64,000 bases of DNA from Cytophagales bacterium (GTDB lineage Bacteria > Bacteroidota > Bacteroidia > Cytophagales > Cyclobacteriaceae): the NCBI GenBank assembly GCA_017303795.1, contig JAFLBR010000004.1:1-64000 (forward strand). The letters are read 5' to 3'. The notes under the pieces are model-generated. The model saw only the letters and a list, made by a program, of their open reading frames with translations, was not told the origin of the DNA and searched no databases. The position numbers and the translations under genes are program-made. Positions within the stretch are counted from its first letter, which is position 1; every line of letters starts with the position of its first letter. This document shows positions 1 through 64,000 of this stretch, piece by piece.

Positions 1-1
1 A

Positions 2-40
2 ACACCAACCTCTCTTTTAATTGGATCATTCCAAGAGTAG
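2..40 (+). CDS. Possible 3' end of a gene cut by the left edge
   Basis: Frame 2 of the plus strand is open from the window edge to a TAG at 38-40, giving a tail that ends in LLIGSFQE. A hairpin terminator follows 25 bases later, which fits a gene ending here. Only 12 codons are visible and frame 1 is also open, to 99, so this is a weak inference and no product can be named. Confidence 0.2.
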   Translation, partial: TPTSLLIGSFQE

Positions 41-64
41 GATGCCTAAAAAAACTCAATCAAA

Positions 65-89
65 AAAATAGCGTAAGCACCGCTATTTT
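65..89. terminator. Bidirectional intrinsic terminator
   Basis: A 9-bp stem, AAAATAGCG paired with CGCTATTTT, encloses a 7-nt loop. It is followed by T-rich sequence on the minus strand and by TTATACTTTT on the plus strand. It lies 33 bases beyond the end of the minus-strand gene at 122-589 and probably ends that transcript, and possibly one entering from the left. Confidence 0.6.
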
Positions 90-121
90 ATACTTTTGAG
101 TGGCTCAAAAAAAGGGGGAGC

Positions 122-589
122 TTACAGCTTTATGTAGCCAATCCGATTTATTCCGAGGATTGAATACTCCTTTAAGATATTATGTATTATCTGGTCATCA
201 AATGCCTTAGAAATTGTTTCAACTATATCCTTGTCCGGATTCTCAACCACATTGAAATCAAGAATAATATTTTCATTGTCAATGCTTAAATAGCTATTGG
301 TCTCAGGATTAAATAGAATTCGTTTATCTATCTCATTTCTAACCTTTGGAAATACATTTGGGTTGAAGTATGATTTTTTGTCATGGAGTATGTTTTCCAA
401 AATTGTCCCGTATTTATCTTGCATTGCGAAATTTGGTCGAAACCGAATTCCTATCACTATTGAGTTTAGATTTTGACTGATGTCAGTCAAGGGGTTCTTA
501 TTTTTAGTTTTTTCCATAGTCATATTTGTCCAATGAAACTTGCCGCTAACTCTTAGCTTTAAGCCACTCCAATTGCTTAAAGCCGACAT
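122..589 (-). CDS. Hypothetical protein, 155 aa
   Basis: I do not recognise this protein. It has no signal peptide and no membrane segment. The first 30 residues are basic and polar. The middle (about residues 38-105) alternates hydrophobic and charged residues and reads like a small alpha/beta domain, with the stretch SIVIGIRFRPNF followed by a lysine- and asparagine-rich part; the tail ends GINRIGYIKL. The start is an ATG at 589. It stands alone, separated from the next minus-strand gene upstream by 73 bases that include its likely promoter region, and a terminator sits just downstream. Being a small orphan gene of unknown family, it could be a recent acquisition, but nothing in the sequence proves that. 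Confidence 0.55.
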   Translation of the reverse strand: MSALSNWSGLKLRVSGKFHWTNMTMEKTKNKNPLTDISQNLNSIVIGIRFRPNFAMQDKYGTILENILHDKKSYFNPNVFPKVRNEIDKRILFNPETNSYLSIDNENIILDFNVVENPDKDIVETISKAFDDQIIHNILKEYSILGINRIGYIKL

Positions 590-662
590 CCGTATGTAAG
601 ATATAAGAAACTCACCCTATCTAACAAATCAAAAACAGGATCTCAGAATGAGCCTCCGTGTA

Positions 663-3155
663 TCACTTTTCTTTATCCCAAATGCGCCTGATGCGGTATT
701 TACCCTCAACGTATTTCATCATAGAATCGCGCGCAAAAATCTCGACCGGGAAAATGGCCAGCGCAACAAAAACCTGAATAATAAACTCGATTACCGGGGA
801 GGTTTTAATACCAATTAATGAACTGATTGCCGTTTGTAGAAATTGCACCAGCATTACTATAGTAAGCAACGATAAAATCTGGCTTATAAAGCGGTACCGC
901 GCATTTGCCCGACCAATCCGCAACGATAATGCTACCAGCAAACTAAAAACAGAAAACTCAAGGGCATAAAACCACCAGCGTTTCCAATAAGGTGGTAAAA
1001 CTTTAAAAACTATTTGTTCAATTTTTGATTCGTTGCCAAGCAAATCGCGCGATTGTACTTGCAACTGGTATTTGCCTGGCGGCAGATAGGAAAAAGCAAT
1101 CTCGTTGTTTGCTTGCGACCACGGTGACCATTGCGTGTTAAGCCCTTTTACCTGATAGCGGTATTGAGTTGCATTTAACCCGAGATAGGCCGGTTGAATA
1201 AACTCAAAAATAATAGCGCCTTCATGCTGCTCTACTTCAATCTGCTCAGCCAAACTTATCTCTTGTCCTCTTATTTCGCGCAAGTACAGCGGGTAAGTTG
1301 TGGCTGTGCCGGCCACTGTACCTGAAAAGCGATACAATTCGTTTGAAGCTGTAATTACCCAAAGGTTATTTCCACCCTGATCGGGCGCGAGGTAACGTAA
1401 ATTAGGAAACATCCCCAACCACTCCAGCTTTAGCGATTGTACGCGACTATCAACGGTGCGCCAACGCGTACCATCGTTAAACCAAAAATATCCACCCGAA
1501 GCAAAGTACTTACGCGGCCCCGGAAGTGAATCGAATTTTATAAATGCCGACTTGTGATCGTAAATACTAAACTGGCCCGATGCCGCCATGTAAACTTCGT
1601 TACCATAGGCAAGACCCACGGTTTCATCGCGTGAAGGATTGTTGATGGCAATGGATTCTAAATCGGTAATGTCGCCATCAACGGTTTCTATTTTATAGAT
1701 GTACGCTTTGCCACAAAGCCATACATTCTCCAGCCGGTCTTCAAAAATATGGCTGATAGGTTCGCGAATAGAATCCAACAACATAGTCTCTTGCCAATTG
1801 GCGCCAACCTGTTGATAGGTTTTGATTTGTTGTGCTGTACTTACAATTAATTGCTTTAGCGATGGTGAGAAAAAAATGGTGCGCACTGCACCGGTTACTA
1901 TCGGTTTTGAGGTAAGGCCCTCCACTTCAAACAACCCATTCACGCCAGTTGCTATTAGTTTGTTGTTAACTATGGTTAGCTGGGTAACCTTGCTTTCAAT
2001 ACCGGCTATGCGTTTGTACTCATATCGTACTTGTTTAGGTAATTCCGGTTTAGGAAGTGCTGGCTGTGCACCTCTTCGCACACGGCTGGTAACAGCAGCA
2101 ACCGGCTCAGCTGATGAAGTTATTTCTACTAATTCGAACAAGCCTAACGTTGTTCCAACAAACACACTTCCATTAAAAGTTTGGGCACAAAGTAAGTTGC
2201 CGGTTAAACCGGGAAAATGATCGAACGATCGAAATGGAACCTGAGGTGCAATGCGCGTAAAGCCATACTCGTGCGATACCCACACACCATCGTTACCATC
2301 ATCTAAAATGGTGTACACCTCATTATCAGGTAATCCATTAAAGTAATCCACCACTTGCTCGGTTTCGCCAGTAGTTGCATTTATAAAAATTACACCACCT
2401 CGTAAGGTTCCAAGTGCAATCAGGTTATCGTTAACCCATGCTCCGGCCACCAGCATATTTTTTGATAAGAAGGTGCTGTCTTTTAAAACAAGCTCCTGCA
2501 TTTGATTTTTATTCCATGTAAAAACCCGATTGTCGTCCATTCCTAACAAAACATTTTTTCCCGGGCTGGCAAAAATCAAATTAGCTGGCGAAAATTCTGC
2601 TGCTGCAAGTTTTTGATCTTGCACTTTCTGCAACCCACGATTTGATGTGCGCAGATAGATAGCATCATTAATCGTGAACATTTCAAGAAAGGTGCCATAA
2701 GAATTATCGGCCTTCAATGTCCAGCTTGCTTGATTTGTTTGTGGCGAAAATGCAATCAGCTGATCGGAAGCCAGAAAAAGAACGAGGTCACCTTGTATAC
2801 CAACACCTATAAAATTTCCTTCAACTAAGGGAATATACGTGCGCTGGGCTTCAAATTTTCTATTGAGCTTTCCGCCACCGGCTACGCCCGCTAAATAAAC
2901 TTCGGTGCCCTTGGTGGCTACAGCATGCACTGCTCCGGGAACAAATACTTCGTTCCAGTTTTTTCCATCAAACTCCAGTATGCCCTGGCGATTGGCAAAA
3001 TACAATTCGCCCTGATCGTCCTGCATGATAAACCGACTACGAAAGTCTATGCGATCATCGGGTGGCGTAAAATGCGATAAATAGTAAGCCCCGGTTTGGG
3101 CTTGCAAAAAATGCGATGTTAAATACAGCGCGAGCAGACAAAAAAGTGGGCGCAT
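663..3155 (-). CDS. Secreted/membrane beta-propeller protein with Y_Y_Y domain, no kinase
   Basis: The 830-residue protein opens with a signal peptide (MRPLFCLLALYLTSHFLQAQ). Its body shows repeated propeller-type strands with phrases such as LPDNEVYTILDDGNDGVWVS, the pattern of ligand-binding sensor repeats in Bacteroidota hybrid two-component proteins. A Y_Y_Y domain follows at about residues 645-720 (LPPGKYQLQVQSRDLLGNES). The C-terminal 110 residues hold three or so hydrophobic membrane segments and a short basic tail ending RRIWDKEK. A full-length hybrid regulator would continue with histidine kinase, receiver and HTH domains; none is here, and the frame ends cleanly. So this is a sensor module without an obvious output. 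It may pass its signal to a partner protein in the membrane or through a kinase elsewhere. It sits 54 bases downstream of recG on the same strand. Confidence 0.8.
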   Translation of the reverse strand: MRPLFCLLALYLTSHFLQAQTGAYYLSHFTPPDDRIDFRSRFIMQDDQGELYFANRQGILEFDGKNWNEVFVPGAVHAVATKGTEVYLAGVAGGGKLNRKFEAQRTYIPLVEGNFIGVGIQGDLVLFLASDQLIAFSPQTNQASWTLKADNSYGTFLEMFTINDAIYLRTSNRGLQKVQDQKLAAAEFSPANLIFASPGKNVLLGMDDNRVFTWNKNQMQELVLKDSTFLSKNMLVAGAWVNDNLIALGTLRGGVIFINATTGETEQVVDYFNGLPDNEVYTILDDGNDGVWVSHEYGFTRIAPQVPFRSFDHFPGLTGNLLCAQTFNGSVFVGTTLGLFELVEITSSAEPVAAVTSRVRRGAQPALPKPELPKQVRYEYKRIAGIESKVTQLTIVNNKLIATGVNGLFEVEGLTSKPIVTGAVRTIFFSPSLKQLIVSTAQQIKTYQQVGANWQETMLLDSIREPISHIFEDRLENVWLCGKAYIYKIETVDGDITDLESIAINNPSRDETVGLAYGNEVYMAASGQFSIYDHKSAFIKFDSLPGPRKYFASGGYFWFNDGTRWRTVDSRVQSLKLEWLGMFPNLRYLAPDQGGNNLWVITASNELYRFSGTVAGTATTYPLYLREIRGQEISLAEQIEVEQHEGAIIFEFIQPAYLGLNATQYRYQVKGLNTQWSPWSQANNEIAFSYLPPGKYQLQVQSRDLLGNESKIEQIVFKVLPPYWKRWWFYALEFSVFSLLVALSLRIGRANARYRFISQILSLLTIVMLVQFLQTAISSLIGIKTSPVIEFIIQVFVALAIFPVEIFARDSMMKYVEGKYRIRRIWDKEK

Positions 3156-3209
3156 AAAATGTTAAGAGCTTCTAAAATTAGAAGTATTAACTGTTAAATA
3201 AAAAGTTTT

Positions 3210-5321
3210 TTAACTTATACGGCTCCAGTTAACCACCGTGCGCTTTAATGAATCTACCTGTTGGCGTACGACTTGGTTCTCGGGTTTTTCTAAGGAAGGA
3301 TCAGTTTGCAAAATTTCAGTTGCTGCATCGCGGGCTACTTTCAATATCTCCCCGTCTTTACCCAAATCGGCAATCAATAAATCAAGCGCACCACTTTGTT
3401 GCGTGCCCATTAAATCGCCTGGGCCGCGTAACTTCAAATCTGTTTCTGAAATCTCGAAACCATTATTTGTTTTTACCATGGTATCAATACGCACACGCGA
3501 GTCGGCACTGAGTTTATTGCCTGTCATTAAAATACAATACGATTGCTCGGCTCCACGCCCTACCCGACCTCGCAATTGATGCAACTGCGATAAGCCAAAC
3601 CGTTCGGCACTTTCAATTACCATTACCGATGCATTGGGTACATCTACTCCTACTTCAATTACGGTGGTGGCTACCATAATTTTTGTTTCGCCTTTTACAA
3701 AGCGGGCCATCTCGTAATCTTTTGCATCGGCTTTCATTTGGCCATGCACAATACTAATGGGTACATCTGGAAATGCCCGACTGAAACTTTCGTATCCATC
3801 CATTAAATGTTTCAGATCAAGTTTTTCTGATTCATCTATAAGCGGATAGACAATATAAATCTGGCGGCCTTCATTTAATTGTGTTCTGATAAAACCATTA
3901 ACCTGTAAGCGATGTGAATCATAACCATGCGAGGTTTTAATCGGCTTGCGTCCTTTCGGTAATTCATCAATAACTGAAATCTCCAGATCGCCATACAACG
4001 TCATAGCCAAGGTGCGCGGAATGGGTGTGGCCGTCATAACCAACATGTGCGGAAAAATGGTTGCGTTTTTTTGCCACAGTTTAGAACGCTGCGCTACACC
4101 AAACCGATGTTGCTCATCAATAATAGCCAGACCAAGTTTGTGAAACTTCACACCTTCTTCCAATAAAGCATGCGTGCCAACTAATATTTTAAGTGTACCA
4201 TCTTCCAATGCCTGGTGGATGGGCTTACGCTGACTTTTCTTTACCGAGCCTGTAAGCAAAGCAATTGAAAGGCCCATCTTATCGGCATACTTTTTAAGGT
4301 TGGCATAATGTTGTTGCGCCAGAATTTCGGTTGGGGCCATTAATGCGGCTTGTGCGCCACTACCTACCGCCAGCAACATGCAGATAAAAGCTACTATCGT
4401 TTTACCACTGCCCACATCGCCTTGTAATAATCGGTTCATCTGCTTACCGCTTTTCATGTCGGTATAGATTTCGCGAATTACCCGCTTCTGGGCTTCGGTT
4501 AAATCAAAGGGCAAATGCTCTTTATAGAATTGTGTAAGAATGGAGGTATCGGTAAACGCCATTCCCTTAAACTTATCTTGCCGCACCAACTTCATTTTTA
4601 TCAGGCGCAGTTGTATGTAGAAGAGCTCTTCGAACTTTAACCGGTAGCGTGCTTGTGTAAGCAAGGTTTCGCTTTGCGGAAGATGAATGTTTTGTAAAGC
4701 CGTGCGTTTATCTGAAAGATTATGCTGTTTGAGTAACGTAACCGGCAGCGTTTCGCGAATGTGATTTTGTGCTAACGGCAAAAGCAAAGTCATCAGCTTA
4801 GAGATGAGCTTGCTATCGATATGGCGCGCTTTTAATTTTTCTGTAACGTTATAAACCGGATGCAGGTAACCTCCACGCTCGTTGCCTGTTGTAATGACTT
4901 CAATTTCCGGGTGCGCAATTGAAATTTTATTTCCAAACAAATTGGGTTTACCAAAAACAACGTAGGGCGTGTTTAGTTTTATTTTATCCAGCACCCAATT
5001 GATGCGTTGAAACCAAACCAACTCTATACTTCCGGTTTCATCTTTAAACGTACCCACCAACCGTTTTTTAAAACCGACACCAATGGTTTGAAAGCCGGTA
5101 ATGGTTCCCTTCAGTTGTATGCCGATAGCAATTTCATCAATGGTTTCGGCAACTTCTTTTATTTTATAAAACCGGGTGCGGTCTTCATGGCGAAAGGGAT
5201 AATATTGAATAAGGTCGCCAAACGAGTGCAGACGCAATTCTTTTTGGAGCAATGCGGCCCGCTGCGGCCCCACGCCTTTTAAAAATTCGATTGATGTTTG
5301 GAAGAAGGTTGACACCCCCAA
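3210..5321 (-). CDS. recG: ATP-dependent DNA helicase RecG
   Basis: RecG unwinds branched DNA and regresses stalled replication forks. The 703 residues match the family length. The N-terminal wedge domain begins FFQTSIEFLKGVGPQRAALL and includes the OB fold. Helicase motif I is GDVGSGKT near residue 305, motif II is DEQH near residue 405 (AIIDEQHRFG), motif III is MTATPIPRTLA, and the C-terminal half carries QLRGRVGRG (motif VI), followed by the RecG-specific tail. The start is a TTG at 5321; no in-frame ATG gives the conserved N-terminus, and TTG keeps all of it. The stop of the decayed toxin gene lies only 9 bases upstream, so the two may share a transcript with the toxin-antitoxin promoter. 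Confidence 0.97.
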   Translation of the reverse strand: MGVSTFFQTSIEFLKGVGPQRAALLQKELRLHSFGDLIQYYPFRHEDRTRFYKIKEVAETIDEIAIGIQLKGTITGFQTIGVGFKKRLVGTFKDETGSIELVWFQRINWVLDKIKLNTPYVVFGKPNLFGNKISIAHPEIEVITTGNERGGYLHPVYNVTEKLKARHIDSKLISKLMTLLLPLAQNHIRETLPVTLLKQHNLSDKRTALQNIHLPQSETLLTQARYRLKFEELFYIQLRLIKMKLVRQDKFKGMAFTDTSILTQFYKEHLPFDLTEAQKRVIREIYTDMKSGKQMNRLLQGDVGSGKTIVAFICMLLAVGSGAQAALMAPTEILAQQHYANLKKYADKMGLSIALLTGSVKKSQRKPIHQALEDGTLKILVGTHALLEEGVKFHKLGLAIIDEQHRFGVAQRSKLWQKNATIFPHMLVMTATPIPRTLAMTLYGDLEISVIDELPKGRKPIKTSHGYDSHRLQVNGFIRTQLNEGRQIYIVYPLIDESEKLDLKHLMDGYESFSRAFPDVPISIVHGQMKADAKDYEMARFVKGETKIMVATTVIEVGVDVPNASVMVIESAERFGLSQLHQLRGRVGRGAEQSYCILMTGNKLSADSRVRIDTMVKTNNGFEISETDLKLRGPGDLMGTQQSGALDLLIADLGKDGEILKVARDAATEILQTDPSLEKPENQVVRQQVDSLKRTVVNWSRIS

Positions 5322-5330
5322 AAGTATTGA

Positions 5331-5639
5331 CTATTCTTTAAATAAAGGATTGTTTGAAAGCAATCTGTAACTGCTATGAATAGTCAAAATGTCAATTCTG
5401 TTTTCGTTAACAACTTTATAGACAATTCTGTAATTACCCTCAATCAATTCTCGAATTGTTTTGATTGCCAATTCAGGCACAACTCGACCCTAAAGGGGAA
5501 AGTCTTTTAGCATTTCAACTCGTTCAAAAAAGCGAGTAGTCTGAATTTTGGCAAAATGTTCGGAGTCACGTGCAATATATTCTGCAATGCTCTCGACATC
5601 ATGTAGAGCTGGAGGAGTCCAATTTATTTCAACAGCCAT
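5331..5639 (-). pseudogene. RelE/ParE-family toxin broken by an in-frame amber codon
   Basis: Reading from an ATG at 5639 to a TAG at 5331-5333 gives 102 codons before the stop, with one internal TAG at 5490-5492 (codon 50). On both sides the frame encodes a typical ParE/RelE toxin. The first half reads MAVEINWTPPALHDVESIAE and reaches MLKDFPL. After the amber it reads GRVVPELAIKTIRELIEGNY, then RIVYKVV and a tail ending NNPLFKE. In the family a serine, leucine or similar residue stands where the amber is, just before GRxVPE, so a single base change explains it. The gene overlaps the 3' end of the antitoxin gene by 16 bases, the usual antitoxin-toxin layout. Unless the amber is read through or is a sequencing error, only a 49-residue fragment without the C-terminal half would be made. 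Confidence 0.8.
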
Positions 5640-5809
5640 TTTTTGAGGTGCTCCTTGGCCGCAGCATGTGAGATAACCTGGTTGGCGTTAGAGTGCTCTA
5701 ATCCTTTTTCTATTTTTTCAATAAAAATCAGCCTATCAAGAAAATCTTCAAGCCGAAAAGAATCAGGCAATTCTGTTAATGTTTGCAACACTTGTTCTTT
5801 CGTAAGCAT
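5624..5809 (-). CDS. Antitoxin of a ParE/RelE module, 61 aa
   Basis: A short, charged, helical protein (MLTKEQVLQTLTELPDSFRL at the start, KEHLKKWLLK at the end), placed directly upstream of and overlapping a ParE-type toxin frame. Small proteins with this N-terminus and this position are the antitoxin halves of Bacteroidota ParE modules; the assignment rests mainly on context. The reading frame is intact although the toxin is broken, which is the order expected when a toxin is lost first. A -7 promoter element lies only 4 bases upstream of the ATG, so the transcript may be nearly leaderless. The module is inserted between gldD and recG. Confidence 0.7.
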   Translation of the reverse strand: MLTKEQVLQTLTELPDSFRLEDFLDRLIFIEKIEKGLEHSNANQVISHAAAKEHLKKWLLK

Positions 5810-5813
5810 AAAT

Positions 5814-5821
5814 CAAAGATA
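5814..5821 (-). promoter_or_regulatory. Likely -7 element of the antitoxin promoter
   Basis: The minus strand reads TATCTTTG, a match to the Bacteroidota -7 consensus TAnnTTTG. A TTTA at 5837-5840 could serve as a weak -33 element, 15 bases away. The element ends 5 bases before the start codon at 5809, so initiation would fall on or next to the ATG. Confidence 0.4.
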
Positions 5822-5860
5822 CCGAAATTCTTAGTATAAACTCTATCGATAACTAACGGG

Positions 5861-6478
5861 TCATTTCAATTTTTTTGAAGCCTTCCACTCCAACGTATTA
5901 ATAAAATGCAGCGTTTCTTTTTTCATAAACTCAATAGCCGGAGCGAGTGAATCATTCTGCACGGCAGTATTAAAATACAATGCGCCTCGTAAAAAGTTTT
6001 TTGATGAATCCGTCATGGTAAACTGAAACTGACTGGGCACATCGCCTGCTATCTCGGCAATAATTGCAGTTTTGCCTGATGGCGTTACTATGCTCACTTC
6101 ATCAATGGCATACGCTTTTATCTGTTGCTTAGAGGTAAGCCGGTAAGCATCATTCAATAAAGTTTTCAGCAAATCATCTTTGTTGTTTAGCTTTTTGTAG
6201 GTGATATGAATATTGGCTTTTAACTCAGGGTAATAGATTTCAATCCAATGCCGTTCGCTTATCCACGATGTATCGTCCAGCAACCGCGCGTGTTTGGAAT
6301 ACTCAAACTGATACGGCAACGAATCGGGCGATGGTTGATATTCAGTTGCCGGCAATGCCAACCGATTATAACCTTTGGGTTTGGGTTTGTAATCGCTCTT
6401 GCAACCGACCATTGTAAGTATAAGAAAAAATATGCCCCATGATAAAATGCTCATGGGGCTTTTGCTGTAATTCTTCAT
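5861..6478 (-). CDS. gldD: Gliding motility lipoprotein GldD
   Basis: GldD is an outer-envelope lipoprotein needed for gliding and type IX secretion in Bacteroidota. The 205 residues fit the family. The N-terminal hydrophobic stretch ends in a lipobox, LTMVGC, with Cys about residue 26. The conserved parts follow: YNRLALP, PYQFEYSKHA, WIEIYYPELKANIHITYK, a TPSGKTAI stretch near residue 135, and FLRGALYF before a helical end (NTLEWK). The ATG at 6478 abuts the ssb stop codon with no gap, so the two genes are co-transcribed; an in-frame ATG 8 codons in (MSILSWG) is a possible alternative start. In many relatives gldE lies between ssb and gldD; it is absent here. Confidence 0.93.
   Translation of the reverse strand: MKNYSKSPMSILSWGIFFLILTMVGCKSDYKPKPKGYNRLALPATEYQPSPDSLPYQFEYSKHARLLDDTSWISERHWIEIYYPELKANIHITYKKLNNKDDLLKTLLNDAYRLTSKQQIKAYAIDEVSIVTPSGKTAIIAEIAGDVPSQFQFTMTDSSKNFLRGALYFNTAVQNDSLAPAIEFMKKETLHFINTLEWKASKKLK
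6434..6459 (-). other. Hairpin in the first codons of gldD
   Basis: GCCCCATGA at 6434-6442 pairs perfectly with TCATGGGGC at 6451-6459 around an 8-nt loop. It falls on codons 7-15 of gldD, and the second in-frame ATG lies in one arm. It could slow translation or be chance. Confidence 0.35.
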
Positions 6479-6913
6479 TTAGAATGGAAGATCGTCTGTG
6501 GCGTTATCATTTGATTTCATGTCATCGCCAGCGGCAGGTTGATTGTAAGCCGGTGATGAACCACCTGCATTTCCACCACCCTGGCGCGAGCCGAGCATAG
6601 TCATTTCATCTGCAACTATCTCAGTTATGTAGCGGGTTACGCCTTCCTTTTCCCAACTGCGTGTTCGGATTTTTCCTTCTATGTAAACCTGATCGCCTTT
6701 GTGCAAATACTTGGCGGCAATATCGGCCAACCCGCGCCTCATAACAATGTTATGCCACTCGGTTATTTCTTTGCGCTCATTGGTGGTTTTGTCTTTATAA
6801 GTTTCTGATGTGGCTAATGGAAAATTGGTGATCATACCACCGTTTTCAAAATTTCTTACTTCCGGGTCCTTGCCCAGTCTTCCTACTAAAATTACTTTGT
6901 TTACTCCTGACAT
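6479..6913 (-). CDS. ssb: Single-stranded DNA-binding protein
   Basis: SSB coats single-stranded DNA during replication, recombination and repair. The 144 residues comprise an OB fold (residues about 1-110, starting [20 protein letters not shown], with [28 protein letters not shown]) and a flexible Gly/Asn-rich linker ending in the acidic tip DDLPF that recruits partner enzymes such as RecG. The start ATG at 6913 gives the standard N-terminus. It has its own promoter, overlapping the end of mutY, and is followed without a gap by gldD. Confidence 0.97.
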
Positions 6914-6989
6914 ATATTTATTGTTTTATTTTCTTAATGAATTGATGCCACAACTTAATCGACACCAAGGCTCAACTACAAGGCTGTTT

Positions 6990-7019
6990 CAAAAGTAACC
7001 AATTATCAGCTACTGTAAA
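6990..7019 (-). promoter_or_regulatory. Promoter of ssb-gldD
   Basis: On the minus strand TTTA (7016-7019) is followed after 18 bases by TACTTTTG (6990-6997), a match to the Bacteroidota consensus of a TTTG-like -33 box and TAnnTTTG at -7. The -33 part lies inside the last codons of mutY. The leader before ssb would be about 70 nt. Confidence 0.5.
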
Positions 7020-8068
7020 TAAGCTACATCTTGCAGATACCGCGAAATTAAAACGGGTTTGGGCAATTGTTCAATTTGTTTTTTTGAATAGGCTTTTAAT
7101 TCACCAGCCTTAATGTGTTTTTGAAGTGTTGCCTGCAAGGCTACCTCAATAAACCGAACTACTAATTTTTGGTGCGACAAAATGTGTTTATACGCTTTGC
7201 TAACGCGCTCGGCACGCACATTAATATTATGTCGTTTAAAAAGTTGTTGGGTGCTGATGCTTTTCTTTTCTTCCAGCACTAAAAAATCATACAGACCATT
7301 CCAGATATCGCCAGACGGGCGCTTGCGCAGATAAAGTTGTGTTCCTTTTTTAATTACGAAATAATATAAGTGTCGCGTTTTTACTTTGGTGCGCGTTAGT
7401 TTAACAGGCAACTGTGTTTGCAGATTTTGAGTATTTGCCACACACATCCGCGCAAGCGGGCAACTTGTGCAGGCCGGATTTTTAGGCGTGCATTGCAACG
7501 CACCAAACTCCATTACTGCCTGATTAAAAACTCCAGGTTTATCTTTACTGATGAGCTCATTCGCTTTTTCAAAGAAATATTTTTTGCCTGCGAGCGATGC
7601 AATGTCATGTTCTATTCCAAACACACGCGCCAACACCCGAAACACATTTCCATCTACCACGGCAACAGGTTCATTAAAAGCAAATGATGCAATAGCGGCA
7701 GCCGTATAACTACCTACGCCCGGAAGCTTTAATAGTTCATTGTAACTGTCAGGAAATTTTTCATGGTACTCACTCACAACTTTTTTGGCGCAGGCATGCA
7801 GGTTGCGCGCACGCGAATAATAACCTAATCCCTGCCAAAGGCGCAACACTTCATCCTGACTGGCATTAGCCAGTTTTTTTACGGTGGAGTAGCGTTCGGC
7901 AAAAGCCTGATAGTACGGAAGCCCTTGCGCTACACGCGTTTGTTGCAAAATAATTTCCGAAAGCCAGATTTTGTAGGGATCGCGGGTATGGCGCCAGGGC
8001 AGATCGCGCTTGTGCCTGTCGTACCAATCCATCACCAGCCGGGCAAACGCTGACTTAGCCTTACTCAT
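7010..8068 (-). CDS. mutY: Adenine DNA glycosylase MutY
   Basis: MutY removes adenine mispaired with 8-oxoguanine. The 352 residues contain the catalytic glutamate in SEIILQQTRVAQG (Glu38), a helix-hairpin-helix (LPGVGSYTAAAIASFAF) and the catalytic aspartate in VVDGNVFRVL (Asp139). The iron-sulfur ligands are Cys193, Cys200, Cys203 and Cys209 with the family spacing of 6, 2 and 5 residues. The C-terminal NUDIX-like domain, about residues 230-345, recognises 8-oxoG. The ATG at 8068 precedes the expected helix (FARLVMDWYDRHKRDLPW). It is divergent from the HU gene, and the ssb promoter overlaps its 3' end. Confidence 0.97.
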   Translation of the reverse strand: MSKAKSAFARLVMDWYDRHKRDLPWRHTRDPYKIWLSEIILQQTRVAQGLPYYQAFAERYSTVKKLANASQDEVLRLWQGLGYYSRARNLHACAKKVVSEYHEKFPDSYNELLKLPGVGSYTAAAIASFAFNEPVAVVDGNVFRVLARVFGIEHDIASLAGKKYFFEKANELISKDKPGVFNQAVMEFGALQCTPKNPACTSCPLARMCVANTQNLQTQLPVKLTRTKVKTRHLYYFVIKKGTQLYLRKRPSGDIWNGLYDFLVLEEKKSISTQQLFKRHNINVRAERVSKAYKHILSHQKLVVRFIEVALQATLQKHIKAGELKAYSKKQIEQLPKPVLISRYLQDVAYLQ

Positions 8069-8180
8069 TAAAAAATATTTTTAATATCGCGAAAGTGTGA
8101 AAAACAATCGTTTCGTGGCGAATGTTTCGACTACTGGTCGCAATTATTCATGCCATGTGGGTGATAATCAACAAATTCAT

Positions 8181-8210
8181 TTTGCGATTGAACAAACTCG
8201 TTTAAATTTG
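8181..8210 (+). promoter_or_regulatory. Promoter of the HU-family gene
   Basis: TTTG at 8181-8184 and TAAATTTG at 8203-8210 are separated by 18 bases, a near-perfect Bacteroidota promoter. Transcription would begin about 40 bases before the GTG start of the HU gene. Confidence 0.7.
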
Positions 8211-8257
8211 CAACCCTGATTTTTTAAACACCCTTCACCCTTTATAATTATTGTACC

Positions 8258-8566
8258 GTGACCAAAGCTGACGTAATTAATCAAATCGCTGAAAAAACCG
8301 GAATCGACAAAGCAGATGTATCTGCATCGGTAGAAGCATTTTTTAACATTGTAAAATCAAACATGGCTGGCGGCCACAATATTTATGTGCGCGGCTTTGG
8401 CAGTTTTATTAATAAGAAGCGAAAGAAGAAGATTGCTCGTAACATTTCCCGCAACACGGCTATTGTAATTGATGAGCATTATATCCCCAGCTTTAAGCCG
8501 GCCAAAATTTTCATCAATAAAATTAAGAACAGCGATAAGGTTAAACAGCTCGCTGAAAAAAATTAA
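8258..8566 (+). CDS. HU/IHF-family DNA-binding protein
   Basis: A 102-residue histone-like protein that bends DNA. The N-terminal helices (MTKADVINQIAEKTGIDKAD) and the beta-arm region (VRGFGSFINKKRKKKIARNI) are typical; the arm normally ends in a proline-containing turn. The arm segment here is rich in lysine and arginine. It is about 10 residues longer than the classic 90-residue HU, with an extra tail (KNSDKVKQLAEKN) common in the Bacteroidota IHF-beta-like group. The start is a GTG at 8258, which gives the conserved first residues and suits the promoter 48 bases upstream. It is divergent from mutY and is followed by a TPR protein gene. Confidence 0.93.
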   Translation: MTKADVINQIAEKTGIDKADVSASVEAFFNIVKSNMAGGHNIYVRGFGSFINKKRKKKIARNISRNTAIVIDEHYIPSFKPAKIFINKIKNSDKVKQLAEKN

Positions 8567-8628
8567 CCAATTCGTCAATCTATAGATTAGCCAATTTGCA
8601 TATCGGCTAATTGACCAATTGATAATTA

Positions 8629-9435
8629 ATGTTAAAGACACGCATCATTTTAATTGTTGTAGCCGCCTTATTGGTGTGGTTAATTTTTCTATTGCCTAAA
8701 TCGGTAGTGGAAAATGAAAGCCAGCTAAAAGAGGCTGCCCCGGAAGAAGCTACTCAAGGCGCAGGTCATGCCGCGGTTCCGGCTACGCTTTCGGCAACTA
8801 TAAAGCGTGTGCGGGCGCAGTTTCAATCGGATTCGCCAAATCAAAAAAATGCTATCTTTGCCGACTCTCTGAGAACCCTCTATTCGCAAGCTGGTCAGTT
8901 TGATAGCGCAGCATGGTTCGCAGGGCAGGCAGCAACGTTCTTTAACACAACCGAAAGTTTTTTGAATGCCGGCAACAGCTATTACGAAGCCTACTCCTTC
9001 GCAATGGAACCGGCCAAACAGGAACAACTGGCAGAGCAAACCCGCGCGTGGTTAGGCAAAACTATTGAGGCTGATCCAAAAAATCTGGAAGCCAAAACAA
9101 AAGTGGCCATGACTTACTTTACCTCTAACCCACCCAAAGGTGTGGGCTTGCTGCGCGAGGTGCTGGCAGAAGATCCAAAAAACGAATTCGCACTTTATAA
9201 TATGGGTATGTTGGGCATTCAATCACGCCAGTACGACCGGGCCATTGAACGCCTGGAAGAACTAAAAGCGGTTAACCCTAACCATATTCAAGGTGCGCTT
9301 ATGCTGGGAATTGCCTATCAAAACAAAGGTTTGAAAGAAAAGGCACGCCAGCAGTTTGAACTTGTAAAGAAGTTAGATAAGGACCCCGCGGTACAAGCTA
9401 CCGCAGATTCTTATCTGAAAGATTTAGATAAATAA
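8629..9435 (+). CDS. Membrane-anchored TPR-repeat protein
   Basis: The 268 residues begin with one strongly hydrophobic helix (IILIVVAALLVWLIFLLP, residues about 5-23) that anchors the protein in the inner membrane with the rest outside. A linker rich in Ala and Glu follows. Then come several tetratricopeptide repeats, seen in phrases such as AGNSYYEAYSFA, EFALYNMGMLGIQSRQYDRA and IQGALMLGIAYQNKGLKEKA. TPR domains mediate protein contacts; no enzyme motif is visible. The gene follows the HU gene by 62 bases and may share its transcript, which continues into the small COX24-like gene and rng. Bacteroidota commonly keep a TPR protein at this position; its partner is unknown to me. Confidence 0.85.
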   Translation: MLKTRIILIVVAALLVWLIFLLPKSVVENESQLKEAAPEEATQGAGHAAVPATLSATIKRVRAQFQSDSPNQKNAIFADSLRTLYSQAGQFDSAAWFAGQAATFFNTTESFLNAGNSYYEAYSFAMEPAKQEQLAEQTRAWLGKTIEADPKNLEAKTKVAMTYFTSNPPKGVGLLREVLAEDPKNEFALYNMGMLGIQSRQYDRAIERLEELKAVNPNHIQGALMLGIAYQNKGLKEKARQQFELVKKLDKDPAVQATADSYLKDLDK

Positions 9436-9481
9436 TTGTTTAACCCCTCTCGCGCCAAGCGGGACAAAAACCCAAAGCATT

Positions 9482-9571
9482 ATGCCAAGTGGTAAGAAAA
9501 GAAAGAAACACAAAATGGCTACTCACAAACGCAAAAAGCGTTTGAGAAAGAATAGACATAAGAAGAAATAA
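9482..9571 (+). CDS. AURKAIP1/COX24-domain small ribosomal protein, 29 aa
   Basis: An ATG at 9482 opens 29 codons ending with TAA at 9569-9571. The product is almost entirely Lys, Arg and His: it begins MPSGKKRKKHKMATHKRKKR and ends RHKKK. This matches the tiny AURKAIP1/COX24-domain proteins that Bacteroidota encode just before rng. As far as I recall, relatives have been seen as an extra protein in Bacteroidota ribosomes, so a ribosomal role is likely. It is 46 bases downstream of the TPR gene and upstream of a long palindrome and rng. The conservation of position and composition makes the call firm in spite of the length. Confidence 0.85.
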   Translation: MPSGKKRKKHKMATHKRKKRLRKNRHKKK

Positions 9572-9591
9572 AACCATTCACTCTCTTCCCT

Positions 9592-9623
9592 CCCTCTCTC
9601 CCGATAGCTATCGGGAGAGAGGG
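9592..9623. repeat. Perfect 32-bp palindrome before rng
   Basis: The 16 bases at 9592-9607 (CCCTCTCTCCCGATAG) are exactly complementary in inverted order to 9608-9623. The palindrome is followed by GGGCCGGGGTGAGG-like sequence that is familiar as part of short dispersed repeats in Bacteroidota genomes. It lies in the 79-base gap between the COX24-like gene and rng. As RNA it would form a very stable hairpin that could end the upstream transcript, protect its 3' end, or affect rng translation 27 bases further on. Confidence 0.75.
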
Positions 9624-9650
9624 CCGGGGTGAGGCAAAATTTTTAAAGTT

Positions 9651-11234
9651 TTGAGTAACGAACTTATTATCAGTGCTACTCAGAACGGATGTCGCATAGC
9701 TCTTCTTAAAGACAAACAACTTGTTGAATTCCACGAAGATGAAGGTGGGGGCAAGTTTGCAGTTGGTGATATTTACCTCGGGACTGTTAAAAAAGTAGTT
9801 CAGGGACTTAACGCAGCATTTATTGATATTGGGTACGAAAAGGATGCCTTTCTGCATTACCTTGATCTGGGCCCGCAATTCAATTCGCTTCAGAAATACA
9901 CCAAACTGGTAAAGTCTAAAAAGATTACCGGAGGCCGGCTGGATAAATTTCAATTAGAGAAAGAAATTGACAAGCATGGCAAAATAGGCCAGCAGCTTTC
10001 CAAGGGCCAGCTTATTCCGGTACAGGTAGTTAAAGAACCAATTTCTACCAAAGGCCCGCGACTTTCGTGTGAGTTATCAATTGCCGGACGCTACCTCGTG
10101 TTGGTACCCTTCGGCCATGGTGTAAATGTATCCAAGCGCATTTCCAGCAGTGAAGAGCGCAAGCGGCTGCAACGCCTAATCCAATCCATTAAACCCGAAA
10201 ACTTTGGTGTGATTATTCGCACCGTAGCCGAAGGCAAAGAAGTGGCCGAGTTGGATAAAGATTTGCGCAGCCTGGTTAAAACCTGGGAAGATGGTGTTGC
10301 CCGCCTGGTGGATGGCAACCCACGCGATAAAATGATTGGCGAGCTAAGCAAAACCTCATCGGTATTACGTGATGTGCTTAACGAGTCGTTCGACAATGTG
10401 CATGTGGACGATAAAAAAATCTTTGAAGAGGTTAAAGGCTACATTCATAACATCGCTCCTGAAAAGGAAAAGATTGTAAAGTTCTATTCCGGTAAGGCCA
10501 AAATTTTTGAGCACTACGGAATTGAAAAACAAATCAAGTCTGCATTTGGGCAAACAGTAAGTCTGCGTGGAGGTGGCTATCTGATTATTGAGCACACCGA
10601 AGCGTTGCACGTTATTGATGTAAACAGCGGCAACAAATCCAATCGCGAAGAGAATCAGGAAACCACAGCCATGTCGGTAAACATTGAAGCTGCCAAAGAA
10701 GTGGCGCGTCAATTACGCTTGCGCGATATGGGCGGCATTATTGTGGTTGACTTTATAGATATGCGCAATGCTGAAAACAAACGCGTAATCTATAATGCCA
10801 TGAAAGAGGCAATGGAACTGGATCGCGCCAAGCACACCGTACTTCCGCTCTCTAAGTTTGGATTGATGCAGATTACCCGCGAGCGCGTGCGCCCGCAGAT
10901 GAATATTGTTACCAAAGAAGTTTGCCCTACCTGCAACGGTACCGGCAGTATTGTGGCCAGTATTTTAATTACCGATCAGATAGAACAACATTTAGATCAC
11001 CTGCTGATTAAACAAAACGAAAGTAATCTGGTGTTGGCATTACATCCTTTCTTGTATGCTTACTACACCAAAGGAATCATTTCCAAGCGCGTGAAATTTT
11101 TCTTTAAATATAAAAAGTGGTTAACGTTGGTTAAAGACAGTTCGCTGGGCATAACCGAGTTTCACTTTTTAAATAAAGACGGTGAGGAAATTGAGGTGGG
11201 GAATAAACCTGCTGTTGCAGAAGCAGAAGATTAA
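9651..11234 (+). CDS. rng: Ribonuclease E/G family endoribonuclease (RNase G)
   Basis: This enzyme cuts single-stranded RNA in rRNA maturation and mRNA decay. The 527 residues fit the short RNase G type, without the long E. coli RNase E scaffold. The N-terminus contains an S1 domain (VGDIYLGTVKKVVQGLNAAF) inside the RNase H-like fold. The metal-binding aspartates lie in HVIDVNSGN and VVDFIDMR, and a zinc-link cysteine pair in CPTCNGTGS. The start is a TTG at 9651, which yields the conserved SNELIISATQNGCRIALL. Downstream by 35 bases is an S41 protease on the same strand. Confidence 0.95.
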   Translation: MSNELIISATQNGCRIALLKDKQLVEFHEDEGGGKFAVGDIYLGTVKKVVQGLNAAFIDIGYEKDAFLHYLDLGPQFNSLQKYTKLVKSKKITGGRLDKFQLEKEIDKHGKIGQQLSKGQLIPVQVVKEPISTKGPRLSCELSIAGRYLVLVPFGHGVNVSKRISSSEERKRLQRLIQSIKPENFGVIIRTVAEGKEVAELDKDLRSLVKTWEDGVARLVDGNPRDKMIGELSKTSSVLRDVLNESFDNVHVDDKKIFEEVKGYIHNIAPEKEKIVKFYSGKAKIFEHYGIEKQIKSAFGQTVSLRGGGYLIIEHTEALHVIDVNSGNKSNREENQETTAMSVNIEAAKEVARQLRLRDMGGIIVVDFIDMRNAENKRVIYNAMKEAMELDRAKHTVLPLSKFGLMQITRERVRPQMNIVTKEVCPTCNGTGSIVASILITDQIEQHLDHLLIKQNESNLVLALHPFLYAYYTKGIISKRVKFFFKYKKWLTLVKDSSLGITEFHFLNKDGEEIEVGNKPAVAEAED

Positions 11235-11269
11235 CTGGTAAAACTGCCAGTAATTTTTGATCTTGTGCA

Positions 11270-13270
11270 ATGCTACGGGCGTTACAGATTTTAAGTATTT
11301 GTCTCCTAAACGGGAATCTTTTCAGTCAGGCTCCGGCCTGCGAAAGCGTTCCCGTTTTAATTCAAACCTTAAAACTACAACACCTGCAACCACCTGCGCT
11401 TGACGATGCCAGGGCTACACGGGTCTATGAAGAATTGTTCTTCCTGTTGGATCCGGCTCAAACCATTTTTACACAAGCCGACCTGAACGAACTTGCTAAA
11501 TCTAAATTGGCAAACGATCCAGCAAACTCCAGTTGCCTTTTACTGCCTGAAATTAGTAAGCTTTATACCATCCGGCTTGCCGAAGCGGAAAAGTATATTA
11601 CGGATATGCTAAAAAGTAAAATCACTTTTAGCAACAAAGAAACTGCCCACATTGATCCTCATACCGATTGGCCAAAAGACAAAGCCGAACTGGAATATCA
11701 ATGGCTAACCACAATTAAACACCAGTGCCTGGTTTGGATGCAACGCAATGCTCCGGCAAGTTTGGCTACACTAACTCTAAAAGAATTAACTCCATTAGAA
11801 GAACAAGCACGCAGTGCCATTTTAAAAAGTGAGCAGTTAAGCTTTGCGCGAATGAAAGCAATAGCAGCAAATGAAAACAATAGTTTAAACGTTACTTTCT
11901 TTAAAGCAATCGCTCATTCGTTTGATCCACACACGGAGTACTTTACTCCCGAACTAAAAGAAAAATTTTTCAACTCACTTGATAAGGAAGGGTTATCGTT
12001 TGGCATTGAATGGACCGAAGATCAGTTAGGCAGAATAAAGATTGCCAGACTAAATCCGGGTGGTGCTGCATGGAAAAGCAATGAACTTAACCAAGGCGAT
12101 GAATTGCTTTCCATTAGCTGGAATGATGGTGCAGCTAAAGATGTATTGCAGTACGATATGGAAACACTCTACCACGATTTTGAATCTACCGAATACAAAT
12201 TGGTTTCAATAACGGTTAAAAAATCTGACGGGCAAGTGCGAACGGTTAGCATGGCCAAAAGCAAAATAGAATTAACAAACAATGCTATTCGTAGTTATGT
12301 ATTGAACGGTACACCCAAAGTGGGCTATATTATGTTGCCCGGTTTTTATGGCAGCGATGGCGAGTCCACAAAAGGTTGTGCCGATGATGTAGCCCGCGAA
12401 ATTCTAAAACTCAAAAAAGAAAACATTGCCGGGCTTATTCTTGATTTGCGTTTTAACGGAGGTGGTTCGTTGCTGGAAGCAATAAATCTTGCCGGTGTTT
12501 TTATCGACAACGGGCCGCTCGCACTTATGCAAGAAGTTAATCAGCCAGCCGTTACCCTTAAAGATCTCAATCGCGGAACGTTGTACTCCGGGCCTTTGGT
12601 AATTCTGATAAACGGCTACAGTGCTTCAGCCTCCGAACTTGTAAGTGCAGCTTTGCAGGATTGGAATCGGGCTATATTAGTAGGCAGCAAAACCTATGGC
12701 AAAGCAACAGGCCAGATTATTCTACCCATAGATAACCCGGCACTAAGCGGATTTATAAAAGTTACTAATGAACGACTCTATCGGGTAACCGGCAAAAGCT
12801 TACAACAAAAAGGAATAACTCCCGATATAGAATTACCCGATGCTTATGAAGTTTTTTTTCAGCGCGAGCGTAATCTAAGAAACTCTATTACGCCTGATTC
12901 TATTGTTAAAAAAGTTTATTACGCTGCCCTGCCTGCATTACCCCTTGCAGAATTGAAGCAGCGTAGTGTGCAACGGCAGGCTAATGCGTTTAAAGAAATT
13001 GTGGCTGTGGCCGATTTGCTTGCAAAGCCCATTCCGCTCGATCCGGTTGCCTATGCCGCTTACTACACCCGGTTTGAAACAGATTACAAACCCATGCCTT
13101 CAAAAACTTATAGCGTTTCAATTACTGGTTTTGATACCAACCTGCATGCTGCAGATAGTTATCGGAAAATAGTTAGCGATGAGGTGTTGGACGAAATAAG
13201 CAAGAGCCGGTATATTGAAGAAGCTTTTCACATTATTCAAGATTACATTGCTTTAACTAAAACAAAATAA
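11270..13270 (+). CDS. S41-family C-terminal processing protease, exported
   Basis: A 666-residue periplasmic serine protease of the CtpA/Prc type. An N-terminal signal peptide (to about residue 20) is followed by a helical domain of about 200 residues that resembles the N-terminal part of tail-specific protease, with FDPHTEYFTPELKEKF. A PDZ domain follows, about residues 240-320 (GLSFGIEWTEDQLGRIKIAR). The protease core starts at PKVGYIMLPGFYG. The nucleophile motif is SASASE at residues 451-456, and the general-base lysine lies in GSKTYGKATGQ. Family members trim or degrade proteins by their C-termini. The gene overlaps nothing; the next gene starts 3 bases after the stop, so they form an operon. 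Confidence 0.92.
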   Translation: MLRALQILSICLLNGNLFSQAPACESVPVLIQTLKLQHLQPPALDDARATRVYEELFFLLDPAQTIFTQADLNELAKSKLANDPANSSCLLLPEISKLYTIRLAEAEKYITDMLKSKITFSNKETAHIDPHTDWPKDKAELEYQWLTTIKHQCLVWMQRNAPASLATLTLKELTPLEEQARSAILKSEQLSFARMKAIAANENNSLNVTFFKAIAHSFDPHTEYFTPELKEKFFNSLDKEGLSFGIEWTEDQLGRIKIARLNPGGAAWKSNELNQGDELLSISWNDGAAKDVLQYDMETLYHDFESTEYKLVSITVKKSDGQVRTVSMAKSKIELTNNAIRSYVLNGTPKVGYIMLPGFYGSDGESTKGCADDVAREILKLKKENIAGLILDLRFNGGGSLLEAINLAGVFIDNGPLALMQEVNQPAVTLKDLNRGTLYSGPLVILINGYSASASELVSAALQDWNRAILVGSKTYGKATGQIILPIDNPALSGFIKVTNERLYRVTGKSLQQKGITPDIELPDAYEVFFQRERNLRNSITPDSIVKKVYYAALPALPLAELKQRSVQRQANAFKEIVAVADLLAKPIPLDPVAYAAYYTRFETDYKPMPSKTYSVSITGFDTNLHAADSYRKIVSDEVLDEISKSRYIEEAFHIIQDYIALTKTK

Positions 13271-13273
13271 GTT

Positions 13274-14302
13274 GTGAAATATTTACTGGTGGCTTTTCTA
13301 CTTCTTTCGCAGGTGTTGCCTGCGCAAACCAACTCCGATGCCGGGGAATACCTGAGCCGCATTGGCGAACAGTTTGGCGAAATTTCTAAAGACCTGATGA
13401 GCTATTCCAGCGCTACCGCACATAGCAAAGGAGCACGCAAGGTTGAAAAGAAAAGACAAGAACTTATTGCTACTCTAAAACAGGCAGAGTTTAATGTGCG
13501 TAAGCTTCGCCCTTTTAAAGAGAACAGCCAGTTGCGCGATACCGTTGCATCTTACCTGCACTTATCGCGAATTGTACTTACCGAAGATTTTGGAAAAATC
13601 ATAAACCTGGAAGATGTAGCTGAACAATCATACGATGCTATGGAAGCATACTTGTTGGCAAAAGAGCTGGCTTACGATAAGCTCGACCAAAGCTTTGATC
13701 GGGTAAAAGAACAACAAACAGCTTTTGCGCAGCAATACGAAATCAAACTCATTGAAAATGAAAGCGAGCTATCTCGCAAGCTTGAAAAAGCGGGCAAAGT
13801 AAACTCTTATTACAATCAGGTATATCTCGTTTTTTTCAAAAGCACTAAAGACGAAGCCTATCTGATGGAAGCCCTCAGCAAAGGCGATGTAAATGCTATG
13901 GAGCAAACCAAAAATGCTTTGGCTACCAGTTCGGCCGAGGGGTTGAAAAAACTTGTACAGATTGGCGTGTATAACTACGATGCTACTTTAAAAATTGCTT
14001 GTAGCCAGATGCTCACTTTTTTGCAACAAGAAGCCAACGATAAAATGCCTGGCCAGATAGATTTTTATCTGAAGAAAGAGAATTTTGAAAAACTCAAAAA
14101 AGCGCTTGATAGTAAAAGACAGAGCGATCGCACCCAGGCTGATATTGACCAATACAATAAGAGTTTAAAAGAATACAATGATGCCGTTACCCGTTACAAT
14201 ACCGTAAATAATGAGCTAAACAAAAAGCGAAGTGCGGCCATAGATCAATGGAATAAAGCCGTGGATGTTTTTATGGCTAAACATGTACCCCGCTACCGGT
14301 AA
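13274..14302 (+). CDS. Secreted helical protein of unknown function
   Basis: The 342 residues start with a signal peptide (VKYLLVAFLLLSQVLPAQT, read as Met from a GTG). The rest is almost wholly helical and charged, with coiled-coil-like stretches such as LIENESELSRKLEKAGKVN and a long end segment (IDQYNKSLKEYNDAVTRYNT). No catalytic motif or lipobox is visible, and I do not recognise the family. It begins 3 bases after the S41 protease stop codon, so the two are co-expressed, and it may be an adaptor or substrate of that protease. That link is inference from position alone. Confidence 0.75.
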   Translation: MKYLLVAFLLLSQVLPAQTNSDAGEYLSRIGEQFGEISKDLMSYSSATAHSKGARKVEKKRQELIATLKQAEFNVRKLRPFKENSQLRDTVASYLHLSRIVLTEDFGKIINLEDVAEQSYDAMEAYLLAKELAYDKLDQSFDRVKEQQTAFAQQYEIKLIENESELSRKLEKAGKVNSYYNQVYLVFFKSTKDEAYLMEALSKGDVNAMEQTKNALATSSAEGLKKLVQIGVYNYDATLKIACSQMLTFLQQEANDKMPGQIDFYLKKENFEKLKKALDSKRQSDRTQADIDQYNKSLKEYNDAVTRYNTVNNELNKKRSAAIDQWNKAVDVFMAKHVPRYR

Positions 14303-14393
14303 ATACCTTCTGCCAACCTGTCATTTTTAGTAACTGGAATGCCATTTGATTAGTGGCTGATGCATTATTATTTCAATCAAAAGCTGACAAACT

Positions 14394-16298
14394 ATGACTA
14401 CAACTTCAGAAAAAGGTACCATCTCCATTCATACCGAGAATATTTTTCCCATCATTAAGAAATTCCTGTACTCCGACCACGAAATCTTTTTGCGCGAGTT
14501 GGTGAGTAATGCCGTGGATGCTACCCAAAAGTTAAAGAAACTTGCCTCGCTGGGCGATTTTAATGGCGAACTGGGCGATCTTAAAATTGAAGTGAGCTTC
14601 GATAAAAAGAACAAGACCATTACCGTTAGCGATAAAGGGCTTGGCATGACTGCCGATGAAATTAAAAAGTACATTAACCAGATTGCGTTTTCCGGAGCCA
14701 CTGAGTTTGTTGAAAAGTTTAAAGACAAAACCGATGCGAAAGACATTATCGGGAAGTTTGGTCTTGGCTTCTATTCGGCTTTTATGGTGGCCGATAATGT
14801 AGAGATTGTTTCAAAATCGTTTAAAGAAAATACAGAAGCCGCCCGTTGGCTATGCGATGGCTCTACCGAGTTTGAACTTTCGCCCGCCACAAAAGAAACC
14901 CGAGGTACAGATGTAATTCTACACATCAATGCCGACTCAGAAGAATTCTTAGATGAGTTTCGTTTAAAAGGTATTCTGGAAAAATATTGCAAATTCCTTC
15001 CGGTAGAAATCAAGTTCGGCACCAAAGAAGAAAGTGTTGAAGATGGTGTAGATAAAGATGATAAGCCGAAATATAAAACCGTTACCAGCGATCGTATCAT
15101 CAACAACACCGCACCCATCTGGACGAAAGCACCGCTGGAATTAAAAGATGAAGATTACCTGAAATTTTATAAAGAACTGTATCCGTTTAGCGAAGATCCA
15201 TTGTTCTGGATTCATCTGAATGTGGATTACCCGTTTAACCTTACGGGAGTGCTTTACTTTCCTAAGATCAAAAACGATTTTGAAATTCAGCGCAATAAGA
15301 TTCAACTATACTCGCGGCAAGTATTTATTACCGATGAGGTAAAAGATGTAGTGCCCGACTTTTTAATGTTGTTGCATGGCGTGTTGGATTCGCCCGATAT
15401 TCCGCTTAACGTATCGCGCAGCTACCTGCAAAGCGATGCCAACGTAAAAAAGATTAGCGCGCACATCACCAAAAAAGTAGCCGATAAGCTGGTGGATATG
15501 TTTATTAAAGATCGTGCTGAGTTTGAAAAGAAGTGGGACGACATCAGCGTGTTTGTAAAATACGGCATCATCAGCGATGAAAAATTTTACGAGAAAGCAA
15601 AAGAATTTGCGTTGTTGAAAAATGTGGACAGCAAATACTTCACTTTCAAAGAATACGAAGAGCAGGTAAAGCCCAATCAAACCGATAAAGACAAAAATGT
15701 AATTTACCTCTACACCACCAACACAGCCAAGCAACATGCATTTATTGAAAGTGCTAAAAATCGTGCGTACGATGTGTTAGTGTTGGATGGCGTGCTGGAT
15801 AGTCACTTCATTAACCACCTGGAACAAAAACTGGAGAAGACACAACTAAAACGAGTAGATAGCGAAACCATTGATAAGCTGATTGCCAAAGATGAAAAAG
15901 TGGCGAGCGTGTTGAGCAAAGAAGAAGAAGAAACGGTGAAGAAAGTTTTTGAAACGGCCATTAACAATACCAATATGACGGTGGCCGTGGAGTCGCTTTC
16001 GCCAGATGATCTGCCCGTAACCATTACCATGAGCGAGTGGATGCGCAGAATGAAAGATATGCAGAAAACCGGAGGTGGTGGCGGCATGTATGGATTTATG
16101 GGCGCCATGCCCGATAACTATAATGTGGCCATCAACGGCAACCATGCATTAGTTCAAAAAATTCTGAAAGCCGAAAGTGACGATCAGAAAAACAAATTGG
16201 CTAAACAGGTTTACGACCTGGCGTTGCTTTCGCAAAACCTGCTTACCGGTGCCGATCTTACCAACTTTATAAAGAGAAGTGTGGAGATGGTAGGTTAA
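14394..16298 (+). CDS. htpG: Molecular chaperone HtpG (Hsp90)
   Basis: Bacterial Hsp90, an ATP-dependent dimeric chaperone in the cytoplasm. The 634 residues match the family. The GHKL ATPase domain shows the Hsp90 signature FLRELVSNAVDAT, then VSDKGLGMTADEI and IGKFGLGFYSAFMVAD. The middle domain has LYFPKIKND and the catalytic-loop arginine in LNVSRSYLQSD. The C-terminal dimerisation domain ends in a helical part. The MEEVD tail of the eukaryotic cytosolic form is absent, as expected. A glycine-rich insert (TGGGGGMYGFMGAM) lies in the C-terminal domain. The gene stands alone with about 90 bases upstream; its terminator runs into the next gene. Confidence 0.98.
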   Translation: MTTTSEKGTISIHTENIFPIIKKFLYSDHEIFLRELVSNAVDATQKLKKLASLGDFNGELGDLKIEVSFDKKNKTITVSDKGLGMTADEIKKYINQIAFSGATEFVEKFKDKTDAKDIIGKFGLGFYSAFMVADNVEIVSKSFKENTEAARWLCDGSTEFELSPATKETRGTDVILHINADSEEFLDEFRLKGILEKYCKFLPVEIKFGTKEESVEDGVDKDDKPKYKTVTSDRIINNTAPIWTKAPLELKDEDYLKFYKELYPFSEDPLFWIHLNVDYPFNLTGVLYFPKIKNDFEIQRNKIQLYSRQVFITDEVKDVVPDFLMLLHGVLDSPDIPLNVSRSYLQSDANVKKISAHITKKVADKLVDMFIKDRAEFEKKWDDISVFVKYGIISDEKFYEKAKEFALLKNVDSKYFTFKEYEEQVKPNQTDKDKNVIYLYTTNTAKQHAFIESAKNRAYDVLVLDGVLDSHFINHLEQKLEKTQLKRVDSETIDKLIAKDEKVASVLSKEEEETVKKVFETAINNTNMTVAVESLSPDDLPVTITMSEWMRRMKDMQKTGGGGGMYGFMGAMPDNYNVAINGNHALVQKILKAESDDQKNKLAKQVYDLALLSQNLLTGADLTNFIKRSVEMVG

Positions 16299-16323
16299 AA
16301 GTTTTTTGAAATAAAAATTTCCT

Positions 16324-16366
16324 AACTTCGTTTTATCATTCTGATGAAACGAAGTTTTTTATTTTT
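16324..16366 (+). terminator. htpG terminator that overlaps the next start codon
   Basis: AACTTCGTTT at 16324-16333 pairs with AAACGAAGTT at 16347-16356, with ATCA/TGAT pairing inside the loop, followed by TTTTATTTTT. This is a textbook intrinsic terminator 26 bases after htpG. The ATG of the next gene (16344-16346) lies in the upper part of the hairpin, so terminator and start codon share sequence. Confidence 0.6.
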
Positions 16367-17156
16367 AGCAATACTGACTGGAGGCGCAGCTGTAGCCCAG
16401 GTGCAACCCAATGTGCAGGAAGGCCAGTTTACATTCGATACCGACAAGCCCTTCACCTTGCTGGAACTGGATCAGAATGAAGAGCCCATCCCCACCAAAA
16501 AGAAAAAACCAAAACGTAAAGTTTATTACGGCATTAAAACCAAAAAAGCTTTTACTCGCAAAGGCTTTGGCGATAAGATGACGGTTGAGTTATTCTACGT
16601 TTTAAAAAAGGCCGACAAACCCACAGGCTTTGCGCGCGATGTATACTGGTACGATTTTACCCGGAAGGAATTACGCAAAACCAGTGTAAGCGCATTTGAT
16701 GTTAAGAAAGGTGTGTTGGCGCACGGCCCCTATAAAAGAATGGTGGGTGAAGATGTAATTGAAGAAGGTATCTTTTTTAAAGGCACCAAACATGGGCGCT
16801 GGATGCGCTACGACCGGCAAGACCTCGTAGAAGATAAAGAGAAGTATTATAAAGGCTGGCCCAAAGAATCGCTGGTAACCTATTACGATCCGAACGAAAG
16901 AAAAAAACTAAAAGAAATTACACCTATAGAATATGGCGAGAAAGAAGGCTACTACTATTACTTCCATGAAAATGGCCAGATTGCTGTGGTGGGCGAATAC
17001 CATTGGGGCGAACGCGTAAACGATTGGATTGAAAACTACCCCAGCGGCAAACGTAAGCGTATTATTGCCTACCCTAAAGAACCCTTCGAAAAAGAAATTC
17101 GTCCTTACGTGCGCAAAGAGTGGGACGAAAAAGGAAAAGAGATTTATTCGAAGTAG
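16344..17156 (+). CDS. Secreted YwqK/MORN-like repeat protein
   Basis: A 270-residue protein with a signal peptide (MKRSFLFLAILTGGAAVAQV). After a lysine-rich linker (KKKKPKRKVYYGIKTKKAFT) the body carries MORN-2-type repeats, in which a glycine and a pair of aromatic residues recur: KGTKHGRWMRYDRQDL, EGYYYYFHENGQIAVVGEYH and VNDWIENYPSGKRKR. Such proteins are often labelled YwqK-family antitoxins, but here there is no toxin gene beside it and the product is exported, so that role is doubtful. Its start codon sits inside the htpG terminator hairpin. It ends 80 bases before the promoter of a toxin-antitoxin module. Confidence 0.8.
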   Translation: MKRSFLFLAILTGGAAVAQVQPNVQEGQFTFDTDKPFTLLELDQNEEPIPTKKKKPKRKVYYGIKTKKAFTRKGFGDKMTVELFYVLKKADKPTGFARDVYWYDFTRKELRKTSVSAFDVKKGVLAHGPYKRMVGEDVIEEGIFFKGTKHGRWMRYDRQDLVEDKEKYYKGWPKESLVTYYDPNERKKLKEITPIEYGEKEGYYYYFHENGQIAVVGEYHWGERVNDWIENYPSGKRKRIIAYPKEPFEKEIRPYVRKEWDEKGKEIYSK

Positions 17157-17236
17157 TAGCTGCATTAACTCGAGAGAATCGCACTCAATTTACATTTATC
17201 AAAAAAAGGCAATTCGCATAACACTTTGCAATGTAT

Positions 17237-17266
17237 TGTTTACGTGATTATGAATAACTAAATTTG
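17237..17266 (+). promoter_or_regulatory. Promoter of the toxin-antitoxin operon
   Basis: TTGT at 17237-17240 and TAAATTTG at 17259-17266 are 18 bases apart, matching the Bacteroidota pattern. The start codon of the antitoxin lies 43 bases downstream. Confidence 0.55.
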
Positions 17267-17309
17267 ATAAACAGCGAATCGAGCGCATCTAAAATAAATT
17301 CAATCAACC

Positions 17310-17540
17310 ATGAGACTACAAGTAATACAAGACGGAGAAGGTAATAACGCTGGGGTATTTATTCCTATGGAAGATTGGACATTGATTAAAAACCAATATC
17401 CTGACATTGAAAACATTGATAGTGATCTGCCGCAATGGGAAAAAGATTTAATTGATACAAGGCTGGATGCTATCGCTAAAAACCCTGAACGATTAAAGTC
17501 TGGCAAAGATCTTTTGCAAGAGTTAAAGCGTAAAATTTAA
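17310..17540 (+). CDS. Antitoxin of a RelE/ParE module, 76 aa
   Basis: The 76-residue acidic protein starts MRLQVIQDGEGNNAGVFIPM, then has a helical C-terminal half with KNPERLKSGKDLLQELKRKI. The first part resembles the DNA-binding strand of small antitoxins, and the helix after it is the type that wraps a RelE/ParE toxin. The stop codon TAA at 17538-17540 overlaps the toxin ATG by one base, which ensures coupled translation. The assignment rests on size, composition and this arrangement. Confidence 0.8.
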   Translation: MRLQVIQDGEGNNAGVFIPMEDWTLIKNQYPDIENIDSDLPQWEKDLIDTRLDAIAKNPERLKSGKDLLQELKRKI

Positions 17541-17842
17541 TGCCTTATCAATTAAAACATTTTGATGAAGTAGAAGCAGATGTAAATAATGCAAAAGCAT
17601 GGTACAAGGAACAAAAAGAAGGTCTGGAAATTGAGTTTGCTACTGCTCTTGAAAAGACGATTAATCGTATTTTAGAAACACCCAAAGTATACTCCGTTCG
17701 TTATAAAAAAGTACGCATAGCACACCCTAGAAAGTTTCCGTATAATATCCATTTTTATATTGATGAACCGAATAACACTGTTGTCATCACCGCAATCCTT
17801 CACAACAAGAGACATCCGAAAATCGCTAAGAAAAGAGTATAA
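17540..17842 (+). CDS. RelE/ParE-family toxin, 100 aa
   Basis: An intact 100-residue toxin of the RelE/ParE superfamily, which acts on ribosome-bound mRNA or on gyrase, depending on subgroup. Recognisable parts are the N-terminal strand and helices (VEADVNNAKAWYKEQKEGLE), the FxxALEKTINRILETP helix, RKFPYNIHFYIDE and the end strand VVITAILHNKRHPKIAKKR. HNKRHP is the typical C-terminal motif of this branch. It overlaps the antitoxin gene by one base. Unlike the broken toxin at 5331-5639, all residues of the core are present, so the module can be active. Confidence 0.9.
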   Translation: MPYQLKHFDEVEADVNNAKAWYKEQKEGLEIEFATALEKTINRILETPKVYSVRYKKVRIAHPRKFPYNIHFYIDEPNNTVVITAILHNKRHPKIAKKRV

Positions 17843-17896
17843 AGCACTTAGGAATTAATCAAAGCATTCATTTTCATTAGCAAATAAAAATTCATC

Positions 17897-20800
17897 CTAC
17901 TTCACCACCACCCGTATCCCTTCCGAATGACTCGCAAACTCCGGGGCATACATACATTGAATATTGGTTACGCCATTCGAGAAATCGCCTTTTTGCGATA
18001 CGCGTAAATCATATTCAAATACATACTTGCCTTTACCCAAATACCCGATAAAGAAGTTGGTGGCCAGATCGCGCGTGCTTTCGTAGTAATACAATCCGTC
18101 CTGATATTTATAGGTAGAGATTGTAGTAGTCGGTTCAAAACCAGCTGCCCGCATATCTTTCAGGTGTACGTATTCCATATCGCGATCTACCCGCAATTCA
18201 ATCCGCACTTTCACCAGATCACCCACTTGCAAAGGAGATTTTTCTGTAATGGGTGTAATCACCGGCCCGCGATCAGTATTCACTTGTTTGAAAAGTTGTT
18301 TCTTCAACTTCAGCGGAGTTTCAGCCGGAGTAATTTTATCCAACTGCTCAAAGTATTGCCAGTACGCTGCGCCCCATGCCACACCCTCATCTGTTTTTGA
18401 AATCGTAATCTTGCCCATGTCGGATTTAATTTCTCCAGCCTGCCAGGCCGTTTTAAAATAACCGGTGCCTGCTTCCACTTTGGTGTCTTCGCGTTTGGTT
18501 GGATCTATTATTTCGTTTCCAACTTTAACTTCTACCAGTTTTGTGTTGGCCAGTGCATCAGTACCTCTGCGTAATAAAGCATAGCAAGCTTCGGTAGTGG
18601 CTTTGGTAGTTTTCCAATCCTGCGTTTGCTTTTGTTTCAGCAGCCATACTTTTAATTCTTCTACTGCTTTCACATCTTTTGCAACCTCATCATACACTTC
18701 AATCATCAAGGCCTGAGTTTCAATAGGCGCCTGATACCAATAGTAGCCACGATCGGTTTTCCAATACATGCCCGTTTCTTCTGATCGCAATGCGCGTTCG
18801 CTAAATGATTTTATCATCGCAGCCGGAGTTAACTTATCATCAAAGCGATGCAACGCTAAACTCAGCATGCCTTCCATGTAGAGTCCTTTACGCAACCAGT
18901 ATTTTTTTGCTTGTCCTGAATAGTAGTTGAAAGCTTCTTTTACATCATCAGGAATTACAACATCTTTAAAATAACTGCGCATGTACAGGTAATGAATCTG
19001 ACTGTAGCCCAAATGATCATCTTCTAATTTGGTTAAGCCCCGTTTCGCGTTAGCTTTCAATTCATCATAATCGTTCTTTAACTGATAATCAAGATAACCC
19101 ACTGCCTTAGTTACCATATTCCAGATGCGGGCATCTTCGCGCACAGCACGCACACCCAACACATCTAAATGCCCCATACCACTAACAATGTGCTGCGTCA
19201 TGTACCGATCTTCCTTAAAGCCCGGAAACCAACTGAACCCGCCACTTGCATTTTGTGCTTTGATAATTTTATCCAATGCACGTTCCTGCTCATTCGCCAT
19301 GCGATTGAGATCGAATAATAAACCTACATTGCGCTTGCGTTGCGATTCATCTTTGGCGTGCAACACCCACGGAGTTTCTTCCAGCAAAGCCGATTTTAAT
19401 TCCTGATTTTTTTCAAGATTAGAAAGTAAAGCATTGGGCTGAATATTCTTCCACGTATCAAACACCTGCTTAATGCGTGGGTTTGAATTAGCAATGTGAG
19501 CGGCAATACTATTCGCATAAAACTTACTGTAGGTTTGCTCCACACAATCGTATGGATATTCCATCAGGTAAGGCAACGATTGAATGGCATACCACGCTGG
19601 GTTAGAGGTGAACTCCAGAGTAAAGCGATGATGGCGCAACGTTTTCGATTTGTTGTCCACCATTTTTTCGAACTTAAACGTTTTGGTTTGCTTACCGCGA
19701 ATAGGCAGTGGCAATGATTCCGTTACCAGCATTCTGTTTGTAACAACGGGAATAGTCATCTCTTCGCCATCCGAAAAATTACCGGCCTTGGCCACCACCC
19801 GATACGTAAGCGCCTGCACACCTTCCGGAATTTCAATGCTCCATTCTAAGTTGGTGCTTTGGCGGGGCTTCAGCGAAAAAGGTTTTGCCTTGTCGCTATT
19901 CTTCATCTGCACATCTACCGACTTCATAGTAAGTGCATCAAAAAATTCCAGTTGAGCCTGACCGGCTAACTCCGCATCAACCAGACTGCTCACTTTCACC
20001 GCAAAAATCATTTTGTCATTCTCGCGGAAGAAGCGTGGCTGGTTCGGCACCACCATCAGTTCTTTTTGTGTTACCAGATGATTTACAATTGAGCCCGATT
20101 TTAAATCAGGCGTATGCGCAAAGCCCAACATCTTCCAGCGGGTAAGCGCTTCGGGAATGGTGAAGCTGATAATAATCTCACCTTCGGCATTGGTTTGTAA
20201 GTGCGGATAAAAGAAAGCAGTTTCATTAAAGTTGGTGCGCACTTTTACTGCTGAGAAGTCTTCTGGTTCTTTTGAAGCCGGTTTCTGTTGCACTTTAGTT
20301 GAATCCTCTTTATCCACTGTACCATATCCCACTACCACAGACTCTTCCAACGGAGCGGCTGCCATATCCAACATTGCCTCAGCTTCATTTGTTACCACTT
20401 CAGATTTCGCAGCACGTCTCTTTTCATTACGGCCACCAGCACTTAACCCATAAAGCCTACCTCCATAATAATAATCATAGAAACTATACCCAAACCAATT
20501 GAAGCTATCGAAGTAAGTTCCATTTGGTGATCGATTGTAATCCGGATTCCAGTTATTGCTGAATAGTGAGAGATCTTTTCTGTTAAATCCGTTGGTACTA
20601 CTCCACCCTAATCGCGCATAATGCGAATTAAAGAAGTTGGCATACCAACTGTTGCTGCGGAATTGATCCAGCGATTCATCGTAAAGCGTGGCCACCATTT
20701 CAGCTGCAACTTTTTCGGCACCGTTACCTTTAATTTTAATTTTCCATTGCTCCTGTTGACCAGGTTGCAACTTATCTCTGAAACTCTCGAAAGTGATGTT

Positions 20801-23800
20801 CAGATTTTTATTGGAGAACGGCACTGAAATGGTTTCACTTTGTTTATATAGGCGATTGTCTTTAATAAACGTAACGTGAATAGCCAGATTACCGCGATCA
20901 GCTTCCGTAACCGGAACTTCAAACATCCGCTGTTCATTTTTTAATTCAATCCACTCGTGTTTTAATAATTGGCCATCGCGTTCTACTTCATACAAGGCCA
21001 CAATTTTTTTATCGGCCGTGCCAATCGTAAAACTTGCTTTTTCTCCAGGCTCTGCCGATAGCTTAACCGGTTGAAAATATTTTACCTGTGGCGTTGGGAT
21101 TGTTTTTTCAGAAGGTGCCGACACGGTGAAATAACTCACTTCTTTTACTTCCTGTCCGGAAGCATCCAGCGCTTTAATCTCCAACACATACTCACCCGAT
21201 TTCCATTTGTTAAGATTTTCAAGTGCGAAGGTTTTCTTTTCGGCTGTGTTGAAATTCAAATCGAAAACTTCTTTGGCGCGTTCCCATTTAAATTTGTTCG
21301 TTTCATCTTCAAACAGATCTACCGGAAAAAATTGATAATACTGTTCTCGCGAATAAAGTGCCCGATCAGGTTGCTCCCACTGGCGTGCCCGAAAGGCTTT
21401 GGCTGGCGATTTAAGTTCAAAGATTTTGATGTTCCCTTTCGCGGCTTCAAACTGTCCGGCAAGGTTGGTAGTTGAAATGGTAAACTCTTTGGCAGCCGTT
21501 ACCTGATCTTTGTTGATATTGCTGATGTACGCACTTACCTGAAACGATTTGTACCCAACCGAAATAGTGGTGCTGCTGCTGTGGGTTTCACCATTAATGT
21601 CGGTAACATCGGCATACACGGTGTAATCAAAAACCGGATCGGACGCACGATCTACATTGCGATCAGGAAGCGCTTGAAAGTTTACTACAAATTTTCCATC
21701 AGCATCGGTTTCAGTTTTACCATTGGTAATTTCCATTTCGGGTGAGTTGGGATAATAACCCCAGCGGCACCACCACCAGTACGGATACCGCGCCATGCGC
21801 ACTACGCGATAACTCACAGCCGCGCCATCAATGTTGGCTCCGGAATATGCGCGTGCAAAACCCTCGGCTTTAATGGTTTCATCTAACCGGAACGAACCTT
21901 TAACCGGCTCAAAGTCCACTTCAAATTTTGGTCGCTTGTATTCTTCTACTGAAAAGTGAACTGTGCCACTTCCGGTCTGCAAACTCATCTGTCCGGTTAG
22001 TCCGGTAGAAGGCGCAGTGAATGTCCCGCTAAACGTACCGTACTCGTTAGTAGTTACCTGCACATTGCCGCGCTCCTGATTATTCACATCATAAAGTCTT
22101 ACGGTATGATTAGATTTTCTTCCCAGCTCAGAAGTTTTACCATCGGTATTAACTACCAGTCCTTTAAAGTAAATGGTTTGTCCCGGCCTATAGATCGCAC
22201 GATCCAAAAAGAAAAATGTTTGTACCCGCTTCTCGCGACCGTACTCAACATTTTGATGAATGTTCCCACCATAGTAAGAATACTTATCAATAGGTTCGGT
22301 GCTGTTGCAATCGTTACGATAACTGAAGTTGATGGAGAAATTATAATGTTCGTTCTTCAGATACGGTACTTTAAAATATCCTTTTGAATCGGAAGTGTAC
22401 GCACCAATTTTCCTGGCTTCGTATTGTTGCTTTCGCGAGTTGTAAGTGTAAGAATAAAGCTCAGCCAAAACTCCGGCAAACGGTTGGCCGCTTTTACGAT
22501 TGAGCACAAACACTTCGGTGTTGCCATCTTTTGTAGAGCGATGGATATAGCTGATGTTTGAAATGGATGTGAACGCATAGGCCAATCCGTTTTTACTGGT
22601 AGCAAAATCGGGGCGGTGACTAAACAACACCATGTATTCGCCTTCGGGCAGCGCATCTAACTTTACTTCCAGACTATGTTGTTGATAGTCGCGATCATCG
22701 GGTAACGTAAACCTGCCTGTCTTTACTGGTGTTTTAGGCAAAAAGAATTCAATAAACTTTTCTTCCCGATCAACATTATAATTACGTTCCCACTTTCTTC
22801 GTTGAGTCTGTACTTCTTCGCGAGTGGTTTTAATGATGCGGTAATGTAAATCGGTTACATTTTTATAGTGCACCAGCGCCCGAAACAATTCGCCCGGAAT
22901 ATTATTTTCTTCAATAACAGCACTGAGTGTTTTTGCTTGCAGATCGCGCTGCAGGTTTTCACATTGAATGGCACCATCCGAATCGGGGAATCTTTTTTTA
23001 GCTGTCTCGGCAATTTCAAATGCTTTCTTTAAATCCCACTTGTGCGCTTCTGATTGTAATGGTTTATACAGTTGGCCTTGCTCCACATATGTTTGAGCCA
23101 GCAAAAACGTAGCGCGGGTTGAAATGGAATGTGCCTGATACTGTTGTTCTAATTTCTCTAAAGCGATTCGGTACAACTTATCTTTATCGGGCAGCACCAG
23201 GTTGCTGTGCATAAAAGTTATGCGAGCCAGATCCAGATCAACCAGTGCTTCGGGATCTTTATCACCAAGATGAAAGCGTGTTAACTCCTGTAACAACTGT
23301 ACAGCAAAATACTTCAGCGAAAAAGTATCTTGGGTGGTGATGTTTAAACTTGCAAACGTAGCAGCATCGGCAAGATAATTTTCCTGATCTAACACAAACG
23401 CATAAACCGGTTGCGTAAGAGCAGCTTCACTACCTGAAGCAAACGTGAGGGCACGATGCGCCAGAAAATCAAACAGGGTAGGGCGGTAACTGCGACCGCG
23501 GCCATCACCGGTATGCATTACCGGTTCATATAAATCAATTCGCGTGTTTTTACTTTTGTCGGCTTCCTGTAAGGAAAGTTTATACTGCTGCAGTGTTTCT
23601 TCCACTATCTTATTCAAACTCCAGGTTTCAATATCATCTTGCTGGGTGGTGGTTTCGCTGCGATTATAAAACCGGTAGCGATTGTTCTGATAATATTGCC
23701 AATACATTTCGCCCAGCATGGAATGCAGCAACGGCTTGGTCGGGAAGGTGGCGGTATTGGCTTCGTCTCGTAATCGATTCAGGTTTTTAACAAAGGCATT

Positions 23801-24052
23801 CTCTTCTTTGTAATCGGTAAATTTTAGTTGGTGAATAACTGCTTTTACCAACTGGGGTGCGTTCTGTTCTTTCTTGGCTTCTTCATAAATTGTGTTAACC
23901 ACTTTTAAAGCCGACTCCGGTAATCCTTTGTTCTCAAAATCTGCTACCTGTTGCCAGGCCTTTTCATAATCGTAAGGCATTGTATGTTTAGTTTGTTCAA
24001 AATCGATACTTATTAACAAGCTTGCTAAAATGACCAGTAGCTGTGTTTTCAT
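17897..24052 (-). CDS. Alpha-2-macroglobulin family protein with thioester, 2051 aa
   Basis: A giant exported protein with an N-terminal signal-like hydrophobic segment and no clear lipobox. Residues to about 550 are helical and include a TPR-like region. MG domains follow: MG2-like with VFVLNRKSGQPFAGVLAELY, then RAIYRPGQTIYFKGLV. The alpha-2-macroglobulin core includes FVKVRTNFNETAFFYPHL-type sequence near residue 1270. The thioester motif CVEQ begins at Cys1503 in EYPYDCVEQTYSKFYANSIA. The helical thioester domain then continues (GGFSWFPGF, residues about 1590). Bacterial relatives trap attacking proteases in the periplasm or on the surface. A stretch at 1239-1244 (VVVGYG) resembles the start of TonB-receptor plug domains. 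It is a single-gene unit after a very long palindrome; no penicillin-binding protein 1C gene is adjacent. Confidence 0.93.
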   Translation of the reverse strand: MKTQLLVILASLLISIDFEQTKHTMPYDYEKAWQQVADFENKGLPESALKVVNTIYEEAKKEQNAPQLVKAVIHQLKFTDYKEENAFVKNLNRLRDEANTATFPTKPLLHSMLGEMYWQYYQNNRYRFYNRSETTTQQDDIETWSLNKIVEETLQQYKLSLQEADKSKNTRIDLYEPVMHTGDGRGRSYRPTLFDFLAHRALTFASGSEAALTQPVYAFVLDQENYLADAATFASLNITTQDTFSLKYFAVQLLQELTRFHLGDKDPEALVDLDLARITFMHSNLVLPDKDKLYRIALEKLEQQYQAHSISTRATFLLAQTYVEQGQLYKPLQSEAHKWDLKKAFEIAETAKKRFPDSDGAIQCENLQRDLQAKTLSAVIEENNIPGELFRALVHYKNVTDLHYRIIKTTREEVQTQRRKWERNYNVDREEKFIEFFLPKTPVKTGRFTLPDDRDYQQHSLEVKLDALPEGEYMVLFSHRPDFATSKNGLAYAFTSISNISYIHRSTKDGNTEVFVLNRKSGQPFAGVLAELYSYTYNSRKQQYEARKIGAYTSDSKGYFKVPYLKNEHYNFSINFSYRNDCNSTEPIDKYSYYGGNIHQNVEYGREKRVQTFFFLDRAIYRPGQTIYFKGLVVNTDGKTSELGRKSNHTVRLYDVNNQERGNVQVTTNEYGTFSGTFTAPSTGLTGQMSLQTGSGTVHFSVEEYKRPKFEVDFEPVKGSFRLDETIKAEGFARAYSGANIDGAAVSYRVVRMARYPYWWWCRWGYYPNSPEMEITNGKTETDADGKFVVNFQALPDRNVDRASDPVFDYTVYADVTDINGETHSSSTTISVGYKSFQVSAYISNINKDQVTAAKEFTISTTNLAGQFEAAKGNIKIFELKSPAKAFRARQWEQPDRALYSREQYYQFFPVDLFEDETNKFKWERAKEVFDLNFNTAEKKTFALENLNKWKSGEYVLEIKALDASGQEVKEVSYFTVSAPSEKTIPTPQVKYFQPVKLSAEPGEKASFTIGTADKKIVALYEVERDGQLLKHEWIELKNEQRMFEVPVTEADRGNLAIHVTFIKDNRLYKQSETISVPFSNKNLNITFESFRDKLQPGQQEQWKIKIKGNGAEKVAAEMVATLYDESLDQFRSNSWYANFFNSHYARLGWSSTNGFNRKDLSLFSNNWNPDYNRSPNGTYFDSFNWFGYSFYDYYYGGRLYGLSAGGRNEKRRAAKSEVVTNEAEAMLDMAAAPLEESVVVGYGTVDKEDSTKVQQKPASKEPEDFSAVKVRTNFNETAFFYPHLQTNAEGEIIISFTIPEALTRWKMLGFAHTPDLKSGSIVNHLVTQKELMVVPNQPRFFRENDKMIFAVKVSSLVDAELAGQAQLEFFDALTMKSVDVQMKNSDKAKPFSLKPRQSTNLEWSIEIPEGVQALTYRVVAKAGNFSDGEEMTIPVVTNRMLVTESLPLPIRGKQTKTFKFEKMVDNKSKTLRHHRFTLEFTSNPAWYAIQSLPYLMEYPYDCVEQTYSKFYANSIAAHIANSNPRIKQVFDTWKNIQPNALLSNLEKNQELKSALLEETPWVLHAKDESQRKRNVGLLFDLNRMANEQERALDKIIKAQNASGGFSWFPGFKEDRYMTQHIVSGMGHLDVLGVRAVREDARIWNMVTKAVGYLDYQLKNDYDELKANAKRGLTKLEDDHLGYSQIHYLYMRSYFKDVVIPDDVKEAFNYYSGQAKKYWLRKGLYMEGMLSLALHRFDDKLTPAAMIKSFSERALRSEETGMYWKTDRGYYWYQAPIETQALMIEVYDEVAKDVKAVEELKVWLLKQKQTQDWKTTKATTEACYALLRRGTDALANTKLVEVKVGNEIIDPTKREDTKVEAGTGYFKTAWQAGEIKSDMGKITISKTDEGVAWGAAYWQYFEQLDKITPAETPLKLKKQLFKQVNTDRGPVITPITEKSPLQVGDLVKVRIELRVDRDMEYVHLKDMRAAGFEPTTTISTYKYQDGLYYYESTRDLATNFFIGYLGKGKYVFEYDLRVSQKGDFSNGVTNIQCMYAPEFASHSEGIRVVVK

Positions 24053-24076
24053 AAAAATTTGTAGTTATTATGTTGC

Positions 24077-24173
24077 TTGATGTTGCGAGCCATGCGCAAT
24101 CAGGCGTCAAGACGGCTGTAAATTTAAGTAAACAGCCGTCAGACGCCTCTGCTCAAGTTTTGCGCAACATCAG
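24077..24173. repeat. Nested 95-nt palindrome upstream of the macroglobulin gene
   Basis: The outer arms are 24078-24087 and 24163-24172 (10 bp, GATGTTGCG core, plus a wobble pair at 24077/24173). The inner arms are AGGCGTC (24102-24108) with GACGCCT (24142-24148), and GACGGCTGT (24111-24119) with ACAGCCGTC (24132-24140). Between the two inner stems lie AA on one side and A on the other. The loop is 12 nt of AT-rich sequence. Outer and inner stems are separated by 14 nt on both sides, a symmetric internal loop. It lies between the end of the UPF0102 gene and the macroglobulin start, both on the minus strand. Confidence 0.85.
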
Positions 24174-24228
24174 TAAGTTAATTCAACCCGTTTAAAATGG
24201 TCACTGCCTTAAGATGCAAAAAAGTTAG

Positions 24229-24268
24229 CATTCCATAAGGAGGAGAGAAAATTTCTCAAAAAGGAATG
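24229..24268. other. Second nested hairpin in the same gap
   Basis: CATTCC (24229-24234) pairs with GGAATG (24263-24268), and inside it GAGAAA (24245-24250) pairs with TTTCTC (24252-24257). It is 33 bases downstream of the UPF0102 stop and could be part of that operon's end, though no T-run follows. Confidence 0.4.
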
Positions 24269-24300
24269 GGGAACTACAAGTAAGTGTTTCAGAATCAGTC

Positions 24301-24654
24301 TCAATAAAACGCATCTTCAAAGTGCCTGATCTCGGGCTTGCCATATTTCATGCTAATGGCAATTACATCGTAGCGTACATTGCCATCGTATTTTCTTTCG
24401 TAGGTGTATTGCTCGGCACCAAATACAATGTTTTTAGCTTTGTGGTAATCCACAAATTCTTCGGGGTAGCCAAAGGCATCGCTTGAGCGCATCTTCACTT
24501 CCACAAATACCAACCACCCCGCCTTGCGCACAATCAAATCAATTTCCGATCGCTTATAGCGATAGTTACGCTCCACAATTTCATAACCTGCTTGTTGCAG
24601 AAAGGCAGCGGCAAGGTCTTCGCCATCTTTTCCTTTTTGTTGCTTATCGTTCAT
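24301..24654 (-). CDS. UPF0102/YraN family nuclease-like protein
   Basis: The 117 residues match the UPF0102 family, whose fold is that of PD-(D/E)XK nucleases. The N-terminal helix (QQKGKDGEDLAAAFLQQAGYEI) and the core residues Glu37, Asp39 (RSEIDLIVRK) and Glu52-x-Lys54 (FVEVKMRSS) are all present, so a metal-dependent nuclease site is preserved. FGYPEEFVDYHKAKNI is the usual following segment. The cellular role of the family is not settled. The VOC protein gene ends 8 bases upstream on the same strand, so the two are probably co-transcribed. Confidence 0.92.
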   Translation of the reverse strand: MNDKQQKGKDGEDLAAAFLQQAGYEIVERNYRYKRSEIDLIVRKAGWLVFVEVKMRSSDAFGYPEEFVDYHKAKNIVFGAEQYTYERKYDGNVRYDVIAISMKYGKPEIRHFEDAFY

Positions 24655-24662
24655 GGTGAAAT

Positions 24663-25115
24663 TTATTCGCGTGCGTCATTTATCTCAATCCAATACCCAT
24701 CGGGGTCTTTAAAGTAAATTTGTTTTACGCCATCAACCCGTTTGGTAATCGTGCCTTTGCTGCCACCCCAATCTTCAAACTCTATCTTGTGTTTCTTCAA
24801 TACTTCCACAAACTGATCTACCGACTGCACACTAAAACATAAATGGATGTTTTTATCCTGAGTTACTTTTGCCCGCGCACCTTCAATCAAATGTAAATGA
24901 CTTTTGGGGCCGACCTCAAACCACGTGTGCTTACCATCGTGAAAGGGTTCTGGAATAGTGTCCAACCCAATTATGGTTTCATAAAAATGGCGGCTGGTTT
25001 TTAAATCCTGCACATAAACCGCAATGTGATTTAACCTAACCTGCGCCTGGCGTTGTGCTGTTGCCGCACTTGCGCTTAAGGCGAAAACTAAAAATGTTGT
25101 CAGAAACTTTTTCAT
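24663..25115 (-). CDS. Exported VOC-family (glyoxalase-like) protein
   Basis: A 150-residue vicinal-oxygen-chelate protein with an N-terminal signal peptide (MKKFLTTFLVFALSASAATA). The domain begins VRLNHIAVYVQDLKTSRHFY, where His30 is the first metal ligand, and continues with SHLHLIEG and a C-terminal VKQIYFKDPDGYWIEINDA with the glutamate ligand. Similar proteins act as glyoxalases, dioxygenases or resistance proteins. The substrate cannot be read from the sequence, and the periplasmic address makes a plain glyoxalase I role less likely. It is divergent from the phosphosugar isomerase gene, with 67 bases between. Confidence 0.9.
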   Translation of the reverse strand: MKKFLTTFLVFALSASAATAQRQAQVRLNHIAVYVQDLKTSRHFYETIIGLDTIPEPFHDGKHTWFEVGPKSHLHLIEGARAKVTQDKNIHLCFSVQSVDQFVEVLKKHKIEFEDWGGSKGTITKRVDGVKQIYFKDPDGYWIEINDARE

Positions 25116-25155
25116 GTTTACGTGATGTTTAAAATCGAGGTAAGTGGAATCTCCT

Positions 25156-25163
25156 TACCTTTG
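25156..25163 (+). promoter_or_regulatory. -7 element upstream of the phosphosugar isomerase gene
   Basis: TACCTTTG matches TAnnTTTG and lies 20 bases before the ATG. A clear -33 box at the preferred distance is not visible; the closest is TTTA at 25128-25131, 24 bases away. Confidence 0.45.
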
Positions 25164-25182
25164 TGCATAAGTTACGGAAAGA

Positions 25183-26181
25183 ATGAAGAAACTAATAGAA
25201 GGTTTTACATTACAGTTGGCTCACGGGTTAAAGATCGGGCAATCGGTGGATCTGGTGCGGCCGGGTAGCGACATTCGTAACATACTTATTACCGGCATGG
25301 GCGCATCGGGCATCGGGGCCAATCTGGTGGAATCGCTCACGTTTGGGCGCGTACCTATTCCCATAACGGTTTGCAAAGGGTATAACATTCCGCAGTTTGT
25401 TAGTCCGCATACGTTATTCATTGCTTGCTCGTACAGTGGCGATACAGAAGAAACGCTGGCTGCGGTGCAGAAAGCTATGTTGAAGCGGGCACACATTATT
25501 TGTATTACTTCGGGCGGCAAGTTGTTGGAGCTTGCCAAAGAATATAATCTGTACTGGATTCAGATTCCGGGCGAATCAAAAAGTCCGCGTGGTAATCTGG
25601 GCTATATGATGATCTCGTTGCTATATGCCTTGTATCACACCAACCTGATTGGCGCTGCGTTTATAAAAGAAACTGAAAATGCTATTGAACATCTTAACCG
25701 GTGTGAGAAAGCGGTTGAATCGGAAGCCGAACTGATTGCTAAAAAGCTAAAAGGGAAGTTGCCCATTATCTATTGCGATGAACGATTAAAAGCAATGGCT
25801 ATTCGTTTTCAGAATCAGATTAATGAAAACGCCAAACAGTTGGCTCATGTTAATACCTTTCCGGAGATGAACCACAACGAAATTGCAGGCTGGCAATTTC
25901 CGGAAGCAGTACTGCAACACGCGCAGGTAATTTATTTGTATTCCGATCATGACCATCAGCGTGTAGAAAAGCGTATGGAAATCTGCCGACCAGTTTTTGA
26001 GAAGCGATCCAACACCATTATAGATATTGTAGCTGAGGGGGCATCGTTGCTGGAACAATATTATTACCTGATTCACCTTACTGATTGGATTTCATTTTAC
26101 CTCGCGAAAGAAAACGGAGTGGAAGCCGGTCCGCTGGAAGCCATTGAACATGTAAAGGAAGAATTGGGGCGGATAAAATAA
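25183..26181 (+). CDS. Bifunctional phosphoglucose/phosphomannose isomerase (SIS)
   Basis: The 332 residues contain two SIS (sugar isomerase) subdomains. The first has the conserved ITGMGASGIGANLVESL and SYSGDTEETLAA, the phosphosugar-binding signature. The second includes NHNEIAGWQFPE and the C-terminal DWISFYLAKENGVE with EAIEHVKEELG. This is the family that interconverts glucose-6-P with fructose-6-P and mannose-6-P with fructose-6-P. lipB begins on the very next base, and the hypothetical gene after it is 21 bases on, so three genes form an operon. Confidence 0.92.
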   Translation: MKKLIEGFTLQLAHGLKIGQSVDLVRPGSDIRNILITGMGASGIGANLVESLTFGRVPIPITVCKGYNIPQFVSPHTLFIACSYSGDTEETLAAVQKAMLKRAHIICITSGGKLLELAKEYNLYWIQIPGESKSPRGNLGYMMISLLYALYHTNLIGAAFIKETENAIEHLNRCEKAVESEAELIAKKLKGKLPIIYCDERLKAMAIRFQNQINENAKQLAHVNTFPEMNHNEIAGWQFPEAVLQHAQVIYLYSDHDHQRVEKRMEICRPVFEKRSNTIIDIVAEGASLLEQYYYLIHLTDWISFYLAKENGVEAGPLEAIEHVKEELGRIK

Positions 26182-26904
26182 GTGTACACCAGTTTGAACA
26201 ACACACTCAACAAAAAAACCAAGTTTATCGATCTCGGCTTAATGGATTACAAACAAGCCTGGGATTATCAAACTACGTTGTTTCAATCTATACTGGATGT
26301 AAAGGCCGCCAACCGGACGAGCAGCCAGCCACTAGCCACCAGCAACTTCTTAATTTTCTGCGAACACCCACACGTTTATACACTGGGCAAAAGCGGAGAT
26401 GAACAAAATTTACTCTTAAAGAAAGAAGACCTTCATACCATTGATGCAACTTATTATCACATCAACCGCGGAGGCGATATAACGTATCATGGGCCGGGCC
26501 AGCTTGTAGTTTATCCGGTTATGGATCTGGAGAATTTTTTTACTGACATCCACAAATACATGCGCCTGTTGGAAGAAGCAGTAATCCAGACGTTGGAGGA
26601 ATTTGGAATCAAGAGCGGAAGAATAAACGGACTTACCGGTGTGTGGCTCGATTACGAGAACGAAAAACAAGCCCGAAAAATTTGTGCGCTCGGTGTAAAA
26701 ACCAGTCGATGGGTAACCATGCACGGACTGGCCTTTAATGTAAATGCAAACCTGAATTACTTTGCCAACATTGTGCCATGTGGCATTGCCGATAAAGCTG
26801 TTACCTCCATGGAAAAAGAGTTAAGTGCTATACAGGATTTTGTATTAGTAAAAACTGTTTTAAAAAAGAAGCTGGCCGATGTTTTTGAAATGGAGGTTTT
26901 TTAA
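26182..26904 (+). CDS. lipB: Lipoyl(octanoyl) transferase LipB
   Basis: LipB moves octanoate from acyl carrier protein to lipoyl domains, the first step of lipoate assembly. The 240 residues carry the family signature RGGDITYHGPGQLVVYPVMD, the substrate lysine in RKICALGVKTSRW (Lys167) and the catalytic Cys200 in VPCGIADKAVTS. The reading begins with GTG at 26182, directly after the TAA of the isomerase; an ATG at codon 21 would cut off the usual leader strand KFIDLGL, so the GTG is preferred. Confidence 0.95.
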   Translation: MYTSLNNTLNKKTKFIDLGLMDYKQAWDYQTTLFQSILDVKAANRTSSQPLATSNFLIFCEHPHVYTLGKSGDEQNLLLKKEDLHTIDATYYHINRGGDITYHGPGQLVVYPVMDLENFFTDIHKYMRLLEEAVIQTLEEFGIKSGRINGLTGVWLDYENEKQARKICALGVKTSRWVTMHGLAFNVNANLNYFANIVPCGIADKAVTSMEKELSAIQDFVLVKTVLKKKLADVFEMEVF

Positions 26905-26925
26905 AATGACCAGAAAAGAATTGTG

Positions 26926-27330
26926 ATGAAAAAAGATATTGAAACGCCCGAAGTAAAAAACGTAACACTGGCCGTTACTCGTGAGAAGAATATTCTGAAC
27001 CTGAGCGAATGGAAAGTTTACCTGATTAATAAGAATTCGTTTCCCATTGAAAATACATTGGTAGCCAGTAGTGGTTATGGCCAAAAGGAAGGTGAAACAC
27101 AGCGTACTTCAACCTTGCGTCATTTTCTGGAAACCGTTCCGGCCAACGAAACGGTGATGGTAGAGCCTTTGGATGAAAAACTTTTTCATCTCAATAATGA
27201 GTACTGGGTAAGTTATTATATCGGTACACAGATTTACGATCGCAGATTTGTTTTTGTACCCGACTCCATTTGCGAAGCTAACCTTACTTTTATTAAAGAG
27301 TTGGATAAAGAAGGTGTGCTGCATTCGTGA
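26926..27330 (+). CDS. Conserved hypothetical protein, 134 aa
   Basis: I do not recognise a named family. The start is an ATG at 26926; a GTG lies one codon earlier. The product has no signal peptide and a rather even beta-strand pattern: NVTLAVTREKNILNLSEWKVYLINKN, GYGQKEGETQRTSTLRHFLE and WVSYYIGTQIYDRRFVFVPD, ending in a helix (NLTFIKELDKEGVLHS). Small proteins of this kind occur widely in Bacteroidota. It follows lipB by 21 bases and ends 8 bases before the end of the convergent ABC gene. Confidence 0.7.
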   Translation: MKKDIETPEVKNVTLAVTREKNILNLSEWKVYLINKNSFPIENTLVASSGYGQKEGETQRTSTLRHFLETVPANETVMVEPLDEKLFHLNNEYWVSYYIGTQIYDRRFVFVPDSICEANLTFIKELDKEGVLHS

Positions 27331-27338
27331 GCATGTGG

Positions 27339-27992
27339 CTATACCTCCTGCAAATAACCCAATTCAACCAGCTGTGCTTCTGATTGGATAGAGTAAGTTT
27401 TTCCATTTGCAAGTACATACAATCTATCGGCAATTGCTCTTACTTGCCTATGAAGATGATCTGAAACAATAATTCCCTTTCGGGATTTCTCTGCACAAAT
27501 TATTTCTGATAACTGTTCGGCATGTACCGGCATTATCCCTGAAAATGGTTCGTCTAAAAAACAAAAAGGATGATCTGAAAAAAGAATCAGCAAGGCTTCA
27601 AAAATTCTGCGTTGCCCACCCGATACCTGATGCGGTTTATATTTTAGAAAGCCCATCAACTCCGGAAAACTTTTTTCAATTCGTTCCGCTTTTACACCAA
27701 AAAGATTTAAGGCTGTTGCAAACGTTATGGAATCGGGAAGTAAGTCGTGTTGTGGTAAATAGGCAATTCTTTTTTTACGCATGTAATCACCCGTCAGGTA
27801 TTGCCCATCAATTCTTACAGATTTGCTTTGCGCTGCCATACTACCAAATACAATACGCATCAGGCAAGACTTACCCGAACCATTTCTGCCCAGCAAGCCC
27901 ACTACCTCGCCAGTATTACAGGCCATGTGTACTGCAGATAACACGCGGTGCATTTCAAACTCAAGCATAATACTATCGAACTCAAGCTTCAT
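27339..27992 (-). CDS. ABC transporter ATP-binding protein
   Basis: A 217-residue stand-alone nucleotide-binding subunit. Walker A is GRNGSGKS near residue 36, the signature is HQVSGGQRRIFEALLIL, Walker B is FCFLDEPFSGI, and the switch histidine lies in IIVSDHLHRQVR. The domain has all parts needed to hydrolyse ATP. The only partner nearby is the 100-residue membrane protein whose stop overlaps this start by 4 bases. No large permease is adjacent, so the complex is either very small or uses a permease encoded elsewhere. It converges on the hypothetical gene after lipB. Confidence 0.93.
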   Translation of the reverse strand: MKLEFDSIMLEFEMHRVLSAVHMACNTGEVVGLLGRNGSGKSCLMRIVFGSMAAQSKSVRIDGQYLTGDYMRKKRIAYLPQHDLLPDSITFATALNLFGVKAERIEKSFPELMGFLKYKPHQVSGGQRRIFEALLILFSDHPFCFLDEPFSGIMPVHAEQLSEIICAEKSRKGIIVSDHLHRQVRAIADRLYVLANGKTYSIQSEAQLVELGYLQEV

Positions 27993-28291
27993 AACAGAGT
28001 GGCTACACCTCCCAGCACAAGTATGGCTACAAGCCAGTCTATCAAGATCATCGCCATAAGAATATTTTTTAACGAAAACCCGAGGTTATGATAAAAACAA
28101 AATGCCGATGAACGAAACAGATAAACAAATCCAATCAATAAAATCGTTGTGATAAGCTTTGTCCAGAACAACCAAACCAGAAACAGCGCTGTGCCCGATT
28201 GCCAAAGAAAAGCAGCGCAAGTAAGGGTGATAAAAATAGCTGGAACAGCGATTAAGCGAAATGAATAAAGGGCTACCCTGATAACGTGCAT
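27989..28291 (-). CDS. Small polytopic membrane protein, partner of the ABC ATPase
   Basis: From ATG 28291 the product has 100 residues and three membrane segments: LIAVPAIFITLTCAAFL, ALFLVWLFWTKLITTILLIG and NILMAMILIDWLVAILVLGG. An upstream TTG at 28306 would add five residues and is less likely. The end overlaps the ATPase start by 4 bases (ATGA), a mark of translational coupling. No family is recognised. It may be the membrane half of the ABC system, although it is far shorter than usual permeases and would have to form oligomers. Confidence 0.75.
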   Translation of the reverse strand: MHVIRVALYSFRLIAVPAIFITLTCAAFLWQSGTALFLVWLFWTKLITTILLIGFVYLFRSSAFCFYHNLGFSLKNILMAMILIDWLVAILVLGGVATLL

Positions 28292-28366
28292 GCCGCAAAA
28301 AGGCAACTATTGTACCATGTTTATCAGATTGCTTATCGTTACTTTTAGCAAACAATTACGCCAAGT

Positions 28367-29077
28367 ATGCATGCCGATTTAAAAGATGTTTTGTTTCTTG
28401 ATATTGAAACCGTTCGGGTGGTTGATCAGTATGCCAACCTGAACGAGCGACTTAAAACCCAATGGGCACGTAAAGCAAATTTCTTTAAGCGCGAAGAAGG
28501 CCAAACCGATGCCGATTTATTTCAAGATAGGGCGGGCATCTATGCCGAGTTTGGAAAAATTATTGTGATTGGCATTGGCAAATACACCGAGCAGAATGGC
28601 GTGCTGGGTTTACGCACGCGCTACTTTGCCGATCATGACGAAAAGAAATTACTTTCAGAGTTTGGAGATACGTTAGAGAAGTTGGGCCCGGCAACAAAGT
28701 TGTGCGCACATAATGGTAAAGAGTTCGACTTTCCATACATCTGCCGCAGAGCGTTGGTGAACGGTTTACCCATTCCTGGTGTTTTAAATGTGTCGGGCAA
28801 AAAACCGTGGGAAGTTAACCACCTTGACACCATGGAAATGTGGAAGTTTGGTGATTATAAACACTATACTTCGCTCGATCTGCTTGCCGCGATTTTTGAC
28901 GTTCCTACCAGCAAAGGTGTAATGGATGGCTCTATGGTAAGTGAAGTTTATCACCAGCAAGGCGACCTTAATAAAATTGCCGAATACTGCGTGGGTGATG
29001 TGGTGGCCGTAGCCCAATTATATTTAAGAATGAAGGGGCTGCCGATTATAGATTCAGGTTTAATAGTGAATACTTAA
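28367..29077 (+). CDS. 3'-5' exonuclease of the PolB-exonuclease-like family
   Basis: A DnaQ-like exonuclease of 236 residues. Exo I is FLDIETV (Asp12, Glu14), Exo II is KLCAHNGKEFDFPYICRRAL, and Exo III is EYCVGDVVAVAQLY, with the aspartate in place. The central part, KPWEVNHLDTMEMWKFGDY, is typical of the family PF10108 (predicted polymerase-B-like exonucleases). It probably trims DNA or RNA 3' ends. The last bases, including the TAA stop at 29075-29077, lie within the left inverted repeat of the GxxExxY cassette, so the C-terminus may have been set by that insertion. Confidence 0.9.
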   Translation: MHADLKDVLFLDIETVRVVDQYANLNERLKTQWARKANFFKREEGQTDADLFQDRAGIYAEFGKIIVIGIGKYTEQNGVLGLRTRYFADHDEKKLLSEFGDTLEKLGPATKLCAHNGKEFDFPYICRRALVNGLPIPGVLNVSGKKPWEVNHLDTMEMWKFGDYKHYTSLDLLAAIFDVPTSKGVMDGSMVSEVYHQQGDLNKIAEYCVGDVVAVAQLYLRMKGLPIIDSGLIVNT

Positions 29078-29107
29078 CCACTGAGCAACACAGAGAATGC
29101 CACAGAG
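29074..29107 (+). repeat. Left inverted repeat of the GxxExxY cassette
   Basis: Begins TTAACCACTGAGCAACACAG. Compared with the reverse complement of the right arm it differs at 7 of 34 positions. It has a purine-rich GAG/CACAGAG character seen in many short dispersed repeats in Bacteroidota. Confidence 0.75.
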
Positions 29108-29485
29108 ATGGAAGAGAGTTACTTAACAGAAAAAATAATCGGCTGTAGTATTAAAGTTCATAAAGCTCTTGGCCCTGGTTTGTTAGAGTCTGTTTATCAA
29201 TCATGCCTTTATTACGAATTAAACAAGAGTGGTTTGCTGGTAGAAAAAGAAAAAGCCCTTCCGGTAATTTATGAAGAAGTTAAGTTAGAGTGTGGCTATA
29301 GGATCGACCTGTTAATTGAGAAAAAAATTATTATTGAAGTTAAATCTGTTGACGCGCTTTCTGATATTCACCTGGCGCAGGTGTTAACTTATCTTAAACT
29401 TTCCAACAACAGATTTGGATTACTGATTAATTTTAATGTTTTAAAACTTAAAGACGGACTAAAGCGAGTTGTAAACGGATATTAA
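29108..29485 (+). CDS. GxxExxY protein
   Basis: A 125-residue member of the GxxExxY family, whose fold resembles PD-(D/E)XK nucleases. The name motif is at Gly24-Glu27-Tyr30 in GPGLLESVYQSCLYYEL. The putative metal site is Asp67 in GYRIDLLIEKK with Glu77-x-Lys79 in IIIEVKSVDAL. The end is the usual FGLLINFNVLKLKDGLKRVV. The family's function is not established; it is often found many times per genome between short repeats, as here. The frame is complete, and the gene lies exactly between two inverted repeats in front of rnr. Confidence 0.92.
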   Translation: MEESYLTEKIIGCSIKVHKALGPGLLESVYQSCLYYELNKSGLLVEKEKALPVIYEEVKLECGYRIDLLIEKKIIIEVKSVDALSDIHLAQVLTYLKLSNNRFGLLINFNVLKLKDGLKRVVNGY

Positions 29486-29486
29486 A

Positions 29487-29520
29487 CTCCGTGAAATTCT
29501 CCGTGTTTCTCCGTGGTAAA
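29487..29520 (-). repeat. Right inverted repeat of the GxxExxY cassette
   Basis: On the plus strand this is CTCCGTGAAATTCTCCGTGT and the following 14 bases; it contains three CTCCGTG units. The right end lies 3 bases before the rnr start codon, so it replaces whatever leader rnr had. Confidence 0.75.
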
Positions 29521-29523
29521 AAG

Positions 29524-31791
29524 ATGAGTAAAAAGAAATTTAAAGAAAAGAAAGCCAAGCGCGATAAGAAAGAGCGCAGTGGCTTGTATTCTTCCCTGAT
29601 TCAGTTTCTGGAAGAATCGAATGGAAAAGCCTACAGTGTAGAACAATTAATCCGGAAATTCGGACTGAAGAAAAAGTCGCTGATTGAAGATTTGTTTAAG
29701 CTACTGGACGTAATGGTAGATGATGGCACTGTTGAGCAGCTCAGCAACGGCCATTTCAAAAGCGCAAAAACTGCAGGTAAACTTACCGGAGTAGTTGATC
29801 ATGTGAATCCACGTTTTGCTTATGTAACTATAGTTGATGAAGAGCCGCCTGCCGGGCGCACGAGCAAGAAAGATATCTATATCAGATCCACCGATCTGGC
29901 CACAGCCATACATGGCGATACCGTTGAAGTAGAAGTTTTTAATAAACGTACAGGCGAAAATCCGGAAGGACGGGTAGCTTCCATTGTAAAACGTGGACGC
30001 AATCGGTTTGTGGGTCGGATTGAACTATCGCGCAACTTTGGGTTTGTGGTACCCGACTTCAAAAAAATCTATCAGGACTTTTTCATCTATCCTGAAAATC
30101 TGAAAGGCGCAACCCCTAACGATAAAGTATTGTTTGAAGTGGTGAAGTGGGCCGATCGTGATAAAAGTCCGGAAGCAAAAGTAGTTGAGATACTGGGTAA
30201 AACCGGTGAGAACGAAGCCGAGATTCATTCCATCATTGCTGAGTTTGAGTTGCCCTTCCGCTTCCCTGAAAACGTATTACAAGAATCTGAGAAAATAAGC
30301 GAAGGCATTACCGCAGAAGAAGTAAAAAAACGTTGGGACTTCCGTGACGTACTTACATTTACCATCGACCCGGAAGATGCCAAAGATTTTGATGATGCTA
30401 TCTCTTTTCGCACACTTGAAAATGGTAACTATGAAATTGGCGTACACATTGCTGATGTAACGCACTATGTACAACCTGGTACAGCATTAGATGAAGATGC
30501 GTTTGATCGTGCTACTTCGGTTTACCTGGTAGATCGTACTGTGCCTATGCTACCGGAGCGTTTATCGAATGCCTTGTGTTCGTTACGTCCGCATGAAGAC
30601 AAACTAACCTTTGCCGCTGTGTTTGAGATGGATGCAAAAGGGAAAATTTATAAAGAATGGTTTGGTCGCACAGTGATTCACTCCAATCATCGGTTTTCGT
30701 ATGAGCAGGCACAGGAAGTAATTGAAACCGGAGCCGGTACGTTTGCCGAAGAGTTAAAGATTTTGAATCAACTGCATCATATTCTCCGCAAGGAAAGATT
30801 TAAGAAGGGTGCGGTTAATTTTGAAACCACCGAAGTAAAATTCAAACTGGATGAAAAAGGAAAACCACTGGCAGTAGTCCCCAAGATTCGGAAAGATGCG
30901 CACAAACTGATTGAGGAGTTTATGTTGCTGGCTAATCGTGCGGTGGCTACGTATGTTTTCAAAATGAAAAAAGGCGAAGAAAAAAATACCTTTATTTATC
31001 GTACACACGATTTACCTAACGAGGAAAAAGTAGAAGACTTTGCCCGATTTGCCAAACAGTTTGGTCATCAGCTATCCATTGAGTCGGCCTCCATTTCCAA
31101 ATCGCTGAACAAGCTGATGGACACCATTGAGGGCAAGCCTGAACAAAATGTATTGCAATCGTTGGCCGTTCGCGCAATGGCTAAAGCAAAATATACTACC
31201 GATGCTAAAGGACACTTCGGGTTGGCGTTCGATCATTATACTCATTTTACTTCGCCCATTCGCAGGTATCCGGATATGATGGTTCACCGGTTGCTGCAAT
31301 ATTACCTTGATAAAGGAAAATCGGTGAACAAAAAACAATACGAAGAGAAATGTGTTCATTCCTCTGAAAGAGAGAAACGTGCAGCCGATGCAGAACGGGC
31401 TTCAATCAAATACAAGCAGGTGGAGTTTATGAGCCTGGCTGAAAACAAGGTGTTTGATGGTATTATAACCGGAGTTACTGATTTTGGAGTGTTTGTAGAA
31501 ATTACCGAAACCAAGTGCGAAGGCATGGTGCGCATGGCCGATATGAAAGATGACTTTTATGAGTTTGATGAAAAGAACTATCGTGTAATTGGCAGGCGCA
31601 GAAAAAAGATTTACAGGCTGGGCGATAAAGTACAGGTTCGCATTAAAAAGACAGATGTAGATAGAAGGATGATTGATTTAATGTTTGAAGAGGAGTTCAT
31701 TAACAGTAGCATCGCCCCAGTTAAAAAAGAAGAAGATGCGCTGTACTTTCCGGATTCGTTAGAGAACAGAAAGAAAAAGAAGAAAAGGTAA
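29524..31791 (+). CDS. rnr: Ribonuclease R
   Basis: RNase R is a processive 3'-5' exoribonuclease that degrades structured RNA. From the ATG at 29524 it has 755 residues. The upstream in-frame ATG at 29491 lies inside the cassette repeat and adds 11 atypical residues, so it is not used. Order of domains: basic N-terminus (SKKKFKEKKAKRDKKERSG), winged-helix part, cold-shock domains (TGVVDHVNPRFAYV; NRFVGRIELSRNFGFV), RNB catalytic domain with aspartates in TIDPEDAKDFDDAI (from residue 281), and a C-terminal S1 domain (FDGIITGVTDFGVFVEI) with a lysine-rich tail. The leader is supplied by the GxxExxY cassette. Confidence 0.96.
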   Translation: MSKKKFKEKKAKRDKKERSGLYSSLIQFLEESNGKAYSVEQLIRKFGLKKKSLIEDLFKLLDVMVDDGTVEQLSNGHFKSAKTAGKLTGVVDHVNPRFAYVTIVDEEPPAGRTSKKDIYIRSTDLATAIHGDTVEVEVFNKRTGENPEGRVASIVKRGRNRFVGRIELSRNFGFVVPDFKKIYQDFFIYPENLKGATPNDKVLFEVVKWADRDKSPEAKVVEILGKTGENEAEIHSIIAEFELPFRFPENVLQESEKISEGITAEEVKKRWDFRDVLTFTIDPEDAKDFDDAISFRTLENGNYEIGVHIADVTHYVQPGTALDEDAFDRATSVYLVDRTVPMLPERLSNALCSLRPHEDKLTFAAVFEMDAKGKIYKEWFGRTVIHSNHRFSYEQAQEVIETGAGTFAEELKILNQLHHILRKERFKKGAVNFETTEVKFKLDEKGKPLAVVPKIRKDAHKLIEEFMLLANRAVATYVFKMKKGEEKNTFIYRTHDLPNEEKVEDFARFAKQFGHQLSIESASISKSLNKLMDTIEGKPEQNVLQSLAVRAMAKAKYTTDAKGHFGLAFDHYTHFTSPIRRYPDMMVHRLLQYYLDKGKSVNKKQYEEKCVHSSEREKRAADAERASIKYKQVEFMSLAENKVFDGIITGVTDFGVFVEITETKCEGMVRMADMKDDFYEFDEKNYRVIGRRRKKIYRLGDKVQVRIKKTDVDRRMIDLMFEEEFINSSIAPVKKEEDALYFPDSLENRKKKKKR

Positions 31792-31852
31792 TATTTTGCA
31801 AAGCTTAAGTTTATGAACTCTGTTCAACTAATTAAATAATGTCGGTCCTGTT

Positions 31853-32812
31853 ATGGAGTTTATAAAACATATTGAATCAGCCATCCGGGCGCAAGAGTTT
31901 GGCTCTTCCCCCAAATCGCTTTATGAACCTATCCGCTATATTATGGCGCTAGGTGGAAAACGGATGCGGCCTTTGTTAACAACCTTGGCTTATTCGTTGT
32001 ATAAAAACGACTTTGAAAAGATTCTAAAATATGCAGCAGCGGTAGAGGCGTTTCACAACTTCACCTTAATGCACGATGATATTATGGACAATGCGCCCTT
32101 GCGCAGGGGCAAATCTACTGTACACGAAAAATGGAACGTAAACACAGCCATCCTTTCGGGTGATGTAATGTTGGTAAAAGTGTATGATCTGTTTCTGGAT
32201 CTGGATAAAGAAATTTTACCCACAGTATTAAGTCTGTTCAACAAATGCGCAGCCGAAGTATGCGAAGGCCAGCAGTGGGACATGGAATTTGAAACCAAAA
32301 CCAAAGTTACCGAGGCCCAATACATTGAAATGATTCGGTTAAAGACAGCTGTGTTGCTGGGCTTTAGTTTAGAGTTGGGCGCGTTAATGGCAAAAGCTCC
32401 GGAGCAAGAACGCATTGCTTTGCGCGAATTTGGAACGCTGGTGGGTATTGGCTTTCAATTGAAAGATGATTTGCTGGATGTGTATGCCGACAAGAAAAAA
32501 TTCGGCAAGCAAGTGGGTGGTGATATAATCGCGAATAAAAAAACCTACTTGTTAATTAAGGCCAAAGAAAAAGCACGTGGCCAACATAAGCGCGAACTTG
32601 AGTTTTGGTTGAGCGCTAAAAAATTCAATAAGCAAAAGAAAGTAAAGGCTGTTACAGCCATCTACGACTCTTTAGGCATTGCTGCTCTTACCGAAAAGAA
32701 AGTAGAAGAATATTTTTCGCAAGGGTTTGAGAAATTGAATGCATTGCCCGATTCAGCACAAAAGCAAAACCTGATTCAGTTTACACAAGAGTTGATCAGA
32801 AGACAATCGTAG
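31853..32812 (+). CDS. Polyprenyl diphosphate synthase
   Basis: A trans-prenyltransferase of 319 residues that builds C15 to C40 chains for quinones, carriers or carotenoids. The first aspartate-rich motif is DDIMD (Asp75, Asp76, Asp79) in LMHDDIMDNAPLRRG; the second is DDLLD (Asp205, Asp206, Asp209) in FQLKDDLLDVY. GGKRMRP near residue 36 binds the allylic or isopentenyl diphosphate. Chain length cannot be read with certainty. The gene follows rnr by 61 bases and converges on the lipoprotein gene with no gap. Confidence 0.92.
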   Translation: MEFIKHIESAIRAQEFGSSPKSLYEPIRYIMALGGKRMRPLLTTLAYSLYKNDFEKILKYAAAVEAFHNFTLMHDDIMDNAPLRRGKSTVHEKWNVNTAILSGDVMLVKVYDLFLDLDKEILPTVLSLFNKCAAEVCEGQQWDMEFETKTKVTEAQYIEMIRLKTAVLLGFSLELGALMAKAPEQERIALREFGTLVGIGFQLKDDLLDVYADKKKFGKQVGGDIIANKKTYLLIKAKEKARGQHKRELEFWLSAKKFNKQKKVKAVTAIYDSLGIAALTEKKVEEYFSQGFEKLNALPDSAQKQNLIQFTQELIRRQS

Positions 32813-33661
32813 CTACTTTCGCTTGTAAAACAACAATCGCGCGCGTTCGTGTGTGCTGGACTCACTCAGTGTATAATAACCCGATCCATCGCGGCTCCAC
32901 GCAATCGCTTCGCCTTGCTTTTCGGGTTTATATTTTAGTTCGAGCGGAGTTCGTTGCAGTAAATCAGCTATGGATTCTGTGCCTTCTCGTTTCCAATAAT
33001 ACACGTGATCGTAATTTTTCAATAACACTTCACTACCATCAACCGAAATATCTGCCGCAACTGTAAGGTTATACGGCATTTTAATTTTTAACTCAGCTGT
33101 AAGCGTATCGCCCGATTTCCACGTGTTGGAAAACTGATACAGTCTTACAGAATCTTCACGCTTCGAAATTATAAACATGTGTGAAGAAATCGGATCGATC
33201 ATCAACGCCTCCGAATCGCGGGTGCCATCCGGTAATTGAATAAATAAAGTATCGAAACGCTCAATGGTTTTGTTTTCAATTGCACCGGGTTCTTCCAACC
33301 TATAAATAATTTTGTAAGGATACTGCGCTTTGTTATCTCCAATATCACCTACATAAACATAAGTCTTATCAGGATCGGGGCCAGGTCCAAGTGTTATATC
33401 TTCCCAATCGCGGTTACGCACAGCCCCCAGCGGCATAGTAGCTGCAATGTTAGCCGCACTGTCAATCAGAAATAACTGCGCACCGTTACCGCTATCGTTA
33501 TGCGTCCAGAAATAACCAGGGTGCGCAGCACTGGCAATAAGACCCGATGCCTCCTCTAACTTAATATCGACAATACCTTTCTCTTTGGCAGATGAGAACA
33601 AATCAGAAATCTCACTTGAACATGCCATCAGGCATAGTGCTGCAATCCACACTTTCTTCAT
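32813..33661 (-). CDS. Lipoprotein with beta-propeller-like repeats, unknown role
   Basis: The 282-residue precursor has a signal peptide with a lipobox, LCLMACS, and Cys about residue 14. The mature part alternates strands and turns: GYFWTHNDSGNGAQLFLID, WEDITLGPGPDPDKTYVYVG and GEAIAWSRDGSGYYTLSESS. This pattern, with acidic loops, is that of a propeller-type sensor or phytase-like protein, but no catalytic motif is secure. It abuts the end of the prenyl synthase gene and has 14 bases to the end of the rhodanese gene upstream, so the two lipoproteins are co-transcribed. Confidence 0.8.
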   Translation of the reverse strand: MKKVWIAALCLMACSSEISDLFSSAKEKGIVDIKLEEASGLIASAAHPGYFWTHNDSGNGAQLFLIDSAANIAATMPLGAVRNRDWEDITLGPGPDPDKTYVYVGDIGDNKAQYPYKIIYRLEEPGAIENKTIERFDTLFIQLPDGTRDSEALMIDPISSHMFIISKREDSVRLYQFSNTWKSGDTLTAELKIKMPYNLTVAADISVDGSEVLLKNYDHVYYWKREGTESIADLLQRTPLELKYKPEKQGEAIAWSRDGSGYYTLSESSTHERARLLFYKRK

Positions 33662-33675
33662 TTCAAAACAAAAAA

Positions 33676-34035
33676 TTATTTAACCGGCAGGCCGGCATCT
33701 TTCCAGGCGTTCATGCCACCTTGCAATTCAAAAACTGTATAGCCTTTATCACGAAGGATAGTCGCTGCTTTCGCGCTGCGCCCACCGGCAGCACAGTAAA
33801 CAAAAATTGGTTTTTGTTCAAGTGAGCCTAACTTATCTGCAAAATTTGCATCGTACACAATATTGGTTGCGCCTTCAATAATACCGGTGCTCACTTCCTC
33901 TTCTGTGCGCACATCCAGAACAAAAGCATTTTCAGTTGCTTTCAGCTTTGAGTCGAAATCGGTTGGAGACAACAGGTTTTCTGTTTTCTTTTCGCTACAG
34001 GCAACCAGTAATAATAAAATCAAAAGCTTTTTCAT
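33676..34035 (-). CDS. Rhodanese-domain lipoprotein
   Basis: From ATG 34035 the product has 119 residues, with a lipobox in LLLVACSEKK. The single rhodanese domain has FVLDVRTEEEVSTGIIEGA and the active-site loop with the nucleophilic cysteine, FVYCAAGGRSAKAATIL, ending GGMNAWKDAGLPVK. Such domains transfer sulfane sulfur or bind it. As an envelope lipoprotein it may be involved in sulfur or redox chemistry outside the cytoplasm; the acceptor is not known. The longer frame from 34059 adds eight residues before the signal peptide and is rejected. Confidence 0.92.
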   Translation of the reverse strand: MKKLLILLLLVACSEKKTENLLSPTDFDSKLKATENAFVLDVRTEEEVSTGIIEGATNIVYDANFADKLGSLEQKPIFVYCAAGGRSAKAATILRDKGYTVFELQGGMNAWKDAGLPVK

Positions 34036-34056
34036 TGGGTAGATTTTTTGACTACG

Positions 34057-34064
34057 CAAAACTA
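34057..34064 (-). promoter_or_regulatory. -7 element of the rhodanese-lipoprotein operon
   Basis: The minus strand reads TAGTTTTG, a match to TAnnTTTG, 22 bases before the ATG at 34035. No good -33 box is visible upstream. Confidence 0.4.
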
Positions 34065-34071
34065 CAAAACT

Positions 34072-34341
34072 TTAACGCTTGCTTATTTTATTCAGGCTGA
34101 TATTACGCTGGCGGTCGCATTTAAATCTTGATACTTCATCTGATCTTAATTTCTGGAATTTCGTTTTGCGGCCGTGAACTCGCTTGCGCCATAATCGCCA
34201 ACTGGAGGGCTTCAGATTTTTGCGCATCAATTCAATCACATCGTGCTCGGAAAGTCCAAATTGATATTCAATCGCCTCAAACGGAGTGCGGTCTTCCCAC
34301 GCCATGGCAATAATTCTATCGGTTTCTTCTGGTGTTATCAT
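34072..34341 (-). CDS. TIGR03643/DUF2805 family protein, 89 aa
   Basis: The 89-residue protein begins MITPEETDRIIAMAWEDRTP from the ATG at 34341; a TTG one codon upstream is not needed. The segments FEAIEYQFGLSEHDVIELMR, SWRLWRKRVHGRKTKF and the basic end match the TIGR03643 family. The first part looks like a helix-turn-helix, and the rest is strongly basic, so nucleic-acid binding is plausible. In other genomes these genes are often beside DUF2256 genes and cryptochrome/photolyase genes. Here it is divergent from a DUF2256 gene, with 41 bases between. Confidence 0.88.
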   Translation of the reverse strand: MITPEETDRIIAMAWEDRTPFEAIEYQFGLSEHDVIELMRKNLKPSSWRLWRKRVHGRKTKFQKLRSDEVSRFKCDRQRNISLNKISKR

Positions 34342-34382
34342 CAATTCCTTAACATCGCTTATTCCTATTTGTTATAATCATT

Positions 34383-34541
34383 ATGCGTGGTGTTAAAAAA
34401 TCTGATCTCCCTTCCAAAATCTGTAAAACCTGTGGCCGCCCGTTTAGCTGGCGAAAGAAGTGGGAAAAGGTTTGGCATGAAGTGCGCTATTGCAGTTCGG
34501 GTTGTCGCGATCGCAAACATGCCGTTGTCAGTAGTAAATAA
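34383..34541 (+). CDS. DUF2256 zinc-ribbon-like protein, 52 aa
   Basis: An ATG at 34383 opens 52 codons to a TAA at 34539-34541. The product contains the DUF2256 core: LPSKICKTCGRPFSWRKKW, then VRYCSSGCRDRKH. The CxxC and CxxxC cysteines suggest a zinc ribbon. These tiny proteins accompany DUF2805 and photolyase-like proteins in many genomes, so a role in DNA or light responses has been suspected; it is not established. The divergent neighbour is the TIGR03643 gene. The RluD-family gene starts 27 bases downstream on the same strand. Confidence 0.9.
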   Translation: MRGVKKSDLPSKICKTCGRPFSWRKKWEKVWHEVRYCSSGCRDRKHAVVSSK

Positions 34542-34568
34542 GCTACCTTTACGGATTGATTTAATACC

Positions 34569-35600
34569 GTGATACACCAGGAAGATTTATTGGAAGATGA
34601 TGAGGATGGTTTGTTTGAACACCATCGAATAGTTGCCGATGCCGGACAAAGTCTGCTTCGCATAGATAAGTTTCTGATGGATAGGTTACCCAATGTAACC
34701 CGTACTAAAATTCAGGATGGCATACACGATGGGTTTGTAAAAGTAAACGACAAGCCTATCAAACCTAATTATAAAGTTCATCCCAACGATGTAATTACCG
34801 TTTCGCTGCCCGAACCACCACGCGATACTGATGTAGTAGCTGAAAATATTCCGCTTAACATTGTGTTTGAAGATGAGCATGTGCTGGTGGTAAATAAAGC
34901 TGCGGGCATGGTGGTGCATCCGGCTTACCAAAACTGGAGTGGTACGCTGGTAAACGCACTTACCTATCATTTTCAAAATCTACCCGAGATGAAAGGTAAT
35001 GAAGGCCGGCCGGGTTTGGTGCATCGCATCGATAAAGATACCTCGGGTTTATTGGTAATTGCCAAAACTGAAATTGCCATGAACTCGCTGGCCAAACAAT
35101 TTTTTGATCACAGTATTGAACGCACCTACCAGGCCATTGTATGGGGAATACCCGAGCCGACACACGGTACTATTAACGTGCACGTAGGGCGAAGCTTAAA
35201 AGACAGACGCGTAACTACTGCCTTTCCGGAAGGTGACTTCGGCAGACATGCCATCACGCATTACAAGTTGTTAAAAGATCTGCGATACATCTCATTGATT
35301 GAATGCAAACTGGAAACCGGACGCACCCACCAGATACGCGCGCACATGCGCTACATCGGGCATCCTATTTTTAATGACTCGATGTATGGTGGTAGTGATA
35401 TTGTAAAGGGAACCGTGTTCTCGAAATACAAACAATTTATTGATAACTGTTTTAAGATTATTCCGCGCCAAGCACTACACGCCAAAACGTTGGGCTTTAT
35501 CCATCCGGTAAGTAATCAGTTTATGCAATTTGATTCAGACCTGCCCAGCGATTTTGTGGATGTGATTGAGAAGTGGGAGCATTATGTGAAGTATAATTGA
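34569..35600 (+). CDS. RluD-family pseudouridine synthase
   Basis: The 343 residues comprise an S4 RNA-binding domain (RIDKFLMDRLPNVTRTKIQD; FVKVNDKPIKPNYKVHPND) and the RluA/RluD catalytic domain with the active aspartate in GLVHRIDKDTSGLLV (Asp155). YQAIVWG, ETGRTHQIRAHM and the end helices are typical. The family converts uridines in 23S rRNA (RluD: helix 69 of E. coli) to pseudouridine. The start is a GTG at 34569. It follows the DUF2256 gene. Confidence 0.93.
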   Translation: MIHQEDLLEDDEDGLFEHHRIVADAGQSLLRIDKFLMDRLPNVTRTKIQDGIHDGFVKVNDKPIKPNYKVHPNDVITVSLPEPPRDTDVVAENIPLNIVFEDEHVLVVNKAAGMVVHPAYQNWSGTLVNALTYHFQNLPEMKGNEGRPGLVHRIDKDTSGLLVIAKTEIAMNSLAKQFFDHSIERTYQAIVWGIPEPTHGTINVHVGRSLKDRRVTTAFPEGDFGRHAITHYKLLKDLRYISLIECKLETGRTHQIRAHMRYIGHPIFNDSMYGGSDIVKGTVFSKYKQFIDNCFKIIPRQALHAKTLGFIHPVSNQFMQFDSDLPSDFVDVIEKWEHYVKYN

Positions 35601-35606
35601 CCTGCA

Positions 35607-35688
35607 GTAAGGTTGACAACCTTACTATACAGAGAGAAAAATTTCCTATCAGATGCGTAAGAGCCATCTGTAGTACCGCAGGATGCGG
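35607..35688. repeat. Two short hairpins after the RluD-family gene
   Basis: GTAAGGTT (35607-35614) pairs perfectly with AACCTTAC (35618-35625) around GAC. Then CCGCA (35676-35680) pairs with TGCGG (35684-35688) around GGA. Both have 3-nt loops. No T-run follows, so terminators are less likely than REP-like repeats. Confidence 0.5.
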
Positions 35689-35694
35689 AAAGGC

Positions 35695-35904
35695 TTATGC
35701 TGCTAACCGCAGTTTCTTTTTACCTTTCTCCTGGCGCAAAGCTTGCCTGATTTCCTTCATCGCTTCTTTTTTGAAGCTCTTGTAATCGGAAGTTTTTTCA
35801 GGCTGGTTAAGAATGCCCTTAATGTAATTGAGCACCTCTTCCATTTGCACCTTGTCCATAGCATCCAGACTTTGCAGGATAGCCAGTTTGGGTGAGTGTA
35901 ACAT
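35695..35904 (-). CDS. Small hypothetical protein, 69 aa
   Basis: From ATG 35904 the product has 69 residues: MLHSPKLAILQSLDAMDKVQ, then MEEVLNYIKG, a linker and a very basic end (RQALRQEKGKKKLRLAA). It is wholly helical and soluble. The first half resembles the helical start of many small antitoxin-like or regulatory proteins of Bacteroidota, in the style SLDxMDKxQMxxVLxYIKG. No toxin partner follows. The ORF could be read further upstream to 35937, but that adds an odd leader. Confidence 0.65.
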   Translation of the reverse strand: MLHSPKLAILQSLDAMDKVQMEEVLNYIKGILNQPEKTSDYKSFKKEAMKEIRQALRQEKGKKKLRLAA

Positions 35905-36032
35905 ACAATTAGTGGTTGTTGTTAGTACAAATAACACAAATGAATACCCTGTGGTTCAATAGGTAAGCCGGTTATTAACCTAATGTTGAACTGCCGTTAA
36001 CAATCAACTTAAAATCTGGCTAAAAACAGCGT

Positions 36033-37292
36033 TTAGCCTAAGTCTTTCAAGGCTGCCACAAACGTATCCAGCTCCTGAGTAGTAGTGTAAACATTGGGTG
36101 TAATGCGGCAACCGTGCACTCCGGCCCCATCAATGGCTACCGTATAAATCTTGTATTTCTTCAATAAGGTATCGGCCAGGTCTTGTGGTTTCATTCCCAC
36201 TACACCTACATTTCCAATACCGGCATGGCGCCTGGGATCGTCTGGTGTATTCACCACAATATGTTTTAGTCCGCGCACTTTGGTTGTCCAGTAGCGCTGC
36301 AAATACCGCAAGCGTTCTTCTTTGCGGTCGCGGCCGATTTTCAAATAGAAATCAATGGAGTTGGCAATGGTGAGATCGGTATAAACCGGATGTGTTCCGA
36401 TTTGATTTAAACTGTAAATATCATTTTGATCGGGATTACCAGATGCCAACAACGGCCACACATTGGCAGCCTTTCCTTTTTTTACATACAAGATGCCTGC
36501 ACCCAGCGGAACACTTAACCACTTATGCAGACTGGCTCCGTAATAATCGCAACCCAAATCCGCAATAGAAAAGTTAAGGTGTGCAAACGCGTGTGCGCCA
36601 TCTACCATTACCTCCACACCTTTAGCATGGGCCATGTCGCAGATTTTTCTTACCGGCAACACATGCCCGGTAATGTTAATCATGTGGCCTACCATTAAAA
36701 GTTTTGTTTTGGGTGTGATGGCACTTTCATAAAGTTTTACAATCTCCTCATCCGACTTAGGGTGATTGGGTACCGAAATAATTTTATTAACGATGCCATG
36801 TTTCTTTTCCATCAATTTAAAATGGTTCAGCATCGAACCATAATCCTGTTCGGCCATTACAGCTTCGTCACCAGCTTTCCAATGTATGCCACCTATAATC
36901 ATGTCTAACGATTCGGTGGTGTTGCGTGTAATAATCAATTCTTCAGGCGAGCATCCGGCCAGTTCAGCAAGCTTTGCGGCCATCTTACGTTTGTTATCCC
37001 ACTGCACGGTGCGCATGTAATACGAACCCTGGTAGTTTACTTCGCGAATGTGGTTGATATAATGTTCCAGAATTTCTTGCGGAAGAAAACAGTAGTAGCC
37101 ATTCTCCAGGTTAATGTAATCTGGTTTTAGTTTATAGCCTCCGCGTATGGCAGCCCAGAAATCTTCATCGCTGGCCACCGCTTCCGCAGAAAGATGGGCT
37201 GTATTTTTATTGGCTTCGGCCAGTGCATCCCACAAGGGCAAAGCCGTTAGTGAAAGTAAACCGAGGTTTTTAAGAAAGGCTCGTTTGTTCAT
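36033..37292 (-). CDS. Class V aminotransferase-fold enzyme, exported
   Basis: A PLP-dependent protein of 419 residues related to isopenicillin-N epimerase and cysteine desulfurase-like enzymes. A Tat-like signal (KRAFLKNLGLLSLTALPL, with KR rather than RR) precedes the domain. Phosphate and ring contacts are in RNTTESLDMIIGGI and VEVMVDGAHAFAHL (Asp231). The Schiff-base lysine is Lys257 in YYGASLHKWLSVPLGAG. The family includes racemases, lyases and desulfurases, so the substrate cannot be named. It has about 95 bases on its 3' side and a divergent FKBP gene upstream. Confidence 0.9.
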   Translation of the reverse strand: MNKRAFLKNLGLLSLTALPLWDALAEANKNTAHLSAEAVASDEDFWAAIRGGYKLKPDYINLENGYYCFLPQEILEHYINHIREVNYQGSYYMRTVQWDNKRKMAAKLAELAGCSPEELIITRNTTESLDMIIGGIHWKAGDEAVMAEQDYGSMLNHFKLMEKKHGIVNKIISVPNHPKSDEEIVKLYESAITPKTKLLMVGHMINITGHVLPVRKICDMAHAKGVEVMVDGAHAFAHLNFSIADLGCDYYGASLHKWLSVPLGAGILYVKKGKAANVWPLLASGNPDQNDIYSLNQIGTHPVYTDLTIANSIDFYLKIGRDRKEERLRYLQRYWTTKVRGLKHIVVNTPDDPRRHAGIGNVGVVGMKPQDLADTLLKKYKIYTVAIDGAGVHGCRITPNVYTTTQELDTFVAALKDLG

Positions 37293-37311
37293 ATCGAAGG
37301 GATTGACTGAT

Positions 37312-37319
37312 CAAAGCTA
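37312..37319 (-). promoter_or_regulatory. -7 element of the aminotransferase gene
   Basis: The minus strand reads TAGCTTTG, matching TAnnTTTG, about 20 bases before the ATG at 37292. A TTG lies 22 bases upstream of it as a possible -33 box. Confidence 0.4.
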
Positions 37320-37350
37320 ATAACATTCCGGACGTATTTTGCAATGGCTC

Positions 37351-37433
37351 GTGCCGAAGGCACTCCTGATTAACTTGTACTTATTCACTCAGCACTAAAG
37401 TGCTGCGTTACAACATGACCGAGCCTCTGGCTC
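37351..37433. repeat. Cluster of three short hairpins
   Basis: GTGCC/GGCAC with loop GAA (37351-37363), CAGCACT/AGTGCTG with a 2-nt loop (37390-37405) and GAGCC/GGCTC with loop TCT (37421-37433) lie within 83 bases between divergent genes. The similar design (5-7 bp stems, 2-3-nt loops) suggests a REP-like repeat cluster rather than three terminators. Confidence 0.5.
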
Positions 37434-37557
37434 TTATCATTCAAAAGAGGTGTAGCTCAGGTAGTACCAGTATTTTTAAGTGACGCTATCAAAGCAAAAC
37501 GCCTTTGTGAAAGCGCTCAGGATTCGTTTCTTTGCACCGCTAAAAAAATTAACGAAA

Positions 37558-38304
37558 ATGAAATTCCTGATTCTGCCTCTGTTGCTCTGCAGCCTGCTGG
37601 TAAATGCACAATCCAAAAAAGAACTACTGGCCAAAACTCAGCAGCTTACTGCCGAAGTTGAAGCCCTGAAAAAACAAATCAACGATCAGAAATCTCAAAA
37701 GGCCGATCTGAACGATCCGCATAAAAAAGCCAGCTATGCATTAGGTGTATTGGTTTCAAAGAATTTAAAAATGCAAGGTGGCGATTCGCTCGATTATGAA
37801 TCATTAACCATTGGAATACGCGATGTATTTAAACAAGACTCGCTGCAACTTCAACCACAAGATGCAGCCATGTATGTGCAGGGGTATATGCAACAAGCGG
37901 CCGAAGCAAAATTTGCGAAAGCTAAAGCAGCTGGTGTAGCTTTCCTTGCCGAGAACAAAACCAAACCCGGAGTAATAGAAACGGCAAGTGGTTTACAATA
38001 TAAAATTGTGAATACTGGCAGTGGTAAAAAACCTACCGCTGCCGATCAGGCAACCGTACATTATACCGGTAAACTGTTAGATGGAACTCCATTTGATAGT
38101 TCGGTGGAGCGTGGCGAACCTGCAACTTTTGGCGTTGGTGAAGTTATTACCGGTTGGACTGAAGCTTTACAATTAATGCGCGAAGGTGATAAGTGGATTC
38201 TTTACCTGCCCTCAGAACTTGCCTATGGCGAACAAGGTGCCGGTGGCCAAATTCCACCAAACTCTGTTTTGATTTTTGAAGTGGAGTTGATTAAGGTAAA
38301 TTGA
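37558..38304 (+). CDS. Periplasmic FKBP-type peptidyl-prolyl isomerase
   Basis: The 248-residue protein (start ATG 37558, which begins the signal peptide MKFLILPLLLCSLLVNAQS) has a coiled N-terminal region and an FKBP_N dimerisation domain (KKASYALGVLVSKNLKMQGG). The catalytic FKBP domain follows (ASGLQYKIVNTGSGKKPTAA; VHYTGKLLDGTPFDSS; VITGWTEALQLMREGDKW; ELAYGEQGAGGQIPPNSVL). The order is that of Mip/FkpA. It assists folding of exported proteins by proline isomerisation. A reading from 37480 adds 26 residues before the signal peptide and is rejected. Confidence 0.95.
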   Translation: MKFLILPLLLCSLLVNAQSKKELLAKTQQLTAEVEALKKQINDQKSQKADLNDPHKKASYALGVLVSKNLKMQGGDSLDYESLTIGIRDVFKQDSLQLQPQDAAMYVQGYMQQAAEAKFAKAKAAGVAFLAENKTKPGVIETASGLQYKIVNTGSGKKPTAADQATVHYTGKLLDGTPFDSSVERGEPATFGVGEVITGWTEALQLMREGDKWILYLPSELAYGEQGAGGQIPPNSVLIFEVELIKVN

Positions 38305-38310
38305 GTTCTG

Positions 38311-38380
38311 AGTAAACCGCAGAGACGCAATGACGCAAAGTTTTAGTTGACTTCGCGCCCCAGCGGCTTTGCGGTTAACT
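38311..38380. repeat. Gene-less inverted repeat resembling the GxxExxY cassette ends
   Basis: The 30 bases at 38311-38340 and the reverse complement of 38351-38380 agree at 22 positions, with a 10-base spacer. The sequence has the CCGCAGAGACGCAA character of short dispersed Bacteroidota repeats and resembles the ends of the GxxExxY unit in its GAGACGC/CACGGAG design. It fills the gap between the FKBP gene and the convergent quinone reductase gene, overlapping the latter's stop codon. Confidence 0.6.
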
Positions 38381-39353
38381 ACTCAATCTGCACCACTGCT
38401 TTTCCAATCACTTTTCTATCCATCAGATCTTGCAAGGCCTGTGGTGCTTCTTGTAAAGAATACGTCTTATAAATCTGCTGACTGATTTTACCTTCGCTAT
38501 GCCATTGAATTAATTGCTGCATGTTGGCCGTATTGCGTGTTGGTTCTTTAGCAGCAAAGCCACTCCAGAAAACGCCTACAATCGAAGCACCCTTTAATAA
38601 TGGAACATTCGCAGCAAAGTTGGGAATGCTACCGGAAGCAAAACCCACAACCAAATACCGACCACTCCAGGTAATTGTGCGTAAAGCTGTTTCGGCAAGT
38701 GTTCCGCCTATGGGATCGTAAATTACATCTACACCATCTTGCGCAATCTCCTTTACACTTTCTTTCAAATCGTGCGTGGCATAATTAATTACAAAATCGG
38801 CACCCTTGTTTTTACACTGCGTTAATTTATCATCTGCGGAAGCGGCCGCAATAACTGTAGCCCCCATAAGCTTACCCAACTCCACAGCAGCAAGCCCTAC
38901 TCCACCCGCGGCTCCCAACACCAATAATTTTTCGCCTGCTTTTAACTGAGCCCGATCTTTTAATGCATGATAAGCAGTAGCATTGTTATAAAAAGCTGTA
39001 GCCGCAGCTTTAAGATTAATATTTTGTGGTAATACAAAAACCTTTGCTGCCTTAACCGCAACATATTCGGCAAGGCCACCCCAACTGCACAAGGCCACTA
39101 CTACATCGCCTATGTTAATTTGTTTTGTGTTGGCTCCAACAGCAACCACGGTTCCGGCCACTTCGCCACCAGGCGAAAATGGTAGCGTAGGTTTAAACTG
39201 ATATTTGTTTTGAATGAGGAGTGTATCGGGAAAGTTTACACCACAGTACGCCACCTTCACCAATACTTCGTCAGCCACAATGTGTGGTTGATCTATTTCT
39301 GCCAACTCAAGTGTGTGTGGCAATCCGTAAGCGCGACAAACCAATGCTTTCAC
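38379..39353 (-). CDS. NADPH:quinone reductase-like zinc-free alcohol dehydrogenase
   Basis: A medium-chain reductase of 324 residues. It has the GroES-like N-terminal domain (MKALVCRAYGLPHTLELAEI; FSPGGEVAGTVVAVG) and a Rossmann domain with LVLGAAGGVGLAAVELGKLM and VDVIYDPIGGTL. The zinc ligands of alcohol dehydrogenases are not in place, as in quinone oxidoreductases. The start codon is GTG at 39353. The stop lies in the right arm of an inverted repeat. The single-receiver gene upstream is 31 bases away on the same strand. Confidence 0.92.
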   Translation of the reverse strand: MKALVCRAYGLPHTLELAEIDQPHIVADEVLVKVAYCGVNFPDTLLIQNKYQFKPTLPFSPGGEVAGTVVAVGANTKQINIGDVVVALCSWGGLAEYVAVKAAKVFVLPQNINLKAAATAFYNNATAYHALKDRAQLKAGEKLLVLGAAGGVGLAAVELGKLMGATVIAAASADDKLTQCKNKGADFVINYATHDLKESVKEIAQDGVDVIYDPIGGTLAETALRTITWSGRYLVVGFASGSIPNFAANVPLLKGASIVGVFWSGFAAKEPTRNTANMQQLIQWHSEGKISQQIYKTYSLQEAPQALQDLMDRKVIGKAVVQIE

Positions 39354-39384
39354 GTGGCTAATGTTTACCGCGAAAAGTTACGCG

Positions 39385-39795
39385 CTATTTTTTGAAAAGC
39401 TTGCTCAGAATTCCTTTGGGTGGTGAATCCAGTTTATCCATAGCCGTGCGCAGATGAATAAGAAAGGCATCATTCTTTAAAATGTGATCGGCAACCTTTA
39501 GCTTTTTAGTTTTTGCCCGAAGACTTTCATCGTTTAACCCGGTAATATAAATAACAGGTATGCCCGATTGTTTTTTGCGAATTTCTTTCAAGTAATCTAA
39601 ACCGGTTTTATCGGGGGCGTTTGTAAATAAGTGGTCGAGAATAATCAGGTAAGGTTTGGCTTGATCCAAAGCAGCAATGCCCTCGGGGCCTGATTGAAAT
39701 ACCTGTGTTTCATACTGCGGCATCTGCCCGAAGTGCCCCTTCATGAACTTGAGATAAACAGGGTCGTCATCAATAATAAAAACCAATTTTTTCAT
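39385..39795 (-). CDS. Single-domain response regulator
   Basis: A lone receiver of 136 residues with no output domain. The acidic pocket is IIDDDP (Asp9-Asp11), the phosphate acceptor is Asp54 in YLIILDHLFTN, and the conserved threonine and lysine are in VIYITG and LKVADHIL. Such proteins act by binding partners or as phosphate shuttles. No kinase is adjacent. It is 31 bases upstream of the quinone reductase gene, on the same strand. Confidence 0.92.
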   Translation of the reverse strand: MKKLVFIIDDDPVYLKFMKGHFGQMPQYETQVFQSGPEGIAALDQAKPYLIILDHLFTNAPDKTGLDYLKEIRKKQSGIPVIYITGLNDESLRAKTKKLKVADHILKNDAFLIHLRTAMDKLDSPPKGILSKLFKK

Positions 39796-39896
39796 CAGGT
39801 AAATATATTGTCAAACTGCATTCCCATAAAAAATTCGCAGGTAAAAAAAGCAACTGTGTACCATTTACCTTAAATTTCAATCTAAACCTTCGCATT

Positions 39897-40862
39897 ATGA
39901 TACCTCGCAGACGATTTATTCAATTGGCCGGCACCACGCTGGCCGCTTTACCCGTTTCCGGGATTTTAGCCCAAACGCTCACCGAACAGAAAAAGCACTG
40001 GGGCATTCAGTTGTTTACCATTCCGCAGATGGTATCCAAAGATTTAAAAGGCACACTAAAAACCCTTAGCGAAATTGGATACAAAGAGATTGAGTTTTTT
40101 GGGCCATATGATTTTAGTGCCACTGAAACCATTGAGCGCTGGAAACCTATTTCGGCACAACTGGGCATAGAAGCCAATGCATTTTATGGTCACTCGGTTA
40201 GCGATGTAAAAACCATGCTGAAAGATTTTGGATTAAGTACACCCTCGGTACATCTCGACCTGATTACCATGCGCAAGAATTTAAAACCGGCTATGGAAGC
40301 ATTGAGCAAATTAGGAACACGGTATGTAGCCATTCCTCCGCTTAACCTGAGCAACACCGATGAACGCTGGACACTCGATCATTTTAAAAAACTGGCTGAT
40401 GAGTTTAATCAGATCGGTAAAAAGATGGCCGATTACGGACTTACGTTTGTGTATCACAATCATGGGTACGAACACTGGACAGAGAATGGCCAAACACCTA
40501 TGGAGGTTTTGTTGAAGAACACCGATCCTAAGCACGTAGTGTTTGAGTTGGATATTTTCTGGATGACAGCAGGAGGCGCAAGTCCGATTGAGTTTATGAA
40601 AAGTAATCCCGGTCGCTTTAAGTTGTTGCACATTAAAGACGCCAGCGAACCCATTCGTTTTTCGGGTGATGGCAGTACTCCCGACCAGTGGATGACACTG
40701 TTCCCTAAAATGGCCGACCCCGGTACCGGAGTTTTTGATATAAGAGGCATAATAGCACAAGCTGTAAAATCAGGAGCCGAACATTTTTACCTGGAGCGCG
40801 ACCTTACTCCAACTCCGATTGAAACTTTGAAGAATTCGTTTGAGTTTTTTAAGGGGGTTTGA
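39897..40862 (+). CDS. Exported sugar-phosphate isomerase/epimerase (TIM barrel)
   Basis: A 321-residue protein of the xylose isomerase-like barrel family. The N-terminus is a twin-arginine signal (MIPRRRFIQLAGTTLAALPV), so the folded enzyme is sent to the periplasm. HWGIQLFTIPQMVSKDLKGT, YVAIPPLNLSN, FVYHNHGYEHW and VVFELDIFWMTAGG show the barrel strands with the metal-binding His and Glu/Asp residues. The substrate cannot be read. The next gene lies close downstream on the same strand. Confidence 0.9.
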   Translation: MIPRRRFIQLAGTTLAALPVSGILAQTLTEQKKHWGIQLFTIPQMVSKDLKGTLKTLSEIGYKEIEFFGPYDFSATETIERWKPISAQLGIEANAFYGHSVSDVKTMLKDFGLSTPSVHLDLITMRKNLKPAMEALSKLGTRYVAIPPLNLSNTDERWTLDHFKKLADEFNQIGKKMADYGLTFVYHNHGYEHWTENGQTPMEVLLKNTDPKHVVFELDIFWMTAGGASPIEFMKSNPGRFKLLHIKDASEPIRFSGDGSTPDQWMTLFPKMADPGTGVFDIRGIIAQAVKSGAEHFYLERDLTPTPIETLKNSFEFFKGV

Positions 40863-40888
40863 GGTGGATGTTACTCAGAGAAGAAGTT

Positions 40889-41224
40889 ATGAATATGGGA
40901 CAGACAAGGATAATGTTTATTGAGAATAAGGTCGGTGAGAGTAACTTGATTGGTGATGCTAGGATTGGACGTGTACAGTTTTCGAAGACCGGTAAGTCAA
41001 TTCACTACAACGGACGGAGGTTTGAACGAATGAGTGGATTCAAAGCCAATTATCGGGACACTGAATCAGGTGAACCTTATTGGATTTCCGGATGTAAAAA
41101 GAATGGAGAAGATAGACTTTATGGAGAACGGCTTCCAATCTATATTGATAATGACGCGAGAGAAGAATATTGGACTGATATTAGAAATCTCCCAGAGAAT
41201 ATACACTTGACAAGAATTAACTGA
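40889..41224 (+). CDS. Small conserved protein, 111 aa
   Basis: From ATG 40889 (or 40895) the product has about 110 residues: GQTRIMFIENKVGESNLIGD, then GRVQFSKTGKSIHYNGRRFE, FKANYRDTESGEPYWISGCK and REEYWTDIRNLPENIHLTRI. This family of small proteins often carries the label of a DXP synthase in databases, which cannot be right at this size. I recognise the family but know no function. It lies just after the sugar isomerase gene; the ORF could extend back to 40859 with a TTG start. A bidirectional terminator follows. Confidence 0.75.
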   Translation: MNMGQTRIMFIENKVGESNLIGDARIGRVQFSKTGKSIHYNGRRFERMSGFKANYRDTESGEPYWISGCKKNGEDRLYGERLPIYIDNDAREEYWTDIRNLPENIHLTRIN

Positions 41225-41330
41225 CCCACTATCTCATTACTTATTATGTTTGTTATGCTATGTAATGATTCTATGCAGTACCTAATCTTATGAATATTTG
41301 AATTTTTAGAGCAACAACCACAACATATAA

Positions 41331-41361
41331 AAGCCTGACCATTCTTGAAATGGTCAGGCTT
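41331..41361. terminator. Strong bidirectional terminator
   Basis: AAGCCTGACCATT (41331-41343) pairs without mismatch with AATGGTCAGGCTT (41349-41361) around a 5-nt loop. It lies between the convergent ends of the small conserved gene and the DUF2807 gene; A-rich and T-rich flanks serve both strands. Confidence 0.75.
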
Positions 41362-41386
41362 CTGAACAGTTTACTTATTCAATTGG

Positions 41387-42091
41387 TTAATCCTTCTTCA
41401 CCACACTTGCTCCCGATGTTTCTACCATCAACTCCGGTTCGCCACGATAGATTATTTCACTTGCTCCGGTAGCTACAACCTGCAATTGCTGCGATACATT
41501 TACCCGACCTTGACTGGCTCCGGAAACATGCAGTTTGGCTTGCACCGTTTCGTACGCGAATGCAGTAAGTACTGAGGCTCCGGAAATGCTGCCATCCATC
41601 AGGTTGCCTTCTCCGCGCAAGCGTAATTGCGAGGCGCCATTTACATTCAGATACAGTTCATCAGCATCCATATCTACCTGGCCTAACGATGCGCCCGATA
41701 ACATAACATCCAAACGCGCCACATCATCAAAGCCACTTACCTTTCCGTTTACGGCTCCTGAAAAATTTATGCCCACTAACTCAGGCATAGTTATGGTAAC
41801 GAATGTAGTGTATTGACGATTTTCAGATTCATCGAAACGAACGATCAGCGAGTTGCCACTTTTAAAAACTTCCAGGTCGTCCAGATTTCTCCTATCACCT
41901 TCTGCTTTTATAGTGTAATGGGTGCCCGCTACAATCGTTACATCCAATGCGTCACCTGCTTCCACCCTATCAAAATCAACAACTGCAAATGAACGTGCAT
42001 CTTGCTGGCGTGGCCCCGGATCTTCGTCATTCAAACAGGCTGTTAACCACAAGGAGGCTGACAAAAGGAAAATAAGGTTAAACCGTTTCAT
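41387..42091 (-). CDS. DUF2807 (head-GIN) lipoprotein, putative adhesin
   Basis: From ATG 42091 the 234-residue product has a signal peptide with lipobox LWLTACLN. The DUF2807 domain begins ARSFAVVDFDRVEAGDALDV and consists of repeated beta rungs with the GAS motif (INFSGAVNGKVSG, MLSGASLGQVDM, NVNGASQLRL, SISGASVLTAF, HVSGASQGRVNV, VATGASEIIYRG), a right-handed beta-helix. Relatives are called auto-transporter adhesin-like. It is the last gene of the TonB-receptor cluster, 66 bases downstream of the receptor. Confidence 0.92.
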   Translation of the reverse strand: MKRFNLIFLLSASLWLTACLNDEDPGPRQQDARSFAVVDFDRVEAGDALDVTIVAGTHYTIKAEGDRRNLDDLEVFKSGNSLIVRFDESENRQYTTFVTITMPELVGINFSGAVNGKVSGFDDVARLDVMLSGASLGQVDMDADELYLNVNGASQLRLRGEGNLMDGSISGASVLTAFAYETVQAKLHVSGASQGRVNVSQQLQVVATGASEIIYRGEPELMVETSGASVVKKD

Positions 42092-42157
42092 AGTTATTCG
42101 TTTTTTTGAGGTAGGACAACCCACTGGCCAATTACCCCTGCTCGATAAAAGATTTTT

Positions 42158-44509
42158 TTAAAACTCAATTTTATAGTTCAGTATTGGCAAAAGAGGCGTC
42201 ATGTACCACTTTTCAACTTTACCACTTTGTGCTTCAAAATACTGGCCACCCAGATTTTTACGATTCGTGGCATTTTGCAAATCCAGCGAAAGCGTAGAAG
42301 TAGTGCGGGATTTGTTGCGCTTTATGCTGAAGCGCACATCGGTTCTGAAATAATCAGGCAGTTGTTCCGTAAACGATAGCGCTTCCATGTAATAGGTTTC
42401 GCCAAGTTCAACTGATTTAGTTATGTCTATAGGAGTTGTCCAAAAACCACCGGTATAAATTGTTCTGAGATTTATGCCAAACACGCGGCCCTTCTTCCAG
42501 TTATATTCTTTTCCCGCTGTAAAGCTTACTGCATGCTTACCATTAAAGCGCGAGTTTCGCCAAACGTTATCCAAGGCTTTGTATTCGGAATTATAAAGCG
42601 AGGCCGATAAAAGAAAATATAAATCGTTGTGCAGAAACTGTTCTAAGGTAAGTTCCACACCATAGTTGCGACCAACACCTTTGTTTACCATCGGTTCGGT
42701 TTCAAAACCTTGCTCCAGTGTCAAAGTAGAAACCGGACTATTCACATCGTTACGCACGGCTATGTTATACAACTGTTGATAGTAGGTTTCGGCTTTTATG
42801 CGCAGGTAACGCGAAAGTGAGCGATCGTATCCCAACACAACGTGATGTGCCTTATTGAAGTCTAGATTTAAATTGGGTTGTGCAATTGTTCCATCGGGTT
42901 GCTCAACCTGTGCTTCATAAACACTTATCGGTTGCATTTGGCTATGAAGCCCATAACCCAGTGAAAAAGATTGTTGCTCGCTGAGATCATACTTTACTGA
43001 AGCACGCGGCTCAACCGAAAACCTATTATTGTTGGTGAGATAAAGTGAATGTACCCCGGCATTAAAACTAAACTGTTCACTCACTTTATAATTCCATTGC
43101 GAAAATGCCTGCACCGTGTGTGCGTGCAGTTTAGAGTCAAGCGGCTCTACAACTTCATTTAATTCTGCATCGCGGTAACGCAGGTTTAAGGCATACGTGT
43201 GGCGATTTAAATACACACCCGAACGCAAAGCACTTTTGGCGCTGAACTTATTATTTAGCACTGAGCTAAACGTAATTTTTCGGTTTGAATATTTTTGAAT
43301 GTAATTGAATTGTGGATTGTAGTCGTTATCTAATCGTTCATCTTCATAGCCATGATTATTACCTGAAAGCACTACCGTGGTTTGCAGATAGGTGTTGGGG
43401 TTAATGGTATAAGCATGTTTAAGCCCCGCAGCGCCCGTGTTTGAAAAGTAATTGGAATTGTAGCGTTCATAATCAAACTCCCAAATCGTTGAGTCCTTTT
43501 TTGCTTTCTGAATTTGATCGCTTAATCCACCAAAACCAAACAAAGAGAAATTACCAAAGTTATTGGTAGGCAAATAAATGTTGTACGATAAATCCTGAAA
43601 GTTGGTAACCGCATCACCAATGTTTACTCCTATTTTAGAAAGTACACTTAGTGTGGAGTACCGGTAATTAATCAGATAAGAGCCGCGGTAGTTTTTTGAG
43701 AATGGGCCCTCGGCTGCAACATCTAACCCTAATACACCCGCTTGTATGGTGTACTCGCGCTTCTCATTATTTCCTTTACGGAGGTTAAGATCAAATACAC
43801 CCGCTAATGCATTCCCATACTCGGCTGCAAACGCTCCGGTAGAAAAATCGGAGTTGGCCAATAGTTGCGAACTGAGAATAGAAATACCGCCACCGGAAGA
43901 ACCAACCACTGCAAAGTGATTGGGATTGGGAATATCTACACCTTCCATGCGCCACAACAAACCAAACGGAGAGTTACCACGAATAGAAATAGAGTTGTTT
44001 CCATCATCGGCTGAGACCACGCCTGCAAAAGAGACAGCCGCACGAGCCGGATCGTTAACAGCTGCTGCAAACTTGCGCGTTTCTTCTACTGAAAAGGTGC
44101 GCGTACTTACTACAGCCATTTCATTTAAAGGCTTATTCTTTTCGGCATCGGGGCGAACAACAATCTCTGCTAATTGCGTAATGTCTTCTTCTATGGGCAC
44201 ATTCAACACAACTTCTTTGCCTGAGTTTACCACCAGATTGTTGGTAACATCTTTGTATCCAACAAAAGAAATTTTTAATGCTTGTGTTCCCACCGGCACA
44301 TTATTAATGCGAAAGTTTCCGTCAACATCGGTAGTGGCGCCTAATAGCGGCTCGGTGTTTAGAATAACAACCGTAGCTCCAGGCAATCCCATTTTTGAAA
44401 TTTTATCAACAACGGTACCACGAACAGTTTGTGTGAGCGATTGTGCGTTTGAAAAGGCAGATACTGTTAGTAAAGCAACTACTAACAGTGAGGGTTTAAA
44501 ATTTGTCAT
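42158..44509 (-). CDS. TonB-dependent receptor with carboxypeptidase-like N-terminus
   Basis: The 783-residue outer-membrane receptor starts with a signal peptide, a CarboxypepD_reg-like domain (TVRGTVVDKISKMGLPGATV; TTDVDGNFRINNVPVGTQAL), and a plug domain near residue 150 (SVSFAGVVSADDGNNSISIR; RGNSPFGLLWRMEGVDIPNP). The 22-strand barrel ends with an aromatic final residue (NYKIEF). No SusD gene follows, so it is not a SusC-type glycan importer; an iron complex or other small ligand is more likely. The start codon lies in a 9-bp hairpin. Regulation by the sigma/FecR pair upstream is expected from the order of genes. Confidence 0.92.
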   Translation of the reverse strand: MTNFKPSLLVVALLTVSAFSNAQSLTQTVRGTVVDKISKMGLPGATVVILNTEPLLGATTDVDGNFRINNVPVGTQALKISFVGYKDVTNNLVVNSGKEVVLNVPIEEDITQLAEIVVRPDAEKNKPLNEMAVVSTRTFSVEETRKFAAAVNDPARAAVSFAGVVSADDGNNSISIRGNSPFGLLWRMEGVDIPNPNHFAVVGSSGGGISILSSQLLANSDFSTGAFAAEYGNALAGVFDLNLRKGNNEKREYTIQAGVLGLDVAAEGPFSKNYRGSYLINYRYSTLSVLSKIGVNIGDAVTNFQDLSYNIYLPTNNFGNFSLFGFGGLSDQIQKAKKDSTIWEFDYERYNSNYFSNTGAAGLKHAYTINPNTYLQTTVVLSGNNHGYEDERLDNDYNPQFNYIQKYSNRKITFSSVLNNKFSAKSALRSGVYLNRHTYALNLRYRDAELNEVVEPLDSKLHAHTVQAFSQWNYKVSEQFSFNAGVHSLYLTNNNRFSVEPRASVKYDLSEQQSFSLGYGLHSQMQPISVYEAQVEQPDGTIAQPNLNLDFNKAHHVVLGYDRSLSRYLRIKAETYYQQLYNIAVRNDVNSPVSTLTLEQGFETEPMVNKGVGRNYGVELTLEQFLHNDLYFLLSASLYNSEYKALDNVWRNSRFNGKHAVSFTAGKEYNWKKGRVFGINLRTIYTGGFWTTPIDITKSVELGETYYMEALSFTEQLPDYFRTDVRFSIKRNKSRTTSTLSLDLQNATNRKNLGGQYFEAQSGKVEKWYMTPLLPILNYKIEF

Positions 44510-44536
44510 ACACTTTTTTTATTTCGTGTGTATGAC
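44505..44536 (-). promoter_or_regulatory. Hairpin enclosing the start codon of the TonB receptor
   Basis: GTCATACAC (44505-44513) pairs perfectly with GTGTATGAC (44528-44536), with a 14-nt loop. In the mRNA the AUG (44509-44507) is in the 3' arm, and the loop is A-rich (AAATAAAAAAA), the type of sequence that enhances initiation in Bacteroidota. A second 9-bp hairpin (44463-44471 with 44481-44489) lies in codons 7-16. Confidence 0.45.
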
Positions 44537-44588
44537 AAGCAAGGTTTAGATCACCCCTAATCGCCTTGAAAATTTAGTAGAGATTCTT

Positions 44589-46394
44589 TTATAAGAATCG
44601 TAATCCCACCTTAGCTCCAAACCACATAGCCAGATTATTATTTGTTCCTATACTAACCGAAGTGCTGGCCGGTGTATAGTAGGTAAACATTTCAGGATAA
44701 TCCGTAAACGATTTACGTGTTAAGTATGCATTAAAAGTAAGGCCTGTGGAAAGTGAGAACTTCTTTGCAAACTGAAACTCAAAACCAAGATAGGCTTTGT
44801 TGAGTAAGCTAAGTGCATTGGTAAATCCACCTTTGTTTACATGTTGGCTTGTTAAATCCATATCGAGGTAAAGCCAGCGTGTAAGCTTGCGCGAAGTACC
44901 TACACCATAACCAAAAGTCCAGATGGAGGTATCATTAGCTTGCACCGATTGTTCAGGTTTAAAGCCAGCCATTATTATGGTATAAAAATTTCTAACGCCT
45001 GTTCTGAAAGCCAGGTTAGTTGGAAAAACCTCATCGCCCGAAACTTCTATTTTATGATAGCCATTTCGTACAATACTAAACAATCCTATAGGCACACCGC
45101 CCACACTATCGGCATAATTGATTAACCCGATTTGGGTGCCTTTTACCTGCCGCGCATAATTAAACAATGCACTTACCTGCGAACCCGAAATCTTTTTGGT
45201 GGTAAGATTTGTAACTCCCGCAAACTGCGAACCCTTGTAATTTCCTCTTTGCAGATTACCAAAGCCTGCCACCTGCACACCATAAGAAGATTGATTGTTG
45301 TAATTACTAAAACCGGCAACCTGTACGCCATTCATATCGCCAAGATTGGTGTTGGCAAAACCTGCTACCTGCACACCATGACCGTTGCTAAAATTTGTAT
45401 TGGCAAAGCCAGCTACTTGCACAGCCGTAACATCGCCTGCATTCAGGTTAAAAAATCCTGAGGCTTGAACGCCATAAAAATTTCCACCCACCATATTTCC
45501 AAAACCTGCAATCTGCAACCAGCGCACATCGCCCCGATCGAGATTAAAAAAGAACCCCAACTCTATCTGGCGTGTACCCAGCGAATAGCCCCCAAGAAAA
45601 TTGATAGAATAATCGTTAATCACGTTTCCGCTTAAGCGACCATGTGTTCCGATAAACGGTAACAACGATACCTGCACCATTGAATAAAGTGTATCGGAAA
45701 TATTCTGCACGTTAGGTTCAGAATGATAAGTCCGCGCCAGTTCTTCTTTTAAGGAAAGCGTTATTGAGTCATTCGGGATATCGGGGATTTTTAAATGCAA
45801 TGAATCTACCCGCATTGATTTCATGGCAATGATATAATATTGGTTTGCCGATTCGGTGATCTGAATGGTGGTGTCGCGATAATCCTTTTTGCTAAAAGAA
45901 AGCAACAACGAATCGCGCTTCTCAATTTTGATGCGAAAAAATCCATACTCATCAGAGGCAACAGAAGTAAAGGATGCTTTGTGATAGATACTTGCTTCGG
46001 ACACTTTTTTTCCGGTAATGGCATCTTCTATATAACCACTTACTACAATGGTTACCACATCGTTTTTAACAGTAGGCGCAGGTGCTTTGGTAAGAATTAT
46101 ATAGTTGCCTTTCGCTTTGTAGTTAAGTGTTCCCTGAAATATTTCGTTCAGCACCTGACGCACCGTTAGGTTTTGCACATTCAGACTTACCGTGTGGTTG
46201 GCATCAATGATAGAACTGTTATACGAAAATGAAAACCCGGCTGCCTGTGCAACGCGGCTCAATACCAGTGTTGCTTTTTCATTCTCTGCCATAATGGTTA
46301 TGGGGCGCTCCAGCAAGGGCAAGTCCTTCTCTTTGGTTTGTGCTCCACACACCACAGCCAGCAACAGAAATAAAAAAGTGAAAAAAAACTTCAT
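44589..46394 (-). CDS. STN-domain protein with surface repeats
   Basis: A 601-residue exported protein (signal peptide MKFFFTFLFLLLAVVCGAQT). An STN domain (secretin/TonB N-terminal) lies at about residues 30-105 (ITIMAENEKATLVLSRVAQA; VRQVLNEIFQGTLNY), then a CarboxypepD_reg-like domain (VSGYIEDAITGKKVSEASIY). From about residue 265 it has about seven tandem units with GVQVAGFxN in the style of LA_2272-type surface repeats, followed by a beta-rich end. STN domains receive a signal from FecR. The barrel-like repeats instead of a TonB-receptor barrel are unusual. It ends 79 bases upstream of the receptor gene and starts 6 bases after the fecR stop. Confidence 0.88.
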   Translation of the reverse strand: MKFFFTFLFLLLAVVCGAQTKEKDLPLLERPITIMAENEKATLVLSRVAQAAGFSFSYNSSIIDANHTVSLNVQNLTVRQVLNEIFQGTLNYKAKGNYIILTKAPAPTVKNDVVTIVVSGYIEDAITGKKVSEASIYHKASFTSVASDEYGFFRIKIEKRDSLLLSFSKKDYRDTTIQITESANQYYIIAMKSMRVDSLHLKIPDIPNDSITLSLKEELARTYHSEPNVQNISDTLYSMVQVSLLPFIGTHGRLSGNVINDYSINFLGGYSLGTRQIELGFFFNLDRGDVRWLQIAGFGNMVGGNFYGVQASGFFNLNAGDVTAVQVAGFANTNFSNGHGVQVAGFANTNLGDMNGVQVAGFSNYNNQSSYGVQVAGFGNLQRGNYKGSQFAGVTNLTTKKISGSQVSALFNYARQVKGTQIGLINYADSVGGVPIGLFSIVRNGYHKIEVSGDEVFPTNLAFRTGVRNFYTIIMAGFKPEQSVQANDTSIWTFGYGVGTSRKLTRWLYLDMDLTSQHVNKGGFTNALSLLNKAYLGFEFQFAKKFSLSTGLTFNAYLTRKSFTDYPEMFTYYTPASTSVSIGTNNNLAMWFGAKVGLRFL

Positions 46395-46400
46395 GCGTGC

Positions 46401-47408
46401 TTATTGGGAGTTGGTGCATCCGTCACCATCCAGAATCAACTCCTCACCTTTTCGGGTTAGCGTCAGGTTCATGGTTTCGGCTATTACTTCGGCAATAATG
46501 GCTGGGTTATCTTCTTTGTAATTGGCGGTAAGCCGGCAATCAAAAAGTTTTTTATTGGCCAGCACGATTTTAGAATTATACACTTCGTTCAACAACTCAA
46601 CCACCGATTTCAAATCGGTATTATTAAAGCTGAAAACTTTTGTCTTATACGCCAGAATATTGGTATCGGGCTTTTCAATGCGATAAAACATTTTATTGCG
46701 CCTGCTATAAATAGCGCGTTGGCCCGCTTTGAGGTTAAGGCCGCTATCGTACAAGGTATAAAACTGAACCTCGCCTTCGGTCACCAGAATTTCAATAGTA
46801 TCTTTTTCTGGATAGGCCTTTAAGTTAAACTCTGTACCTATGTCGCGCACAAGTATGTCTTCGGCTTCAATTACAAATGGATTTTCTTCATCGTGTTTTA
46901 CGCTGAAGTATGCCTCGCCTTTTAATTTCACTTTGCGTGATTTTGCTTTGGCATCGTAACTGTAAGCCAACTCACTCTTCTTATTGAGAAAAGCTGTGCT
47001 GCCATCGGGTAGAGTGTCTTGTCTTGTGGAGTCGGCACTTACCACCGCCATTTGCTGTGTGGTTTGCCCAATGGGATTGTTCAGAAAATAAATGACACCA
47101 GAAAAAATGGCAATGCCTGCGGCTATGCGCACCCAGATACTGGTTCGCTCCGTACGCTTGTGGATCGACACTACTTTTCCTTCACTCAGGCGATCTCTTA
47201 CTTTGTTCCAGGCTGCATCGGTATCAAACTCTACTTTAACATTGTTGCTTGCCGCTTTATCAAAAATAATTTTAAGGTTATCAAAGTAAGCCTGGTTAGT
47301 AAGGTTCGCGGCAAGCCATGCATTCAACTCCTGCTTCTCTTGCTCAGTAGCTTCTCCGGCCAACACTTTGCCTATCAACTCATCCATATCGTCATGCTGC
47401 AATTTCAT
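46401..47408 (-). CDS. FecR-family anti-sigma factor
   Basis: The 335-residue FecR protein has a cytoplasmic N-terminal domain (EATEQEKQELNAWLAANLTN), one membrane segment near residues 92-108 (VRIAAGIAIFSGVIYFL), the FecR domain (LPDGSTAFLNKKSELAYSYD; KGEAYFSVKHDEENPFVIEA) and a DUF4974 C-terminal domain (FNNTDLKSVVELLNEVYNSK). It holds the sigma factor inactive and passes the signal from the outer-membrane STN domain. The start overlaps the sigma stop by one base. The C-terminal DUF4974 is itself STN-like. Confidence 0.95.
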   Translation of the reverse strand: MKLQHDDMDELIGKVLAGEATEQEKQELNAWLAANLTNQAYFDNLKIIFDKAASNNVKVEFDTDAAWNKVRDRLSEGKVVSIHKRTERTSIWVRIAAGIAIFSGVIYFLNNPIGQTTQQMAVVSADSTRQDTLPDGSTAFLNKKSELAYSYDAKAKSRKVKLKGEAYFSVKHDEENPFVIEAEDILVRDIGTEFNLKAYPEKDTIEILVTEGEVQFYTLYDSGLNLKAGQRAIYSRRNKMFYRIEKPDTNILAYKTKVFSFNNTDLKSVVELLNEVYNSKIVLANKKLFDCRLTANYKEDNPAIIAEVIAETMNLTLTRKGEELILDGDGCTNSQ

Positions 47409-47986
47409 TACGGCATCCAGTTATTCATAAAAATCAAAAACAAAGGCAAATAATCTTTCAACTGCTCGCGCATCAACTTCAATGCCTTACCCATATGGTT
47501 CTCAACTGTTTTTATTGAGATCTGAAGTTGATCGGCTATCTCCTGATATTTTAATTCTTCAAAGCGGCTGAGTTGAAAAACCAACCGACATTGTTCAGGC
47601 AAGGTTTGCATGGCTTGCGCGATTTTTATTTCAAGCTCGGCTGCCTGCACGTTATGCATCACCGATTCTGCAGCCACCTCGCCTACATACAGTTGGTGTG
47701 CCACATGCTGTTGTTTTACTTTTTCGTGTTTGATCACATTCAGGCAACTGTTGCGCACCATACGATACAAGTAAGCCTTTAGTGAAGTTTCGATTTCAAT
47801 ACCCGTTCGTTTTTCCCAAACCGAAATGAAAGCCGTTTGTACAACTTCCTCCGCTTCTTCTTTATCATTTAAAAATGAAAAGGCATAGCGGCAAAGGGGC
47901 TGGTAATAGGCGCGGAAAATCATCTCAAAAGTACTTTGGTTGCCCTGCCGGAATTTTTCTAATACCTGCTTTTCCGATAAATCCAC
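47408..47986 (-). CDS. ECF RNA polymerase sigma factor
   Basis: A sigma-70 family factor of the Bacteroidota FecI-type group, 192 residues, with region 2 (FEMIFRAYYQPLCRYAFSFL; AEEVVQTAFISVWEKR) and region 4 (MQTLPEQCRLVFQLSRFEEL; YQEIADQLQISIKTVENHMG). The start is a GTG at 47986. It is the first gene of the sigma-FecR-STN-receptor-DUF2807 cluster, with one-base overlap to fecR, and should direct transcription of that cluster. Confidence 0.96.
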   Translation of the reverse strand: MDLSEKQVLEKFRQGNQSTFEMIFRAYYQPLCRYAFSFLNDKEEAEEVVQTAFISVWEKRTGIEIETSLKAYLYRMVRNSCLNVIKHEKVKQQHVAHQLYVGEVAAESVMHNVQAAELEIKIAQAMQTLPEQCRLVFQLSRFEELKYQEIADQLQISIKTVENHMGKALKLMREQLKDYLPLFLIFMNNWMP

Positions 47987-48075
47987 CGCCTTTGTTGAGA
48001 GTTTGGTGCAATTTAAGGGTTTCGGGCTTTGAGTAAAGACAACCCAAAGAACTTTTACCCCTACCTTAAAATAAA

Positions 48076-48104
48076 ATAAGCCATCCCTGTAAAGGATGGC
48101 TTAT
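48076..48104 (-). terminator. Terminator of the carbonic anhydrase gene
   Basis: On the minus strand ATAAGCCATCC pairs with GGATGGCTTAT around a 7-nt loop and is followed by TTTATTTTAAGG. It lies 23 bases after the stop codon of the carbonic anhydrase gene. Confidence 0.75.
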
Positions 48105-48126
48105 GGCTACTTCTATTTTAGAGGAT

Positions 48127-48774
48127 TTAAACCCGCTTCATTTTTTCAAACTTATATACATCGGGCATTTCAGAATCGTCATGCATGGATACTTTCAGGT
48201 CTTTGATTATGCCGTTGCCGATATCGTACACCCAACCGTGAATGTATGGAAAGCCGCCTCTGCGTTGCCATGCATTTTGTATGATGGAGGTTTTGCCTAA
48301 ATCATACACTTGCTCAGTAACATTCAACTCTATGAAGCGATCTTCACGCTGCTTCTTATCGGTAATGGCTTCAAGTTCGTCCTGGTGCAGGCGATATACA
48401 TCTTTGATGTGGCGAATCCAGTTGTCGATCAACCCGATTTGTTGATGGCCCATAGCGGCCCGCACACCACCACAACCGTAGTGCCCACACACAATTACGT
48501 GGTTTACTTCCAGCACGTTTACAGCATAGTCCAGCACGCTTAACATATTCATATCGGTGTGCACAACCATGTTGGCAATATTGCGATGCACAAATACTTC
48601 GCCTGGATTTGTTCCGGTAATTTGGTTGGCCGGTACGCGACTATCGGCACAGCCTATCCAAAGAAACTCTGGCTTTTGTGTGTTGGCCAGTTTATTGAAA
48701 TAGTCTTTGTCCTCGTGCAGCATTTGTTCTACCCACGCGCGGTTTTGTAAGAGCAGTTGATTGTATTTTTCCAT
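48127..48774 (-). CDS. Beta-class carbonic anhydrase
   Basis: This enzyme interconverts CO2 and bicarbonate in the cytoplasm. The 215 residues have the zinc ligands Cys42, His98 and Cys101 with the Asp44-Arg46 dyad, in IGCADSRVPANQITG and VIVCGHYGCGGVRAAM. HRNIANMVVHTDMN is the conserved segment between them. The length is that of the E. coli Can type. It follows the SulP gene by 46 bases on the same strand, so the two are probably co-transcribed; SulP transporters of this type are often bicarbonate carriers. Confidence 0.96.
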   Translation of the reverse strand: MEKYNQLLLQNRAWVEQMLHEDKDYFNKLANTQKPEFLWIGCADSRVPANQITGTNPGEVFVHRNIANMVVHTDMNMLSVLDYAVNVLEVNHVIVCGHYGCGGVRAAMGHQQIGLIDNWIRHIKDVYRLHQDELEAITDKKQREDRFIELNVTEQVYDLGKTSIIQNAWQRRGGFPYIHGWVYDIGNGIIKDLKVSMHDDSEMPDVYKFEKMKRV

Positions 48775-48820
48775 AGTGTTATTTGTTTATCAGGATTGTT
48801 TAAAATTTATAGCACTTAAT

Positions 48821-50353
48821 TTATGCCAGCGATTTTTCTGACAGCTTTAACCCATTTATGTTTATCGTAATATTTTTTGTTTTGGCGGTTTCCGTAAAGT
48901 CGTTTAGCGTTTCCAGTATATCTGCATCCACAAAGCCAGCGTGGGTTGCATCAATAACTAACTGAGAATCTTCCGGCACTTTAGCCAACTCTTGTCTAAG
49001 CGCGGCCTTGTTCAGGAAGGTAACATCTTTAGTAAACTTAATCATATATTTTTCATGGTCGGAAACCACAACCATTGCCCTTTTGAAATTAGTTATGAGA
49101 ATGAAAACAAGCGCTACGCCAATGCCGAGGAAAACGCCCAACAATAGATTGGTGAATAATACGGCAAGTACCGTTGCTACAAAGGGTAAAAACTGCGCCC
49201 ACCCTTTTTGGAACATCTCCACAAAAGCCGATGGCTTGGTTAATTTGTAACCGGTTACTAACAAAATACCAGCAAGGCAAGAGAGCGGAATTAACATTAA
49301 TAATTTCGGAATTAAAACTACCGACAACAATAAGATGGCGCCATGCGAAATGGCCGAAGCTTTACTACGAGCACCGGCATTTACGTTTGCCGAACTGCGC
49401 ACAATAACAGATGTTACCGGCAACCCGCCCAATAAGCCAGACACTGCATTACCAAACCCCTGTGCCTGCAGCTCTCTGTTGAGGGGTGTTGACCTACGGG
49501 CCGGATCCATTTTATCAACAGCTTCAATACTTAACAAACTTTCCAGACTGGCTACTACAGCAAGTGTAATGGCGGTTGTGTAAACTTTAGGATTTTGCCA
49601 GGCCGAAAAATCGGGGAAGGTGAAAAAAGCACTCAACCCCGATTCGGAATATGATGGCAGCGAAACAAGATGTTGTGCACTAATAACCAGATCGGGTGAA
49701 GAAATTTTATAAATCGTGTTAAGCCCAATGCCTAATAACACAACAGCAAGCGGGGCTGGCACAATGCGAAAGAATCTAAAGCGCAATAAAAAATTAGAGT
49801 TCCAGCTTATCAATACCAGCACCGAAATAACACTGATTATTACTGCACCGGGACTGATATAATTTAAGGCTTCAACTATTTCTGAGAATGTGTTGCGGCC
49901 ATCTGCCTGAAAAAAACTTTCATCACCTTCATAATCGGCATCAAAGCCAACGGCATGCGGTATTTGTTTCAGAATAAGAATTAAACCAATACCGGCCAGC
50001 ATACCTTTTATAACAGCCACCGGAAAAAAATGTCCGATGGATCCGGCTCGTACCAACCCTAAAATAATTTGCAGTGCCCCGGCCACAACTACGCTTAATA
50101 AAAAAATCTCGAACGTGCCGAGATCTTGAATGGCAACTAATACAATAGAAGTTAGTCCTGCGGCTGGCCCACTTACGCTAAGTGATGAGCCGCTTAATGA
50201 GCCTACTACTATGCCCCCTACAATCCCGGCCATTAAACCAGAAAAAAGAGGTGCGCCCGATGCCAAGGCAATACCTAAGCACAAGGGCAGGGCTACCAGA
50301 AAGACAACAACTGAGGACGGAAAGTCCGTTGACCAGAAACTTCTCAAATTCAT
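48821..50353 (-). CDS. SulP-family anion transporter with STAS domain
   Basis: From ATG 50353 the protein has 510 residues. It begins with the conserved NLRSFWSTDFPSSVVVFLVA, LCLGIALASGAPLFSGLMAG and IVGSLSGSSLSVSGPAAGL-type stretches, and has about 12 membrane segments. A cytoplasmic STAS domain follows (about residues 425-510, LVIDATHAGFVDADILETLN). SulP proteins carry sulfate, bicarbonate or other anions with sodium or protons; the neighbour carbonic anhydrase speaks for bicarbonate. An upstream start at 50392 would add 13 residues and is not favoured. Confidence 0.93.
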   Translation of the reverse strand: MNLRSFWSTDFPSSVVVFLVALPLCLGIALASGAPLFSGLMAGIVGGIVVGSLSGSSLSVSGPAAGLTSIVLVAIQDLGTFEIFLLSVVVAGALQIILGLVRAGSIGHFFPVAVIKGMLAGIGLILILKQIPHAVGFDADYEGDESFFQADGRNTFSEIVEALNYISPGAVIISVISVLVLISWNSNFLLRFRFFRIVPAPLAVVLLGIGLNTIYKISSPDLVISAQHLVSLPSYSESGLSAFFTFPDFSAWQNPKVYTTAITLAVVASLESLLSIEAVDKMDPARRSTPLNRELQAQGFGNAVSGLLGGLPVTSVIVRSSANVNAGARSKASAISHGAILLLSVVLIPKLLMLIPLSCLAGILLVTGYKLTKPSAFVEMFQKGWAQFLPFVATVLAVLFTNLLLGVFLGIGVALVFILITNFKRAMVVVSDHEKYMIKFTKDVTFLNKAALRQELAKVPEDSQLVIDATHAGFVDADILETLNDFTETAKTKNITININGLKLSEKSLA

Positions 50354-50412
50354 AAAAAGAAAAAAATGAAATCTAAACTGAAATGCGCCCATTCGGGCAA
50401 AATACTACTCAA

Positions 50413-50727
50413 CTACACTTGTGGCGGTGGCGAGATTATTTCCAGAAAGTGGAAACTGGTTAGAAAATGATTCGCGTGGTGAAGGTTGCCGGCTAAAGCT
50501 GCTGAAGGATGTTGCGTATGCTGTGGTACAAGCTTGGAAGTTTCGTCATCTTCTCCGGTTGTATCTTCTTCTACAGGCGTTGGAACCGGCTGATCTTCTG
50601 CTTCATCGCCCAGATCGGCCACACATTCTGTAGCAAAGGTTTTTTTCAACGAAGTGGTAATTGTGTTGGCCGATACCAGAATCAGCAAACAAAAGATAGC
50701 CACGTAAGAGAAAACAATTTTAGCCAT
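50413..50727 (-). CDS. Small exported acidic/His-rich protein, 104 aa
   Basis: The product has one N-terminal hydrophobic segment (IVFSYVAIFCLLILVSANTI), an acidic proline-rich middle (DLGDEAEDQPVPTPVEEDTT; GEDDETSKLV) and a histidine-rich end (HTQHPSAALAGNLHHANHFL). No family is recognised. It lies 59 bases upstream of the SulP gene on the same strand and could be co-transcribed with it. Acidic and histidine residues suggest metal or proton binding, but this is a guess. It may be anchored in the inner membrane with the rest in the periplasm. Confidence 0.6.
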   Translation of the reverse strand: MAKIVFSYVAIFCLLILVSANTITTSLKKTFATECVADLGDEAEDQPVPTPVEEDTTGEDDETSKLVPQHTQHPSAALAGNLHHANHFLTSFHFLEIISPPPQV

Positions 50728-50798
50728 ATGCGGGTGGCAAATATAACAAATAGTTGAAACGCCTTTAACCTGATGAACCTTTAAGAAATTTTTAACAG

Positions 50799-53150
50799 TT
50801 ATTCGCTTCGAAGTGAATCAACCGGATTGGCAAGGGCAACTTTAAACGAACGAAACCCAACGGTAAGGGCCGCCACTGCCAGACTAATCAAACCGGCTAA
50901 CACAAAAACCAGAATTCCGGCTTCAATGCGGTAGGCAAAATTATCTAACCATAAATTACCCAGGTAATACATGGCTGGTGCTGCAATGGCAAATGCTGCG
51001 AGCACTAACAAAATAAACTCGCGCGTAAGCAACCAGGTAAGATGCACAGTAGATGCACCCAATACTTTACGCAGCGCAACTTCGCGGGCGCGTTGTTCGG
51101 TAACAAACATAACCATACCCAACAACCCGAGGCAACTTATAAAAATTGATAAAGCTGAGAGGTAACTGAAAATCTGACTGGTGCGTTCTTCATCGCGATA
51201 TGATTGATCAATCTCTTCGTCCAGAAACACATATTCGAAAGGTGCATTTGGATTCATTTTCTTAAATACATCTTTTACCGCTTCAGTATGTTCTACCAGG
51301 TTGCCAGCCCCCAACCGTACTGCAATTCGGTAATATTCATTCGCATCTAAGTAAATTAACATCGGCTCTATTTTTTTGTGTGCCGATTTAAAATTGAAAT
51401 CTTTAATAACCCCAACAATCGGATTGTTGATTCGCTTGCCGAAGGTTATGGTTTTTCCAAGCGGCTCGGTAATTCCCATTTGTTTTGCCGCTTCTTCATT
51501 AATTAAAACTGCACTTGAGTCCGAAATAAACTCGGGCGAGAAGTCGCGGCCTTCTATAACTTCCATTGAAAATGTTTTCACAAAATCCTGCTCCACCGGC
51601 AGTATATGAAACAATACGGAAGCCTCTGGATTTTTGCCGTTCCATTCCACCATGTCGGTCGACTCGTTGATGTTAGAAAGCTTAGAACTGGTAGCGGTAA
51701 CATCTAATACTCCGGGCAGCGTGAGTAATTCTGTTTTAAAGGCATCGAATTGCTGCCGGAGATTTCTGTTTGCCGTAAACGTAAGAATGTTCTCCTTTTC
51801 AAAACCCAGATCGCGTGCCCGAATGTATTCCAGTTGATCTTGCACCACTAACGTGCCTGCTAAAAATGAAATAGCCAACACAAATTGCAACACCACTAAA
51901 GTGCGTCTGAAAATTATTGTACCACGGCCGCCTTTCAGATAACCTTTTAAAACCAGGGCCGGGTTTAATGCCGATAACAACAATGCCGGGTAAGCTCCGC
52001 CCAGAAACGAACAGAAAATTACCGATGCCAACAAAGGCAAATAAATAGTAGGGTTGAGCAACTCAAATTCGATTGCCTTACCACTTAATTCATTAAACGA
52101 TGGCAAGATCAACCAACTCACACCAACGGCTAACAAAAACGCCAGCACGCTGTATAATAAAGATTCTGAAAAGAAGTGCATCATTAACTGAAACCGGTTG
52201 GCACCAATTACTTTTCGCACACCGGCTTCTTTTGCGCGCCTGATTGAACGGGCTGTAGCCAGATTTGCATAGTTGATGCTCGCGATGATTAAAATAAAAA
52301 TTCCGACCGCAGAAAAAATGTACACGTACAAAATGTTGCCGCGACCAGTTGTGTCATTATTCAAATGGTTAGAATTAAGATGAATGCCGTGAAGCGGTTG
52401 CACCACCAGCTCGGCATCAGCTTTTGAATGATGTTCTTTAATCAGGTTTTTAATTTTATCGGCAAAAGCCAATGGGTTTGCCGAAGCCGAAAGCCGAGCG
52501 TAAGTATAATAGTTGTTGTAATTCCATTTGGCCAGATCATCGTACCCACCCGCCCTTACAAATTCCATAGGAATAACAAAGTCGAACTGCACATGCGAAT
52601 TTTCCGGTACATCTTTAAACACTGCCGCCACTAACAACTCTTTACTGATTATGGTTAAGGTTTTACCAATCGGATTTTCGGTATTGAAATAAATAGCTGC
52701 GAGTCGCTCTGAAATCATCACTACATCAATAGTTGATGCAAAGGTTTTGTGTTCGCCTTTCACAATCGGAAAAGTAAACACCTCAAAAAATTCTGGATCA
52801 GCAAAAATTCCTTTCTGTACAAAGGCAGTCTCATCTCTGCGAATAGTAAACTCCCCTGTGCCCATGCGACAAGAAGCCTCTACTTCAGCAAACGTGCTTT
52901 TTAAATACGGAGCCAAGGGTGCAGGCGTTACGGCAACCGGATAAATTTCGTTATTGCCATTAAACTGATTTTGAACTACGCGGTAAATGTTCTTGCTATC
53001 CGGATGGAAGCGATCGTAACTCCACTCTTTTTCTACCCAAAGAAAAATAAGGATGAATGCACTCAGGCCCACAATTAACCCCAACAGGTTTATGAGTGAG
53101 TAAATGCTGCGCATCTGGCGCAGTACTATTTTAAAGTAACTGGAAAGCAA
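50799..53150 (-). CDS. MacB/FtsX-type ABC transporter permease
   Basis: A 783-residue permease with two halves. Each has a membrane segment plus a MacB-type periplasmic domain (VEKEWSYDRFHPDSKNIYRV in the first) and an FtsX domain of three to four membrane helices (YANLATARSIRRAKEAGVRK; VTEQRAREVALRKVLGASTV). This is the duplicated type common in Bacteroidota. The start TTG at 53150 gives the usual LSSYFKIVLRQMRSIYSLIN. The matching ATPase is not beside it. Such permeases transport or secrete peptides or signal in the envelope; the substrate is not known. Confidence 0.92.
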   Translation of the reverse strand: MLSSYFKIVLRQMRSIYSLINLLGLIVGLSAFILIFLWVEKEWSYDRFHPDSKNIYRVVQNQFNGNNEIYPVAVTPAPLAPYLKSTFAEVEASCRMGTGEFTIRRDETAFVQKGIFADPEFFEVFTFPIVKGEHKTFASTIDVVMISERLAAIYFNTENPIGKTLTIISKELLVAAVFKDVPENSHVQFDFVIPMEFVRAGGYDDLAKWNYNNYYTYARLSASANPLAFADKIKNLIKEHHSKADAELVVQPLHGIHLNSNHLNNDTTGRGNILYVYIFSAVGIFILIIASINYANLATARSIRRAKEAGVRKVIGANRFQLMMHFFSESLLYSVLAFLLAVGVSWLILPSFNELSGKAIEFELLNPTIYLPLLASVIFCSFLGGAYPALLLSALNPALVLKGYLKGGRGTIIFRRTLVVLQFVLAISFLAGTLVVQDQLEYIRARDLGFEKENILTFTANRNLRQQFDAFKTELLTLPGVLDVTATSSKLSNINESTDMVEWNGKNPEASVLFHILPVEQDFVKTFSMEVIEGRDFSPEFISDSSAVLINEEAAKQMGITEPLGKTITFGKRINNPIVGVIKDFNFKSAHKKIEPMLIYLDANEYYRIAVRLGAGNLVEHTEAVKDVFKKMNPNAPFEYVFLDEEIDQSYRDEERTSQIFSYLSALSIFISCLGLLGMVMFVTEQRAREVALRKVLGASTVHLTWLLTREFILLVLAAFAIAAPAMYYLGNLWLDNFAYRIEAGILVFVLAGLISLAVAALTVGFRSFKVALANPVDSLRSE

Positions 53151-53186
53151 GTTGAAGAGTGTATTGAGACTCCGAATCGAAAGTAA

Positions 53187-53200
53187 GATGCCGCGGCATC
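53187..53200. other. Short perfect palindrome
   Basis: GATGCCGCGGCATC is a 14-bp perfect palindrome in the 82-base gap between the RidA gene and the permease gene. CCGA (53172-53175) and TCGG flank it. It might be a protein-binding site or a short hairpin for the RidA transcript. Confidence 0.3.
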
Positions 53201-53232
53201 AATCGGAAGTGCGTGTAAGAAATCTTGAGGTT

Positions 53233-53754
53233 TTACTCTACTTCAACAATTATTTCAATCTCTACCGCAATGTTGCTGGGCAGGGAGTTCATCCCCACGG
53301 CTGAGCGGGCATGTTTCCCTTTCTCGCCAAACACCGCCACCATCAAATCCGAAAATCCATTTATCACTTTGGGCTGATCAATAAAATTATCCGTACAATT
53401 AACCATGCCCAATACTTTTACTACACGCTTTACTTTGTTCAGATCGCCCAACTCGCCTTTAAGTGTAGAAAGAATTGAGATGGCTGTTTGTTTGGCAGCT
53501 TCATAACCTTGCTCGGTGGTTAAGTCGGCACCTACTTTGCCGGTAATGTTACTGCCATCGGCTTTGGTTGGGCCATGCCCGGCCAGAAATATCAGGTTGC
53601 CCGTGCGCACCGCTTTAACATAATTAGCCATCGGTTTGGTGGGTGTATATAACTCAATACCCAACTCCTTTAACTTTTTATCGAAGTCAACTTTTTGTGC
53701 GAAGCCGGAACCGGCACACAAACAAAACAAACAGGCAACTAAAATGTATTTCAT
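53233..53754 (-). CDS. Exported RidA-family protein
   Basis: The 173 residues start with a signal peptide (MKYILVACLFCLCAGSGFAQ) followed by a complete RidA/YjgF domain (KAVRTGNLIFLAGHGPTKAD; AAKQTAISILSTLKGELGDL; HARSAVGMNSLPSNIAVEIE, with the family arginine). Cytoplasmic RidA deaminates reactive imines; this group with signal peptide is directed to the periplasm, where such a role is less clear. It is divergent from tag. Confidence 0.92.
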   Translation of the reverse strand: MKYILVACLFCLCAGSGFAQKVDFDKKLKELGIELYTPTKPMANYVKAVRTGNLIFLAGHGPTKADGSNITGKVGADLTTEQGYEAAKQTAISILSTLKGELGDLNKVKRVVKVLGMVNCTDNFIDQPKVINGFSDLMVAVFGEKGKHARSAVGMNSLPSNIAVEIEIIVEVE

Positions 53755-53827
53755 AAATTAAGTTTAAGAACTGGAAGGTATAAAACTTTGTACGAAACGC
53801 GGTAACTTCCAAACAAATTATAATAAG

Positions 53828-54400
53828 ATGGCTGATGTTTTTAGATGCCCGTGGTGCCTGGGGTTTGATCAATACATAAAATACCACGATGAAGAATGGG
53901 GTGTACCCGTGCATGACGACCGCAAGCATTTTGAATTTCTGATTCTGGAAGGTGCACAAGCCGGATTAAGCTGGGCAACCATTTTAAAGAAGCGCGAAGG
54001 CTATCGAAAAAACTTTGCCGACTTCGATCCCGCTAAAGTGGCTCGCTTTACGGAAAAGAAACTGGAAAAAATTTTACAAGACCCCGGCATTATCCGCAAC
54101 AAGTTAAAAGTGTATGCTGCCGTAAATAATGCCAAGCGATTTTTAGAAGTACAAAAAGAGTTTGGAAGCTTTGATACATACATCTGGCGTTTTGTAGGTG
54201 GCAAACCTATTGTTAACAAATGGAAATCGTTAGGACAGGTTGCACCTACCACCAAAGAATCCGATGTCTTAAGCAAAGATTTAATCAAGCGTGGGTTTAA
54301 GTTTGTGGGCAGCACGGTAATTTATGCGCACATGCAAGCATGTGGGTTAGTGAATGATCATTTGGCGGATTGTTTCAGGTACACCACGGTGGGTAAGTAG
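53828..54400 (+). CDS. tag: DNA-3-methyladenine glycosylase I
   Basis: Tag removes 3-methyladenine from alkylated DNA. The 190 residues start FRCPWCLGFDQYIKYHDEEW, with Cys7 and His20 as two of the zinc ligands; the other two are in the C-terminal AHMQACGLVNDHLADC. FEFLILEGAQAGLSWATILK contains the glutamate of the substrate pocket. All landmarks are present and the length matches the E. coli enzyme. It is divergent from the RidA gene and upstream of a two-component system. Confidence 0.96.
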   Translation: MADVFRCPWCLGFDQYIKYHDEEWGVPVHDDRKHFEFLILEGAQAGLSWATILKKREGYRKNFADFDPAKVARFTEKKLEKILQDPGIIRNKLKVYAAVNNAKRFLEVQKEFGSFDTYIWRFVGGKPIVNKWKSLGQVAPTTKESDVLSKDLIKRGFKFVGSTVIYAHMQACGLVNDHLADCFRYTTVGK

Positions 54401-54410
54401 CACTGTTGTA

Positions 54411-54418
54411 TTTTTGCA
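54411..54418 (+). promoter_or_regulatory. -7 element of the two-component/efflux operon
   Basis: TATTTTTG matches TAnnTTTG, 23 bases upstream of the response-regulator ATG at 54442. No clear -33 box is present, as expected of a promoter that needs an activator. Confidence 0.4.
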
Positions 54419-54441
54419 CACCTTTCCATTTATTATACTAG

Positions 54442-55134
54442 ATGCAACAAATACTTATAGCCGAAGACGATACTAATATTGCTTCAGACCTGAAGCAACA
54501 ATTTCAAAACGAAGGGTTTGAAGCAGAAGTAGTTTTTGATGGCGTACTTGCCGAAAAAATCATTCTGCGCAAAACTTTCGATTGCATCATTCTTGATATA
54601 AACATGCCCGGCAAAAACGGCCTTGAAGTATGTAAAGCCGTTCGAACCCAAAAAATTACAGCTCCCATATTAATGCTTACCGCATTTGGTGAAGTGGAAG
54701 ACAAGTTGACGGGTTTTGAAAATGGAGCCGATGATTATCTTACCAAACCGTTTTTCTTTAAAGAACTTCTGGCACGCGTAAAGGCGTTGTTGAAGCGTGG
54801 GGCAAGGCAAAACGAACCCGCACAAGTACTAACCATTAGCGATCTGATGATTGACCTCTCCACTAAAACAGCCGCGCGCGGTGGTGTGGCTATTAAACTT
54901 ACTGCCCGTGAGTTTGAAATTTTAACTGCTTTGGCTGAAGCTAAGGGCGGTGTGGTTTCAAAAAAAACGCTTATCAAAAAAATTTGGGGCACATTGGTGG
55001 AAGTAAATACTAATACCATAGAAGTGTTTATTAACTCGCTTCGAAATAAAATTGACAAACAGCACGAGGTAAAATTAATTCATACCCGGCCAGGGTTCGG
55101 GTATGTTTTAGGAGTAGGTCAACATGAAAATTAG
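54442..55134 (+). CDS. OmpR-family response regulator
   Basis: The 230-residue regulator has an N-terminal receiver (acidic pocket AEDDTN; phosphate acceptor Asp52 in CIILDINMPGKNG; LTKPFFFKELLARV with the conserved lysine) and a winged-helix DNA-binding domain (KLTAREFEILTALAEAKGGV; TNTIEVFINSLRNKI; THTRPG-like IHTRPGFGYVLG). It overlaps the kinase gene by 11 bases. The layout (RR-HK-CzcCBA) fits metal-responsive regulators such as CzcR or CusR. Confidence 0.96.
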   Translation: MQQILIAEDDTNIASDLKQQFQNEGFEAEVVFDGVLAEKIILRKTFDCIILDINMPGKNGLEVCKAVRTQKITAPILMLTAFGEVEDKLTGFENGADDYLTKPFFFKELLARVKALLKRGARQNEPAQVLTISDLMIDLSTKTAARGGVAIKLTAREFEILTALAEAKGGVVSKKTLIKKIWGTLVEVNTNTIEVFINSLRNKIDKQHEVKLIHTRPGFGYVLGVGQHEN

Positions 55135-56488
55135 AAATCGGATTCTATTATTCCTTGCAGGTTCTTTCCCGGTGGTGCTGGGCATAGCTTTATTGGCCGT
55201 TTACTTTAGCATGGCCGAGTACCGCGAAGAAGAATTTTTGCAACGCCTGAAAGAAAAAACCACCACTACTTTACGATTGCTCATCGATGTTCAGAAAATT
55301 GATCATGCATTATTGCGGGCACTAGATGAAACAACCATTAATAATCTGTACGATGAAAAAATTCTACTCTTTGATGCCGATGGAAAAATCATCTACGCCA
55401 GTGTAGATGATACGGCCGTTCTTTTTCCGCTTGATTTGTTGCAGGATTTAAAAGAAGGCACCACCGAAATCTTTTATCGTGAAGGCGAGTACGATGTGTA
55501 CGCTCACGTACTTGAAAAAAATGGCGAAAAATATTATGCCATCGGAAAAGCAAATGACATTTACGGAAAAGAGAAGCTTCGTTTTCTGGTATGGACACTT
55601 CTGGGTGTTTTTACGGTTTCCGTTTTGTTGGAGGCTCTCATTGCGCTTTATCTTTCGCGGCAGATTTCGCAACCAATTGTACGCCTTACCGATGAAGTAA
55701 ACAATAAGTCCATTAACAATCTCACGCAGGTATATGTACCCGCTACCCGCGATGAAATTGCTTCGCTGGCTAACGGCTTTAATAACATGCTGGGTCGAGT
55801 GGAGCAATCTTACTCGTACCAGAAAAATCTAATTCACCATGTTTCGCACGAGTTAAAAACTCCCATTGCTGTTCTTATCTCCAATATTGAGCGGGTACTA
55901 AATGAAAAAGACCCACAACACTGGCAGGAAAGTTTAGAGTTTCAGAAAAACGGGCTGATGCAGATGAGTACGGTGGTAACTACGCTGCTGGATATTTCGA
56001 AATTCGAAACTGACCCAACACATGTTTTTACTGAATCAGTACGAGTTGATGAACTCATTTTTTCGTGTATAGAAAGTTTGCAGGCGGTGTATCCAACCGC
56101 AAGGTTTGAAGTTGCCATTAATAAAAATGTAAATGATGCCGGAGAATTAAGTTGCCCCGGTAACGAACGGATGCTACACATTGCATTTATTAATGTGCTT
56201 AAAAATGCTATTGCATATTCTGACGATGAACGCGTAGCCATTGAAATCACCACCGAGAAAAATAAACTGTGTGTATGGGTGGACAATAACGGGCCTACAC
56301 TTTCTGATAAAGATCAGGCCGGTTTGTTTTCCTACTTCTTTCGTGGTAATAATACCATCAAAAAAGTGGGCATCGGGCTTGGTCTTGTTATGGTTTCTAA
56401 AATTATTCTGTTACACCACGGCACCATTCTGTACCTCATAACCGAATCGAATAAAAACAGATTCGTGATTTCATTACCGCAGTCTTAA
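55124..56488 (+). CDS. Sensor histidine kinase
   Basis: A 454-residue kinase with two membrane segments (IRNRILLFLAGSFPVVLGIA, and about residues 155-180) around a periplasmic sensor of about 130 residues. HAMP (SRQISQPIVRLTDEV), HisKA with His242 in LIHHVSHELKTPIAVL, and an HATPase domain (NVLKNAIAYSDDE; DNNGPTLSD; GIGLGLVMVSKI) follow. No clear metal-binding cluster of His or Cys is visible in the periplasmic part. It starts inside the regulator gene and is followed 57 bases later by the efflux genes. Confidence 0.95.
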   Translation: MKIRNRILLFLAGSFPVVLGIALLAVYFSMAEYREEEFLQRLKEKTTTTLRLLIDVQKIDHALLRALDETTINNLYDEKILLFDADGKIIYASVDDTAVLFPLDLLQDLKEGTTEIFYREGEYDVYAHVLEKNGEKYYAIGKANDIYGKEKLRFLVWTLLGVFTVSVLLEALIALYLSRQISQPIVRLTDEVNNKSINNLTQVYVPATRDEIASLANGFNNMLGRVEQSYSYQKNLIHHVSHELKTPIAVLISNIERVLNEKDPQHWQESLEFQKNGLMQMSTVVTTLLDISKFETDPTHVFTESVRVDELIFSCIESLQAVYPTARFEVAINKNVNDAGELSCPGNERMLHIAFINVLKNAIAYSDDERVAIEITTEKNKLCVWVDNNGPTLSDKDQAGLFSYFFRGNNTIKKVGIGLGLVMVSKIILLHHGTILYLITESNKNRFVISLPQS

Positions 56489-56545
56489 GCTAACCTTTAT
56501 CCGGCTTAAGGTTTTCTTAAGCCGGTTACCCGTTAGTGTTGCAGT

Positions 56546-57790
56546 ATGAAATTTCTGCACACTGTATTAATAGCGCTTATTTCTTTTAGTGGTTTTGCCC
56601 AAAAGAAAACGCAACTCACATTGGCCCAGGCCGATAGTTTATTTCTAAGCAAGAATCTGCTTCTGTTGGCAGGGCAGTATAACCTTCAGGCCAAAGAAGC
56701 ACTTATCATTCAGGCTCGCGCATACCCGAACCCAATCTTTGTTGCCGATGTAAACGCCTACGACCCCGAGAACAACAAAACATTTCATGTGGGCCAGACC
56801 GGTCAGAAATTTTTTCAACTGGAGCAACTCATTTTGCTGGGCGGTAAACGTAAAGCCGAAATAGATATCGCCAAACAAAACACTAAGCTTGCTGCGCTTG
56901 AGTTGGAAGACCTGCTGCGAAGCTTGCGTTACCAACTTCATGCAGGCTTTTACATCGTAAACCAGCAACGCATTACGCTGGAAAAATTCGACCGTCAGTT
57001 AGATGTATTAGATACACTAATCAGCGCGTACGAAAGGCAGGTGGCACGCGGCAACCTTCCACTCAAAGATGTTATTCGACTTAAAGCGGTTTACTTCAAA
57101 ATCAATAACGATAAAAGTGAACTGGCTAATAACTATTTCGCACAGCAGCAAAACATTCAGCTCATGCTGCAAACCGACAATTACATTGAGCCTGTTGTTA
57201 ATGATAGTGATTTTGACAACCTGATCGCTCCCATCGTTTACAATACTCTGCTGGATAGCGCGCTGCAAAACAGGCCCGATCTTAAGCTAGCTAACGAAGA
57301 AGAAGCACTAGCCCTCTTAAACATAAAACTACAGAAGAAACTTGCCGTGCCCGATATGGCCCTTAACAGTTCGTACGATCAACGCAGCGGTGCATTTGTA
57401 AATCAGGTAAATGTGGGTGTTAGCATTCCATTGCCACTATGGAATCGCAACCGGGGCAACATCAAAGCAGCACAACACGAAATGCAATCGGCCAATGTTT
57501 ACCAAAAACAAAAAACTACCGAAGTGCAAACCGAAGTGCGCGCAGCGTGGCAAGACCTTACGCTTAGTCTTTCAGAATATCAGAAAATTAAAACGTTCTA
57601 TAGCAGCGATTTTGATACGGTGTTTAATGGCGTAAATCAGAATTTTCAGAGAGGCAATATTTCCATTCTGGAGTTTGTGGACTTCTTCGAATCGTATAAC
57701 GAATCGCTTAGCGAATACGAGCGCGTTAAAAATTACCTGGCTACATCGGCCATGCAAATCAATTATGTAACTGCTTCTAAAATTTATTAA
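56546..57790 (+). CDS. TolC/CzcC-family outer-membrane efflux protein
   Basis: A 414-residue outer-membrane factor with a signal peptide (MKFLHTVLIALISFSGFAQ) and two repeats of the TolC type, with long coiled helices (TQGQLxxE-type segments such as TLEKFDRQLDVLDTLISAYE; VNVGVSIPLPLWNRNRGNIK). This family forms the outer channel of tripartite pumps. It lies between the kinase and the adaptor, 4 bases upstream of the latter's ATG. Confidence 0.94.
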   Translation: MKFLHTVLIALISFSGFAQKKTQLTLAQADSLFLSKNLLLLAGQYNLQAKEALIIQARAYPNPIFVADVNAYDPENNKTFHVGQTGQKFFQLEQLILLGGKRKAEIDIAKQNTKLAALELEDLLRSLRYQLHAGFYIVNQQRITLEKFDRQLDVLDTLISAYERQVARGNLPLKDVIRLKAVYFKINNDKSELANNYFAQQQNIQLMLQTDNYIEPVVNDSDFDNLIAPIVYNTLLDSALQNRPDLKLANEEEALALLNIKLQKKLAVPDMALNSSYDQRSGAFVNQVNVGVSIPLPLWNRNRGNIKAAQHEMQSANVYQKQKTTEVQTEVRAAWQDLTLSLSEYQKIKTFYSSDFDTVFNGVNQNFQRGNISILEFVDFFESYNESLSEYERVKNYLATSAMQINYVTASKIY

Positions 57791-57794
57791 ATCC

Positions 57795-58874
57795 ATGAAC
57801 CGAACTCATTCCGTACTGCTCTCAGTCTTTCTGCTGTTGGCTTGCTCAAACGAAAAAAAATATGAAGAAACAGGTGTAGCCTTTTCCATAAGCGACACCA
57901 TGCTGGCAAGTTGCGAGTTTTACAATGCCTTAGAAGAACCTGTAAAAAATGAAATCCGGTTGTTCGGAAAAATTACAGCCGACAATAATAAAATGGCTCA
58001 TGTAAACTCCATTGTTGGCGGAATTGTACTTACCGTAAATGCCGAACTGGGCGATTATGTAAAACAAGGCCAGACATTAGCCACTGTGCGAAGCAGCGAG
58101 GTGGCTGAGTTTCAACGGCAACGCCTGGATGCACAAAGTGATGTAGCCGTAGCCGAAAAAAATCTTCAGGTTACAAAAGAACTCTTTGAAGGTAAGCTAA
58201 ACTCTGAACGCGATGTAAATGCTGCCGAAAAAGAATGGATAAAAGCCAAAGCCGAACTGGCTCGCATTAACGAGGTATATGCTATCTATAAATTGCGCGA
58301 TGGCTCTACCTACACCATTTCTGCCCCCATAAGCGGATTTGTTTTAGACAAAACTATTTTTCCGAACGAGCAACTGCGCAGTGATGTTTCCGAAGCACTC
58401 TTTTCTATTTCAGAAATAGACGAAGTGTGGGCTATGGCCAACGTAAGCGAAAGCGATATTTCTAAAATTCAGTTGGGTTACGATGCCGAAGTGCGCACGT
58501 TGGGTTTTCCCGATAAGGTGTACAAAGGAAAAATCGATAAGATTTTTAATGCGATTGATCCCGAAACAAAAGCCATGAAAGTGCGGGTGCGCATTCCCAA
58601 CGAAAACTTTCAATTGAAGCCTGAAATGATGGCCACCGTAAATGTAATCTTCACCGAAAAACAAAATCTGATAGCCGTACCCTCATCTTCTATCATTTTT
58701 GATAAAAGTAAAAATTGGGTAATGGTGTATAAAGATCGCCAGAACATAGAAACACGCAACGTAGAAGTGTATCGGCAATTGGGCGCTGTAACCTATCTGC
58801 TAAATGGTTTACAGCCAGGCGAAAAAGTGATTTCGAAGAACGGGCTGTTTGTGTACGATGCTATAAACGATTAA
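57795..58874 (+). CDS. Efflux RND periplasmic adaptor (CzcB-like) lipoprotein
   Basis: The 359-residue membrane-fusion protein has a signal with lipobox LLLACSNEKK, so it is anchored in the envelope. It has a lipoyl-type domain (GGIVLTVNAELGDYVKQGQT), a coiled hairpin (QRLDAQSDVAVAEKNLQVTK), a barrel domain (VRTLGFPDKVYKGKIDKIF) and an MP domain. No cysteine- or histidine-rich metal site is evident. The RND gene begins 3 bases after the stop. Confidence 0.94.
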   Translation: MNRTHSVLLSVFLLLACSNEKKYEETGVAFSISDTMLASCEFYNALEEPVKNEIRLFGKITADNNKMAHVNSIVGGIVLTVNAELGDYVKQGQTLATVRSSEVAEFQRQRLDAQSDVAVAEKNLQVTKELFEGKLNSERDVNAAEKEWIKAKAELARINEVYAIYKLRDGSTYTISAPISGFVLDKTIFPNEQLRSDVSEALFSISEIDEVWAMANVSESDISKIQLGYDAEVRTLGFPDKVYKGKIDKIFNAIDPETKAMKVRVRIPNENFQLKPEMMATVNVIFTEKQNLIAVPSSSIIFDKSKNWVMVYKDRQNIETRNVEVYRQLGAVTYLLNGLQPGEKVISKNGLFVYDAIND

Positions 58875-58877
58875 GCA

Positions 58878-61800
58878 ATGGGAAAATTTATTCGAAACAT
58901 AATTGCCTTCTCGCTTAAGAATCGATTCTTCACTTTCTTCTGGGTTTCGCTATTGGTAATTGGTGGTGTATTCTCCTTCATTAAAATTCCAATTGAGGCC
59001 TTTCCGGATGTTACCAATACACAAATTATTATTGTAACCGAATGGAATGGGCGCAGTGCCGAAGAAGTAGAACGCTTTGTAACCACGCCAATCGAAATTG
59101 CCATGAACAGCGTGCAGCGCAAAACCAATGTGCGCAGCATAACCATGTTCGGGTTATCGGTAATCAAAATTATTTTTGATGATGATGTAGAAGACTTCTT
59201 TGCACGCCAGCAGGTAAATAATCAATTGCGCAATGTGCAACTGCCCGATGCTGTTGAACCCGAAGTGCAACCACCTTACGGCCCAACCGGAGAAATTTTT
59301 AGGTATGTGTTGAAAAGTGAAAGCCGCGATTCGCGCGATCTGCTTACTATTCAAAACTGGACTATCGACAGGCAACTGCGGGCCGTGCCCGGTGTGGCCG
59401 ATGTAGTTGCTTTTGGCGGAAGAGAAAAAACGTACGAGATCAGCATCAATCCCGTACAACTTCAAAAGTATAATCTTACTCCAACCGAATTATTCGAAGC
59501 CATCTCCAAATCAAACCTGAATGTGGGTGGTGATGTAATTGAAAAAAACGGACAAGCTTATGTGGTGCGCGGCATTGGTCTGCTCTCCTCCATCGAAGAA
59601 ATTGAAAACACGATTGTGGATATCTACAATGGCAACCCATTGCTGGTAAAACGGGTAGCCACTGTTAACGAAAGCAGTCTGCCCCGCGTAGGCCAGGTTG
59701 GGTTAAATGATAATGACGATGTAGTAGAAGGGATTGTGGTGATGCGCAAAAACGAAAACCCAAGCGAAGTACTGGCGCGCGTAAAAGCAAAAATTGAAGA
59801 ACTAAATACCCAGATACTACCAAGCGATGTAAGCATGGAAACATTTTACGATCGCGATAACCTGATGGCCTATTGTACCAAAACGGTAATGCATAACCTG
59901 GTAGAAGGTATGATTCTGGTTACCGTAATTGTTTTCATTTTTATGGCCGACTGGCGCACCACCATTATTGTAGCCGTAGTCATTCCGCTATCGTTGCTGT
60001 TTGCGTTTCTGTTATTAAAGTTGCGCGGTATGAGTGCCAACCTGCTATCGCTTGGCGCGGTTGATTTTGGAATAATTATAGATGGGGCCGTGGTAATGGT
60101 GGAAGGATTGTTTGTGGCCCTGGATCATGAAGCACAAAAGCATGGCATGGCTCGGTTTAATCGCCTCAGCAAACTCGGGCTTATTAAAAAGACCGGTGCC
60201 GAAATGGGTAAAGCAATCTTCTTTTCCAAACTCATCATCATCTCGGCACTGCTGCCCATCTTCGCTTTTCAAAAAGTAGAAGGCAAAATGTTTTCGCCAT
60301 TGGCCTTTACGCTGGGCTTTGCATTATTAGGTGCTTTGTTGTTTACGCTTACACTGGTGCCGTTGCTTAGCGCGATGTTGTTAAAAAAGAATGTGAAAGA
60401 GAAACACAACTTCTTTATCGATTTCGTAAACAACTCCGTAGCCAAAGCTTTTGGCTTTACATTCAGAAGAAGACGAATAACTGTTGCCATTGCATTAATC
60501 AGTTTTGCCGGCACCATATTCTCAGCACAATGGCTGGGCACCGAGTTTCTACCGCAGCTAAATGAAGGTGCGCTTTGGGTTGAAGCAAAACTTCCCATGA
60601 GTTCGTCCTTAAGTGAAACTGTAAAAATGGTAAGCGTACTGCGCGATGAGTTGAGAACCTTCCCCGAAGTAAATGGTGTACTCTCGCAAACCGGGCGCAG
60701 CAACGATGGTACCGACCCCAGCGGTTTCTACTATGTACAGATGCAGGTAAACCTGAAACCTAAAGAAGAGTGGCAACGAAAAATCAGCATGGACGGGCTG
60801 GTTGAAGAAATGGATACCAAACTCAAAAAATACCAGGGCATAAATTACAACTACTCGCAACCGATTATCGACAACGTGGCTGAAGCCGTGGCCGGGATGA
60901 ATGCCAGCAATGCCGTAAAAATTTATGGTAACGATCTGAACCAACTGGATGCTATTGCCAATCAGGTTCTGGATCAGATTAAAGATGTGGACGGCATTAA
61001 AGATGTGGGCATTCTGCGCAACATTGGCCAACCCGAAATGAGCATTGTGCTGGACGAAGAGCGCATGGCCATGTATGGCGTTACCAAAGCCGATGCACTT
61101 ACGGTTATTGAAATGGCCATTGGTGGCAAAACTGCTACTGTTAAATACGAAGGCGAGAAAAAGTTTGACATCCGCCTTCGCTACGCGCAGAATTTCCGTA
61201 AAGATGAAGATGATATTATGATGCTGATGATACCCAGCATTAAAGACGAAAAAATTCCCTTAAAGGAAATTGCCTCTATCAAACAGATAACCGGCCCGGC
61301 ATTTATCTATCGCGATAACACCAAACGTTTTATTGGTGTAAAGTTTTCTGTGCGCGAGCGCGATCTGGGAAGCACCATAGCCGAAGCTCAAAAAAATGTA
61401 ACCGAAAACATTCAACTGCCACAAGGCTATAGCATGACGTGGACCGGTGAATTTGAAAACCAGGTGCGCGCCACACAAACATTAGGGCAAGTAGTGCCTA
61501 TTAGTCTCATTCTTATTTTCTTATTGCTGTTTATCATGTTTGGCAACGTGCGCGATGCCGGCTATGTACTCATTAACGTTCCGTTTGCACTGATTGGTGG
61601 TATTATTGCCTTGCACGTAACGGGTATCAACTTTGGTATTTCTGCGGGCGTTGGGTTTATTGCTTTGTTTGGTATCTGTGTGCAGAACGGTGTAATTCTT
61701 ATCAGCGAGTTTCATAAACAAACCCATCAGTTGGGCAATCTTTCGCAAGCCATTTTTAATTCGGTAAAGGTGCGCACACGCCCCGTGGTAATGACGGCAT

Positions 61801-61979
61801 TAATGGCTGCTATTGGTTTACTGCCAGCCGCACTTTCTACCGGCATCGGTTCCGAATCGCAAAAGCCATTGGCCATTGTAATTATAGGCGGCCTGGTAAC
61901 GGCCACCATTTTTACACTGCTGGTATTTCCTATTTTTTATTACTGGGGTAACAAACGTAAGCACGAAGTAGCAGCATAA
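58878..61979 (+). CDS. CzcA/CusA-family RND heavy-metal efflux pump
   Basis: The inner-membrane pump has 1033 residues and 12 membrane segments. It starts MGKFIRNIIAFSLKNRFFTF. The motif of metal RND pumps is DFGIIIDGAVVMVEGLFVAL in transmembrane helix 4, close to the HME1 (Zn, Co, Cd) type; it has Gly where the classic motif has Asn. Two large periplasmic loops and TEFLPQLNEGALWVEAKLP in the second are also typical. Substrates are probably divalent cations; the exact metal cannot be read. A strong terminator follows. Confidence 0.95.
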   Translation: MGKFIRNIIAFSLKNRFFTFFWVSLLVIGGVFSFIKIPIEAFPDVTNTQIIIVTEWNGRSAEEVERFVTTPIEIAMNSVQRKTNVRSITMFGLSVIKIIFDDDVEDFFARQQVNNQLRNVQLPDAVEPEVQPPYGPTGEIFRYVLKSESRDSRDLLTIQNWTIDRQLRAVPGVADVVAFGGREKTYEISINPVQLQKYNLTPTELFEAISKSNLNVGGDVIEKNGQAYVVRGIGLLSSIEEIENTIVDIYNGNPLLVKRVATVNESSLPRVGQVGLNDNDDVVEGIVVMRKNENPSEVLARVKAKIEELNTQILPSDVSMETFYDRDNLMAYCTKTVMHNLVEGMILVTVIVFIFMADWRTTIIVAVVIPLSLLFAFLLLKLRGMSANLLSLGAVDFGIIIDGAVVMVEGLFVALDHEAQKHGMARFNRLSKLGLIKKTGAEMGKAIFFSKLIIISALLPIFAFQKVEGKMFSPLAFTLGFALLGALLFTLTLVPLLSAMLLKKNVKEKHNFFIDFVNNSVAKAFGFTFRRRRITVAIALISFAGTIFSAQWLGTEFLPQLNEGALWVEAKLPMSSSLSETVKMVSVLRDELRTFPEVNGVLSQTGRSNDGTDPSGFYYVQMQVNLKPKEEWQRKISMDGLVEEMDTKLKKYQGINYNYSQPIIDNVAEAVAGMNASNAVKIYGNDLNQLDAIANQVLDQIKDVDGIKDVGILRNIGQPEMSIVLDEERMAMYGVTKADALTVIEMAIGGKTATVKYEGEKKFDIRLRYAQNFRKDEDDIMMLMIPSIKDEKIPLKEIASIKQITGPAFIYRDNTKRFIGVKFSVRERDLGSTIAEAQKNVTENIQLPQGYSMTWTGEFENQVRATQTLGQVVPISLILIFLLLFIMFGNVRDAGYVLINVPFALIGGIIALHVTGINFGISAGVGFIALFGICVQNGVILISEFHKQTHQLGNLSQAIFNSVKVRTRPVVMTALMAAIGLLPAALSTGIGSESQKPLAIVIIGGLVTATIFTLLVFPIFYYWGNKRKHEVAA

Positions 61980-62001
61980 AGTTAGGGTTGGGTTGTTGGG
62001 T

Positions 62002-62036
62002 AAGCCCTGTGCCTTCGGGTGCAGGGCTTTTGTTTT
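62002..62036 (+). terminator. Terminator of the efflux operon
   Basis: AAGCCCTGTGCC (62002-62013) pairs with GGTGCAGGGCTT (62018-62029), two of the pairs being GU, around a TTCG tetraloop, followed by TTGTTTT. It lies 22 bases after the RND pump stop and ends the two-component/efflux transcript. Confidence 0.85.
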
Positions 62037-62158
62037 GTACAAAATATCCACAGCTATGTTAAAGTTTCTTAACAGACACAGAAATTTTTCAGTAGCACCG
62101 GAACTTTTGGTAACATTGTATGTTTAAACATGTAATAATCAAAAACCAATTTCAAACC

Positions 62159-62791
62159 ATGAAAAAACTAGTATTAATGATGGTGGCAGGTATTATGCTG
62201 GCAGCCTGTACGCCTAAGAACCCCGAAGGAGATAAAGCAGAAACAACAGATAGTGCAACCGTTGGCACAGCCGAAGGAACCGAAGTAGCGCTTAACACCG
62301 CAGCTTCAAAAATTATCTGGACAGGCAGTAAAGTATCAGGCTCGCACACAGGCGCTGTTACACTTAAGTCTGGTGCGTTGCTTGTAAAAGACGGTGCAGT
62401 TACCGGTGGTAACTTTGTAGCCGACCTGGGCACTATTACCAATACCGATATGCAAGGTGAGTACAGCGATAAGCTGGTAGGTCATTTAAAGTCGCCCGAC
62501 TTTTTTGACATTGCTCAATTCCCAGAAGCCACTTTCGAAATTACCAGCGTAACTGCAGGAACTGAAGCGGGCAGCGTTACTATCTCAGGCAACCTGACTA
62601 TGCGCGGTGTTACCAAGAACATTACGTTCCCGGCAACGGTAACAGAAGCTACTGAAACTTCTGCAAAAGCTTCTGCCGATTTTAACATTTTGCGCGAAGA
62701 CTGGGGTTTGGTATATACCGGTATGGCCGATGATCTAATCAGCAAAGAGTTTAACCTTAAAATAGAATTGGTAGCCGGAGTAGGCGCTTAA
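62159..62791 (+). CDS. YceI-family lipoprotein
   Basis: From ATG 62159 the 210-residue product has a lipobox (MLAACTPK). The YceI lipocalin-like barrel follows: SKIIWTGSKVSGSHTGAVTL, GGNFVADLGTITNTDMQGEY, HLKSPDFFDIAQFPEATFEI and LTMRGVTKNITFPATV. The family binds long isoprenoids or amphiphiles in the periplasm. It may be linked with the efflux or quinone metabolism, but a terminator separates it from the efflux operon. A second terminator ends its own transcript. Confidence 0.94.
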   Translation: MKKLVLMMVAGIMLAACTPKNPEGDKAETTDSATVGTAEGTEVALNTAASKIIWTGSKVSGSHTGAVTLKSGALLVKDGAVTGGNFVADLGTITNTDMQGEYSDKLVGHLKSPDFFDIAQFPEATFEITSVTAGTEAGSVTISGNLTMRGVTKNITFPATVTEATETSAKASADFNILREDWGLVYTGMADDLISKEFNLKIELVAGVGA

Positions 62792-62813
62792 TTCTCTCAG
62801 GTTATTTGAATTT

Positions 62814-62845
62814 AAAAAACCCATTGCGAAAGCGATGGGTTTTTT
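62814..62845 (+). terminator. Terminator of the YceI gene
   Basis: AAAAAACCCATTGC (62814-62827) pairs with GCGATGGGTTTTTT (62832-62845), one GU pair, around a GAAA tetraloop. It lies 22 bases after the YceI stop codon. Confidence 0.85.
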
Positions 62846-63016
62846 TGTTGGGTGCCTTAATTCTTAGTGTGTTGTGTGCGCGTATTGTGACTTGGCTTAG
62901 TGGCAGGAGTTCGAAGTGTGTCACTGTCCCGTCACACCAAACTTCTTGAAAACCTAACTACAAATTTACACTGAACCCCACCATTGATTCTGCTTTTTGT
63001 TGGCACCTGCATGGCC

Positions 63017-63622
63017 TTACCACAAATTTATTCTTGGGTCAAAGAGGATCATGAATATTGCCAAAGAAATCACAGAAAGCAAAAGAGTTAGTATAGTTTG
63101 TCTGTCAAATTTCGACACTTTTATTTCAGTCAAAATTAATTCTGGATTCGAGGCAGGAACATCGACCAACATTGTTCCTGCAACAATGTCACCAAGACGT
63201 CTTTTTGGATTTACTAAAATTAGTATTACTTCAATTGGCCAAACTGGCCCTATTAAATTTCTTACGAAGCACTGAATTTTGGTAGCAGTCTCATTTGTCT
63301 TTACGTCCAATACCTTATAACCCAACTGTCGATGAACTACGCTTTGTCCGCCAAAAAAATCTTTGTTAAAGAGTGCAATCATCATTAAAGTATATGGAAC
63401 CAGAGAAATTAAATCTATCCACTCAAAGGTGAAGTGAGACTGGCCCCTGAATCCCATTGTTAGAATCATTGTAACAGCGAGAAGTGGAAAAAACACTGAC
63501 AGTGTATACCACATTTCTAACGTTAAAGACTTCACTCTTTTGTTCCAATTTAAGAACCAAAAGTCACTGTTTAGATACAGTCTTACGACCCGGTTAAACA
63601 TTAAAAACTTAAGTAATCTCAT
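63017..63622 (-). CDS. RDD-family membrane protein
   Basis: From ATG 63622 the product has 201 residues with about four membrane segments (LSVFFPLLAVTMILTM; ISLVPYTLMMIALFN; FVRNLIGPVWPIEVILILVN; ILTLLLSVISLAIFMIL). GYKVLDVKTNETATK and NPKRRLGDIVAGTMLVD match the RDD domain, although the N-terminal Arg-Asp-Asp is not obvious. Function is not known; some members take part in ion transport. The product lies in the cassette-like region of the right edge, between an attC-like palindrome on its 5' side and an unexplained 225-base gap on the other. The longer frame (to 63667) adds 15 residues without a family match. Confidence 0.82.
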   Translation of the reverse strand: MRLLKFLMFNRVVRLYLNSDFWFLNWNKRVKSLTLEMWYTLSVFFPLLAVTMILTMGFRGQSHFTFEWIDLISLVPYTLMMIALFNKDFFGGQSVVHRQLGYKVLDVKTNETATKIQCFVRNLIGPVWPIEVILILVNPKRRLGDIVAGTMLVDVPASNPELILTEIKVSKFDRQTILTLLLSVISLAIFMILFDPRINLW

Positions 63623-63653
63623 AGTTTGTCGTACTGTCCACGGCCAAGTTGCT

Positions 63654-63742
63654 GCCAACGTTCGCATATAAAGCGTGCCGGCAGTCCAAATTAATAATTA
63701 ATCATCAAACTCTGCCTGCATGCTTTATATGCATTGTTAGGT
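63654..63742. repeat. attC-like palindrome between two small genes
   Basis: The arms 63654-63684 and 63712-63742 share a perfect 11-bp core (GCATATAAAGC / GCTTTATATGC) and an imperfect continuation (8 of 10 bases). On the outside they end with AAC and GTT boxes: ACCTAAC (RYYYAAC) at one end of the minus strand and GTTGGCA at the other. The loop is 27 nt. Size (about 89 bp), imperfect stem with extra bases, and box placement match integron attC recombination sites. No integrase gene is in this window. Confidence 0.65.
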
Positions 63743-63746
63743 GAAG

Positions 63747-64000
63747 TTATGGTTTACCGCCATTGGCTAAATGAGGATACATCTCCCGTATCCTTTGTCT
63801 TTTTTCCTCTGTGTCCGCTTTGTCAAGCATTCTTTGATAAATATCGGATTTCAGGTAATAAGTTCCGGCTCCCATATAAAAATACTCAGATATAAAATCA
63901 ACTGATAATTCCAGTATAATTTTCATTTCGACTAATCCTTCATGCTCGAACAAAATTACCGTGTCGTCCAACGGATTATCATCGTGCTTAATAAAATGTT
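63747..64000 (-). CDS. Cut-off gene at the right edge, hypothetical
   Basis: The frame is open from the right window edge to a TAA at 63747-63749, so the start is outside. The visible 83 residues read in part HFIKHDDNPLDDTVILFEHE, then VEMKIILELSVDFISEYFYM and a charged end (QRIREMYPHLANGGKP). No family is recognised. A TTG at 63971 is an alternative start but lies inside an otherwise open frame. Its stop lies 4 bases from the attC-like palindrome, the layout of an integron cassette. Confidence 0.6.
   Translation of the reverse strand, partial: HFIKHDDNPLDDTVILFEHEGLVEMKIILELSVDFISEYFYMGAGTYYLKSDIYQRMLDKADTEEKRQRIREMYPHLANGGKP

What the first reader, a model, noticed from the sequence alone, without database searches (positions are those of the whole stretch)
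29074..29520. Single-gene GxxExxY unit bounded by inverted repeats that supply a neighbour's stop codon and the rnr leader
The sequence shows two 34-base inverted repeats agreeing at 27 positions, directly against the ends of one gene. The left repeat contains the TAA of the exonuclease gene; the right repeat ends 3 bases before the rnr ATG. GxxExxY proteins are known to be numerous in Bacteroidota and to have a PD-(D/E)XK-like core, here Asp67, Glu77 and Lys79. I infer that this is a mobile or copy-prone unit whose nuclease-like protein may act on its own repeat ends. It inserted so precisely that both flanking genes stayed open.
Basis: partly seen in the sequence, partly recalled or inferred. 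Interest (0 to 1): 0.7.

Follow-up and report, generated by a model that had tools for sequence, protein, structure and literature searches.

The report
Single-gene nuclease unit with inverted repeats
A small nuclease-like gene sits between two mirrored repeats in a bacterial operon, and the same gene-plus-repeats arrangement recurs around most relatives examined, with repeats that match the gene's own lineage, which points to an undescribed kind of one-gene mobile DNA unit.

Summary
In detail: 34-base arms (29074-29107 and 29487-29520) match at 27 of 34 positions; 0 of 5000 shuffles reach that score. The gene is GxxExxY (TIGR04256), a minimal PD-(D/E)XK nuclease.

It is a real unit. Of 30 exonuclease-rnr junctions examined, 3 hold it intact, 4 hold remnants, 15 have a gap of 57 bases or less without trace, 8 are otherwise. 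Of 107 GxxExxY genes, 93 have significant flanking inverted repeats, against 6 of 75 control genes. Arms are trains of words 8-10 bases apart in several 'dialects', and dialect follows the protein tree (two superclasses: 2 changes, shuffled mean 25). Two copies in unrelated flanks share the stretch from arm to arm. Gene-free hairpins of the same words exist.

Best reading: a REPtron-like one-gene mobile unit with a Cas4/RecB-like nuclease in place of a tyrosine transposase. That the nuclease moves it is inferred. I found no target duplication and no base-exact empty site. One relative has dozens of such hairpins without a matching gene. TIGR02436 genes show the same architecture, so a passenger role stays open.

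The parts
29074..29107 (+). left arm: three CAC-N-GAG words at spacings 10 and 12; holds the exonuclease stop TAA and abuts the GxxExxY ATG
   Evidence: sequence; arm pairing beyond 5000 shuffles
29108..29485 (+). GxxExxY gene, 125 aa, minimal PD-(D/E)XK nuclease (TIGR04256, PF13366)
   Evidence: TIGR04256 E 9e-45, PF13366 E 3e-43; model pLDDT 94; D67/E77/K79 in 107 of 107
29487..29520 (-). right arm: three CACGGAG words at spacings 10 and 12, mirrored; forms the leader just before rnr
   Evidence: sequence
28367..29077 (+). upstream neighbour: predicted 3'-5' exonuclease (PF10108), whose stop codon lies in the left arm
29524..31791 (+). downstream neighbour: rnr, ribonuclease R
   Evidence: TIGR02063 E 2e-231

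Best explanation
A one-gene mobile unit running from arm to arm (29074-29520). Shown: it is a discrete insertion between exonuclease and rnr; its ends are paired arms made of words 8-10 bases apart in most cases (10 and 12 here); the same architecture recurs around most GxxExxY genes examined; and the arm words follow the protein lineage. Inferred: the Cas4/RecB-like nuclease recognises its own arm words, probably as single-stranded hairpins, cuts at the feet of the arms, and so lets the unit or a gene-free hairpin be copied into gaps between genes. The gene is expressed by read-through from the upstream gene. Units that lose the gene leave gene-free hairpins, which could be moved in trans.
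For: Flanking inverted repeats in 93 of 107 genes vs 6 of 75 controls (Fisher 1e-28); 66 of 76 independent sites. Dialect follows protein tree: 8 dialects 18 changes vs shuffled mean 51.2 (minimum 45); two superclasses 2 vs 25.3 (minimum 14); on independent sites 18 vs 37.9 and 2 vs 19.1. Own-genome copies bear three dialects, so genome composition does not explain it. L124 and L149 share one 459-base block that begins at the left arm and ends a few bases past the right arm, in otherwise unrelated flanks. Empty and decayed sites. Arms of one element match each other better than arms of other elements of that dialect in 72 of 84. Active site 107 of 107. Upstream neighbour co-directional in 85 of 91 vs 48 of 70.
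Against: No biochemical test. No target duplication and no base-exact empty site found. 14 of 107 genes lack significant arms; of five plasmid-collection loci read, Sphingomonas and Fusobacteria show no arms. G051 has 63 A-type pattern hits but its one GxxExxY gene is labelled D; G008 has two hits and no GxxExxY match. TIGR02436 genes show the same architecture with an unrelated protein. Many similar pairs are orthologues at one site, so movement is not frequent. dN/dS about 0.07 among three orthologues, dS saturated, may mean a host role.
Confidence: 0.55

Rival explanations
1. Passenger model: dispersed hairpins are made and moved by some other, more general activity. GxxExxY and four-helix-bundle genes are cargo caught between arms and kept because they help the host or the hairpin.
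For: TIGR02436 genes have comparable periodic arms in 23 of 28 loci tested. G051 has dozens of A-type hairpins without a matching GxxExxY gene. Purifying selection at the rnr site.
Against: Passengers should not track the arm words, yet dialect follows the GxxExxY tree also on independent sites. The obvious other enzyme, RAYT, does not carry these arms in three G051 loci.
Confidence: 0.27
2. Free-standing homing endonuclease gene: the protein cuts an unoccupied site and repair copies the gene in; the arms are only its border.
For: PD-(D/E)XK homing enzymes exist (recalled; I-Bth0305I appears at E 0.5 in the Foldseek list). Empty and filled versions of a site coexist in the genus.
Against: Homing needs one conserved target; units sit in 76 different flank clusters, and the arms recur with the gene. 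It leaves gene-free hairpins unexplained.
Confidence: 0.08
3. RNA-level unit like the 23S rRNA intervening sequences: the arms pair in the mRNA and RNase III removes the gene from the transcript, so the insertion is tolerated.
For: The arms are predicted to pair in the transcript of the unit. Units lie along the direction of transcription. IVS elements hold an ORF between terminal inverted repeats (PMC4990558, passages).
Against: No excess of G.U-compatible over A.C-type differences between arms: 154 vs 175, p 0.27; on independent sites 106 vs 124.
Confidence: 0.08
4. Chance or ordinary repeats around an ordinary gene.
For: 14 of 107 genes have no significant arms.
Against: 0 of 5000 shuffles; 93 of 107 vs 6 of 75; 66 of 76 independent sites.
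Confidence: 0.02

Closest known systems
REPtrons / RAYT with REPs and REPINs (PMC3116915, PMC3733652: passages read)
   Same: One small enzyme gene flanked by inverted repeats, gene-free hairpin copies between genes, enzyme and repeat co-evolving, read-through expression proposed.
   Different: The enzyme is a PD-(D/E)XK nuclease, not a HUH tyrosine transposase. Arms are trains of words, not compact palindromes with a GTAG foot; RAYT loci in these genomes carry other palindromes.
23S rRNA intervening sequence with S23 / four-helix ORF (PMC4990558: passages read)
   Same: Small element with one ORF between inverted repeats; origin and mobility unresolved.
   Different: Different protein; lies in rRNA; excised by RNase III. 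No RNA-pairing signature in the GxxExxY arms.
Cas4 / lambda-exonuclease-like PD-(D/E)XK nucleases
   Same: Fold and active-site order; best Foldseek matches are Cas4 (4r5q, 4ic1) and lambda exonuclease.
   Different: 125 aa core only. No match at E <= 0.001, no PDB sequence match, no CRISPR or phage neighbours in the window.
MITEs and other non-autonomous palindromic elements
   Same: Gene-free hairpins of about 110 bases in G051.
   Different: No target duplication seen; mobilising enzyme not identified.

Membership tests
GxxExxY (TIGR04256 / PF13366) | profile score over curated cut-off | tested here: met
   151.7 bits vs 35; 147.5 bits vs 22
PD-(D/E)XK nuclease, Cas4/RecB-like | D...ExK active site and fold | tested here: met
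   D67, E77, K79 107 of 107; Q91 105, Y95 103; fold matches Cas4 but E 2e-3 at best. The name QhxxY for the Q/Y pair is recalled.
PD-(D/E)XK nuclease, Cas4/RecB-like | nuclease activity | not testable with these tools
   needs purified protein
REPtron (RAYT + REP) | HUH / Y1 tyrosine transposase | tested here: not met
   the protein matches TIGR04256 and PF13366, not PF01797
REPtron (RAYT + REP) | repeats on both sides of the gene plus gene-free hairpin copies | tested here: met
REPtron (RAYT + REP) | GTAG or CGTC foot on a 20-40-base palindrome | tested here: not met
   arms begin TTAACC or GTCTGAA and are word trains
MITE / DDE transposon end | target-site duplication | tested here: inconclusive
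   none seen at L124/L149 ends; no base-exact empty site
IVS-like RNA element | selected pairing in the transcript (G.U over A.C) | tested here: not met
   154 vs 175, p 0.27
Homing endonuclease gene | single conserved target site | tested here: not met
   76 flank clusters among 107 genes

The most novel reading that the evidence does not exclude
A new class of bacterial mobile elements in which a minimal Cas4/RecB-like PD-(D/E)XK nuclease, with no HUH, DDE or recombinase partner, recognises trains of words 8-10 bases apart as element ends. The word 'dialects' co-evolve with the nuclease, and gene-free hairpins spread as its non-autonomous satellites. A sister class uses four-helix-bundle proteins (TIGR02436).
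Probability: 0.4. Interest if true: 0.88.

Novelty: new variant of a known kind. Interest (0 to 1): 0.7.

Why it matters
GxxExxY is found in genomes of several phyla, and I found no paper that gives it a role. This gives it an anatomy (gene plus matched arms), a testable substrate (its own arms, with other dialects as built-in controls) and a possible source for short repeats scattered between genes. If the nuclease moves the unit, transposition would have a new enzyme class. If not, something still unidentified moves both these units and the four-helix ones.

Tried and rejected
Chance repeats: rejected by shuffles and control genes. RAYT as mobiliser of the A-type hairpins: three G051 PF01797 loci hold only single stray CACRGAG words, no arms. 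RNA stem selection: no wobble bias. Base-exact empty site and target duplication: sought at L123, L095 and L107/L111 without success. Four genomes lack the L107 unit, but the gap cannot be aligned base by base; at L095 one relative holds a hairpin and another holds other DNA. Defence label: only weak PADLOC hits, best E 5e-4, PDC-M36A and Cas4 types. Phage origin: no match in the phage records; two relatives in viral contigs, inverted repeats visible but not shuffle-tested. Rfam, run on 7 loci: two sub-gathering microRNA hits, both to one plain hairpin, taken as chance. Compensatory changes between the window's arms and its orthologues: no clear case by eye.

Full report
WHAT IS THERE. The arms are real: 29074-29107 and 29487-29520, 27 of 34 positions, directly against the ends of a 125-aa GxxExxY gene. 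Their alignment score of 33 compares with a shuffle mean of 15.6 and a maximum of 29 in 5000 shuffles. Each arm is three copies of a CAC-N-GAG word at spacings 10 and 12. The left arm holds the exonuclease stop codon; the right arm ends three bases before the rnr ATG.

SAME SITE IN RELATIVES. The exonuclease was found in 47 of 58 genomes searched; I examined the 30 loci returned. Intact gene: 3 (G000, G020, G027). Remnants: 4 (G018 keeps residues 82-125 at 91% identity and both arms; G032, G013 and G024 keep shorter tails and arm pieces, judged by eye). No trace with a gap of 57 bases or less: 15. The other 8 have longer gaps, other ORFs or no adjacent rnr. A named Cyclobacteriaceae genome (L077) also holds the unit here. 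So this is an inserted unit, shared by several species and decaying in some. Among the three intact orthologues dN/dS is about 0.07, with dS saturated. A second unit of this genome (L107) is absent from the same junction in the four relatives that I read there (G001, G005, G011, G012), present in G013, and reduced to one arm in G024.

THE FAMILY. TIGR04256 is found in 43 of 58 genomes, up to 8 matches per genome, some with stops or fragmentary. I took the 30 loci returned, 60 further places chosen among the intact, higher-scoring ones (not all places), and 27 loci from named genomes of several phyla. This gave 121 hits in 117 loci, 112 full length; 3 with short flanks and identical copies were dropped, leaving 107. 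Flanking inverted repeats: 93 of 107 at p<=0.05, 85 at p<=0.01. Ordinary genes by the same test: 6 of 75 at p<=0.05. Merging loci that share flanks leaves 76 sites, 66 significant.

DIALECTS. Arms are trains of words, mostly 8-10 bases apart: CAC-R-GAG, CGC-N-R-AG, CACATAG, CAC-A-AAG; and a second superclass CAGGATT, TATGATT, CAC-R-GAT, CACGAAT. 84 of 107 genes could be labelled; 23 were left out; three labels were set by hand. On the protein tree the 8 dialects need 18 changes (shuffled mean 51.2, minimum 45 of 2000), the two superclasses 2 (mean 25.3, minimum 14). With one row per independent site: 18 vs 37.9 and 2 vs 19.1 (n=60). The tree is a quick one with few columns. The three copies in this genome bear three dialects, so genome composition does not explain it. 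Two flank clusters held mixed dialects, one of them with L149; I did not resolve why.

UNIT ENDS. L124 (G027) and L149 (this genome, another contig) have flanks that do not match each other, and their best local alignment is one 459-base block from AACCACATAG to four bases past GTGGTT. Other pairs in that call did not end so cleanly. In 9 of 57 measurable loci, not all independent, the arm lends the upstream gene its stop codon (my count). Arms of one element match each other better than they match arms of other elements of that dialect in 72 of 84.

GENE-FREE HAIRPINS. Two A-type hairpins lie elsewhere in this genome. G009 has a gene-free hairpin in the intergenic spot where G013 and G018 have a GxxExxY unit and G024 a broken one. 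G051 has 63 A-type pattern hits, backwards control 0. I fetched 20 places; 18 had both arms in the form sought. There the variable outer base pairs in 18 of 18 (shuffled mean 10.8; 1 of 5000 reaches it) and spacer bases in 20 of 36 (mean 11.3; 16 of 5000). G051's one GxxExxY gene is labelled D, and G008 has two hits and no GxxExxY match: both count against a strict need for a cognate gene. The exact D arm end occurs in 8 of 58 genomes. Five of these have a gene labelled D (G009, G011, G012, G034, G050). G036 has one in the D clade without a label. G033 has an unfetched gene beside the arms. G021 has a decayed copy by eye.

CONTEXT. The upstream neighbour is co-directional in 85 of 91, baseline 48 of 70 (p 5e-5); both neighbours in 66 of 78 vs 36 of 70 (p 2e-5); downstream alone 71 of 84 vs 50 of 70 (p 0.07). 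On independent sites: 58 of 63 (p 0.001), both 40 of 51 (p 0.003), downstream alone not significant (p 0.4). In five records of the plasmid collection that I read, the gene lies between fabD and fabG (Sphingomonas), radA and an FAD protein gene (Bacteroides), and adenine deaminase and a guanylyltransferase gene (Bernardetia); clear arms of CAC-R-GAG type are seen in Bacteroides and Bernardetia, none in Sphingomonas and Fusobacteria. With little room for a promoter of its own, read-through expression is the natural inference.

PROTEIN. The model has pLDDT 94. The best Foldseek matches are Cas4 and lambda exonuclease, none at E<=0.001; no PDB sequence match up to E 1. D67, E77, K79, E27, Y30, N108 and F109 are in 107 of 107; Q91 in 105; Y95 in 103. 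I read this as a minimal Cas4/RecB-like nuclease core (class name recalled).

MECHANISM. Unit, ends, dialect coupling and insertion are shown. That the nuclease cuts its own arms, and that hairpins move in trans, is inferred. The RNA alternative lacks its signature: 154 G.U-compatible vs 175 A.C-type differences, p 0.27. The passenger alternative stays open because TIGR02436 genes have comparable periodic arms in 23 of 28 loci tested.

LITERATURE. Searched in the open PMC library only: GxxExxY, 2 papers, both in passing (passages); PF13366/PDDEXK_3/TIGR04256, 1 paper (listing only); six arm sequences, 0; two broader searches, 0 and 1 unrelated. IVS and REP/RAYT papers came from two searches and were read as passages. 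Most subscription papers and all preprints are outside this library, so novelty is provisional.

Noticed in passing
L286-L315 (TIGR02436 loci of 24 genomes searched): Four-helix-bundle genes (TIGR02436) are also flanked by periodic inverted repeats with other words: 23 of 28 loci tested at p<=0.05. A second, unrelated single-gene family with the same architecture.
   Followed up: partly
L234-L253 (G051): A family of gene-free hairpins of about 110 bases with a 9-base rhythm ending in GAG and paired variable bases. What moves them is unknown.
   Followed up: partly
L254-L266 (G012): Single D-type arms (GTCTGAATCAGGATT...) sit inside longer composite intergenic islands with other short repeats.
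   Followed up: no
L008 930-1570, minus strand: At the exonuclease-rnr junction G009 holds two small ORFs instead, which look like a RelE/ParE-type toxin-antitoxin pair (identity recalled, not searched); L014 and L017 have gaps of similar length.
   Followed up: no
L123 downstream flank: The D-type unit in G009 is followed by a gene that looks like a type I modification subunit (by eye, recalled).
   Followed up: no
9592-9623: A perfect 32-base palindrome, CCCTCTCTCCCGATAGCTATCGGGAGAGAGGG.
   Followed up: no
63664-63732: A hairpin with 21-base arms, 90% complementary, 27 bases apart.
   Followed up: no
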